From Persephonella sp. (GTDB taxonomy: Bacteria; Aquificota; Aquificia; Aquificales; Hydrogenothermaceae), in assembly GCA_027028005.1 (NCBI GenBank), contig JALVKE010000318.1, positions 1-48,321 of the forward strand: DNA of 48,321 nt, in the 5' to 3' direction. Both the position numbers and the translations under genes were made by a program. How positions within the stretch are numbered: the stretch's first letter is position 1; every line of letters starts with the position of its first letter. A model generated the notes under the pieces. That model was given only the letters and a program-made list of their open reading frames with translations, ran no database searches and was not told where the DNA came from. Below are positions 1 through 48,321 of this stretch, piece by piece.

Positions 1-241
1 CCTCATTTATAGCAGATATTAAAAGTTCCTTTAAAACTTCATAGTTTTCTTCATTTAACATACTTTTATCTATATCAAGGTCTATAACCTCTCCCATACC
101 ATTTGTTATAAGCTTTACCATTCCACCGCCAACTTCAACAACAATCTTTTCATTCCTAAGTTCTTCTTTTGCCTTTTCCATATTCTCCTGCATATTTTTT
201 AGCTGTTTCATCATCTCGCCAAGATTTCCAAAGTTAAACAT
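1..241 (-). CDS. YbaB/EbfC family nucleoid-associated protein (partial, C-terminus beyond window)
   Basis: Reverse-strand translation MFNFGNLGEMMKQLKNMQENMEKAKEELRNEKIVVEVGGGMVKLITNGMGEVIDLDID...; located directly downstream of dnaX, the classic dnaX-ybaB order; GGAGGAG RBS inside the end of dnaX. Confidence 0.9.
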   Translation of the reverse strand, partial: MFNFGNLGEMMKQLKNMQENMEKAKEELRNEKIVVEVGGGMVKLITNGMGEVIDLDIDKSMLNEENYEVLKELLISAINE

Positions 242-1684
242 TTACTCCTCCTTATACGTGATTATTTTTCCTTTAAAAAGTTCTAAAACTTTGTCAACTG
301 CTTCATCTCTTTTTTTCTGTTTTTTCTCTTTTTTATGCTCTATCCCTTCAACTTTTACAGGTTTAGGAAAATGTTTAGAAATTATATCAATCTTTTGTTC
401 TATTATATCCACAAGACTTTTATCAACAAGTATCACAAATTCATTATCTGTCTCTTTTATATTAGCCTTCTTTAAAGCTGCTGAAACAATTCCTCCAGCT
501 TCTTTTCCAGCTTTTAAGATGGCATTCTGTATGTTAAAAACAGGCTTTTTTTCTTCCTGTTTTTTTTCTGTCTTTGTTTGTATTTCCTGAGGAGATACCT
601 CAACATTTCCCTGAAGAAGCTCTTTTATAGAAACAAGATTTTTTATGTATTTAAGCTTAAGCACTGCAAGTTCGTATATATGCTTAGGATTTGGGAAATT
701 CTTTGCTTCAGAGAAAGCTTTTGTAAAAATATTTTGTATATATATAAGATCTTCTATATCCTCCTCTGAGAAAAATTTTCCCTTTCCTTCCAAAGAAGCA
801 TTTATAAGCTCAGAATGTATATCATCTGTAACCTGTTTCCATAAAACGTTTAGATCGTATCCATCTGCATCAAGCTTCTCTAATCCTTTTATAAGGGTTT
901 TAATATCTTTCTCTTTAAGAAGCTGCAAAAATCTATCTACTATCTTTTGAGGTATAACTCCTAGAAGTTCCTCAGTTGATTTTACATCTACCTTTCCACC
1001 TCCATATGTGACAGCCTGATCTAGAAGACTTGCAGCGTCCCTAAGTCCTCCTGCACTAGCTTCTGCAATTAGATCAAGGGCTTTATCTTCATACTCAATT
1101 CCCTCTTTTTCTAAAATCCTTCTTAGATACTCTTTTATCTGTTTTACTGTTGGTGGTTTAAATATGAATGTCTGACATCTTGATTTAATAGTGTCAGGTA
1201 TCTTGTGAAGCTCTGTTGTTGCAAGGATAAATATATTGTTAGGTGGAGGTTCTTCCAGTGTTTTCAGCAGAGCGTTAAAAGCTTCTCTAGTTAGCATATG
1301 GGCTTCATCTATTATATAAACCTTGTATCTTCCTTTTATTGGTGCGTATGTAACATTTTCCCTTAATGCTCTTATATCATCTATTCCTCTGTTAGAAGCT
1401 GCATCTATCTCGTACATATCAGGAAAAGAACCTTTGTCTATCTCCTGACAGTTTTCACATACTCCGCATGGCTCAGAGGTTATTCCCTTTTCACAGTTTA
1501 AACATTTTGTAAGAATTCTAGCTGTAGTTGTTTTTCCTAGACCCCTTGAACCTGAAAATATGTAAGCATGGGAAAATCTATCAAGCTCAATAGCGTTTTT
1601 TAGTGTTCTTACAATAGGTTCCTGACCTACAATCTCATCAAAGGTTTTAGGTCTGTATTTCCTTGCAAAAGCTTCGTAAGCCAA
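242..1684 (-). CDS. dnaX: DNA polymerase III subunit gamma/tau
   Basis: MAYEAFARKYRPKTFDEIVGQEPIVRTLKNAI..HAYIFSGSRGLGKTTTARI, zinc-binding Cys cluster, YIIDEAHMLT, SRC motif. Confidence 0.97.
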   Translation of the reverse strand: MAYEAFARKYRPKTFDEIVGQEPIVRTLKNAIELDRFSHAYIFSGSRGLGKTTTARILTKCLNCEKGITSEPCGVCENCQEIDKGSFPDMYEIDAASNRGIDDIRALRENVTYAPIKGRYKVYIIDEAHMLTREAFNALLKTLEEPPPNNIFILATTELHKIPDTIKSRCQTFIFKPPTVKQIKEYLRRILEKEGIEYEDKALDLIAEASAGGLRDAASLLDQAVTYGGGKVDVKSTEELLGVIPQKIVDRFLQLLKEKDIKTLIKGLEKLDADGYDLNVLWKQVTDDIHSELINASLEGKGKFFSEEDIEDLIYIQNIFTKAFSEAKNFPNPKHIYELAVLKLKYIKNLVSIKELLQGNVEVSPQEIQTKTEKKQEEKKPVFNIQNAILKAGKEAGGIVSAALKKANIKETDNEFVILVDKSLVDIIEQKIDIISKHFPKPVKVEGIEHKKEKKQKKRDEAVDKVLELFKGKIITYKEE

Positions 1685-1811
1685 TATAAACTCCTACTTT
1701 CAAAGGTTTTATATTATTTTAAGCAAAATTATAATTTTAACAATCACTTAGCTTTTTCATATAAGCCTTGTAAAATATTTTTAAATTATACTTTATTTTA
1801 GGAGGTTCAAA

Positions 1812-2360
1812 ATGAGGTTAATGTTTTTAATATTATCTCTTTTAATAACATTTTCTTCTTTTGCAATGGAGAAAGAGTCGTATCTACATGGAAAGATTTT
1901 TATTTTAAAGATAAAAAAAAGTAAACCTGTAAAACTTCCATTCACAAATAACTACATATATCTACTAAAAACAGAAGATGGTGTTGCATATGTTTGGATT
2001 AGTTCAGAAAGCCCTCCAGGGGAAGTAGAAAAGATAAACAAGCTAAAACCTAATCTTTACATAGGTGATATTCTAGAAAATGCTGTTAGATATAAGATAG
2101 ACTGTAAGTCAGGAAACGTTATCTCTTCAGAAGAAATAAAAGACTTTAAGGATGTAAAATGTTCTGTTGAAAAGGATATGTGTAAAGAAAAAGGCTTTTA
2201 TTATGATGAAAGGTGTAACTCAAAAGTGTTTCCTATAATGGAGTTTGGAAGATACTATACAAAAAGATGGGGATTTACTGTTTCTATTATAGATAATGAT
2301 GAGATTGTTATATCTTATACAACAAATAAAATAGAGAAAAAGGAAGTTCCTGTACATTAA
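1812..2360 (+). CDS. hypothetical exported protein
   Basis: 182-aa ORF, AGGAGG RBS, N-terminal signal-peptide-like segment MRLMFLILSLLITFSSFA; no family recognised. Confidence 0.75.
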   Translation: MRLMFLILSLLITFSSFAMEKESYLHGKIFILKIKKSKPVKLPFTNNYIYLLKTEDGVAYVWISSESPPGEVEKINKLKPNLYIGDILENAVRYKIDCKSGNVISSEEIKDFKDVKCSVEKDMCKEKGFYYDERCNSKVFPIMEFGRYYTKRWGFTVSIIDNDEIVISYTTNKIEKKEVPVH

Positions 2361-2361
2361 T

Positions 2362-3108
2362 ATGGAGAAACTTTACAGTGTTAAGGCGAGAGCTTCTTTA
2401 AAAGGAAGACATCTCTCAGGTGCAGAGAGAATAGTAAGAGAAAGTGAAATAGAAAATGTTTTGGAAGAGATATATAAAAGGGTTCGCAGAAAAAATCCTG
2501 ACAGTGTAAATATAAAAATTGAAAGAATAGAAGAAGAACCTCTATTGATAGAAAAAACCTTAAAGATAAAGGATCTTCATTTTTCAAACTACACAGAAGC
2601 TAATAAAAAGGCCGTTGAGATATTAAAAAGAGAAACAGGTATACCTGAACGTATACTATGGAAACGTATTGAAGAAGTTCATACAGGAGCCGCTCCAAAC
2701 AAAGAAAATATGAGAGGAGCAATGATTGTAAATGAGAAGGGAGAGAGAGTTGAGCTAGACAGCTATAGAGGGATTAGAACAACAACTGTAGATTTTTTAG
2801 ACAGGAGAAAAGCACTGGAAAAACTTTTAGAAAAAGGATATACAGAGAGAACCCTTGATGCTTTAGCTTTAACAAAAAAAAATCTCCTGTATCTATATAT
2901 AATAGCTGAGTACTGTATATCAGATGAGCCTGATTATACTGCTGGGTATGTGTCTACAAAAAAATACTACTATAGATTTTCTCCTTTAAAAGAGTTTGGA
3001 AATCCTAAGGGAGGTAGAATCTATTTTGTCAAAAATGGAATAAATCTTCAGAAGCTCTATGACTTTTTACAAAAAAAACCTGTTCTTATAAAAGATGTTG
3101 ATATTTGA
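2362..3108 (+). CDS. bioW: 6-carboxyhexanoate--CoA ligase (pimeloyl-CoA synthetase)
   Basis: BioW hallmarks: YSVKARASLKGRHLSGAERIV, RGA, SDEPDYTAGYVSTKKYYYRFSPLKEFGNPKGGRIYFV. Confidence 0.93.
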   Translation: MEKLYSVKARASLKGRHLSGAERIVRESEIENVLEEIYKRVRRKNPDSVNIKIERIEEEPLLIEKTLKIKDLHFSNYTEANKKAVEILKRETGIPERILWKRIEEVHTGAAPNKENMRGAMIVNEKGERVELDSYRGIRTTTVDFLDRRKALEKLLEKGYTERTLDALALTKKNLLYLYIIAEYCISDEPDYTAGYVSTKKYYYRFSPLKEFGNPKGGRIYFVKNGINLQKLYDFLQKKPVLIKDVDI

Positions 3109-3161
3109 AAGAAAAATGTATCTCTATATAATAGTTAAAAAAACATTAAGGTAATAAAACA

Positions 3162-3767
3162 TTGGCAGAGTACTCAAAATTAGGATACGAAATTTTTTAC
3201 AAAGTAAGACCTGTTTTTAAAAAACTTTTAAGAATAAATGTAGAAGGTTTAGAAAATATTCCCACAGATGGTGGATGTATTATTGCTTCTAATCACAGAA
3301 GTAATTTAGACCCTTTTGTATTAAACACTATATCTACTAGACCTATATTTTTTATGGCAAAAGAAGAACTTTTTAAAATACCAGTATTAGGCTGGGCAAT
3401 AAGAAAAGCGGGAGCTATACCTGTTAAAAGAAACAAGAGAGATATTGGAGCACTAAAGAAAGCGTCTCAGCTTTTAAAGGAAGGATACTGTATAGGTATA
3501 TTTCCTGAAGGACATAGAGCAAAGCCTAAACAGTTTAGAAAACCTCAAAGTGGTGTAGGTCTTCTTGTATCAAAAACAAAAGCTCCTGTTATACCTGTTA
3601 GGATAGAGGGAACTGATGATGTTTTTCCAGTAGGTTCCTCTTTTCCTAAGCTCTTTAAATACCCAATCTATGTAAAAGTTGGAAAGCCTATCTTTTTTTC
3701 TAATATAGAAAATAAAGATTATCAAGAGATAGCGAACTATATTATGGAAGAAATTAAAGCTCTATAA
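3162..3767 (+). CDS. 1-acyl-sn-glycerol-3-phosphate acyltransferase family protein (PlsC-like)
   Basis: NHRSNLDPF (HX4D), FPEGHRA motif, KAPVIPVRIEG; TTG start. Confidence 0.92.
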   Translation: MAEYSKLGYEIFYKVRPVFKKLLRINVEGLENIPTDGGCIIASNHRSNLDPFVLNTISTRPIFFMAKEELFKIPVLGWAIRKAGAIPVKRNKRDIGALKKASQLLKEGYCIGIFPEGHRAKPKQFRKPQSGVGLLVSKTKAPVIPVRIEGTDDVFPVGSSFPKLFKYPIYVKVGKPIFFSNIENKDYQEIANYIMEEIKAL

Positions 3768-3778
3768 GGAGGAAAAAT

Positions 3779-4639
3779 ATGGCTAATATAAAAGTTGCAG
3801 AAAGTGCAGGATTTTGTTTTGGTGTAAAGATAGCAGTTGATGCTGCTGTAGATGCAGGAAAAAAGTTAGGTGGTGCCTATACAGATGGACCTATCATTCA
3901 CAACAAGCAGGTGGTTCAATTTTTAGAGAGTTTAAATGTTAAACAGCTCTCTCCAGATCAAAAACTAAAAGAAGGGGATACAGTCCTTATCCGTTCCCAC
4001 GGTGTTCCTCCAAAAGAAGAAAGAAGACTTCAGGAAGCAGGAGTAAACATAATAGACGCTACATGCCCCTTTGTTAAAAAGGTTCATGAAAAGGTAAGAC
4101 AGCTAGTAAATGAAGGATACTATGTTGTTATCATTGGTGAGGAAGGACATCCAGAGGTTATAGGAATTTTGGGACATTTAGAGGAGGCAGGTGGGAAAGG
4201 TATTGTTGCTTCTAACATGGAAGAGCTTATTAGAAAGCTTCCAAGAAGAAATAAGATTGGAGTAGTTGCTCAGACAACCCAGAGTGAGGACTTCTTTAGA
4301 GAAGCTGTTGGATACATAGCTGAAAATGCAGAGGAAGTAAAAATATTTAACACAATCTGTGATGCTACATCTGTAAGACAGGAAGAGGTGAAAAAGTTAG
4401 CCCCAACTGTTGATGTCATGATTATAATCGGTGGAAAACACAGTGGAAACACAAACAGATTAGCTCAGATATCAAGAACTTTAAATCCAAATACATATCA
4501 TATAGAAAAGGCAGATGAGCTTGATCCTGAATGGTTTAAAGGAGTTGAAAATATTGGTGTTTCTGCTGGAGCTTCTACTCCAGATTGGATTATAAAAGAG
4601 GTTGTAGAAAGGATAAAAGAGTTAACAGATAATCAGTAA
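3779..4639 (+). CDS. ispH: 4-hydroxy-3-methylbut-2-enyl diphosphate reductase
   Basis: MANIKVAESAGFCFGVKIAVD, RSHGVPP, DATCPFVKK, SAGASTPDWII. Confidence 0.97.
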   Translation: MANIKVAESAGFCFGVKIAVDAAVDAGKKLGGAYTDGPIIHNKQVVQFLESLNVKQLSPDQKLKEGDTVLIRSHGVPPKEERRLQEAGVNIIDATCPFVKKVHEKVRQLVNEGYYVVIIGEEGHPEVIGILGHLEEAGGKGIVASNMEELIRKLPRRNKIGVVAQTTQSEDFFREAVGYIAENAEEVKIFNTICDATSVRQEEVKKLAPTVDVMIIIGGKHSGNTNRLAQISRTLNPNTYHIEKADELDPEWFKGVENIGVSAGASTPDWIIKEVVERIKELTDNQ

Positions 4640-4681
4640 ATTTCCGAATAAAAGATGTACAAAAGGAAGGGAGAGTGAGTT

Positions 4682-5734
4682 TTGGATGAAAGAGTAAATA
4701 TACTTGTTAAGGCATGGAGGAAAACAGTAGAGGAAGGGGTTAACCCTAAGCATCTACTCTATGTATTTTTAGGTTTTTCTATCATTGTTTTAACAATTTA
4801 TATAACAGCAAAGGTTAAAGACTATCTCCATGAGAAACATAGAAAGAAACTATTCATAGATTCAGCAAAAGCTTTAGGACTAACAGAAAAAGAGGCAGAA
4901 ATTCTTTGGGAGTATGCTCAGGAAGTAGAAAGAGATCCATTTCTTGTTCTTGAATTTAAAGCCCCTTTTGAAAAGGTTGTGCAGAAGTATATAGAAGAAA
5001 ATCCAAACTTTGATGAACATCTTATAAAAGATATGAGGAGAAAATTAGGTTTTGACGAAGTTCCTGAAGGGCTACCCCTTATATCTACAAAAGATATAGA
5101 ACTTTTCCAGACAGGAAATCTTATTGCTGGCAAAGGGAAAATATTACCTGTAGCTCTCTATGATAAAGATGAAAAGTATATGTACTGGTATCTTATAGAT
5201 CAAAAACCTCCCTTCCCTTTTAAACCAGGGGATAAAGTAAAAATAAGATTTTTAAGAACAGAAGATGGTATGTATACATTTGAAGGGATTGTAGAGGATA
5301 TCTTAGAGGAAGATGGAAAGTATATTGTTAAAATACCTCACACATTTAACCTTGAAAGAATTCAAAGAAGAAAAGAGATAAGAGTAAAGATATCAAAGCC
5401 AGTAGAGGTAAAGTATAAAACTAAAGATGGTCAAGAACATCATATATATACAAAACTGTGGGATATATCAACTCAAGGAGCAAAATTCTGTATTAGAAAA
5501 AAAGAAGCAAAAAAAGAAAATTTAAAAATAGGAATGGAGTTAGTTTTAAGCTTTGAGTTGGAAGGAGAAAAGATAGCAACAGAGGCAATATTAAAAAATA
5601 TAACAGAAGAAAACGATAATGAATGTTATGGTGTTCAGTTTCAGAATATTGATAAAAAAGCTAGTAATATCATTCTAAAATTTATTCAAAAAGAACAGCA
5701 TAGGATGTTAAGGAAGGTACATAGAAGAGAATAA
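4682..5734 (+). CDS. PilZ domain-containing membrane protein (YcgR-like, predicted c-di-GMP effector)
   Basis: N-terminal TM segment LLYVFLGFSIIVLTIYITA; RRKEIRVKI...DISTQGAKFCI consistent with PilZ RxxxR/(D/N)xSxxG; directly upstream of motA; TTG start. Confidence 0.8.
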   Translation: MDERVNILVKAWRKTVEEGVNPKHLLYVFLGFSIIVLTIYITAKVKDYLHEKHRKKLFIDSAKALGLTEKEAEILWEYAQEVERDPFLVLEFKAPFEKVVQKYIEENPNFDEHLIKDMRRKLGFDEVPEGLPLISTKDIELFQTGNLIAGKGKILPVALYDKDEKYMYWYLIDQKPPFPFKPGDKVKIRFLRTEDGMYTFEGIVEDILEEDGKYIVKIPHTFNLERIQRRKEIRVKISKPVEVKYKTKDGQEHHIYTKLWDISTQGAKFCIRKKEAKKENLKIGMELVLSFELEGEKIATEAILKNITEENDNECYGVQFQNIDKKASNIILKFIQKEQHRMLRKVHRRE

Positions 5735-5762
5735 AGAATATAAAAGGCGGGATGAGTGAATC

Positions 5763-6524
5763 ATGGAAATTTCTACGATAATAGGTTTAGCTGCAGCTAT
5801 TCTTCTCATTGTTGTATCTATTGCTATAGGTGGTAGTCCTTTAGCTTTTGTAAATATTCCATCTTTACTTATCACCGTTGGTGGTGGTTTTTCTGCAACA
5901 TTAACATCATTTCCTATGAAAGATTTTTTATCCGGTCTAAAAGCTATAGGAAAAGCATTTAACCCAGGATTACCAGATCCTGTAGAACTTATAGATTATC
6001 TTGTTAATGTAGCAAATAAAGCAAGAAGAGATGGAATACTTGCACTAGAGTCAGATATTGATGAATACTACTCGAGAGATCCATTCTTTGGAAATCTTAT
6101 GAGAATGCTAATCGATGGTCAGGATATTGAGGAGATTAAAAGTAATGCAGAAACAGCACTAATGAAAATAGAACAGGATCTATCCACAGAGGTTTCTGTA
6201 TGGGAAGCTTTAGGAGAGCTATTCCCTGCTTTTGGTATGATTGGAACCCTCATTGGACTGATTCAGATGCTGCAAAACCTTAATGATCCTTCTGCACTTG
6301 GTCCAGGTATGGCTGTTGCAATGATTACAACATTATACGGAGCTATTTTAGCTAACGTTTTATGTGTTCCTATAGCAAAAAAATTAAAGCTTTTTAAGGA
6401 TCTAAATCTTCTCTTTAAAGAAGCTTATATACTCACTGTTGAAGCTATAAATAACGGGACAAATCCAAATGTATTAAGAAGTAAACTACTTTCTCTCTTT
6501 GGTATTGAAGGTGGAGAAGAATAA
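5763..6524 (+). CDS. motA: flagellar motor stator protein MotA/PomA
   Basis: Four-TM MotA layout; FPAFGMIGTLIGLIQML, TLYGAILANVLCVPIAKKL. Confidence 0.95.
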   Translation: MEISTIIGLAAAILLIVVSIAIGGSPLAFVNIPSLLITVGGGFSATLTSFPMKDFLSGLKAIGKAFNPGLPDPVELIDYLVNVANKARRDGILALESDIDEYYSRDPFFGNLMRMLIDGQDIEEIKSNAETALMKIEQDLSTEVSVWEALGELFPAFGMIGTLIGLIQMLQNLNDPSALGPGMAVAMITTLYGAILANVLCVPIAKKLKLFKDLNLLFKEAYILTVEAINNGTNPNVLRSKLLSLFGIEGGEE

Positions 6525-6526
6525 AT

Positions 6527-7225
6527 ATGGCCCGCAAAAAAAAGGAGGAGTGTAAAGGAATACCTGGATGGCTCATTAGTTTTGGAGACCTGATGTCACT
6601 CCTCCTTACATTTTTTATTCTTCTATTTTCTATGGGAACTATTTCTTTAGAAAAGTTTCATATGGTTATAAAAGGTATTACGGAATCTTTAGGTGGAAGA
6701 AAAGTATATCTAGAAAATAAGATAATGAATAATACAAATATAGAAATAGAATTTAAAAATATGTATCCAAAAGTAAAAAAAAGACAACGTTTAGAAAAAA
6801 GTCTACATCAATTAGAACAGGAATTAAAAAAGTATGGTATTGATAGTGAAGTAGAAGGACATGGCTCACTCCTCAGATTTAGAGTAAATGTATCAAAGAT
6901 GTTTCCCCCAGGCTCTGAAAAACCAATACCAGAAGCTGAAAAAATCATAAAAATGATATGTGAGAAGTTAAAAGAGGCTTCTTATCCCGTGGTTATAGAG
7001 GGCCATACAGATGATACTCCAGTTAGAGGAAAGTTTAAAAATAATTTAGAGCTTTCATTAGCAAGAGCTATGTATATATTAAAAAAATTTATAGAGTGTG
7101 GTTATGATCCTTCGCTTTTAGCAGCAAGAGGTTATGGACCTTACAGACCTCTAGTTCCTAACAACTCTCCTAAAAATCGTGAAAAAAACAGAAGAGTTGA
7201 ATTTGTTATAAAAATAGAAGGATAA
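6527..7225 (+). CDS. motB: flagellar motor protein MotB (first copy)
   Basis: PGWLISFGDLMSLLLTFFILLFS TM with conserved Asp; OmpA-like VIEGHTDDTPVRGKFKNNLELSLARA...NRRVEF. Confidence 0.95.
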   Translation: MARKKKEECKGIPGWLISFGDLMSLLLTFFILLFSMGTISLEKFHMVIKGITESLGGRKVYLENKIMNNTNIEIEFKNMYPKVKKRQRLEKSLHQLEQELKKYGIDSEVEGHGSLLRFRVNVSKMFPPGSEKPIPEAEKIIKMICEKLKEASYPVVIEGHTDDTPVRGKFKNNLELSLARAMYILKKFIECGYDPSLLAARGYGPYRPLVPNNSPKNREKNRRVEFVIKIEG

Positions 7226-7227
7226 AA

Positions 7228-7923
7228 ATGGCTAAAAAAAAGAAAGAGGAATGTCCCAGTGTTCCAGCATGGATAATAAGTTTTAGTGATTTAATGTCCC
7301 TCCTTTTAACATTCTTTATTCTTCTATATTCAATGTCTGTTCTTGATATAAAAAAGCTGATGAAATTTCTGTGGTACTTTCAAGGGGAACAGAAGTTTCA
7401 GGCAATAAAATCTGTACAGGTTATTCCTCCAATATCTCTTATGAGAGAAGATATGGCAAAACTTTTAAGAGAGAGGATAGATAGAATTCTACCTCCTCAT
7501 GCTTTTCAAATTGCTGTTATAGAGGATTATATAATAGTTAGACTGTTTAATGATGTAACTTTTGAAGAGAACTCATCTGAGCTTACTGACAAAGCCCAAA
7601 ATGCTCTTAAAAGTGTAGCAACTGTTTTAAAATCCTTAGATAACTCTTTAGGAGAAATACTTATAGAAGGACATGCAAATAGAGAAGAAAAAAATCCATG
7701 GATCTTATCTGCAAAAAGAGCTTTAAAAGTTGCTGAGTTTCTTATATCTCAAGGAGTAGACCCTAAAAAGATTTCTGTTACTGCCTATGGAAATACAAAA
7801 CCTCTATACACATGGAATCATCCTCTTTTAGTTAGAAGAAATAGCAGAGTGGAGATCAAGATAAAACTTAAACAGATAAGGAAAGATGTTTTAGAGAATA
7901 AAAAAGAAAAAGGTTCTTTTTAG
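7228..7923 (+). CDS. motB: flagellar motor protein MotB (second copy)
   Basis: PAWIISFSDLMSLLLTFFILLYS TM with conserved Asp; OmpA-like IEGHANREEKNPWILSAKRALKVAEFL...NSRVEIKI. Confidence 0.93.
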   Translation: MAKKKKEECPSVPAWIISFSDLMSLLLTFFILLYSMSVLDIKKLMKFLWYFQGEQKFQAIKSVQVIPPISLMREDMAKLLRERIDRILPPHAFQIAVIEDYIIVRLFNDVTFEENSSELTDKAQNALKSVATVLKSLDNSLGEILIEGHANREEKNPWILSAKRALKVAEFLISQGVDPKKISVTAYGNTKPLYTWNHPLLVRRNSRVEIKIKLKQIRKDVLENKKEKGSF

Positions 7924-7965
7924 TAAGCCTTTATAGAATACTTAGGAGAAATCTATTTTAACTAA

Positions 7966-8117
7966 AAAACTTCCTTTTTTCGTTATAGGATGAAAAAAAG
8001 AGCAGTAAAAAAACTATAAGAAGTTTTCAATTAAAGATGAAAATTTTCCATATATAGTAACTAACAGGAGCAACACCTGTTAGGAATAAGGCAACCTTTC
8101 AATAGCATCCCTATTGA
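7966..8117. other. hairpin-rich intergenic region between convergent motB and gmhA
   Basis: Nested arms AAAACTTC(7966-7973)/GAAGTTTT(8020-8027) and TTATAG(7983-7988)/CTATAA(8014-8019); CTAACAGG(8061-8068)-AGCAACA-CCTGTTAG(8076-8083); TCAATAG(8099-8105)-CATCC-CTATTGA(8111-8117). Confidence 0.5.
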
Positions 8118-8195
8118 GAAGCAATAAATCTAGAATCTGAGCAAGTCTAAGATATAGAAATTTAGTTGGTACGTATTTTATAAAATCTACTAACT

Positions 8196-8777
8196 TTACT
8201 TTTCAATCTCGCCAGTTAAATACATCTCAATAATCTTACATAGAGTATGTTCTAGCGTTAGATGAACCTCCTGAATTCTAGCTGTGCTGCTATGCCTTAC
8301 AATAAATGCTTTATCAACAATATTCTTTAGTTTCCCACCATCCTTTCCTAAAAAACCTACAGTAAAAATCCCCATCTCTTTGGCTTTTTCAACAGCCTTT
8401 ATAACATTCTCAGAGTTTCCACTAGTTGATATGCCAACTAAAATGTCCCCTTTTTCCCCTAGAGCTTCAACCTGTCTTGAAAAGACCTTATCAAACCCAT
8501 AATCATTTCCAATGGCAGTTAAGGCAGAAGTATCTGTTGTTAAAGCTATAGCAGGAAAAGCCCTTCTCTCTTTTTCAAATCTTCCAACAATCTCAGCTGC
8601 AAAATGCTGACTGTCTGCAGCACTACCACCATTTCCACATATTAAAATCTTATATCCAGCTTCTAATCTTTTCCCCATCAGTATTCCAAGGTTAACAATA
8701 GCTTCTGCATACTCTTCAACAAACGCTCTTTTTAAAGAAGCACTTTCATCAAAAACATCCATAACTAAATCAACCAT
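8196..8777 (-). CDS. gmhA: D-sedoheptulose-7-phosphate isomerase (phosphoheptose isomerase)
   Basis: SIS domain: [82 protein letters not shown]. Confidence 0.95.
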
Positions 8778-8858
8778 TTTAGCCCTCCTATTTCCTGAAA
8801 ATTTCGCTAAAATTTTATAAAATTTGCGATTACAAAATAAAACTCCTTTGGAGATAAA

Positions 8859-10616
8859 ATGTTAAGAATTCTCACAGAGTTTATTAATATGTTAAAAGCT
8901 ATTGTTTTTATAATTATTCTTTTTTTACCTATCTACTTTATTACACCTTCAAATGAAAATGCAAATAAAGATGTAATAAAAAAAGTAAATCCAGAAACGT
9001 TTAGAATAGAGATAGGAAAAGAGGGTGGAGTTCTACATAGAGCATTAGCAGGAGATGCCAAAACATTCAATCCTGTAATGGCACAGGAAACAACATCAAC
9101 TGCTGTAATAGGAGTTTTATTTAACGGTCTTACAAAAATAAATGTAAAAACGCTTCTTCCTGAGCCAGACCTTGCAGAAAAATGGGAAGTAGACAAAACA
9201 GGAACAAGATGGAGATTTTATTTAAGAAAAGATGCTAAATGGTTTGATGGTAAATCGGTAACCGCTGATGATGTTGTTTTTACATATAATCAGATATACT
9301 ACAACCCAGATATTCCCTCATCGTCAAAGGATATTCTTACAGTAGAGGGAAAAAAGTTTATTGTAAAAAAGATAGATAAACATACTGTTGAATTTGTTAT
9401 TCCAAAGCCATTTGCTCCATTTTTGCAGGCTGTTGGGCAACCTATACTACCAAAACATGTTTTAGAAGAGACTGTTAAGAATAAAACCTTTACATCAACA
9501 TGGGGAATAAACACTCCCCCAGAAAAACTTATAGGAACAGGCCCATACAGACTAAAAAAGTATGTTATAGGACAGTTTGCTGAATATGAGAGAAATCCAT
9601 ACTACTGGGAAAAAGATCCAGTTGGGCAGAAAATTCCTTACATTCCAAATATAAAAGCTCAGATTATTGGAGATCCAGATGTTAGACTTGTTAAGTTTCT
9701 AACAGGGGAAACAGATTACTACGGCGTTAGAGCATCTGATCTTACTGAGCTTGTTCCAAAGGCAAAAGAGAAAGACTTTACCATTTATAACTTAGGGGCA
9801 ACACCATCAACACTTTTTGTTGTTTTTAACCAGAATCCAAAAGCACCTATACCAAAATACAAGTTAAAATGGTTTCAAAACACAAAGTTTCGTCAGGCTA
9901 TATCCTATGCAACAGATAGAAAAGGTATCATAAATATTGCCTACAATGGGTTAGCTTACCCTATATATACTGCTGTAACTCCCGCTAATAGAAGACTTTT
10001 TGATGAAAATTACTATCCAAAGTATCCATTTAATCTGAAAAAGGCAAAACAGCTTCTTCTGTCTATAGGATTTCATGAAGGGGAAGATGGATATCTATAC
10101 GATAAAGAAGGACATAAACTTTCCTTTACTCTCATAACAAACTCAGGAAACAAAGAAAGGGAAATAATAGGAAACATTCTAAAAGATGATCTAAAAAAGA
10201 TAGGTATAGAGGTTAACTTTCAGGCAATAGATTTTAATAACCTTGTAACAAGACTTATGTCAAACTATGACTGGGAAGCAGTTATTATAGGATTGACAGG
10301 AAGTATGGATCCTTACTTTGGACAGAATGTATGGCTTTCTTCAGGACATCTGCATATGTGGTATCCAAATCAGAAAAAACCAGCAACAAAGTGGGAAGCA
10401 AAGATAGATGAACTTTTCCAAAAGGCAGCAGTGGAACTAGACCCTAAAAAAAGAGATGAGCTTTATAAAAAAGCTTTTAAGATTATAGGAGAGCAGCAAC
10501 CTATGATTTTTATAGCAGCTCCTGAAGAACTTTTAGCTGTAAAAAATAAATTAAGAAATGTGTTCCCTACTGTATGGGGATGGTATAAAGAAAATTATGT
10601 ATATATAAAGGAATAG
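8859..10616 (+). CDS. ABC transporter substrate-binding protein, family 5 (peptide/OppA-like)
   Basis: SBP_bac_5 signature: [67 protein letters not shown]-terminal hydrophobic segment. Confidence 0.92.
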
Positions 10617-10626
10617 CGGAGGAGAG

Positions 10627-11529
10627 ATGAGAAGGAGTTCTTTAGGATTTGTTTTTTTACTACTATCAATTTTCTATCTTTCTAGAGGAGAAATAGAGGT
10701 AAATCCTCTGTATCTTAATGAAGGGTTAACAGAAAATCAGATAACTAATATAAGACTGTACACAACAAGAGCAGAAAACCTTGTGCTTGATGCTTATAAA
10801 TCTTTAACTCATAGAAAGATACGTTGGAGGGAGACAGATAAATACCTTAAAGCAGCCCTATTCTTTCTAAATGAGGCAAAACAGTATTCACCTTCGTATC
10901 TTGTAAAAAGACAACTTGAAGCTATATCTAAAAGAATAGATCTTTATCCCGGTGAGGATTACTCAGATGATCTAAAAAGTTTGTATATATATATTGAAGA
11001 GATATCAGGTAACCTTGATAACTATGATGAAATAAAAGCTCTTTTACTTGAGATAATACAAAATGCAGAAATGAGACAGAACAACTATGTTAGAGATAAG
11101 ATAGAAATTCTCAGTGATAGAATAAAGATAAAACTTATAGATACACCTATAAATGAAGCTCAAAATCTTATAGGTATAGCTAAAGATCATCTTCAGGCTA
11201 GGAACTATAAAAAAACAAAACAAGCGTTAGAATTAGCTTTAGAGCCTCTTATAAAAATATCCTTTAGAGATTATCTTTATGTAGCCCTTGTTAGAGAGTA
11301 TATATACAAAGCTTACTTAACGTACAATTATGATCAGGTTATTTCCTTAAAATATGTAGACTCAGCTTTAATAGCTATCAATAAGGCTTATTACGTTGCT
11401 ATACCAGAGGACAAAGAACTTATAACAAAGATAAGAAAAATGATTAGAAAACTTCCAGGTATATTTGATAATAAGGAGGAAGCCGAAAAGTTATTTACTG
11501 ATATAATAGGTTTACTTCGCATTATGTAA
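10627..11529 (+). CDS. hypothetical exported helical protein (possibly YfdX-like)
   Basis: 300-aa ORF, GGAGGAGAG RBS, signal-peptide-like start; helical repeats; YfdX resemblance weak. Confidence 0.65.
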   Translation: MRRSSLGFVFLLLSIFYLSRGEIEVNPLYLNEGLTENQITNIRLYTTRAENLVLDAYKSLTHRKIRWRETDKYLKAALFFLNEAKQYSPSYLVKRQLEAISKRIDLYPGEDYSDDLKSLYIYIEEISGNLDNYDEIKALLLEIIQNAEMRQNNYVRDKIEILSDRIKIKLIDTPINEAQNLIGIAKDHLQARNYKKTKQALELALEPLIKISFRDYLYVALVREYIYKAYLTYNYDQVISLKYVDSALIAINKAYYVAIPEDKELITKIRKMIRKLPGIFDNKEEAEKLFTDIIGLLRIM

Positions 11530-11540
11530 GGAGGTTAGTT

Positions 11541-11888
11541 ATGAAAAAAATAATATTAGCTTTTGCTCTTATTATAAGTGTTTTCACAACAAGAAGTTTT
11601 GCTCTAGATGGAGAGATTATATTTAAAGATGCAATGTATGGGGCGGCAATTGGTGGACTAGCAGGTGGGGCTTTATACCTTGTAGATAGTAATGACTTTG
11701 GAGCAAAGTTTGGTATTGGTGTATTTTTAGGTTTACTAGCAGGTGCAGCTTTAGGAGTATACGAGTCTGAAGGAGCATTTGTTCAGATAGATAATGGAAA
11801 GGTAAAATTAGCTATGCCAGATATAAAATTTGAGAAAAATGAGCTTGATACATTTACAAAAGTAAATATTCTAGGAGCTAAGTTCTAA
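11541..11888 (+). CDS. hypothetical exported protein with glycine-zipper-like segment
   Basis: Signal peptide-like MKKIILAFALIISVFTTRSFA; GAAIGGLAGGALYLV...GLLAGAALGVYE. Confidence 0.65.
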   Translation: MKKIILAFALIISVFTTRSFALDGEIIFKDAMYGAAIGGLAGGALYLVDSNDFGAKFGIGVFLGLLAGAALGVYESEGAFVQIDNGKVKLAMPDIKFEKNELDTFTKVNILGAKF

Positions 11889-12181
11889 TGCTTTCAAAGG
11901 AACTCGAAGAAAAGCTTTCTAATCCCCCAAGAAAAGGTGTAAATTTAGTCGTAAAAGTAGATCCTAAAAAACTAAACTTTATATCTATGGTTGTAGATGG
12001 ACATGGAAGAATAGCACTTCCTAGAACAAGAAGTGGAAAACAGGGTATATTGGACTTTTTAACCTCTCCAGACTGTGTAGACGATTTACTTCTTATTTTG
12101 GAAAACATTAAGAAAGAGTATGATCCAACACTAGAAATAATAAAAGACTTAGGAGATAACTGGTTAGAAGCGGTAACGTAA
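11888..12181 (+). CDS. small conserved protein (possibly DUF4911-like)
   Basis: 97-aa ORF starting at the upstream stop region; VDPKKLNFISMVVDGHGRIALPRT...; family assignment tentative. Confidence 0.55.
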   Translation: MLSKELEEKLSNPPRKGVNLVVKVDPKKLNFISMVVDGHGRIALPRTRSGKQGILDFLTSPDCVDDLLLILENIKKEYDPTLEIIKDLGDNWLEAVT

Positions 12182-12238
12182 ATGTTGAAAAAAGCAATTT
12201 TTGTCTTAGTTTAATCATCAAAAAAGCGAGTATTTATC

Positions 12239-14389
12239 ATGGCTAGCGTAGCTGAAAAATCAATAGAGGATTTAATAAATAAGGTTTCTTATCTTTCAGA
12301 AGAAGATAAGGAGGAGATAAAAGAGGCAGCTGAATATATAATTAAAAAGCATGAAGGCCAGTTTAGAAAATCTGGTGAACCTTACTACATACATCCAATA
12401 GAAGCATCAAAGATATTAGCAGATCTGAAGTTAGACAAAACAACTATAGTTTCAGGTCTTTTACACGATGTTGTTGAAGATACAGATACCACTTTAGATG
12501 AGATTGCTGAAAAGTTTGGAAGTGATATAGCACTGATAGTGGATGGTGTTACAAAAATAGGAAAGTATAAGTTTACAAGTAAAGAAGAGGCAGAAGCTGA
12601 AAACTTCCGTAAAATGCTTGTTTCAATGGCTAAAGACATAAGGGTGATACTTGTAAAACTTGCAGATAGATTACACAACGTTAGAACCCTTCAGTATCTT
12701 CCTGAATACAAGCAAAAAAGAATAGCAAAGGAAACCCTTGATATATATGCACCTTTAGCAGCTAGATTAGGTCTATGGAAGATTAAAAGTGAACTAGAAG
12801 ATACATCTTTTAAGTTTTTCAATCCTGAGGAGTATAAGAGAATAACAACCTATATAGCCCAGTCAAAAGAGGCTCAGGAAAAATTCTTAAGGGAAGAGGT
12901 TGTTCCAAAGATAAAAGAAATTTTAGAGAAACACGGTATAAAAGCTGATATTCAGTATAGAACAAAACATATATATAGTATCTATGAAAAAACTATAAGA
13001 AAGAACATAAGTTTAGGGGATATTTATGATATCTACGGTATAAGAATTTTAGTAAATGATATCAAAGACTGTTATCTAACCCTTGGTATTATCCACTCTC
13101 TCTGGCCACCAGTACCTGGAAGATTTAAAGATTATATATCTCTTCCTAAATCAAATATGTATCAGGCTCTTCATACAACAGTTATAACAGAAAAGGGAAA
13201 GTTTGTTGAAATTCAGATAAAAACATACGATATGCACAAAGTAGCTGAGGAAGGTATTGCTGCCCACTGGAGATATAAAGGGGGAAAATATCTATCAGAT
13301 AAAGATCTAAAATCGTTTACATGGCTTAGAAATATTTTAGAGTCTTTAAAAGAAGAGAAATCAAAAGAAGTCATATCTTCTATTAAGCATGATATAGCAA
13401 GTGATGAAATTTTTGTTTTTACTCCAAAAGGGGATCTAATAAAACTTCCTGTAGGAGCTACCCCTGTAGATTTTGCATACTACATACACACGCAGGTAGG
13501 ACATAAAACAGCAGGGGCAAAGGTAAATGGCAGAATAGTTCCATTAGACACAAAGCTAAAAAATGGAGATGTTGTAGAGATAATAACAGCAAAGGTAAAT
13601 AAACCTAGTAGAGACTGGCTAAAGTTTGTAGTTACTACAAAAGCAAAAACCCATATAAAACAGTATCTTGCAAAGCAGGAGAGAAAAAGACTTTTAAAGT
13701 TTGGAGAGAAACTTTTAAATAAGTTTCTAAAAAAAGTTGATAAGACTGTTCAATCTTTAACAGAAGAAGATAAGAAAAAACTGTTAGAAAGATTTAACTT
13801 CAAAAACTTTGATGATTTTTTAATAGCTGTTGGTGAAGGAAAGATATCTCCTCAAAAGATTGTAAGAACATTAAGGGGAGAACAAGAAAAGTCAAAAACA
13901 GAAAAATCTTCATCTCAATCAAATGTGAAAGAAGCTGTTGTAGAAGTTGATGGTCTTTCTAATATCTTAACTTCTATAGCGAAATGTTGTTGTCCTATTC
14001 CTGGAGATGAGATTGTAGGAATAATACTAAAAGGAAAAGGCATATCTATACACTCTAAAGAATGTCCAAATATAAAAAACATTTTAGAGAATGAACCTGA
14101 TAGAGTTATTCTTGCTGAATGGAAAAAAGAAAATCTAAAACCTATATTTCCTGTAAATATAAGGGTTGTATCTCAAGATAAACCTGGGTTACTTGCCGAG
14201 ATGTCTGCAGCAATTGCAAGCACAAAAACAAATATATCTAGTGCAAAAATAAGAACTAGAAGAGATGGAAAAGCTGTTAATGATTTTAAGGTAAATGTAA
14301 AAGATATTGAACATTTAAATAAGATCATAAACAACCTGAAGAAAGTTAAAGGTGTAGACAGCGTAAGTAGAATCTGTTTTAGAAAATAA
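12239..14389 (+). CDS. bifunctional (p)ppGpp synthetase/hydrolase (RelA/SpoT homologue)
   Basis: HD hydrolase HPIEASKILADLKLD..GLLHDVVEDTD, synthetase RTKHIYSIYEK..DIYGIRILV, TGS domain IFVFTPKGDLIKLPVGATPVDFAYYIHTQVGH, ACT domain. Confidence 0.97.
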   Translation: MASVAEKSIEDLINKVSYLSEEDKEEIKEAAEYIIKKHEGQFRKSGEPYYIHPIEASKILADLKLDKTTIVSGLLHDVVEDTDTTLDEIAEKFGSDIALIVDGVTKIGKYKFTSKEEAEAENFRKMLVSMAKDIRVILVKLADRLHNVRTLQYLPEYKQKRIAKETLDIYAPLAARLGLWKIKSELEDTSFKFFNPEEYKRITTYIAQSKEAQEKFLREEVVPKIKEILEKHGIKADIQYRTKHIYSIYEKTIRKNISLGDIYDIYGIRILVNDIKDCYLTLGIIHSLWPPVPGRFKDYISLPKSNMYQALHTTVITEKGKFVEIQIKTYDMHKVAEEGIAAHWRYKGGKYLSDKDLKSFTWLRNILESLKEEKSKEVISSIKHDIASDEIFVFTPKGDLIKLPVGATPVDFAYYIHTQVGHKTAGAKVNGRIVPLDTKLKNGDVVEIITAKVNKPSRDWLKFVVTTKAKTHIKQYLAKQERKRLLKFGEKLLNKFLKKVDKTVQSLTEEDKKKLLERFNFKNFDDFLIAVGEGKISPQKIVRTLRGEQEKSKTEKSSSQSNVKEAVVEVDGLSNILTSIAKCCCPIPGDEIVGIILKGKGISIHSKECPNIKNILENEPDRVILAEWKKENLKPIFPVNIRVVSQDKPGLLAEMSAAIASTKTNISSAKIRTRRDGKAVNDFKVNVKDIEHLNKIINNLKKVKGVDSVSRICFRK

Positions 14390-14525
14390 AGTTATGTAAT
14401 TATAATTAACAAAACGTAAAAAAACTTGAAACTTATTTGCGTTTGTAGTATAAATAAAGTTAACAGTATAATAAATATTTGTTATTAGCTTATTATTAAA
14501 ACTTAGGGAGGGAGAGGGGGAGCCT

Positions 14526-15116
14526 TTATTTTAGGTATTTTAAAGCCTTTTCAAGGTCCCTCTCTAAATTTTTCAAAATATATATAAGCTCATCTTCATC
14601 AAAATCCCTTGATATCTTTTCTTTTTTCTCAAAGTCGTATATAAAGAAAATCTCTTCTCCATAACTTCCAACAACATATTTAGAAACTCCAATTAATGCT
14701 CCAGCTATAACAGAAGATTTAAAATCAGGTGTCAGTTTCTCCCCTGTTTCTATGTTGTATAGGGCAAATGTTTTATCTTTCTTTCCCCAAAAGTAAGGAC
14801 TTTCTCCTGTTAAAGTGCCTCTATCTCTAATCTTATCAAACCAGTCTGTTACCTGCCCTTCTAATGTAAAAATAGCTTCTTTACCTTCTTTTGTTCCTCT
14901 AAAGTAAGGAGATTGTCCCTTTACAAGCCCCAAAGGAGATATCCAATCAAAAAGCTGTGAAACCTGTTCTCCTTCCCTGTTATAGATAGCCCATTTAACT
15001 TTTTTTAAATCCTTTAAAGGATTTTCTTTGTCTAACGGCTCTGTTGTTGCAATAAAATACTCACTTTCCCCTTTTGGAAGTCCTTCTTTAAAGTAATATG
15101 TAAATCTTTCAAACAT
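14526..15116 (-). CDS. hypothetical protein with about four tandem ~38-aa repeats
   Basis: Repeated units GLPKGESEYF.. / GLVKGQSPYFRGTKEG.. / GTLTGESPYFWGKKDK.. / GALIGVSKYVVGSYGE.. Confidence 0.7.
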   Translation of the reverse strand: MFERFTYYFKEGLPKGESEYFIATTEPLDKENPLKDLKKVKWAIYNREGEQVSQLFDWISPLGLVKGQSPYFRGTKEGKEAIFTLEGQVTDWFDKIRDRGTLTGESPYFWGKKDKTFALYNIETGEKLTPDFKSSVIAGALIGVSKYVVGSYGEEIFFIYDFEKKEKISRDFDEDELIYILKNLERDLEKALKYLK

Positions 15117-15273
15117 CTTTCTCTCCGAAAATTTTTATACATAATAGACCTTTTTAGGAATGTGTTATATGAGCTCTTTCATTGAATAATATTATCCAAA
15201 TATAACCAAAATCATTTTTACCTATCTTTCCTGTTTATAAAATGTTTTTCAAAACAAAAATCGGAGGTAAAAG

Positions 15274-15603
15274 ATGGCTTCAGAATTTAAACATGTATTT
15301 GTCTGTCTTCAAAGAAAACCACCTGGTATGCCTTCCTGTGGCGCCAATGGTTCAGAGCAAGTTTTCCAAAAATTTCAGGAAGAACTTATGATGAAAAATT
15401 TATTTGATAAAATGGCAGTAACACCAACAGGTTGTATGGGACCATGTATGATGGGACCAACTGTTGTTGTTTATCCAGATGCAGTGTGGTATGGAAATGT
15501 TAAACCTGAAGATGTTCCTGAAATAGTAGAAAAACACATCTTAGGTGGACAACCTGTTGAAAGACTAGTTACATCTGTAGGAAAACCACCAGGAATGTTT
15601 TAA
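15274..15603 (+). CDS. thioredoxin-like [2Fe-2S] ferredoxin
   Basis: FKHVFVCLQRKPPGMPSCGANGS..VTPTGCMGPCMMGPTVVVYPDAVWYGNVKPEDVPEIVEKHILGGQPVERLV, close to Aquifex aeolicus thioredoxin-fold Fd; GGAGG RBS. Confidence 0.95.
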   Translation: MASEFKHVFVCLQRKPPGMPSCGANGSEQVFQKFQEELMMKNLFDKMAVTPTGCMGPCMMGPTVVVYPDAVWYGNVKPEDVPEIVEKHILGGQPVERLVTSVGKPPGMF

Positions 15604-15607
15604 TATT

Positions 15608-15636
15608 TACACGGGCTTTTTGCCCGTGTATTTCTC
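15608..15636 (+). terminator. intrinsic terminator after ferredoxin gene
   Basis: TACACGGGC-TTTTT-GCCCGTGTA perfect 9-bp stem followed by TTTCT. Confidence 0.8.
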
Positions 15637-15698
15637 TAACTATTAAAACTGATGATAGTTTACTGAACTTGATTAAAATCCATAAATAGTGGCTATTA

Positions 15699-16688
15699 TT
15701 AGGCAGTTTTCAATAAAACTTTTTCCTCTGATTTTCCAAGTTCCTCTTTAATTGCATTTAATATTTTTTCTTTTACCTCTTTTTCACTTCCCTTTAGCCT
15801 ACAACCGGCAGCATCTTTATGACCACCACCACCAAGTTTTCTGGCTATTTGCTGAACATTTACCTTACCTTTTCCCCTTAGGGATACTCTCCACGTTTCT
15901 TTATCAGGTTTCTGTATCATAATAAATGCAACTTCTACTCCCTCTACACCTCTAGCAAAGTTTACAAAACCTTCTGTTTCTTCCTCTTCTGCACCTGTTT
16001 TATCTAAAAACTCCCTTCTAACAGTAAGAAAAGCCACTTTTCCATTTTCATGAAATTCAAGAGTAGATAAAACTTCTTTTAAAAGAAATATTGTGCTAGG
16101 CTTATTCCTCTCAAATATCATTGTTGACATATAGTTTGGATCAACACCTTTTTCAACTAAAAACTCCGCAAATGCAAATGTTTCTTTATTAACGTTGTTA
16201 TATCTAAAAGAACCTGTGTCAGTTAACAAACCTGCATATAAGCACATTGCTATGTCTTTGTCTATTGCATCTTCATCCCAGTATCTTAATATTCTTCCTA
16301 AAACTGTTGTTGTAGATGGAGCATAAGGGTCTACATAATCGTATATACTCTCTACATTTCCACCAATATGGTGGTCTATTCTTATTATTTCCTTCGCTTT
16401 TATATCTGCACCGGCTCTAAAACTTCCTGCAGCATCTACCAAAATAGCTAAATCAAATTCTTCATCTAAAGGAAGTTTTTTTATATCGTGAGCGTTAGGC
16501 AGAAAATCGTATATATGAGGAAGTGGATCTTTCATAGCACATGTAACATTTTTTCCTTTCTTCCTTAGAAAGGAACATAAGGCAAGCATACTTCCAATTC
16601 CATCTCCATCTGGATTTTCATGTGTGAAAATGAGTATTTTTCCATTTTCCCTCTTCAACCTTTCTACTATAGGTATAACGTAGTTCAT
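15699..16688 (-). CDS. DHH/DHHA1 family phosphoesterase (NrnA-like oligoribonuclease/pAp phosphatase)
   Basis: ILIFTHENPDGDGIGSMLAL, LAILVDA, RIDHHIGG, DTGSFRY, GGGGHKDAAGC. Confidence 0.92.
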   Translation of the reverse strand: MNYVIPIVERLKRENGKILIFTHENPDGDGIGSMLALCSFLRKKGKNVTCAMKDPLPHIYDFLPNAHDIKKLPLDEEFDLAILVDAAGSFRAGADIKAKEIIRIDHHIGGNVESIYDYVDPYAPSTTTVLGRILRYWDEDAIDKDIAMCLYAGLLTDTGSFRYNNVNKETFAFAEFLVEKGVDPNYMSTMIFERNKPSTIFLLKEVLSTLEFHENGKVAFLTVRREFLDKTGAEEEETEGFVNFARGVEGVEVAFIMIQKPDKETWRVSLRGKGKVNVQQIARKLGGGGHKDAAGCRLKGSEKEVKEKILNAIKEELGKSEEKVLLKTA

Positions 16689-16812
16689 CTTTATTCCTCC
16701 TAAACTACAACTTACTTCAGCAACAAAATCAACAAACTATTATGTTTCTTTCTAAAAAACTGTTTATTACAAAAATCATTGAACTGTTTTTCATAAAAGA
16801 AAACTCATTGCT

Positions 16813-17499
16813 TTAAAGATTTTTCTTGTCATAAGGACATATATCTAAAAGATAACACTCCTTACATTTTGGATTTTTAGCAGTACATATATACCTTCCA
16901 AATAGAACTAAAGCATTTGATATGTAAGCCCAATTCTCTTTAGAGAAAAATTTTGCAAGATCCTGTTCTATCTTTTCTGGATCATCGTGACAGGTAAGTC
17001 CTAGTCTTTTACTAACCCTTTTTACGTGTGTATCAACAACAATTGCAGGTTTGCCAAATCCATTAACAAGAATCACTGATGCAGTTTTCCTTCCAATTCC
17101 TGGAAGCTTAACTAACTCTTCTAATGTATCTGGAACCTTTCCATTGTATCTCTCAACAAGTATTCTAGATATCTCTTTTAATCTTTCTGCTTTCTTTCTA
17201 TAAAAGTTTATAGGCTTTAAAATTTCATAAAGATCTTCTATAGGAGCATTTGCAAGAGCTTCTGGCGTTGGGTATTTTTCAAAAAGTTTTGGTGTAACTT
17301 CATTTACCTTTTTATCTGTTGTTTGAGCTGATAAAAGTACTGCAACTAATAGCTCAAAAACATTTTTAAATTTAAGCTCAGTTTTAGCCTCAGGGAAATG
17401 TTTTTTTAACCTTTCTATTAACTCTTTTTCTGTAAAAGGAGGTTTTACATCTTCACACTTTTTTTTCTTTTTCTTTTCTAGTGTCTTCTTCTTTACCAT
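16813..17499 (-). CDS. nth: endonuclease III
   Basis: LLSAQTTDKKVNEVTPKLF, LPGIGRKTASVILVNGFGKPAIVVDTHVKRVSKRLGL, C-x6-C-x2-C-x5-C Fe-S loop (CTAKNPKCKECYLLDIC). Confidence 0.96.
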   Translation of the reverse strand: MVKKKTLEKKKKKKCEDVKPPFTEKELIERLKKHFPEAKTELKFKNVFELLVAVLLSAQTTDKKVNEVTPKLFEKYPTPEALANAPIEDLYEILKPINFYRKKAERLKEISRILVERYNGKVPDTLEELVKLPGIGRKTASVILVNGFGKPAIVVDTHVKRVSKRLGLTCHDDPEKIEQDLAKFFSKENWAYISNALVLFGRYICTAKNPKCKECYLLDICPYDKKNL

Positions 17500-17507
17500 T
17501 TTTACCT

Positions 17508-18395
17508 CTAAAATAAGGTATTCTGTTTTATGGCTGTTTCTTCTTTAGGCTTATGTATATCTTTTATAAGAGACTTAAAACCAAGCTCTTCAAACTCCTC
17601 TTTAAGTTTCTGTAGATCTGCTTTTTCTTTTCTAAGATCTTCTATAGCTATATCTATAGGAACATCTGTTTTAAGTTTTACAAGAAAAATATTCTCTTTT
17701 ATTCTGTCCTTTGCTTCTAAGAAAGCTTCTTTTAGTTTAGGTTTTAGTTCATCAAGATGAGCATAAATGTTTTCTATAGAACCGTATTTATTTAACAGCT
17801 TTTGAGCTGTTTTTGGACCCACTCCTTTTACTCCAATGATATTGTCAACAGTATCACCAATCATAGCTAGATACTCTACAAACTGCTCAGGATATACTCC
17901 ATACTTTTCTTTTACTTTTTCTTTATCAAATATTTCACCTGTTACAGGATTTAGTATTTTTATATTCTCATCTACTAGCTGCATCATATCTTTATCAGGA
18001 GTAACAATTATTACCTCGTATCCTTCCTTTTCTCCTTTTTTAGCTAATGTTGCAATGATATCATCAGCTTCATATCCAGGAAGTTCTAAGATCTTTATTC
18101 CCCATAGCTTTATAAGTTTTTTTATCTCTGGTATCTGAATTTTTAAATCATCAGGAGTTTCTTTTCTGTTTGCTTTGTATTCCTCATACTTTTCATGTCT
18201 AAATGTTTTTCCAGGAATATCAAAAGCTACTGCTATATACTCAGGAGACAGATCTCTCATTAAAGAAGAGATCATCCTAATAAATCCATAGATAGCTCCA
18301 GTAGGTTTCCCTTTAGGGCTTTTTAAAGGTGGTAGTGCGTAATAAGCTCGATATAAGTAAGAAGAACCATCTACCAAAACTAATCGTTTTTTCAT
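17508..18395 (-). CDS. stand-alone 5'-3' exonuclease (DNA polymerase I N-terminal/FEN-like)
   Basis: MKKRLVLVDGSSYLYRAYYALPPLKSPKGKPTGAIYGF..AVAFDIPGKTFRHEKYEEYKANR..GYEADDIIATLAK..VTPDKDMMQLV..GDTVDNIIGVKGVGPKTAQKLL; no polymerase domain. Confidence 0.94.
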   Translation of the reverse strand: MKKRLVLVDGSSYLYRAYYALPPLKSPKGKPTGAIYGFIRMISSLMRDLSPEYIAVAFDIPGKTFRHEKYEEYKANRKETPDDLKIQIPEIKKLIKLWGIKILELPGYEADDIIATLAKKGEKEGYEVIIVTPDKDMMQLVDENIKILNPVTGEIFDKEKVKEKYGVYPEQFVEYLAMIGDTVDNIIGVKGVGPKTAQKLLNKYGSIENIYAHLDELKPKLKEAFLEAKDRIKENIFLVKLKTDVPIDIAIEDLRKEKADLQKLKEEFEELGFKSLIKDIHKPKEETAIKQNTLF

Positions 18396-18518
18396 GATAT
18401 AAATATAGTCTTTGAATTTTTTCGAATCATAGAAGAAGTTCTCCTATTTGGTTTGAATAATAACTATACATGTTTAAATTTAAAATAAATTTTTATAAGT
18501 ATCAAATTTAAGAAATTC

Positions 18519-18857
18519 CTAATCTTCATCAAACTGATGTAGAAGTGGATTTGGAATAGCAGTAACCTGTACAATCATATCTTTTATAGCTTCATAACCG
18601 TGAGGTTCACCTTTATCATAAACAATTGTTTCCTCTTCTGTTAGATGTTCAACATTTTCTTCACTTCCAACAAAAAATTTACCTTCTCCCTGTATTACTG
18701 TTATAACCATGTATGATTTTGAAGTGTGCAGATCAACTTTTTGACCTGCTTTCACATATACGTGAAATAGGGCAAATTCAGGGGTTTCTAAAATAATCTC
18801 TGAGTAAGGTTCTCTCTCATTAAACTTTTCAGCTACAGGATACAGCTTTATGGCCAT
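18519..18857 (-). CDS. cupin-domain protein
   Basis: ALFHVYVKAGQKVDLHTSKSYMVITVIQGEGKFFVGSEE...ETIVYDKGEPHGYEA. Confidence 0.75.
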   Translation of the reverse strand: MAIKLYPVAEKFNEREPYSEIILETPEFALFHVYVKAGQKVDLHTSKSYMVITVIQGEGKFFVGSEENVEHLTEEETIVYDKGEPHGYEAIKDMIVQVTAIPNPLLHQFDED

Positions 18858-18881
18858 TTTTCTCTCCTTAATAATATTTTT

Positions 18882-18905
18882 AGCCCCTCTTAAGAGGGGC
18901 TTTTT

Positions 18906-18907
<2 letters not shown>
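18882..18907 (+). terminator. GC-rich hairpin between gap and cupin gene; T-tract only on the + strand
   Basis: AGCCCCTC-TTAA-GAGGGGCT then TTTTTT on + strand; on the - (coding) strand the hairpin is followed by AAAAATATT. Confidence 0.6.
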
Positions 18908-19934
<1,027 letters not shown>

Positions 19935-19943
19935 TTAACTTTT

Positions 19944-19961
19944 TATCATTATATAATGATA
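19944..19961. promoter_or_regulatory. 18-bp perfect palindrome in the gap / PLD-HerA divergent intergenic region
   Basis: TATCATTATATAATGATA reads identically on both strands. Confidence 0.45.
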
Positions 19962-19983
19962 ATATACGTGGAAGGTTTGACAA

Positions 19984-21936
19984 ATGCATATTCTAAAAAA
20001 AGAAGAGATATATCCTTATACCATTGAATTATCTAAAAAGGCAGAAAAATATATTCTTATATCATCCCCCTGGATCAAGTTAGGTATTCTAAAAGACATA
20101 TTAAAGAACGTAAAAGTAGAAGTTATAATCCGTTCTTCTCAACTAGAAGATCTGTTTATAACAGACAAGGATGTTTTTAGATATATAAAAAACATAAATG
20201 GAAAGATATATCTGAATCCTGATATTCATGCAAAGTTTATTATTGTAGATGGAAAGGAAGCTATTGTCGGTTCTGCTAATTTAACTAATGCTGGGCTTCT
20301 TGAAGACGGAAATATTGAAACAGCTGTTTTAATAGAAAATAAAAAAGAAATTGAAAAACTGGAAAAATACTTTCGAGAGATAAAAGAAAATTCTATAGAT
20401 CTTTTTTCAAATATTGCAGGAATTATAACTAATAGCTTAAATTCAAGAAACAGTGAAGGATTTCTTCTGGAAAAAATTCCAGAACAAACATACATAAAAA
20501 TCCCTGTAGATAAAGATGCTTTTTATCTAGGAAGAGTTGGAACTGTAAAGGAGATAAATACTTCCTTTTTATCCTCTTTTTATTCTTTTCTATCTAAAGG
20601 AATGTTTGCAGATGCAGAAAAGCTGAGAAAAATATTTGCAGAAAAGGATGAACTTTGGAGAAAAGCTGCAATTTTCTCATATATAAATGAAAAAGTTCCT
20701 GATATATCTCTATGCAGTATAGAGATATTAGCTGAATTTAATCCAAAAAAGATAAAAGAGAAAGAAAGTATCTTAAAAACTCCTGTTATTCCCCCTGTAT
20801 CAGGTTCTCCGTTTGTTCTTATAGAAAAGGAAGAGGATATAAAGGATATATTAAAAATAAACCATGCAGGATACTGGATGGGGAAACCTGTAAGCTTTGG
20901 AAAGTTATTTAATACAAACTTAAATGCGTATGTAGATCTTGAGAAGATCTACACAATGCATATGGCAGTTCTAGGAACAACTGGTTCAGGAAAGACAACA
21001 TTTTTAAGAAGACTTTTTGAAAATATGAAATATGAAGATATATATACTTATATTTTTGATCTTTACGGTGAATACTTTGATAGTTTAAAAAATGCAGGAG
21101 TAAAAAGTATAAAAAAGTATGAAATAGAGAATACAATGTTCCCTATAACAGCAGAACAGATAAAGGAGATATTTAAAAGTTACGGAATTCCTCTACAAGA
21201 AAAATCTTCAGAAGAAAAAAGAATTGTATCTTTTTTTAGATTATCTTTAAAACCTGACTTATCTATCTTATCATATAAGAAAAAAACGTTAGAAGATCTT
21301 CTGTTAGAGGCAGTGGATTTAGCAGATATAGAAAGTCCTCTTAAAGGTGAGATATATGAACTTATAGATATGCTTAAGGCAGATTTTGGAGAAAAAGCCT
21401 TAAATAATCAACCAGAAATTGTATCCAAGATCTTTTCTTCTTTAAAAGATAAGACTAACATTATTGTTTACGATTTTAAGAGTGTAGAAGATCCAAATTC
21501 CAGGATAAATATAGCTGGACTTATAATGAAAGAACTTTTTAGACTTTCTAAAAAAGATGATAGAAAAAGGATGGTTGTTTTAGAAGAAGCACAAAACTTT
21601 GCTCCTGAAAAAGGATTTGGAGAAATTGAAGCAGGTTCCGAAAATCTCTCATACATTATGGCAAGGAAAATAGCTACAGAGGGAAGAAAATTTAAACTTG
21701 GATTAATTGCCGTTACTCAAAGACCTGCAAATATAAGTAAATATGTTCTTTCTCAGTTAAATACTCAAGTTATTTTTAAATTAACGAACAAAAATGATTT
21801 AGAGGCAGTATCTCCTTTCTTTGAGTACTCTAAAGAAGATATATTTTACCTGCTTCCATTTTTAAAACCTGGGACAGGATACATAACAGGTTTAGGTGTT
21901 CCTTTTGGTATGTTTGTAGAGATAAAACTTGGATAG
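19984..21936 (+). CDS. PLD-superfamily nuclease domain fused to HerA-type (DUF87) ATPase
   Basis: N-terminal HKD motif HAKFIIVDGKEAIVGSANLT; C-terminal HerA core AVLGTTGSGKTTFLRRL (Walker A), RMVVLEEAQNFAP (Walker B), GRKFKLGLIAVTQRPANISKYVLSQLNTQVIFKLTNKNDLEAV. Confidence 0.92.
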   Translation: MHILKKEEIYPYTIELSKKAEKYILISSPWIKLGILKDILKNVKVEVIIRSSQLEDLFITDKDVFRYIKNINGKIYLNPDIHAKFIIVDGKEAIVGSANLTNAGLLEDGNIETAVLIENKKEIEKLEKYFREIKENSIDLFSNIAGIITNSLNSRNSEGFLLEKIPEQTYIKIPVDKDAFYLGRVGTVKEINTSFLSSFYSFLSKGMFADAEKLRKIFAEKDELWRKAAIFSYINEKVPDISLCSIEILAEFNPKKIKEKESILKTPVIPPVSGSPFVLIEKEEDIKDILKINHAGYWMGKPVSFGKLFNTNLNAYVDLEKIYTMHMAVLGTTGSGKTTFLRRLFENMKYEDIYTYIFDLYGEYFDSLKNAGVKSIKKYEIENTMFPITAEQIKEIFKSYGIPLQEKSSEEKRIVSFFRLSLKPDLSILSYKKKTLEDLLLEAVDLADIESPLKGEIYELIDMLKADFGEKALNNQPEIVSKIFSSLKDKTNIIVYDFKSVEDPNSRINIAGLIMKELFRLSKKDDRKRMVVLEEAQNFAPEKGFGEIEAGSENLSYIMARKIATEGRKFKLGLIAVTQRPANISKYVLSQLNTQVIFKLTNKNDLEAVSPFFEYSKEDIFYLLPFLKPGTGYITGLGVPFGMFVEIKLG

Positions 21937-22006
21937 TATATTGAACTTTCTCATAAAGGAAAAATCTTAAAAATGTTAAAAATATTCGAAAAAGAGGTTA
22001 AAAAAG

Positions 22007-22210
22007 ATGAAACTGATAGTAAATGGAGAAGAAAAGCATTTTGATAAAGAAAAAATGACAATAAAAGAACTTGTTAAGGAACTTGGTATAAAAGTTCCTA
22101 ATTATGCAGTAGCTGTTGGAATGGAGGTAATACCTAAAAGTGAGTATGAAACATACGTATTAAAAGATGGGGATAAAGTTGAGATTGTTACCTTTGTAGG
22201 TGGTGGATAA
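22007..22210 (+). CDS. thiS: sulfur carrier protein ThiS
   Basis: 67 aa, IKELVKELGIKVPNYAVAVGMEVIPKSEYETYVLKDGDKVEIVTFVGGG, C-terminal GG. Confidence 0.92.
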   Translation: MKLIVNGEEKHFDKEKMTIKELVKELGIKVPNYAVAVGMEVIPKSEYETYVLKDGDKVEIVTFVGGG

Positions 22211-22234
22211 AAAAGGGGCTTAAAGCCCCTTTCC
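22211..22234. terminator. bidirectional intrinsic terminator between thiS and rhodanese gene
   Basis: AAAAGGGGCTTAAAGCCCCTTT between convergent genes. Confidence 0.75.
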
Positions 22235-22639
22235 CTAGCATTGTTGTTTAGCTTTGTATACTTCAATAAGATCTGTTATAGGAGCATCTAAAACAAATAA
22301 GTTTTTATAACCTAGAGCTTCAAGATATCCCATAACCCTGTTTGCGAATTTTTGGAGATTACAAGCTAAAACAATAGGTGTTGTTTTGTCAGAAGGAATT
22401 CTACCATCCTCATACTGCTGATAAAACTCTGTTATAGGAACATAGTAAGCACTTGGAACATTAGCTTCTTCTGCATTTTCTCCTTCAACTTTATTTGGAG
22501 GTCTAACATCTAAAAGTATTGCCCCTGCTTCTTCAATTAGCTCTCTAGCTCTGTGAATGTCTACATGCCCTAAGTTATCCTTCTCCTTGTCTTCTTCAAT
22601 AGCTTCTTTGATGTTTTTTAAAATTTCTATATCTGACAT
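22235..22639 (-). CDS. rhodanese-like domain protein
   Basis: AILLDVRPPNKVEGENAEEANVPSAYYVPITEF...IVLACNLQKFANRVMGYLEALGYKNLFVL. Confidence 0.85.
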   Translation of the reverse strand: MSDIEILKNIKEAIEEDKEKDNLGHVDIHRARELIEEAGAILLDVRPPNKVEGENAEEANVPSAYYVPITEFYQQYEDGRIPSDKTTPIVLACNLQKFANRVMGYLEALGYKNLFVLDAPITDLIEVYKAKQQC

Positions 22640-22673
22640 CTGTGCCCTCCTTTTTGTTAGTAGTTTCTAACTA

Positions 22674-23120
22674 TTATATCTTATGTTTGTTCTTTGTTGT
22701 ATCTGTTAGAAGTGATATATGTTTTCTTCCTGCGAAACCTTCCCCTATATCGTGCCAGTACTCTATCTCATCCTCATCTTCTCTCCAGCACAGATATATA
22801 GTTTTTCCGTTATACTCCGCTGGAAAGTCAACTAAAAAAGGATCTAATCCTTTTACAAAAATTCCAAAACTTTCAACAATTTCTATAAGTTCGTTAATGT
22901 TATCATTCATCTCTTTAATCTCTGTTTTTAAAAACATAACTTCAAGTTCATCATTTTTCTCTTCTATTTCTATTTCATAATTTTCTATTACATCGTAGAG
23001 TTTTTCTCTTTTTTCTTTAATCTCTTCAACGAGAAGTTTTATCTGTGGCAAGATACTGTTAGCTTCTTCTATTGTGAAATATCTCATGCTTTCCTCCAAA
23101 TTAGTAAAATCTTTTAACAA
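22674..23120 (-). CDS. DUF2203 domain-containing protein
   Basis: RYFTIEEANSILPQIKLLVEEI...VKGLDPFLVDFPAEYNGKTIYLCWREDEDEIEYWHDIGEGFAGRKHI. Confidence 0.88.
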   Translation of the reverse strand: MLKDFTNLEESMRYFTIEEANSILPQIKLLVEEIKEKREKLYDVIENYEIEIEEKNDELEVMFLKTEIKEMNDNINELIEIVESFGIFVKGLDPFLVDFPAEYNGKTIYLCWREDEDEIEYWHDIGEGFAGRKHISLLTDTTKNKHKI

Positions 23121-23152
23121 ATTATATACAATTTTTTACTGTAGCAATATTT

Positions 23153-25063
23153 TTATATCTTTTCATTTAATTTCTGAACAGTAAGACAAAAAGCAGCATG
23201 GGACCACGTTAAAGGAATGACAGAAAGAGGCTCTCCTGTATGTGGATTATACTGCTCAGCCAAAAGTCCTGCCTGTGTTTGTCTTTCCACAACCCACTTT
23301 AAAAGTTCTAAAGATCTTTGAAAATCCCCTTTTTCAATATACCAGTCTGCAAGCCACATTGTAGTTATTATCCACGGGTTTCCTGGAAGTTCCTTATCAA
23401 CTCTGTGATAGTAATCATTTTCAAAACGGGCAAGGCCACCAATACCCTTCCTTATCCAGAGCTTTTCTTCAATAGCTTTCATAGTATTTACAACTTTTTC
23501 TTCATTATATGTCAACAAACCTGTAAAAAAAACAGCTGATAAACTTGCATCAACAGTTTTATCTTTTAACCATTTTCCATCTTCAGCTTTTTCTAAAGCT
23601 CTTAAAAATCTTTTTTCTTTTTCATCATAAAGATGTTTCAGAATTGCTTCTTTTAATTCACGTGCTGTCTTTCTATATCTCTCCCCCTCTTCCTGATTTC
23701 CTGTTAAAAATGCCATTTCTGAAGCTGATTCTAGACCGGCGTAAACAGTTGCACTTGTGTAGGTAAAGATGCCTCTTCTCTCTTCCCAAGGATCATAACT
23801 TTTCATAGGAAGTCCTGTGTCCTTATATCTGTAAGAACACATAAACTCTGCAGCAGGTCTAACAAGACTGTTATACATTCTGTCTATAAATTCAATATTC
23901 TTTGTTTTTTTATAGTGATTATATAAAGCCCATATAACTAGAGCTGTTTCATCTTCCTGTATAGGTAGTTGTGGATTTCTATTAGTATCACTCCAGGGAT
24001 GCCAAGATGAACCAAAGGAACCATCAGGAGAGTATTTTTGAAGGAAATAACCTCTCCTTGTTATTGTTCTTGATGCAAACTCAAAAAACTTTTTTGATAT
24101 ATGTCCTAAGCCTGCACCATCTAAAGCCATCACAATAAATGCATTATCCCTAGGCCATGAGTAACTGTAGTGGTCTTTATTAAATCTCTCAAATATACTG
24201 CTGTCAGCAGAGGCTATAATTGCACCATTTCTGTCGACATGGGCATTTATTATAAAAAGACTCCTTTGATAAAGTTTTTGTATATCTTCAGGGATATCGT
24301 ATTTTAAATCTCTTTTTTCTTTTATCCATACATTGTAGTAAATCTCTGTTTCATCTATAAGATGCTGTAACCCATCTCTCTTTATCTTTTCATTTTTTTC
24401 CTCTAGATCATCAAAGCTGTTTCCTGCAAGGATATAATAATAAAATGTACTTTCCTCTTTTTCTTTTAATTTCAAGGTATAACCAATGGCACTATCTATC
24501 TCCCCTCTTACTATTAACCTTCCTAGAAGATTCCCTTCCCTTATCTCATCTAAAGATGAGTACTCCTTTTTAGATACAGTGAATTCAAATGGATCTGGAT
24601 ATATAGAGATAAGAAAGTATGTATGTAGCTTGTAGTGAACTAATCCATTAAGCTCTGGGTGAAATAGAGCAGTATTTCCAAAAGGCGTTTCATTTAGAGA
24701 AAAATCGTGGTAAAAGTAAATTTTTATATCCCTCTCTTTTTCAGAAAGGTTTTTAACATCTATTTTTCTTATATATAAAGGTAAATACTTGTGGACAACT
24801 TCTAAAGAATGTAGTTTTACTTTTATATTTTTATTTTCTGCTATAATCTCACCTACAAGAGAATGTTCCCTATATAAAAAAGAGATATTCCACGTATCAT
24901 CTATAAAGTGTGTCTTTCCATCGATATTAACTGCAATTAGATTTTTTTTACCAGTTAGATGATTAAATAAGCCAACATGAGGATAGTAAAAGTCTCTAAC
25001 GTTTAGATGTTTGTCTAGATTAACAAACATCTGTCTGTTAGCTAATACTAATTCTCTGTACAT
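23153..25063 (-). CDS. glycoside hydrolase family 15 (glucoamylase/glucodextranase-like)
   Basis: YSWPRDNAFIVMALDGAGL, PQLPIQEDETALVIWALYNH, GNPWIITTMWLADWYIEKG, LAEQYNPHTGEPLSVIPLTWSHAAF. Confidence 0.92.
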   Translation of the reverse strand: MYRELVLANRQMFVNLDKHLNVRDFYYPHVGLFNHLTGKKNLIAVNIDGKTHFIDDTWNISFLYREHSLVGEIIAENKNIKVKLHSLEVVHKYLPLYIRKIDVKNLSEKERDIKIYFYHDFSLNETPFGNTALFHPELNGLVHYKLHTYFLISIYPDPFEFTVSKKEYSSLDEIREGNLLGRLIVRGEIDSAIGYTLKLKEKEESTFYYYILAGNSFDDLEEKNEKIKRDGLQHLIDETEIYYNVWIKEKRDLKYDIPEDIQKLYQRSLFIINAHVDRNGAIIASADSSIFERFNKDHYSYSWPRDNAFIVMALDGAGLGHISKKFFEFASRTITRRGYFLQKYSPDGSFGSSWHPWSDTNRNPQLPIQEDETALVIWALYNHYKKTKNIEFIDRMYNSLVRPAAEFMCSYRYKDTGLPMKSYDPWEERRGIFTYTSATVYAGLESASEMAFLTGNQEEGERYRKTARELKEAILKHLYDEKEKRFLRALEKAEDGKWLKDKTVDASLSAVFFTGLLTYNEEKVVNTMKAIEEKLWIRKGIGGLARFENDYYHRVDKELPGNPWIITTMWLADWYIEKGDFQRSLELLKWVVERQTQAGLLAEQYNPHTGEPLSVIPLTWSHAAFCLTVQKLNEKI

Positions 25064-25141
25064 ATTCCATCCCCCTAATTAATTTTCTATACTTATTCGG
25101 ATATGCTAAACTAATAGCAAACCTGTTTTTGAGGTGAGAGA

Positions 25142-26605
25142 ATGAGTTTAAAAATATATAACACGTTAACTGGAAAAAAAGAAGAATTTGTACCTATAAA
25201 TCCTCCAGATGTAAAGATTTATACATGCGGAGTTACTGTATATGATGTGAACCACGTGGGACATGGAAGGAGTTTAATTGTTTTTGATGTTATAAGAAGA
25301 TATCTAAGACATCTAGGATACAATGTAAAGTTTGTTAGAAACTTTACAGATGTTGACGATAAGATTATAAACAGGGCAAAAAGAGAGTGTCTTCCTTTTA
25401 CGGTAATAGCTGATAGATATATTAAAGAGTACTTTCAGGATGCAGAAAACTTTAGAATAGAACCAGCTGATGTGGAACCAAGGGTTACCACCCATATACC
25501 AGATATCATTGATTTTATTCAGAAACTTATAGAAAAAGGTTATGCATATGAAGTTGAGGGAGATGTTTATTTCTCTGTTAGAAAGTTTAAAGACTATGGA
25601 AAACTTTCTAAAAGAAGTGTAGATGAGCTTATAGCAGGAGCTAGAGTTGAACCTGGAGAGAAGAAAAGAGATCCTCTAGACTTTGCTCTGTGGAAAGCTT
25701 CTAAAGCAGGAGAGCCTGCCTGGGATAGTCCTTGGGGAAAGGGAAGACCGGGATGGCATACAGAATGCTGTGCAATGATCTTTAAACATCTTGGAGAGAC
25801 AATAGATATACATGGTGGAGGTCTAGATTTAATATTTCCTCATCATGAGAATGAGTTGGCTCAGGCAGAGGCTCTATCAGAAAAACCTTTTGCAAGGTAC
25901 TGGGTTCATAATGGTCTTGTTACAGTTAGAGGGCAAAAGATGTCTAAATCTTTAGGAAACTACATAACATTAAAAGAGATATATGCAAGGTATGAGCCTG
26001 ATATTTTAAGACTCTTGGTTCTTTCTGTTCATTATAGAAGTCCACTAGACTTCTCATGGGAAAAGATGGATGAAACAAAGAAAGCCTATGAGAGACTAAA
26101 AACAGCCATAGAAGATTATGATATCGTTTCAAAACTTCCTGAAAATCCAGAGTTTGAAGAACATCTATACGATGCTATTGCAAAAGCGGAACAAAACTTC
26201 TACGCAGCAATGTCTGATGATTTTAACACTCCTGAAGCATTAGCTGCTCTTTTTGGGCTAGTAAGAGAGATGAACATACTTAAAGATAAAGCTGTAAAGA
26301 AAGGTGGGATATCAAAAAAGGCATTGGAATCTTATAAAGAAGCTGCAGAAACAATTCATAACATAGGTAAAGATATGTTTGGACTTTTTGATAGCTTGCA
26401 GCCTTGCATTGAGGTTGAAGAGATAAAAGCAGAGAAAAAAGAAGAAAAAATAGATGAAGAGCTTATAGAAACATTACTTGAAGTTAGAAATATAGCAAGA
26501 AAACAAAAACAGTTTGAAATAGCAGATTTAATAAGGGACAAGTTAGCACAGCAAGGCATTGTTATAGAAGATACTCCCGTTGGAACAAAATGGAAGAAAA
26601 AGTAA
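25142..26605 (+). CDS. cysS: cysteinyl-tRNA synthetase
   Basis: [71 protein letters not shown]. Confidence 0.98.
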
Positions 26606-26615
26606 GGAGTTTAAA

Positions 26616-27299
26616 ATGCCTGAAGTAGATCTTTTAGCTCAAAAAATATTTGATAATGTTGTAAGAAGATATGATTGGTTTCTTAACTCTGCCACCTTTG
26701 GATTTATAGATCAATGGCAGCTTGATTTAATCAATAATCTTCCAGGGAAAGATATTTTTGTTGATTTAGGAACAGGAACAGGAGAAATTATAAGAAAAGT
26801 GAATAATATCTATCCTGAATCAAAGGGAATAGGTATAGATGTCTCTATGAATATGCTTAGAAAGGCCATTGAGAAAACGGAGGGAGATGTCAGGGACTTT
26901 TTCATAAGGGCATCTGCTTTAAAGATGCCCTTCAAAGATGAGTCAGTTGATGTTATAACAACATCTCTAACATTTAGACATCTTCCTCTTGAAGAAGCTG
27001 TAGAAGAGATTTTAAGGGTATTAAAGCCTGGTGGTTATCTTGGAATTCTTGATATCTCAAAACCAAGATCAAAAATTTTGTACAAAGCAGTTGATATTTT
27101 TGCAAATAAGATATTTAAGCCAGTTGGAGTTGGTATTTTCTCAAAAGAGGAATATGCTTATTTTATGGAATCTATTGAAAAGGCTATGACACCAGATGAA
27201 CTTAAAGAGGTATTAGAGTCGTATTCTTTTTCCCAAGAATATCAAAGTAGTAGATTTTTTGGTCTAATTAGTATATCTGTTTTCAGGAAAATCCAATAA
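26616..27299 (+). CDS. UbiE/MenG-like SAM-dependent methyltransferase
   Basis: IFDNVVRRYDWFLNSATFGFIDQW, VDLGTGTGEII, TTSLTFRHLP, VLKPGGYLGILDISKP; start moved from ORF-track 26580 to ATG 26616 after AAGGAGT. Confidence 0.88.
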   Translation: MPEVDLLAQKIFDNVVRRYDWFLNSATFGFIDQWQLDLINNLPGKDIFVDLGTGTGEIIRKVNNIYPESKGIGIDVSMNMLRKAIEKTEGDVRDFFIRASALKMPFKDESVDVITTSLTFRHLPLEEAVEEILRVLKPGGYLGILDISKPRSKILYKAVDIFANKIFKPVGVGIFSKEEYAYFMESIEKAMTPDELKEVLESYSFSQEYQSSRFFGLISISVFRKIQ

Positions 27300-27342
27300 T
27301 ATTATAATTTCTAATTAAACTAACATTTTTAAGGAGTGTTTT

Positions 27343-28338
27343 ATGAAAGAATTTATAGTAGATGCTAGAGATTATGATAAAACATTGGTAACTACTGCTA
27401 TAGAATCAGGTGCAGATTATGTAATAATTCCTGAAGATAAGTTAGAAGAAGCGAAAAAACTAGGGAGAATAAAATTTATAACTGCAGATAAAGAAGGAAA
27501 TCTTTCTGATGATTTTGTTTTTGTTGTAATAAACAACAAGGAAGATGAAGAAAGAGCTGCTCAACTTGCAAAAGCAGGAAAGAAAGTTATCGTTAAAACT
27601 ACCGACTGGACAATAATTCCTCTAGAAAACCTTATAGCTCAGTCAGATAACATATATGCTGTTGTTAAAAATGCTGAAGAAGCAAGCATAGCCGTAGGTA
27701 TTCTTGAGAAAGGTGTTAGAGGTGTTGTTCTAGAAACAAAAGATCTAAATGAAATTAAAAAAGTTTCAGCAGTTATAAAAGAAACTGTAGAAAAGATAGA
27801 GCTTATAAAAGCAAAGGTTACAAATATTGTTTCTGTAGGAATGGGAGATAGAGTGGCAGTTGATACAACATCTTTATTTAAACGTGGAGAAGGAATGCTT
27901 GTAGGTAACTCTTCCGCTGGAATGATATTCGTTCATGCAGAGACAGAGGAAAGTCCTTATGTTGCTTCAAGACCTTTCAGGGTTAACGCAGGTGCCGTTC
28001 ATATGTATACAAGGGTACCAGGAGGAAAAACAGTATACCTTTGTGAGCTTAAAGCTGGGAAGGAAGTAATGGCTTACGATATAAACGGAAATGGAAGAGC
28101 TGTTGTTGTTGGTAGGTCTAAGATAGAAAGGAGACCTATGCTTTTAATTGAGGCTGAGTACGAAGGTAAAAAGTTAAGTGCTGTTCTCCAAAATGCTGAA
28201 ACAATAAGGCTAGTAAAAGGGGATGGTTCATTAGTTTCTGTTGTTGATCTTCAGGTTGGAGATGAGATTTTAGGTTATGTGGAAGAAGCAGGAAGGCATT
28301 TTGGAATGAAAGTAGATGAAACTATTTTGGAAATATAA
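27343..28338 (+). CDS. 3-dehydroquinate synthase II (archaeal-type DHQ synthase)
   Basis: VGMGDRVAVDTTSLFKRGEGMLVGNSSAGMIFVHAETEESPYVASRPFRVNAGAVHMYTRVPGGKTVYLCELKAGKEV. Confidence 0.92.
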   Translation: MKEFIVDARDYDKTLVTTAIESGADYVIIPEDKLEEAKKLGRIKFITADKEGNLSDDFVFVVINNKEDEERAAQLAKAGKKVIVKTTDWTIIPLENLIAQSDNIYAVVKNAEEASIAVGILEKGVRGVVLETKDLNEIKKVSAVIKETVEKIELIKAKVTNIVSVGMGDRVAVDTTSLFKRGEGMLVGNSSAGMIFVHAETEESPYVASRPFRVNAGAVHMYTRVPGGKTVYLCELKAGKEVMAYDINGNGRAVVVGRSKIERRPMLLIEAEYEGKKLSAVLQNAETIRLVKGDGSLVSVVDLQVGDEILGYVEEAGRHFGMKVDETILEI

Positions 28339-28353
28339 GCTATCAGGAAGATT

Positions 28354-29904
28354 ATGAACTCAAAGATTGCATTTAAAGTTGGTTTATTTGTTCTTATTAT
28401 TTCTGCTATAGCAGGATATTTGATAATCATGTTTAATGGAAAAGGTTTTGGAGTTCAAACCAAGGAATACTATATCTATTTTGATAGTGTTGAAGGTCTT
28501 TCTCAAGGAGCAGATGTTCAGATAAAAGGTGTTAAGGCAGGAAGAGTTGATAGTATAACTTTCGAAAGAGGAAAAGTTAAAGTAAAGATCACAATAAGAA
28601 AAGACTTTCCTATATATAAAAATGCTAAAGCATATATAAAAACCTTAGGATTAATGGGTGATAAATTTGTATATATAGATCCTGGTAGTCCTGAAGCTGG
28701 AGAGCTAGCTGAAGGTGGTTTTATTAGACAGGCACAGGTTTATGCATCTACTGAAGATATGATGTTTTCAGTGTCTCAAGCAGCTCAAAAAATAGCTACA
28801 TTTATTGATAATCTAAACAAAACAATTGAGGAAGGAAACTTAAAGGAGCTTATAAAAAATATAAGGGTTCTAGCAAAGCATGCTGATGAGCTTGTTCAGG
28901 AAAATAGGAAAAATGTAAGGGAGACTATTAAAAATATAAAAATTCTATCAGCTACTTTGAAAAAAGATCTTCCAGTTCTCATAGCAAAAATTGATAGAGC
29001 AGCAGATAACATTGCAAAGATAACAGGAGAAAATAGAGAGGATATAAGAGAGCTTATAAGAAATCTTAGAGTTTTATCTAAAGCTTTAAAGGAAAAGACT
29101 CCGAAAGTTCTTGATAGTATGAATAAAACTGTTTCAGTTATAGGAGAAACAGTTGAAGAAAATAAAGAAGATATACATAAAACAATAGAACATCTAGAAA
29201 GATCAACTGAAAAATTTGAAAAGATTCTTGCCTATATAGAGGCAGGAAAAGGTACATTAGGTAAACTTATAAAAGAGGATAAGCTGTATGAAGATGTTAG
29301 AGGTGGAATAAAATCTTTCACAAAACCTTTTGCTCTTGTTGAAAGGTCTAGATTAGATGTTATGCTTTACGGAGAAAAACATACAGGAAATGGAGATGCA
29401 AAGGCAGGAATAGCTGCACGTTTTTCTTCTAGACCAGATAGATACATATATGTTGGATTGTTATCTAACAGCAATGGTTCTGTTACTGAAAAATATGTTT
29501 ACAGGGAAGGTACTAAAGTTAGAACAGAGTTAAAAGAAGACTATAATATTCTTTTTGATATTCAGTATGCAAGGAGATTTTTAACCTGGGAAGATAAAGA
29601 ATTTTGGGTTAGGGCAGGTATAAAAGATACAACAGCTGATGCAGGTATAGATGTAAAGTATAATCATAATTTATGGATAACTTCAGATCTATATAATTTT
29701 GATAGAGATGAGGTCCCAGGAAAGCCTAAAAATCCTCAGCTTGATGTAGGCTTTAGATACAAGTTTCCTAAATATCCTTTCTTTATAAAAGCTGGTGGTT
29801 CTGATCTTCTCAATAAAGAATATATAGGAGTGTATATTGGTGGTGGTTTCCTATTTAAAGATGATGATTTAAAGTATTTATTAGGAGCTATGCCAAAGCC
29901 ATAA
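28354..29904 (+). CDS. MCE/MlaD-family protein with coiled-coil and C-terminal beta-rich (putative beta-barrel) domain
   Basis: N-terminal TM + EYYIYFDSVEGLSQGADVQIKGVKAGRVDSI, long helical repeats, then alternating beta-strand-like C-terminus. Confidence 0.88.
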   Translation: MNSKIAFKVGLFVLIISAIAGYLIIMFNGKGFGVQTKEYYIYFDSVEGLSQGADVQIKGVKAGRVDSITFERGKVKVKITIRKDFPIYKNAKAYIKTLGLMGDKFVYIDPGSPEAGELAEGGFIRQAQVYASTEDMMFSVSQAAQKIATFIDNLNKTIEEGNLKELIKNIRVLAKHADELVQENRKNVRETIKNIKILSATLKKDLPVLIAKIDRAADNIAKITGENREDIRELIRNLRVLSKALKEKTPKVLDSMNKTVSVIGETVEENKEDIHKTIEHLERSTEKFEKILAYIEAGKGTLGKLIKEDKLYEDVRGGIKSFTKPFALVERSRLDVMLYGEKHTGNGDAKAGIAARFSSRPDRYIYVGLLSNSNGSVTEKYVYREGTKVRTELKEDYNILFDIQYARRFLTWEDKEFWVRAGIKDTTADAGIDVKYNHNLWITSDLYNFDRDEVPGKPKNPQLDVGFRYKFPKYPFFIKAGGSDLLNKEYIGVYIGGGFLFKDDDLKYLLGAMPKP

Positions 29905-29925
29905 ATAATGTAGAGAGGAAAACGT

Positions 29926-30609
29926 ATGGATAAATTAGAATATCTGAAAAAATTAGATATATTCTCAGGGCTAAAAGAAGATGAGCTAAAGGAGATTGCA
30001 AAATACTTCCATCTAGAAGAGTATAAAAAAGGAGATTACATATTTTTTGAGGGTGATGAAGAGCCAGGTATATATATTGTTGTAGATGGTCTTGTAAAGT
30101 TAACAAAAGAAACAGCTGATGGTAAAACAGTTATTCTGAAACTTGTTACTCCAGGAGAAGTTTTTGGCTGGGTGGTTCTTGGAGATTCAAAGCCTACAAG
30201 TACATATACAGCTCAGGCTTTGGTTGATAGCAAAGTTTTACACATATCAAATAAAGACTTTTTAAACCTATTAACAGCTTATCCAGCAATAGCAGTTAGG
30301 ATTACATGTATAGCTTCAAAGATGGTTTTAGAAGCTTATGATAGATTAAAAAGCCTAGCTGTAGAAAAGGTTGAAGGGAGAATTGCAAATCTGCTTTTAG
30401 AACTTGGAAAAAAGATTGGAAAAAAAGAAGATGGAAAAATTGTTATTCGTTCTCCTATAACAAGACAGGATCTTGCTGAAATGACTGGAACAACTGTAGA
30501 AACTGCGATAAGAATTATAAGTAGATGGAAAAAGGAAGGTATCCTAAACACAGAGAGAGGAAAAATAGAAATTTTAGATCCAGAATATTTAGAAAGTCTT
30601 GTATCATGA
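29926..30609 (+). CDS. Crp/Fnr family transcriptional regulator
   Basis: cNMP-binding fold FFEGDEEPGIYIVVDGLVKL; HTH ITRQDLAEMTGTTVETAIRIISRWKKEGIL. Confidence 0.94.
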   Translation: MDKLEYLKKLDIFSGLKEDELKEIAKYFHLEEYKKGDYIFFEGDEEPGIYIVVDGLVKLTKETADGKTVILKLVTPGEVFGWVVLGDSKPTSTYTAQALVDSKVLHISNKDFLNLLTAYPAIAVRITCIASKMVLEAYDRLKSLAVEKVEGRIANLLLELGKKIGKKEDGKIVIRSPITRQDLAEMTGTTVETAIRIISRWKKEGILNTERGKIEILDPEYLESLVS

Positions 30610-30693
30610 AAATAATCAGTTTTATCATTTGAAACTTTTTTCCTCATTTTTTATAATTATAAAAATATTCTAATATTCTAAAAGGAGAAATCT

Positions 30694-32085
30694 ATGAGAA
30701 GAGTAGGGGTGATACTGTCTATTCTTATGGCTACTGTAGCATTTAGTAAAGAACTTACTCTAAAAGAAGCAATAGATACAGCCCTAAAAAATAGCTATCA
30801 GCTAAAAGCTTCTAAAAAACTTTTAAAATCCAAAGAATATGAGTATAAAGCAACAAAAGGTTTAAGATGGCCAACTCTCAAGTTTACAGAGATGTTTATG
30901 AGAACCAATGTTCCTGGCTGGGCGATGATGAATGAGCTAAATCAGCATAGATTAACAATGCTATCCTCTGCAAAATACGTTAATATGACGGCAATGAATT
31001 ATATAATGCCAGCACCTATGTTTAGTAACCCTTCATATCCTGAATGGAATAACTGGCAGACAAAGTTAGAGTTTAAACTACCTATCTTTACAGCAGGAAA
31101 GATACCAACAGGTATAAAGATGAGGAAAAAAGAGTATGACGCTGCGAAAAAAGATGTAAAAAGAACAGAACAAAAAGTTATATATGATGTTTCAAAAGCT
31201 TACTATGGAGCCCTCCTTGCTAAAGAGGCTATCAAACTTGCAAAAGAAGCCTATAAATCTGTAGAAAAACATTACAAAACTGCAAAATCTATGTATGAGA
31301 ACGGACTTGCTATATATGCAGATGTTTTAAGAGCAAAAGTTTATTTAATGGATGTTAAAAGTAAAATAACAGAAGCGGAAAATCAGTATCTTGTTGCAAA
31401 GAAAGGACTTTTACTTGCTATGGGTGTTGAAGATGTGAATCCTGCAAGTATTGAAGTTGTTGGGGAGCTAAAATTCCATGATACAGATAAAAGTGTTGAT
31501 TACTGGGAATACTATGCAATAAATAACAGACCTGACTTTCAGGCTCTTAAAGAGAGAGTAGAAAATGCTAAAAGAATGGTTAAGTTTGTTAAAGCTGATA
31601 TGTATCCTATGGTTGGAGCTTTTGGAACATACCAGATGGACGATAAAGATAATCCTTTTGGAAGTGATGGAACAGGATGGACTGTAGGAGTTGCTTTAAC
31701 ATGGAATGTATTTGATGGATTTAAAACATTAAATAAGTATAAGGCTGCTAAAGAAACCTATAAATATTACAGTCATCAAAAAAAGGGATTTGAGGAATTT
31801 ATAAAATTCTCTGTTTTTAAAGCTTATGCAAATCTCCAAACTGCAAAAGAAAAACTTAAGACTGCAGAGCAAAATGTAGAATGGGCAAAGGAAATATTAA
31901 AGGTAACAGAAACAAGATATAAAAATCAGATGGCAACAATGATTGATCTTTTAGATACTCAAACAATGTATGATAAAGTGAAGTTCGAAAAATCAAAAGC
32001 TACCTACGATGCTAATATAGCTCTTTTAGACCTACTATTCCAGGCAGGAGCTTTAAAAAAAGAAAATAATGGAGGAGAAAAATAA
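30694..32085 (+). CDS. TolC family outer membrane efflux protein
   Basis: Signal peptide, LTLKEAIDTALKNSYQLKASKK, GVALTWNVFDGFKTLNKYKAAKETY, repeated OEP helices. Confidence 0.92.
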   Translation: MRRVGVILSILMATVAFSKELTLKEAIDTALKNSYQLKASKKLLKSKEYEYKATKGLRWPTLKFTEMFMRTNVPGWAMMNELNQHRLTMLSSAKYVNMTAMNYIMPAPMFSNPSYPEWNNWQTKLEFKLPIFTAGKIPTGIKMRKKEYDAAKKDVKRTEQKVIYDVSKAYYGALLAKEAIKLAKEAYKSVEKHYKTAKSMYENGLAIYADVLRAKVYLMDVKSKITEAENQYLVAKKGLLLAMGVEDVNPASIEVVGELKFHDTDKSVDYWEYYAINNRPDFQALKERVENAKRMVKFVKADMYPMVGAFGTYQMDDKDNPFGSDGTGWTVGVALTWNVFDGFKTLNKYKAAKETYKYYSHQKKGFEEFIKFSVFKAYANLQTAKEKLKTAEQNVEWAKEILKVTETRYKNQMATMIDLLDTQTMYDKVKFEKSKATYDANIALLDLLFQAGALKKENNGGEK

Positions 32086-33251
32086 TGAAAGGAGTTATTA
32101 AGTTCACTCTATTTTTCATTATTCCCATGGCACTATTAATAATGTGGATTGGAGGTTTCTTCTCCCATAGAATTCCTCCAGGTTACGCACAGATAGAAGG
32201 AAAAGTAATAACAGGAATTAAAACTATGAGAGTTTCCGCTGAGAAAACTAAAGCACTGTACACAGTAGATGGAACTGTAATGGCAAACAATAATGCTAAA
32301 GTTGCTACAAAGATAATGGGAAGAATTTTAGATATAAAAGTAAAAGAAGGGGATAGAGTTAAAAAAGATCAGATCTTAGCATTAATAGATACAAGTGATA
32401 TTGAGCAAAACATAAAAGAAGCAAAGGCTGCATTAGAAGAGCTTGCTAGAGGAAGAGAAGAAGCTCTAGCAGGTTTAAAAGCAGCCAAGGCAGGATATGA
32501 GTTTGCAAAAAGAACATATGAAAGATTTAAAAATTTATACAAGGAGAATGCTGTATCTAAGCAACAGCTTGAAGAGATAGAAACAAAAATGATTGGAGCT
32601 AAAGCTCAGTACGAAGCAATTCAGGCTAAACTCAAACAGTTAAATGCTAAAGAGAAACAAGTAAGAGCTAAACTTAAGTTTGCAGAGATAATGAAAAGTT
32701 ACGGTGTTATAAAGGCTCCTTTTGATGGTGTTGTTATCAAGAAGATGAATGATATTGGAGATATGGCTGCTCCTGGAATGCCTATATTTGTAATTGGAGA
32801 TAACGATTTTAGATTTTTTGCTCAGATTGATGAAAATTTTGTAGATAGAGTACATGTAGGAGATACATTTGATATACATATAGAAACTATTAGAAAAACA
32901 GTGAAAGGTACAGTTATAGAAAAAAATAGTAACATAGACCCTATGAGTAGAAGTTTTTCTGTAAAGATGAAAATCCCTTATGTTGAAGGATTAGCTTCAG
33001 GAATGTATGGAAAGTTCTACATACCAACAGAAGCTGAAGAGGAGATTTTTATCCCTTTATCAGCAGTTGTTAAATGGGGACAGCTAAATGCAGTTTATAA
33101 AGTGGATAGTAAAGGTGTCTTACATCTTACATTTGTGAAACTTGGTAAAAAAATAGGAGATAAAGTTCAGGTTTTATCTGGGGTAGAGCCTGGTGATGAA
33201 ATTGTTGTAGCTGGAACAGAAAGAGCCTGTGATGGTTGTAAAATCAGATAA
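32085..33251 (+). CDS. RND efflux periplasmic adaptor (membrane fusion) protein
   Basis: VDGTVMANNNAKVATKIMGRILDIKVKEGDRVKKDQILALIDTSDIE, GVIKAPFDGVVIKKMNDIGDMAAPGMPIFVIGD; start overlaps TolC gene end. Confidence 0.94.
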   Translation: MKGVIKFTLFFIIPMALLIMWIGGFFSHRIPPGYAQIEGKVITGIKTMRVSAEKTKALYTVDGTVMANNNAKVATKIMGRILDIKVKEGDRVKKDQILALIDTSDIEQNIKEAKAALEELARGREEALAGLKAAKAGYEFAKRTYERFKNLYKENAVSKQQLEEIETKMIGAKAQYEAIQAKLKQLNAKEKQVRAKLKFAEIMKSYGVIKAPFDGVVIKKMNDIGDMAAPGMPIFVIGDNDFRFFAQIDENFVDRVHVGDTFDIHIETIRKTVKGTVIEKNSNIDPMSRSFSVKMKIPYVEGLASGMYGKFYIPTEAEEEIFIPLSAVVKWGQLNAVYKVDSKGVLHLTFVKLGKKIGDKVQVLSGVEPGDEIVVAGTERACDGCKIR

Positions 33252-33266
33252 CTCTGGAGGTATAAA

Positions 33267-36200
33267 ATGGATTATAAAAATAGAGAACTTGGTTTAGCAG
33301 GTAAAATAGCAAAGGCTTTTGTAAATTCACCTCTTACCCCTTTACTTGTTCTTGCTTCACTACTTTTAGGTCTGTTTGCTGTATTAACAACACCTAGAGA
33401 TGAAGAACCTCAGATTGTTGTTCCTATGATAGATATTATGGTTCCTGCCCCTGGAAAAGAGGCAAATGAGATAGACAAGATCATTGCTAAACCTTTAGAG
33501 AAAATAATGTGGGAAATTCCAGGGGTTGAGTATGTTTACTCTTACTCTGGAGATGGATTTGCTATCACAACAGTAAGATTTTACGTAGGATCTGATCCTG
33601 AAGATGCTCTTGTTAGACTGTACAGTAAACTTATGTCAAATATGTACAGAATGCCTAAAGGCACAATGCAACCTATTGTAAAACCAAAATCTATTGATGA
33701 TGTTCCTATTATAGCTTTAACCTTCTATAGTGATAAACATACGTCTTATGAGATAAGAAGAGTTGTTGAACAGGTAGAAGATGAATTAAAACAGCTTACA
33801 AATATTTCTGAAACTACAATTATAGGTTCTAAACCTAAAACTATATATGTTGAATTTGATCCTGCTAAACTAAATGCATACCATGTTATGCTTCCACAAA
33901 TTGTTCAATCTCTACAAAAGGCTAATGTTTCTCTTCCTGCAGGAGAATTTGATAAAGATAACTATAGGTTTAAGGTTAGAACAGATGCTTTCTTAAGAGA
34001 TATAGAGGATGTAAAAAATGTTGTTGTAGCTGTTTACAACAACAAGCCTATCTATCTAAAAGATGTTGCAAAGATATTTGAAGGGGAGGAAGAACCTACA
34101 AACTATGTTCAGTTTGGATACGGAGTGCAAGGAAAAGGAGATAAAACAAAAACATATAATGCAGTAACCTTAGCTATAGCTAAAAAAACAGGAAGTAATG
34201 CTGTTTTCGTTGCTGAGGATATACTAGAAAAATTGGAGCTTTTGAAAGGAAAAGTTATACCAGATGATATTTATGTAAAAGTTACAAGAAACTACGGTGA
34301 AACAGCTACAGAAAAGGCAAATGAACTAATTGAGCACCTTCTTATAGCAACATTCTCTATTGTTCTTCTTATTGCTGTTACCCTTGGATGGAGAGAGTCA
34401 CTTATTGTTGCGGTAACAATACCTGTTACTCTTGCAATAGCCCTTTTCCTCAGTGAGATGTATGGTTACTCTCTAAACAGGGTTACTCTCTTTGCTCTAA
34501 TATTCTCCATTGGTATCCTTGTTGATAACTCTATTGTTGTTCTTGAGAACATTCATAGATGGTTCGAGATGAGGAAACTTCCACCGGATCAAGCTGCAGT
34601 TGTAGCAACAGATGAGGTTGGAAACCCTACAATCCTTGCTACTTTTGCAGTTATTGTTGCTCTTCTTCCAATGGCATTTGTTACTGGAATGATGGGTCCG
34701 TATATGAGACCAATTCCTATTAACTCTTCTGTTGCAATGTTCTTCTCAATGATTTTAGCATTTATCCTCACTCCATATTTAGCTATAAGATGGGTTAAAC
34801 AGGAACCAGGATTAACGCCAGAACATCTTGAACATGAGATAGAAGAAAGAGCAGGATTTATGACAAAGTTATATGAAAAGATATATCTTCCTCTTTTCCT
34901 AAATAGATGGAAAAGATGGGTATTTTTGTTCTTTATGGGATTACTATTAGTGGCTTCTGTATGGCTTATAGTAAACAGGTCAGTTTTAGTAAAAATGCTT
35001 CCTTACGACAATAAAAGTGAACTTTTTATAGTTCTAGATATGCCTGAAGGAACACCTCTAGAAAGAACATATCAGGTTACTAAAAAACTTGCTGAGTATA
35101 TAAAAGGTGTAAATGAGGTTGATAACTATGTTATGTATGTAGGTGTACCTGCTCCATTTGATTTTAACGGCCTCGCAAGACACTACTACTTAAGAAAAGC
35201 TCCTTACTACGCAATGATTAAAGTAAATCTCATTGGAAAGCACGAGAGAAAAGCACAGTCTCATGAAATAGCAGAAAGAATAAGAGGAGATATCTACAAA
35301 ATAGCAATATCTGAAGGTGCAAAATATGTAGCTGTTGTTGAACCACCTCCAGGACCTCCTGTTTTATCTCCTATTGTTGCTGAAGTTTATGGGCCTGATT
35401 ACGATGGTCAGTTAGCTGTAGCAAAAGAGATAGAAAAACTATTTAAAAATACGCCAGGTATTATAGATGTTGGTATTTATGCTAATATTCCTCAAAGAGA
35501 GTACATACTTAAAATTGACAGAGAAAAAGTTAGAAGATACGGATTTGATGAGGATATGATTGTTAAAACAATGAGGATAGCTCTTGCTGGATATGAAGTA
35601 GGATATATCCATTCTTCAAGAGCTCTATATCCTGTTGGTATAGTTCTTAGATTAGATCAAAAAGATAGAACATCTATTGAGGACATCCTAGCAATGAAAA
35701 TACCTACACCCAAAGGTGCAATTCCTATTGGAACATTTGTAAAAGTAGAAAATGGTTCAACTGAACATGATATATACAGAAAGAACCTACAAAAAGTTGT
35801 TTATGTTATAGCAAATGTAAATGATACTTTAGGTTCCCCTGTTTATCCGATTATAGATCTCTCAGATAGAATAGCAAATCTACCAACTCCAGATGGAAAA
35901 GGAATAAAAATACTTTATACGCATCAGCCAGAGATTGAAGATAGATACTATGTAAAATGGGATGGGGAATGGCAGGTTACTTATGAAACATTTAGAGATA
36001 TGGGTATAGCTTTTGCAGTAGCAATTGTTGTTCTCTATATACTTCTTGTTGGTTGGTTTGGATCATTTAGAATGCCTGCTGTTATAATGTCTCCAATACC
36101 ATTCACCCTTGTTGGTATTATCCCTGGTCACTGGCTTTTAGGAGCATTCTTTACAGCAACTTCCATGATAGGATTTATTGCTTTAGCTGGTATTATTCTA

Positions 36201-36521
36201 AGGAACTCTATACTTCTTGTTCAGTTTGCAGAAGATAAATTAAAAGAAGGTTACTCTGTAGAAGAGGCTCTTTTAGAAGCAGGAATTGTAAGAACAAGGC
36301 CTATTCTTCTCACTGCAGCTGCTATTATCGTTGGTGCCTTTGTCATCATCTTCGATCCAATATTTAATGGTCTTGCAATATCTTTAATATTTGGAACTGG
36401 TGCTTCAACATTAATTACGCTAGTAGTAGTTCCAGTGCTTTACTACATGATTGAAAGAAAGAGAGCACTTACTCTTAGAGCTATGCCAGCTGTACCAATA
36501 GATGAAAAACCTAAAGAATAG
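33267..36521 (+). CDS. RND family efflux transporter permease (AcrB superfamily)
   Basis: 1084 aa, TM layout of RND pumps, IFSIGILVDNSIVVLENIHRW, ALAGIILRNSILLVQFAED, ARTRPILLTA-like VRTRPILLTAAAIIVGA. Confidence 0.96.
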   Translation: MDYKNRELGLAGKIAKAFVNSPLTPLLVLASLLLGLFAVLTTPRDEEPQIVVPMIDIMVPAPGKEANEIDKIIAKPLEKIMWEIPGVEYVYSYSGDGFAITTVRFYVGSDPEDALVRLYSKLMSNMYRMPKGTMQPIVKPKSIDDVPIIALTFYSDKHTSYEIRRVVEQVEDELKQLTNISETTIIGSKPKTIYVEFDPAKLNAYHVMLPQIVQSLQKANVSLPAGEFDKDNYRFKVRTDAFLRDIEDVKNVVVAVYNNKPIYLKDVAKIFEGEEEPTNYVQFGYGVQGKGDKTKTYNAVTLAIAKKTGSNAVFVAEDILEKLELLKGKVIPDDIYVKVTRNYGETATEKANELIEHLLIATFSIVLLIAVTLGWRESLIVAVTIPVTLAIALFLSEMYGYSLNRVTLFALIFSIGILVDNSIVVLENIHRWFEMRKLPPDQAAVVATDEVGNPTILATFAVIVALLPMAFVTGMMGPYMRPIPINSSVAMFFSMILAFILTPYLAIRWVKQEPGLTPEHLEHEIEERAGFMTKLYEKIYLPLFLNRWKRWVFLFFMGLLLVASVWLIVNRSVLVKMLPYDNKSELFIVLDMPEGTPLERTYQVTKKLAEYIKGVNEVDNYVMYVGVPAPFDFNGLARHYYLRKAPYYAMIKVNLIGKHERKAQSHEIAERIRGDIYKIAISEGAKYVAVVEPPPGPPVLSPIVAEVYGPDYDGQLAVAKEIEKLFKNTPGIIDVGIYANIPQREYILKIDREKVRRYGFDEDMIVKTMRIALAGYEVGYIHSSRALYPVGIVLRLDQKDRTSIEDILAMKIPTPKGAIPIGTFVKVENGSTEHDIYRKNLQKVVYVIANVNDTLGSPVYPIIDLSDRIANLPTPDGKGIKILYTHQPEIEDRYYVKWDGEWQVTYETFRDMGIAFAVAIVVLYILLVGWFGSFRMPAVIMSPIPFTLVGIIPGHWLLGAFFTATSMIGFIALAGIILRNSILLVQFAEDKLKEGYSVEEALLEAGIVRTRPILLTAAAIIVGAFVIIFDPIFNGLAISLIFGTGASTLITLVVVPVLYYMIERKRALTLRAMPAVPIDEKPKE

Positions 36522-36547
36522 GATAAAATATAACGTATTAAAAATTT

Positions 36548-36573
36548 AAAGCCCCCTTAAAGGGGGCTTTTTA
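36548..36573 (+). terminator. strong intrinsic terminator between RND pump and malic enzyme genes
   Basis: AAAGCCCCCTTAAAGGGGGCTTTTT. Confidence 0.8.
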
Positions 36574-36583
36574 GGATTTAAAG

Positions 36584-37831
36584 ATGGAAAAAGAGAATAT
36601 TACAAAAGAAGAAGCCCTTGAGTATCACAGAAGATGTAAACCTGGAAAAATAGAAGTTTTACCTTCTAAACCTTCCAAAACAAAAAGAGATCTATCTTTA
36701 GCTTACACACCAGGAGTCTCATATCCATGTATAGAGATACAGAAGGATCCCTTAAAAGCTTATGATTACACCACAAAATCAAATCTAGTTGCAGTAATAA
36801 CAAATGGAACAGCTGTTTTAGGTTTAGGAGATATAGGAGCTTTAGCTGGTAAGCCTGTTATGGAAGGAAAAGGTGTTCTGTTTAAAATCTTTGCAGATGT
36901 AGATGTTTTTGATATAGAAGTTTCCCAAAAAGATCCAGAAAAGTTCTGTGAAGTTGTTGAATCAATAGCTATCACATTTGGTGGAATAAATCTTGAAGAT
37001 GTAAAAGCTCCTGAATGTTTTTATATAGAAGATAGACTAAAAAAACGTTTAGATATACCTGTTATGCATGACGATCAGCATGGAACAGCAATTGTATCAG
37101 CAGCAGCTTTACTTAATGCCCTTGAGATTACAGGAAAAAATATAGAAGATGTTAAAGTTGTTATTAACGGTGCAGGTGCAGCTGCTATTGCATGTGGAAG
37201 ACTATACAGAAAACTTGGAGTAAAAAATATCATAATGTTAGACAGTAGAGGAGTCATTTCCTCTGATAGAATGGATTTAAACCAGTATAAAAAAGAGTTT
37301 ATCACTGATGAAAATATACATTCTTTAGAAGAAGCTTTAAAAGGAGCAGATGTTTTCCTTGGTCTGTCAAAAGGTAATATTCTTTCAAAAGAGATGCTTC
37401 TATCTATGAATAAAAATCCTGTTATATTTGCTTTGGCAAATCCTATTCCTGAAATACTTCCAGAGGTTGCATTAGAAATTAGAAAAGACGTTATCATTGC
37501 AACAGGAAGAAGCGATTATCCAAATCAGATAAACAATGTTATAGCGTTTCCATACATCTTTAGAGGTGCTCTTGATACAAGGGCAAGAGATATAAATGAG
37601 AAGATGGTTATAGAAGCTGTTAAGGCTATAGCAAATTTAGGAAAGAGAAAAGGACTTTTGATCCCATCTCCTTTTGATAGTGATCTATTTGAGGAAGTTT
37701 CTTTTGCCGTTGCAAAGGCTGCTATTGAAAGTGGTTCAGCGAAAGACAAGAATTTTTCTCTAAGTGAATATAGAGAAAAACTTAAAGAGAGAAGGGAAAA
37801 ATTAGAAGAAATTCAGTTCGTGTGTCAGTAG
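36584..37831 (+). CDS. NAD(P)-dependent malic enzyme
   Basis: LSLAYTPGVSYPCIEI, VLGLGDIGALAGKPVMEGKGVLFKIFADVDVFDIEV, MHDDQHGTAIVSAAALLNAL, VINGAGAAAIACGRL. Confidence 0.96.
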   Translation: MEKENITKEEALEYHRRCKPGKIEVLPSKPSKTKRDLSLAYTPGVSYPCIEIQKDPLKAYDYTTKSNLVAVITNGTAVLGLGDIGALAGKPVMEGKGVLFKIFADVDVFDIEVSQKDPEKFCEVVESIAITFGGINLEDVKAPECFYIEDRLKKRLDIPVMHDDQHGTAIVSAAALLNALEITGKNIEDVKVVINGAGAAAIACGRLYRKLGVKNIIMLDSRGVISSDRMDLNQYKKEFITDENIHSLEEALKGADVFLGLSKGNILSKEMLLSMNKNPVIFALANPIPEILPEVALEIRKDVIIATGRSDYPNQINNVIAFPYIFRGALDTRARDINEKMVIEAVKAIANLGKRKGLLIPSPFDSDLFEEVSFAVAKAAIESGSAKDKNFSLSEYREKLKERREKLEEIQFVCQ

Positions 37832-37832
37832 T

Positions 37833-38690
37833 ATGCTTGATATACAATTTTTAAATGAAAGAGCAAAAAAGCTTAGGTCAGCTTTAAAAAAAGTAAAACA
37901 GATTATAGATCTAGGAAAGGAAACATTTGTTTCTACACCTATGTATCCTGATAGAGTTCAGTACTATATGGTTATGGCTTATGATGAGCTTGAGAAGATA
38001 GCCTGTCATATATACTCAGAAGCTACAGGAGAGAAGATATCTGAAAACTGTCTTGAAAAATTAGCTCAAACAGACATCTTCTCAGGAAAGATAAACAGAG
38101 CTATTCAGGATCTTATTAAGTTTAAAAAAGACCTATTTGAAAGTAACTTTAAATACTCTCCAGAACAGATGTATTTCACTGTTAAAAATATTTTAGATAG
38201 CCTGTATGAGCCTTTTATTAAAGAGCTAAGCAAAGTAGTAAAAGAACTTAAAGAGAAACAACCTAAACTTACTATTCCTGTAAATCTAAAGAAAGTAAAT
38301 CAACAGGCAAAAGCAATAAAATCAGAGCTTAAAAAGATAGAAACCCTTTTAACGTATCCTAAGGAGGAGTTTGTAAAAAGTGAGTATGCAATAGATAGAG
38401 GAAGATACTTTGCAGTAGTAACGGTAGATAGTGCTCTTTGGATATGCAGGCATATAGCAAGACAGCTAAAGCTAAAACCATCAAAAAACTGTTTTGAAAA
38501 TCTATACAAAGCAGGGATTTTAAAGAAAGAAACAGCAGAAAAACTTGAGAAGATAGCATCGTACAGAGATATTTTTGCAAACCCTGAAAAAGAAATAGAC
38601 CCAGAAGAGCTTTATAGAATATTAAAAGAAGATTTTCCTGTTTTCCTTGAATTTATAAAAGAAATATCAAAAGCTATATTTGGAAAGTGA
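37833..38690 (+). CDS. tandem HepT/DUF86-like (HEPN) repeat protein, motif-degenerate
   Basis: Two similar halves (LKKVKQIIDLGKETFVSTPMYPDRVQYYMVMAYDELEKIACHI / LKKIETLLTYPKEEFVKSEYAIDRGRYFAVVTVDSALWICRHI) followed by HepT-like CFENLYKAGILKKETAEKLEKIASYRDIFANPEKEIDPEELYRIL. Confidence 0.72.
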   Translation: MLDIQFLNERAKKLRSALKKVKQIIDLGKETFVSTPMYPDRVQYYMVMAYDELEKIACHIYSEATGEKISENCLEKLAQTDIFSGKINRAIQDLIKFKKDLFESNFKYSPEQMYFTVKNILDSLYEPFIKELSKVVKELKEKQPKLTIPVNLKKVNQQAKAIKSELKKIETLLTYPKEEFVKSEYAIDRGRYFAVVTVDSALWICRHIARQLKLKPSKNCFENLYKAGILKKETAEKLEKIASYRDIFANPEKEIDPEELYRILKEDFPVFLEFIKEISKAIFGK

Positions 38691-38738
38691 TGTTTTCTTA
38701 AGGTTACCTGTATTCATAATACTAATCTGCCTTTTTTA

Positions 38739-38854
38739 GGTATCAATCCAAACTTGGAGACCTACCGCTGGACTAGTGGGACGTTTGCTTTGCAAACTGG
38801 TGACACGAAGTGAAGCAAGTAACGCCTGTGGAGTGAGGGATATTCCACGATGAT
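38739..38854. other. GC-rich, hairpin-rich intergenic block (candidate structured ncRNA or IS200/IS605 right-end relic)
   Basis: Stems CCGCT(38765-38769)/AGTGG(38775-38779), GTTTGC(38783-38788)-TTT-GCAAAC(38792-38797), GTGGA(38828-38832)/TCCAC(38844-38848); base composition clearly richer in G+C than flanks. Confidence 0.5.
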
Positions 38855-39010
38855 TTTAAAAAGTTTTTGAAGAAACATCTTACCGTTTATTCTAGTTTTA
38901 AAACTCTTTAAGTTAGGCAAGCCAAATATAGACAACAGATGAACTTTTTATCAATTTCTTCTAATATTTGTATTAACTGCAATTATAGGTCAGTTTGTAT
39001 AGAAAAGAAA

Positions 39011-39026
39011 GAGCCCTTAAGGGCTC
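39011..39026 (-). terminator. intrinsic terminator of katG
   Basis: GAGCCCTTAAGGGCTC adjoining the katG stop, followed on - strand by TTTCTTTTCT. Confidence 0.75.
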
Positions 39027-41159
39027 CTAGTTACCAAATTTCAGATCAAATCTGTCAAGATTCATAACCTTATCCCATGCTTTTACAAAGTCAGATACAA
39101 ACTTTTCTTCATCTGATGCGTAAACCTCAGCAACAGCACGAAGCTCGTTGTGATGTCCTATGATCAGGTCAACTCTTGTGGCTTTCCATTTTAGCTTCCC
39201 AGATTTTCTATCATAACCTTCAAATAGATAATGGTTTTCATCTGTAGGTTTCCATTCTGTATCCATATCAAGAAGATTAACGAAGAAATCATTTGTTAAA
39301 GTGCCAGCTCTATCAGTTAACACACCTGTGCCGTCGAATCCGTAAACAGCCCCTAAAACTCTTAAACCTCCAATTAAAACCACCATCTCTGGCACAGTTA
39401 AAGTAAGAAGATTAGCTTTATCAACTAAAAGTTCTTCGGCCTTGGTTTTTGAAGGATCTTTCATATAGTTTATAAATCCATCTGCAAATGGCTCTATGAC
39501 TTTGTAAAACCTTTCTTCTATATCTTCTTGTCTTGCATCTACTCTTCCTGGAGTAAAAGGAACAGATACTTTAAACCTAGCTTCTTCAGCAGCTTTTTCT
39601 ATTGCAGCACAGCCTCCAAGGACTATAAGATCGGCTATGGACACCTTTTTCTTATCAGTATCAAACTCATTTTTTATCTTTTCATAAACGGATAACACCT
39701 TTGATAGTCTTTCTGGATGGTTTACTTCCCAGTTTTTAAAAGGAGATAAACGGATCCTTCCACCGTTTGCTCCACCTCTTCTGTCTGAATCTCTGTATGT
39801 GGATGCAGAAGACCATGCTGTATATACAAGTTCAGGAATGTCTAATCCTGAAGATAGAATTTTTTCCTTTAGAACCTTTATATCATTTTCATCTATCAGT
39901 TCGTAATCCCTTTCAGGCAATGGGTCTTGCCATATATACGTTTCTTCTGGAACCTCTGGGCCAAAATAACAGCTTTTTGGGCCCATGTCCCTATGGGTTA
40001 GCTTATACCATGCAAGTGCAAAAGCTTTCTCAAACTCCTCTGGATTTTCAAGGAAGTATCTTGAGACTTTTTCATATTTAGGGTCAAATCTTAGAGCAAG
40101 GTCAGTTGTCAACATCATAGGTTTGTGCTTTTTATAAGGATCATGGGCGTCTGGAAGCATCTCCGGAGCATCTTTTGCAACCCACTGATATTTTCCTGCA
40201 GGGCTTTTTGTAAGCTCCCATTCATACTCAAATAAAAATTTCAGAAAATAAATGCCAAACCTTGTTGGGGTTAATGACCATACAAGCTCAAATCCAGAGG
40301 TAAATGTATCAGGCCCTTTTCCCGTTTTATAGTTGTACTTCCATCCAAGTCCCTGCTGCTGAACAGGTGCAGCATCTGGAGGAGGGCCTAAATACTTTTC
40401 AGGGCCTGCACCGTGACATTTTCCAAATGCATGTCCACCTGCAATGAGTGCCACAGTCTCTTCATCATTCATTCCCATTCTGCCAAAAGTCTCTCTTATC
40501 TGTTTTGCTGATGCAACAGGATCTGGTTTTCCTTCTGGCCCTTCAGGATTTACATAAATAAGACCCATCTCTGTAGCAGCGTATGGTTTTTCAAGTTTTC
40601 CATCTTTAAACCTTTCTTTTCCTGAAAGCATTTCATGTTCAGGGCCCCAGTCTACAGATTCATCAGGTTCCCAGATATCTTCCCTTCCTCCTGCAAAACC
40701 AACAGTTTTAACTCCCATAGACTCAAGGGCAACATTTCCTGCAAGAATTATTAAATCTGCCCATGATAGTTGTTTACCGTATTTTTTCTTTACAGGCCAC
40801 AATAGTCTTAACGCTTTATCTAGATTTATATTATCTGGCCAGTCAATTCTCAGAGGAAATCTTATGGAACCTGACCTTGCTCCACCTCTACCGTCAAAAA
40901 TCCTGTAACTTCCTGCACTGTGCCACGCAAGTCTTATAAAAAGAGGCCCATAATGTCCAAAGTCTGCAGGCCACCAGTCCTGAGATGTGGTCATTAGTTT
41001 TTCCAGATCTTTCTTCAGCTGAAAGTAATCAATCTGTTTAAACTCTTTTACATAGTTAAAATCCTCTCCGTAGGGGTTTGATGTAGGACAGCTTTGTCTT
41101 AAAGGTTTTAGATTCAACCTTTCTGGAAACCAGTCTGTGATCCATCTCTTTCTGCTCAT
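39027..41159 (-). CDS. katG: catalase-peroxidase
   Basis: [69 protein letters not shown]; start set at [10 protein letters not shown] (GGAGG upstream) rather than the ORF-track 41249. Confidence 0.96.
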
Positions 41160-41192
41160 AATGTCATCCTCCAAAAATAACCTCTTGTTAAT

Positions 41193-41211
41193 AATAGTAA
41201 TGGTTACTATT
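41193..41211. promoter_or_regulatory. inverted repeat upstream of katG (Fur/PerR-type operator candidate)
   Basis: AATAGTAA-TGG-TTACTATT, perfect 8-bp arms within the 120-bp katG upstream region. Confidence 0.5.
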
Positions 41212-41279
41212 AAGAAAGTCAATGGAAATAATGTATAATTTTTTTCCATAGTCAGATATAACAGTTAAAAGAGGAAGAT

Positions 41280-41762
41280 ATGAGACCTTCAATTTTGGAG
41301 ATAAAGCATGAGATAAATAATCTTCTGTTTAAGCTAGAAACCTCCTGGCAGATATTAGAGGATGGTAATGTAAACAGAGAGGAAATATCACAGATATCTT
41401 CAATACTAAGAAAAAACACAGATATATTGAAACAAGTATTTGATAGTCTATTTGCTGTTGAAGCTCTAGAAAAAGGTAAAATGAAAAAGGAGTCTGTAGA
41501 TCTAAAAAATCTTCTTAGGATATATCTGAATATAGATATACCTAAAACAGATATACATTTTTCATCTGATATGTTAAAAACAGCATTAAAAAATCTTCAG
41601 ATGATCAATAAGCCTGTTTCTGTTTCTAAAGAAGATGATAGGCTTATATTGTATATTCAGAAACCAGAAGGCAAGATAGATATATTTTTGCTTGAAGTTG
41701 CAAAGTATATCCTTAATAAGGCAGGTGTGGAGATAGATGAAAAAGATACTGATTGTAGATGA
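41280..41762 (+). CDS. short histidine-kinase-like protein (HisKA-like segment, apparently no intact HATPase)
   Basis: H-box-like IKHEINNLLFKLETSWQIL; no recognisable N/G boxes; ends in LLEVAKYILNKAGVEI; 26-nt overlap with downstream response regulator gene. Confidence 0.65.
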   Translation: MRPSILEIKHEINNLLFKLETSWQILEDGNVNREEISQISSILRKNTDILKQVFDSLFAVEALEKGKMKKESVDLKNLLRIYLNIDIPKTDIHFSSDMLKTALKNLQMINKPVSVSKEDDRLILYIQKPEGKIDIFLLEVAKYILNKAGVEIDEKDTDCR

Positions 41763-43044
41763 TGATAAAGACATTTTAACGCTCCTCTCTATAAAACTAA
41801 AAGGTGAAGATTTTGAAATAGTAACAATTCCATCCCCAATAAAAGCCATAGACTATCTCTCCTATCAGAAGGTGGATTTAATATTAGTAGATCAGAGAAT
41901 GCCTGAGTTGACAGGATTAGAGTTTGTAGAAATTGTTAAGGATAAGTTTGAAGATATTCCTATTATAGTTATGACTGCTCATGGTCATGTGGATGATGCT
42001 GTAAAAGCTATAAAAGCAGGTGCGTTTTACTATATAACAAAGCCTATAAATTACGATGAACTAAAAGCTTTGATACAACAGGGATTAGAAATTTCTTCCT
42101 TGAAAAAGGAAGTTAAACAGCTAAAAGAGATATTAGAATTTAATATAGTGGCTGAAAGTAAAGCTTTAAAGGATATAATAAAAACTGTTGAAAAAATCGC
42201 CCCATTTGATACAACTATTTTAATAACAGGAGAAAGTGGAACAGGAAAGGAAGTTATAGCAAAACTTATCCATAAAAAGAGTAAAAGATCAAATAAACCT
42301 TTTATAGCAGTAAACTGCGGTGCTATTCCGGAAGATCTATTAGAAAGTGAGCTTTTTGGATATAAGAAAGGAGCCTTTACTGGAGCTACATCAGACAAAA
42401 AAGGTCTTATAGAAGAAGCTGATGGAGGGACATTATTTTTAGATGAGATTGGAGATCTTCCTTTAAATCTGCAGGTAAAACTTTTAAGGGTTCTTCAGGA
42501 AGGAGATATAAAACCCTTAGGAGCATCTAAACCAAAAAAAATAGATGTTAGATTTATTGCAGCAACAAATAAAAATCTAGAAAAATTAGTGAAGGAAGGA
42601 AAATTTAGGGAAGATCTGTACTACCGCTTAAACGTTATTCATTTAGAGATTCCTCCTCTAAGAAAGAGAAAGGAGGATATTATACCTCTAGCAAAGTTTT
42701 TTATAAAAAATGTGTCTGCTAAGTACAATATTCCCCCAAAAATGTTATCTAAAAGAGCTGAAAAGCAACTTCTTGAATACCACTGGCCTGGAAATGTAAG
42801 GGAACTTGAAAATATAATAGAGAGGATAATGCTTACTAAAAACAGTTCTATTATCCACTCTATCTTTTCTTCTAAAGAAAAAAAACCAAAATCTTTTTAC
42901 GATGCAAAAGAAATATTTGAAAGAACGTATATAGAAAATTTGCTTAATTTTACGAAAGGAAATATATCAAAAGCTTCAAAAATATCAGGACTTACAAGAG
43001 CCCAAATTTACAGACTAATCAAAAGACATAACATCCAAAAGTAG
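41737..43044 (+). CDS. sigma54-dependent response regulator (NtrC family)
   Basis: REC KILIVDDDKDILTLL...LILVDQRMPELTGLEFV; AAA+ ITGESGTGKEVIAKLIH, ELFGYKKGAFTGAT, DGGTLFLDEIGDLPL; Fis-type HTH NISKASKISGLTRAQIYRLIKRH. Confidence 0.96.
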   Translation: MKKILIVDDDKDILTLLSIKLKGEDFEIVTIPSPIKAIDYLSYQKVDLILVDQRMPELTGLEFVEIVKDKFEDIPIIVMTAHGHVDDAVKAIKAGAFYYITKPINYDELKALIQQGLEISSLKKEVKQLKEILEFNIVAESKALKDIIKTVEKIAPFDTTILITGESGTGKEVIAKLIHKKSKRSNKPFIAVNCGAIPEDLLESELFGYKKGAFTGATSDKKGLIEEADGGTLFLDEIGDLPLNLQVKLLRVLQEGDIKPLGASKPKKIDVRFIAATNKNLEKLVKEGKFREDLYYRLNVIHLEIPPLRKRKEDIIPLAKFFIKNVSAKYNIPPKMLSKRAEKQLLEYHWPGNVRELENIIERIMLTKNSSIIHSIFSSKEKKPKSFYDAKEIFERTYIENLLNFTKGNISKASKISGLTRAQIYRLIKRHNIQK

Positions 43045-43086
43045 ATTAAAATCTATTTAAACAAATTTTCTGGAGATCTTTTAACT

Positions 43087-45150
43087 ATGAAAAAGCTTTA
43101 TCTTCTTTTTCTGTGGCATATGCATCAACCTGAGTATAAGAACCCTTTAACAGATACCTACGAGATGCCATGGACGTTTCTCCACTGTATAAAAGACTAC
43201 TATGAGATGCCATGGCATATTAGTAGATTTAAAAATATAAAGGCAACATTTAATCTCGTACCTTCACTTATAAAACAGATACAGGATTATACAAATAAAG
43301 ATGTAAAAGATAAGTTTTTACTTAGTTTAAAAAAAAGACCTGAAGATTTAACAACAAATGAAAAAAGATTCTTAATTCCTTTTCTCTTTAACGCTAATAT
43401 AAAAACAATGATAAAACCATTTCCTAGATACTATCAGCTTTTTTTAAAAAAAGAACAGTTTACAGGAAATATAGAAAATCTATTTTCTAATCAGGAGATA
43501 CTTGATATAGAAGTCCTTTTTTTACTTTCGTGGACAGGAAATTACCTAAGAAAAAGATCTGATATCGTTAGATCTCTTATAGTAAAATCCTCAGATTTTA
43601 CTCAAGAGGATAAGGAAAAACTTTTAGAAGAACTATTTTCTTTTGTAAAAGAGATAATACCCTTTTATAAAAAACTAAAAGATGAAGGAAAGATTGAGAT
43701 AAGTACAACTCCTTTTTACCATCCTATACTTCCTCTATTGATAGATATAAAATCAGCTAAAGAGGCAACTCCTGAAATAACTTTACCTAAGGTAGAGGCT
43801 TCTTTTAAAGACCATGCAGAGATTCATTTAGAAAAGGCTTTATCTTTTTATAAAGATATATTTAGAGAAGAACCAAAGGGTCTTTGGCCAGCTGAAGGAA
43901 GTATAAGTAATGATACTGTTTTACTATTTTCTAAAAAGAATATTCACTGGGCTGCATCAGATGAAGATGTTTTATTTAACTCTTTAGGAGAAAGGGAAAA
44001 AAGATATATCTATAAGATATACAGATACGAAAACACTAATCTTTTCTTTAGGGACAAAACATTAAGTGACCTTATAGGATTTACGTACAGTAATTGGGAT
44101 TCTAAAGATGCAGCACAGGATTTTATAAACAGGTTAAGGGAAATATATAACGATTTTTCTTTCTCTCCTATGGTTTCTGTTATTCTTGATGGAGAAAATG
44201 CATGGGAGTTTTATGAGAATAATGGATTTGATTTTTTCAACAGTTTATACTCCATTTTAGAAAAAGAGGAATGGATAGAAACAGTAACATTTTCTCAGGC
44301 TCTGAACTTAGAAGAAACAATTCAACTGAGTAACATTGTTGCAGGAAGCTGGATAGGTGGAAATTTTTATACATGGATTGGTCATCCAGAAAAAAATAGA
44401 GGATGGGAGCTTCTCTCTAAAGCAAAAAAATCTTTTGATAAATCTTTAAAAGAGAAGAAAGAAAAAGCTTTAGAGTATATGCTTGTGGCTGAAGGGAGTG
44501 ACTGGTTCTGGTGGTATGGAGATGATCACTATACCCCATATGCAGATAAATTTGATATGCTCTTTAGAGCAAATTTGCAAAAAGTTTATAAGATTTTAGA
44601 GATAGAACCACCTTCAGATATTTTTACTCCTATAAAGAAAACTTTTTCTTCACCATATATACAGTTTCCAAACTACTATGTGTTTCCCTTAATAGATGGA
44701 GAGATAAGTAACTACTTTGAATGGTTAAATGGGGGAATTATTAATCTCACATTTGACGCTTCAGCTATGGATACATCAAAGGTTCATCTTAAAAAACTTT
44801 ATTATGGTTATGATGAAGAAAATCTATATCTGGGAATTGATGGAAAAATAAGGGAGCTTTTAGATAAAGATTATTTTTTATCAATAGATTTTTTAGGTAA
44901 GGAAGAAGAAAAAGTTTTAATATACATAGGAAATAAAAAGCAGATAAAAAATAGATGCAGTGATATAGAGTACAGTTGTAAACATATCTGTGAGATAAAA
45001 ATACCTTTAAAATGTTTACCTTTAGAAGATGATAAGATAGAAGTTTCTTTTGGAATATACAAAAATAACAAACAGATAGAAAAAGTTCCTTTTTACAACT
45101 ATATAACCCTTGATTTATCAAGAAAATTTGATGATGAATGGTTTATCTAA
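43087..45150 (+). CDS. glycoside hydrolase family 57 protein (amylopullulanase/alpha-amylase-like)
   Basis: LYLLFLWHMHQPEYKNPLTDTYEMPWTFLHCIKDYYEMPW, GLWPAEGSIS, VILDGENAWEFYENNGFDFFNSLYS, EGSDWFWWYGDDHYTPYADKFD. Confidence 0.93.
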   Translation: MKKLYLLFLWHMHQPEYKNPLTDTYEMPWTFLHCIKDYYEMPWHISRFKNIKATFNLVPSLIKQIQDYTNKDVKDKFLLSLKKRPEDLTTNEKRFLIPFLFNANIKTMIKPFPRYYQLFLKKEQFTGNIENLFSNQEILDIEVLFLLSWTGNYLRKRSDIVRSLIVKSSDFTQEDKEKLLEELFSFVKEIIPFYKKLKDEGKIEISTTPFYHPILPLLIDIKSAKEATPEITLPKVEASFKDHAEIHLEKALSFYKDIFREEPKGLWPAEGSISNDTVLLFSKKNIHWAASDEDVLFNSLGEREKRYIYKIYRYENTNLFFRDKTLSDLIGFTYSNWDSKDAAQDFINRLREIYNDFSFSPMVSVILDGENAWEFYENNGFDFFNSLYSILEKEEWIETVTFSQALNLEETIQLSNIVAGSWIGGNFYTWIGHPEKNRGWELLSKAKKSFDKSLKEKKEKALEYMLVAEGSDWFWWYGDDHYTPYADKFDMLFRANLQKVYKILEIEPPSDIFTPIKKTFSSPYIQFPNYYVFPLIDGEISNYFEWLNGGIINLTFDASAMDTSKVHLKKLYYGYDEENLYLGIDGKIRELLDKDYFLSIDFLGKEEEKVLIYIGNKKQIKNRCSDIEYSCKHICEIKIPLKCLPLEDDKIEVSFGIYKNNKQIEKVPFYNYITLDLSRKFDDEWFI

Positions 45151-45245
<95 letters not shown>

Positions 45246-45290
45246 AGAGGAGCTTTTATATTATATCTCACTAATTATTTTTTTCAAATC

Positions 45291-47132
45291 CTAATCTGGC
45301 ATTATCCTAATTAAACATTCATCTGGATTTACTGTATCTCCTTCTCTTACATAAACCTCTTCAACTGTTCCATCTATAGGAGAGTGAATCTCATTTTCCA
45401 TCTTCATTGCTTCAACAACAAGTAGAACATCTCCTTTTTTAACTTTATCTCCAGGAGATACTTTAACTGAAACAACTTTTCCTGGCATTGGGGAACTAAT
45501 ATCACCAACATCAACAGCTTTAGGTCTTCCTGTTGTCTGTGCTTCAGATGGAAGTGTTTCTATTTTCTCTCCTACTTCAATCTCTTTTATAGGTTGAACA
45601 ATCGTTTCTTCTAGTCTTCCATCTACTCTTACAAAGTAAGGCGTTCCTCCTTCTACAGGACTACCTACACCTGCAATTTGTATATGATATGTTTCACCGT
45701 GAAGGGTTATATTAAACTCAACAGGAGCTTTTACAGTACATGCTTCTTCCTCTGAAAAATCTTCAATTTCTGGAGGTAAAGCTTCCCCTTTTTCATATTT
45801 TTCTCTCCATTCAAAAAACTCTTTAGCAACTTGCGGGAATAGACAGAAAGAGAGTATATCTTCTTCACTTCTTGCACCAAATTTCTGAGCTTCTTCTGTA
45901 CACTTGTCAAGCTCTGGTTCTAATAAATCTGCAGGTCTTACCTGTATAGGTTGCTCATCTCCAATAATTTTCTTAATGATCTCAGGCTTAATTGGAGCAG
46001 GTGGTCTACCATATAAACCTTTTACATAATCTTTTGTTTCTTTTGTAACAACTTTATATCTTTCTCCCTGAAGAACATTTAATAAAGCTTGTGTTCCAAC
46101 TATCTGAGATGTTGGTGTAACAAGTGGAGGATAACCTAAATCTTCTCTTACCCTTGCAACTTCTAGTTTCACTTCATCAAGTTTATCTAGAGCATCATTT
46201 TCTTTTAACTGATTAATGAAGTTAGACATCATACCACCTGGTATCTGATGTATAAGAACCTGAGCATCAGGCCATTTTTCAGCAGTATCGTACTTCTTAT
46301 ATTTCTTTCTTACTTCTTTTAGATACTCAGCAACTTCCTCTATTATTGAAAGATCGATATCTATCTCATATCCAAACTCTCTTAAAGCGTAAGTCATTGT
46401 TTCAACAGCAGGATGAGCTGTAAGCCAGGACCATGTAGAAACATCCGTATCAATAATATCAGCACCAGCCTCAACTGCTTTTAAATACGTCATCTCAGCC
46501 ATTGCAGCTGTAGATTGGGCGTGAACATGGACAGGTAGTTTTACCTCTTCTTTTAATCTCTTTACAAGCTCATATGCAACTTTAGGAGATAGTATACCAG
46601 CCTGATCTTTTATGGATATAATGTCCACTCCAAGATCCCTAAGTTGTTTAGCAACTCCAACAAAATAATCTACTGTATGAACAGGACTTATTGTGTAAGA
46701 AAGAACACCTTTTACAATCTTTCCTTCCTCTTTTGCTGTTGATATAGCAACTTCCATGTTTCTAACATCATTTAAAGCATCAAATATTCTAAAAACATCT
46801 ATTCCATTTTCAGCAGCCTTTCTTACAAATGCCTCTACAACATCATCAGGATAGTGTCTATAGCCAACAACATTCTGACCCCTTAAAAGCATCTCAAGTT
46901 TTGTATTGGGAGCTACCTCTTTAAACTTCCTTAATCTCTCCCAAGGATCTTCTTTTAAGAATCTCAGGCAGACATCAAAGGTAGCTCCACCCCAGACTTC
47001 CAAAGACCAAAACCCTGCTTTATCTAATTTTTCTGCAGCTGGTAGAAGATCTTCTGTTCTAACTCTTGTTGCTAATAAACTCTGTTGTCCATCTCTTAAT
47101 GTAACATCTGTAAATTCTATCTTTCTTCCCAT
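45291..47132 (-). CDS. biotin-dependent carboxyltransferase subunit (pyruvate carboxylase subunit B / OadA / 2-oxoglutarate carboxylase large-subunit family)
   Basis: FTDVTLRDGQQSLLATRVRTEDLLPAAEKLDKAGFWSLEVWGGATFDVCLRFL; biotin site VVEAMKMENEIHSPIDGTV. Confidence 0.93.
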   Translation of the reverse strand: MGRKIEFTDVTLRDGQQSLLATRVRTEDLLPAAEKLDKAGFWSLEVWGGATFDVCLRFLKEDPWERLRKFKEVAPNTKLEMLLRGQNVVGYRHYPDDVVEAFVRKAAENGIDVFRIFDALNDVRNMEVAISTAKEEGKIVKGVLSYTISPVHTVDYFVGVAKQLRDLGVDIISIKDQAGILSPKVAYELVKRLKEEVKLPVHVHAQSTAAMAEMTYLKAVEAGADIIDTDVSTWSWLTAHPAVETMTYALREFGYEIDIDLSIIEEVAEYLKEVRKKYKKYDTAEKWPDAQVLIHQIPGGMMSNFINQLKENDALDKLDEVKLEVARVREDLGYPPLVTPTSQIVGTQALLNVLQGERYKVVTKETKDYVKGLYGRPPAPIKPEIIKKIIGDEQPIQVRPADLLEPELDKCTEEAQKFGARSEEDILSFCLFPQVAKEFFEWREKYEKGEALPPEIEDFSEEEACTVKAPVEFNITLHGETYHIQIAGVGSPVEGGTPYFVRVDGRLEETIVQPIKEIEVGEKIETLPSEAQTTGRPKAVDVGDISSPMPGKVVSVKVSPGDKVKKGDVLLVVEAMKMENEIHSPIDGTVEEVYVREGDTVNPDECLIRIMPD

Positions 47133-47432
47133 ATTTCGTGCTCCTAAAGAAAATTTCTAAAATAAAGAAATGAGGTTTTATTATGATTGATTGAATATTA
47201 TACAATAGATTTGAAATGCTTTTACTAGGGGTTTCTACAAAATTAGTTAATGTAAATTTTATTTATATCAGAAATTTTCTCCTTGTAGCAAAGATAAAAA
47301 AACTTTACAGATAAGCTCCGACAAAGCCCTTCTCTTAAAAAGCTTTTTTTTAAATTATAACTGTCTCTAATTAGAGAACTTCATCTAAGGAAAAGTAACA
47401 CCTGTACTCTACATCCAATTATAGAGGTAAGG

Positions 47433-48321
47433 TCATAATGAAATTCCCATAGCTTTTAAATTAGCTTTAGCCTTTAAAATTGTTTCTTCATACTCTTTTT
47501 CTGGTACAGAGTCGGCTACTAATCCACTACCAACATATATATAACATTTATGATTTTTAAAAATAGATTGTCTTATTGCAACACTCATAACAAAATCCAT
47601 ATTTGGTTTAATTAATACCGTAGCTCCACAGTAAACAGATCGATTATATTCTTCAAGTTGATTTATTATCTCAATGGCTCTTTTTTTTGGTGCTCCTGTT
47701 ACCGATCCTGGAGGAAATGTACTGTTTATTATTTTTTCTAAAGAGGGATCTTTTTCTAATGTTCCTTCTACAGTTGAAACCATCTGATAGAGTGAAGAAT
47801 ACTTCTCAATATTAAACAGTTTCTTTACCTTTACATTTCTTGCTATCTTATTTAAATCATTTCTCATTAAATCTGTTATCATCAGGTTTTCAGCTCTTTC
47901 TTTTTCAGAGTTTTTTAATTCATTAAATAGCTTAATATCTTCTCTACGATCATTTCCTCTTTTTCTAGTTCCTTTTATAGGCTTTGTTATTAATTTGTTA
48001 CCCTTCTTTTCTAAAAACAGTTCCATAGAACCAGATATTAAAGAAAAATCCTTCTCTTTAATCAACATTAGATAAGGAGTAGGTTGTGTGTTAATTAAAT
48101 TAAAAAATATATCTTCAGGATAAAAGAAACCATCTATTTCAAACCTATGGGTTATATTCACCTGATATATATCCCCTTCTTCTATGTATTTTTTAACATT
48201 TAAAATATTTGAAATATATGCATTTTTATTAGGAAATTTTATATTTTTTATAAAATTTTCTGCAAATTTGCCATTTTTTGCGTTTAGTCTTTTATAATTT
48301 TTAAAAAAAGCAAAATATATA
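47433..48321 (-). CDS. pabB: aminodeoxychorismate synthase component I / chorismate-binding enzyme (partial, N-terminus beyond window)
   Basis: KPIKGTRKRG, ENLMITDLMRNDLNKIA, FPPGSVTGAPKKRAIEII, YVGSGLVADSVPEKEYEETILKAKA; reading frame stays open upstream of 48161 (SNILNVKKYIEEGDIYQVNITHRF) to the window edge. Confidence 0.92.
   Translation of the reverse strand, partial: IYFAFFKNYKRLNAKNGKFAENFIKNIKFPNKNAYISNILNVKKYIEEGDIYQVNITHRFEIDGFFYPEDIFFNLINTQPTPYLMLIKEKDFSLISGSMELFLEKKGNKLITKPIKGTRKRGNDRREDIKLFNELKNSEKERAENLMITDLMRNDLNKIARNVKVKKLFNIEKYSSLYQMVSTVEGTLEKDPSLEKIINSTFPPGSVTGAPKKRAIEIINQLEEYNRSVYCGATVLIKPNMDFVMSVAIRQSIFKNHKCYIYVGSGLVADSVPEKEYEETILKAKANLKAMGISL

Follow-up and report, generated by a model that had tools for sequence, protein, structure and literature searches.

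A probable TnpB right-end remnant in Persephonella and the putatively mobile double-hairpin element that it carries

The window analysed here, a 48,321-nt contig of Persephonella sp. (GenBank assembly GCA_027028005.1, contig JALVKE010000318.1), has an overall G+C content of 0.329, against 0.491 in a block at positions 38739-38854; in 100-nt tiles the block reaches up to 0.51 and its surroundings 0.25-0.36. This agrees with an earlier note on this DNA, which had put the block at about half G+C in a window of about one third (49% versus 33% as measured). The same note took tRNA-Ser to be the only other segment to stand out in this way, which does not hold: four islands of comparable strength are present, namely the block, tRNA-Ser, 25651-25784 and 40309-40466 (inside katG), the latter two also peaking at 0.51, and 25651-25784 is thus a further GC-rich island equal in strength to the block. 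The gene lying 5′ of the block (37833-38690) codes for a protein of 285 aa in which two stretches are HepT-like; it is conserved in 35 of the 41 genomes of the family, with differing neighbours.

The three local stems that had been proposed for the block can all be located in its sequence: stem 1, CCGCT/AGTGG (38765-38769/38775-38779); stem 2, GTTTGC/GCAAAC (38783-38788/38792-38797); and stem 3, GTGGA/TCCAC (38828-38832/38844-38848). The minimum free energy of the block is -26.1 kcal/mol, whereas shuffled sequences average -23.9 (z -0.67, with 47 of 200 shuffles equally good), so that thermodynamics alone would not single it out; an Infernal/Rfam check, which had been suggested as a way to identify it, returned no match for the window, nor for the block at relaxed thresholds. 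It is through comparison with relatives, rather than through folding energy, that the stems rise above chance.

Positions 38760-38844 share 85% identity over 85 nt with the sequence that ends an intact tnpB ORF (L005, in G006:C36) of a related Hydrogenothermaceae genome, and 80% with a locus in the host's own genome (G000:C1); a shorter stretch is 86% identical to a tnpB ORF in G008:C38 (L006). The intact relative is a TnpB by its Pfam matches (OrfB_IS605, 7e-15; Cas12f1-like_TNB, 3e-13), and intact copies continue through ..GAAGCAGGAAGCC, a hairpin and GGAGGATGTCAC (or a close variant), which is the end of the element. Further downstream, positions 38817-38853 are 84-87% identical to the right ends of elements from another Aquificota family (f5), and comparison with the right ends of L020-L023, L041, L043 and L045 delimits a conserved core on the + strand (38818..38853), comprising AGTAACGCCTGTGGAG and the third hairpin, GTGGA...TCCAC (38828-38848). 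Two further partial copies of the block lie in the host's own genome: L003, where a broken tnpB (TTKICSRCGNKKEKITLSDRTYKCEKCGLVIDRDLNSAINILK...) continues directly into block sequence, and L002, a solo right end with the terminus ...GAGATGATGTCAC. The homology search that had been called for, in the host genome and in Aquificota, thus found copies in both; across 136 genomes of the phylum the homologues were exclusively tnpB right ends or fragments of them.

On this evidence we regard the block, with considerable confidence, as a dead fragment of an IS605-family TnpB element that carries a copy of a 34-39-nt double-hairpin element. The alternative offered by the earlier note, an IS605 right end or omegaRNA remnant, is accordingly upheld, since related copies are found where tnpB ends and extend up to the end of the element; so is the observation that no TnpB or TnpA ORF lies nearby. 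By homology, 38755..38854 on the + strand is what remains of the tnpB 3′ end together with the right end, which forms part of the omegaRNA/reRNA scaffold; the remnant has an approximate 5′ boundary (homology begins at 38760) and a 3′ truncation at about 38853. In the source element, the last tnpB codons would overlap the right end, the region that an intact element would transcribe into the guide RNA scaffold of TnpB. In ISDra2, the reRNA spans the 3′ end of tnpB and the right end, and takes its last ~16 nt from flanking DNA (PMC8612924). The family of the window copy resembles this type in deriving the scaffold from the same region and the guide after it from the DNA alongside (PMC8612924), in its structured right end, and in the OrfB_IS605 and TNB domains of its relatives, whereas the window copy itself differs in being truncated and interrupted by stops, and in having neither tnpB, terminal hairpin nor guide junction. 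Though broken, the remnant adds a new member to a known element type; by itself it is ordinary.

Covariation, the other check that had been suggested, gave a positive result for stem 1 and, by way of the family described below, for stem 2. Stem 1, CCGCT-GGACT-AGTGG with its loop (38765..38779, + strand), belongs to the right end/omegaRNA, and we call it stem A. All five of its pairs are kept in 12 of 12 sequences (100% of cells paired), four of the five with changes on both sides (C-G to G-C, A-U to C-G and similar), and its covariation score of 0.994 compares with 0.27 for shuffled alignments (0/500) and ≤0.26 when slid; it is a true conserved scaffold helix.

Stem 2 has a different origin. 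Aligned with the site-1 copies of L005 and L006, it falls within a 37-nt copy of the double-hairpin element at insertion site S1 (38781..38817, + strand), which consists of hairpin 1, GTTTGC TTT GCAAAC (38783-38797), and hairpin 2, GT GA CAC GAA GTG AA GC (38800-38816), both on the + strand. The insert at S1 adds a net 36 nt relative to relatives that are without it, the empty allele being present in L008, L020, L021, L023 and L027; the GTTTGC/GCAAAC hairpin is thus a separate insert carried by some relatives only, a point that the earlier note had missed. The window copy is diverged, reaching 13.6 bits with model R1 in a local search and falling below detection at E≤0.05 in a 239-kb search, and its membership of the element family rests on the position that it shares with the L005 and L006 copies.

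Copies of this element measure 34-39 nt and form two adjacent hairpins. The arms of hairpin 1 vary (TTTGC/GCAAA, CAAATC/GATTTG, CAAATT/AATTTG, CAATTC/GAATTG and others), whilst hairpin 2 mostly takes the form GC-GA-stem-loop-stem-GA-GC, with an inner stem of CC/GG, CT/AG, AC/GT, CTC/GAG or CAC/GTG; its outer pairs can also be GT/AC or GGC/GCC. In a second form of hairpin 2, an A is bulged and the arms are AUGCC/GGCAU or CUGCC/GGCAG. Covariation scores are 0.290 versus 0.130 and 0.229 versus 0.077 (0/500 shuffles; slid controls ≤0.05), obtained from alignments fitted to the structure and with models seeded from copies first spotted in tnpB. The element conserves structure over letters and is under pressure to keep its fold.

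Two covariance models made from these copies, run on 136 Aquificota genomes, returned about 64 places at E≤0.001, all of them in Hydrogenothermaceae (41 genomes), and none at that threshold in the 95 genomes of other Aquificota families, which served as an internal control. Among 84,980 prokaryote genomes, an exact pattern matched three contigs, which come from two MAGs, one of Hydrogenothermaceae and one of Aquificota, and three patterns found nothing in viral contigs; the canonical form looks lineage-restricted, with the proviso that an exact pattern would miss diverged forms elsewhere. Distinct insertion positions number at least 14 and fall in tnpB genes of several subfamilies, in tnpA, in an IS481-type integrase and in the DNA around CRISPR arrays; the tnpB copies sit near the N-terminus, mid-gene, at the C-terminus or in the right end. 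IS left ends hold further copies, and of the CRISPR arrays with a copy next to them, one has a match to Rfam CRISPR-DR43. This array is in L099; next to a CRISPR array, or within similar AATATATTTTCTATT-type flanks, the element occurs at three different positions (L099, G022:C2, 1071-1536; L100 and L113 in G008; L102 in G001; L106 in G020). In an IS481-type transposase, assigned by Pfam for L144 and by similar flanks for L152 and L131, the element sits where the integrase core ends, and its net insertion, 35 nt for L144, disrupts the reading frame.

Empty alleles are available at 14 sites. Of the 13 coding sites, 12 have a net gain of 33 or 36 nt, both multiples of three; the exception is the integrase, with 35 nt, a value shared by one CRISPR-flank site. 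By element length, with location classes assigned by hand, 24 of 26 copies in ORFs of at least 100 aa measure 34 or 37 nt, against 35 or 36 nt for all 11 copies in CRISPR flanks or left ends; this frame statistic is limited in that the sizes do not represent independent events, length being partly a property of the subtype and some copies having a common origin. In-gene copies use all three reading frames. The base at the insertion point of the empty allele, read by eye, is A at 13 of 13 sites, and at most compared sites the net insertion equals the length of the element minus one; since the element both starts and ends with A, and the empty site has an A, one A must be shared or duplicated. 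No target duplication longer than 1 nt was seen at the compared sites.

Synthesising these observations, the most likely explanation is a non-autonomous repeat that inserts as a single-stranded hairpin molecule at A, and is then filtered by selection. The inserted molecule may be DNA, or RNA that is copied into DNA, so that the element may move as either an RNA or a single-stranded DNA hairpin; in this model, copies in ORFs would persist if they are in frame and at tolerant positions of TnpB or TnpA. We consider it reasonably probable that the element is a lineage-specific mobile element that spreads by insertion at A residues and survives preferentially in IS200/IS605 genes, where it lengthens RNA-guided nucleases and transposases by 11-12 in-frame residues and gives guide RNAs extra stems.

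As to what might move it, a Y1 transposase of IS200/IS605 elements acting in trans on a REP-type repeat, in the manner of RAYT, would be compatible with this explanation, and we entertain it as a tentative possibility. The hairpins, the defined insertion base and the absence of multi-base target duplications all fit HUH chemistry, and copies occur in 12 of 14 genomes with Y1_Tnp versus 7 of 27 without (Fisher p 0.0006), an association that is confounded because the copies sit inside IS200/IS605 elements. Against it, the hairpins are, by eye, unlike the terminal hairpins of the IS, and seven carriers, including the host (G000) and the many-copy G030, have no Y1_Tnp match at E≤0.001. The element shares with REP/REPIN sequences that it is a short, non-autonomous hairpin repeat with a possible Y1 (HUH) mobiliser. 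REPs are mainly extragenic, whereas many copies of the element are inside reading frames; no RAYT was identified, the Y1_Tnp model, which is not RAYT-specific, being the one that drew a blank in the host and the six other carriers.

That two related modules sit near each other in one right end, as in L005 (where a related insert follows 20 nt beyond the site-1 copy, with a third copy mid-tnpB) and in L002, would suit a different reading, in which the central hairpin is not mobile but an expandable part of the omegaRNA itself that has been duplicated inside right ends. This is largely contradicted by copies away from right ends, near the N-terminus of tnpB, mid-gene, in tnpA, in the IS481-type integrase and beside a CRISPR array, as well as by a copy that is antisense to its gene (L127), and we hold it to be improbable. 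The L127 copy (G002:C134, 1501-1534, minus strand), though antisense to tnpB, is in frame (VDESYT-CSHSFAQFKELS-GVDSLKN).

Returning to the remnant, homology to its relatives ends at CGATGA (38853), where they continue into AGCAGGAAGCC..GTCAC, and the window copy is without the rest of tnpB, the terminal hairpin, the cut site and the element/guide junction; with its terminal hairpin and cleavage end (..GGAGGATGTCAC) missing, it is a remnant and not a functional end. In the old tnpB frame, 38762-38854 reads LPLD*WDVCFANW*HEVKQVTPVE*GIFHDD, with stops, one of them a TAG (38774..38776, + strand) where relatives read LPLDWWDV or LPTDCGDV. The + frame quoted in the earlier note does exist, although it is not the frame of tnpB: the supposed ‘NACG-type’ tail, GTAACGCCTGTGGAG, reads VTPVE in the true frame, and the resemblance arises because conserved DNA was read in another one. 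With these losses and the stops, the remnant is probably dead, the missing parts presumably having been lost by deletion following insertion. No Y1 transposase was found in the host genome at E≤0.001, so that the fragment would be expected to be immobile and non-functional, and we infer that it is without present function. An empty allele of the whole remnant was not found when the upstream HepT-like gene was traced in 41 genomes: its orthologues were found, and they provide no empty site because katG and the malic-enzyme gene do not lie beside them.

This state bears on the two remaining readings of the block. The headline claim of the earlier note, an independent small ncRNA gene forming a GC-rich island of a thermophile, draws on the elevated G+C and on three stems, one of them strongly covarying, but we reject it as very improbable, given the lack of an Rfam match and of stability beyond chance (z -0.67), homologues that across 136 Aquificota genomes were solely tnpB right ends or fragments of them, and a block that is truncated relative to these and carries stops in the old frame. 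Least probable of all is an exapted solo right end that still makes guide RNA in trans for a TnpB elsewhere in the genome: other TnpB-domain genes are present, stem A is intact and a complete-looking solo right end exists at C1 (L002), but the window copy is without the 3′ terminal hairpin and the element/guide junction seen in relatives, past which the ISDra2 guide starts (PMC8612924), and would equate to the 5′ part of an omegaRNA scaffold with no guide-joining end. The L002 right end (G000:C1, 1490-1720), which has no tnpB, ends in GATGTCAC and holds two copies of the double-hairpin element, is itself a possible source of a trans-acting omegaRNA.

In open-licence papers we found nothing on such an element in Aquificota, and the main text of the Aquificales ncRNA paper (Lechner et al. 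2014) contains no word starting with ‘transpos’; the literature does describe related repeats, namely RPE, PARCEL, Coxiella MITEs, REPIN and mitochondrial hairpin elements. Rickettsia palindromic elements (RPE; Ogata 2000) are ~150 bp long and lie in frame in varied metabolic genes (PMC10969869). Like them, our element is a small palindromic repeat of one bacterial lineage that sits within protein genes and preserves their frame (12 of 13 coding sites); it differs in its two hairpins, its use of all three frames, its preference for transposon genes and a duplication of at most one A, and the RPE label was not given on grounds of size (34-39 nt versus ~150 bp), the likeness being one of kind. 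Mitochondrial double-hairpin elements, or RHE, are known from Allomyces (Paquin 2000) and sponges (PMC2800124); for those of Allomyces no flanking duplications are reported, and occasional in-gene copies do not shift the frame (PMC2800124). The element shares with these that it is a very short, probably mobile hairpin repeat with two adjacent hairpins and no multi-base target duplication, whereas its host is bacterial, it targets mainly IS DNA and its hairpin 2 usually has a tandem GA mismatch; this likeness, too, is of kind only.

The element is, as far as we could find, previously undescribed, and we file it under neither type, viewing it as a bacterial counterpart to both; if the mobile reading holds, it is among the smallest dispersed inserts known to us. 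Hydrogenothermaceae offer a lineage in which its movement can be compared between carriers and non-carriers. Its further interest lies in which positions of RNA-guided nucleases and their scaffolds accept extra sequence: with natural in-frame insertions in TnpB, TnpA and omegaRNA, and empty alleles in close relatives, tolerated positions become directly mappable. The L005 TnpB, for instance, has clean inserts of 11, 12 and 12 residues, and the rest of the protein, including the motifs IDFGIKHQ and IDRDLNSA, aligns lengthwise with 11 relatives lacking them; an AlphaFold model of this three-insert TnpB had a mean pLDDT of 51 and was set aside. We note separately an in-frame copy in a TnpA (L160, G002:C311, 1464-1497, minus strand), which retains a whole-length Y1_Tnp match with no stops.
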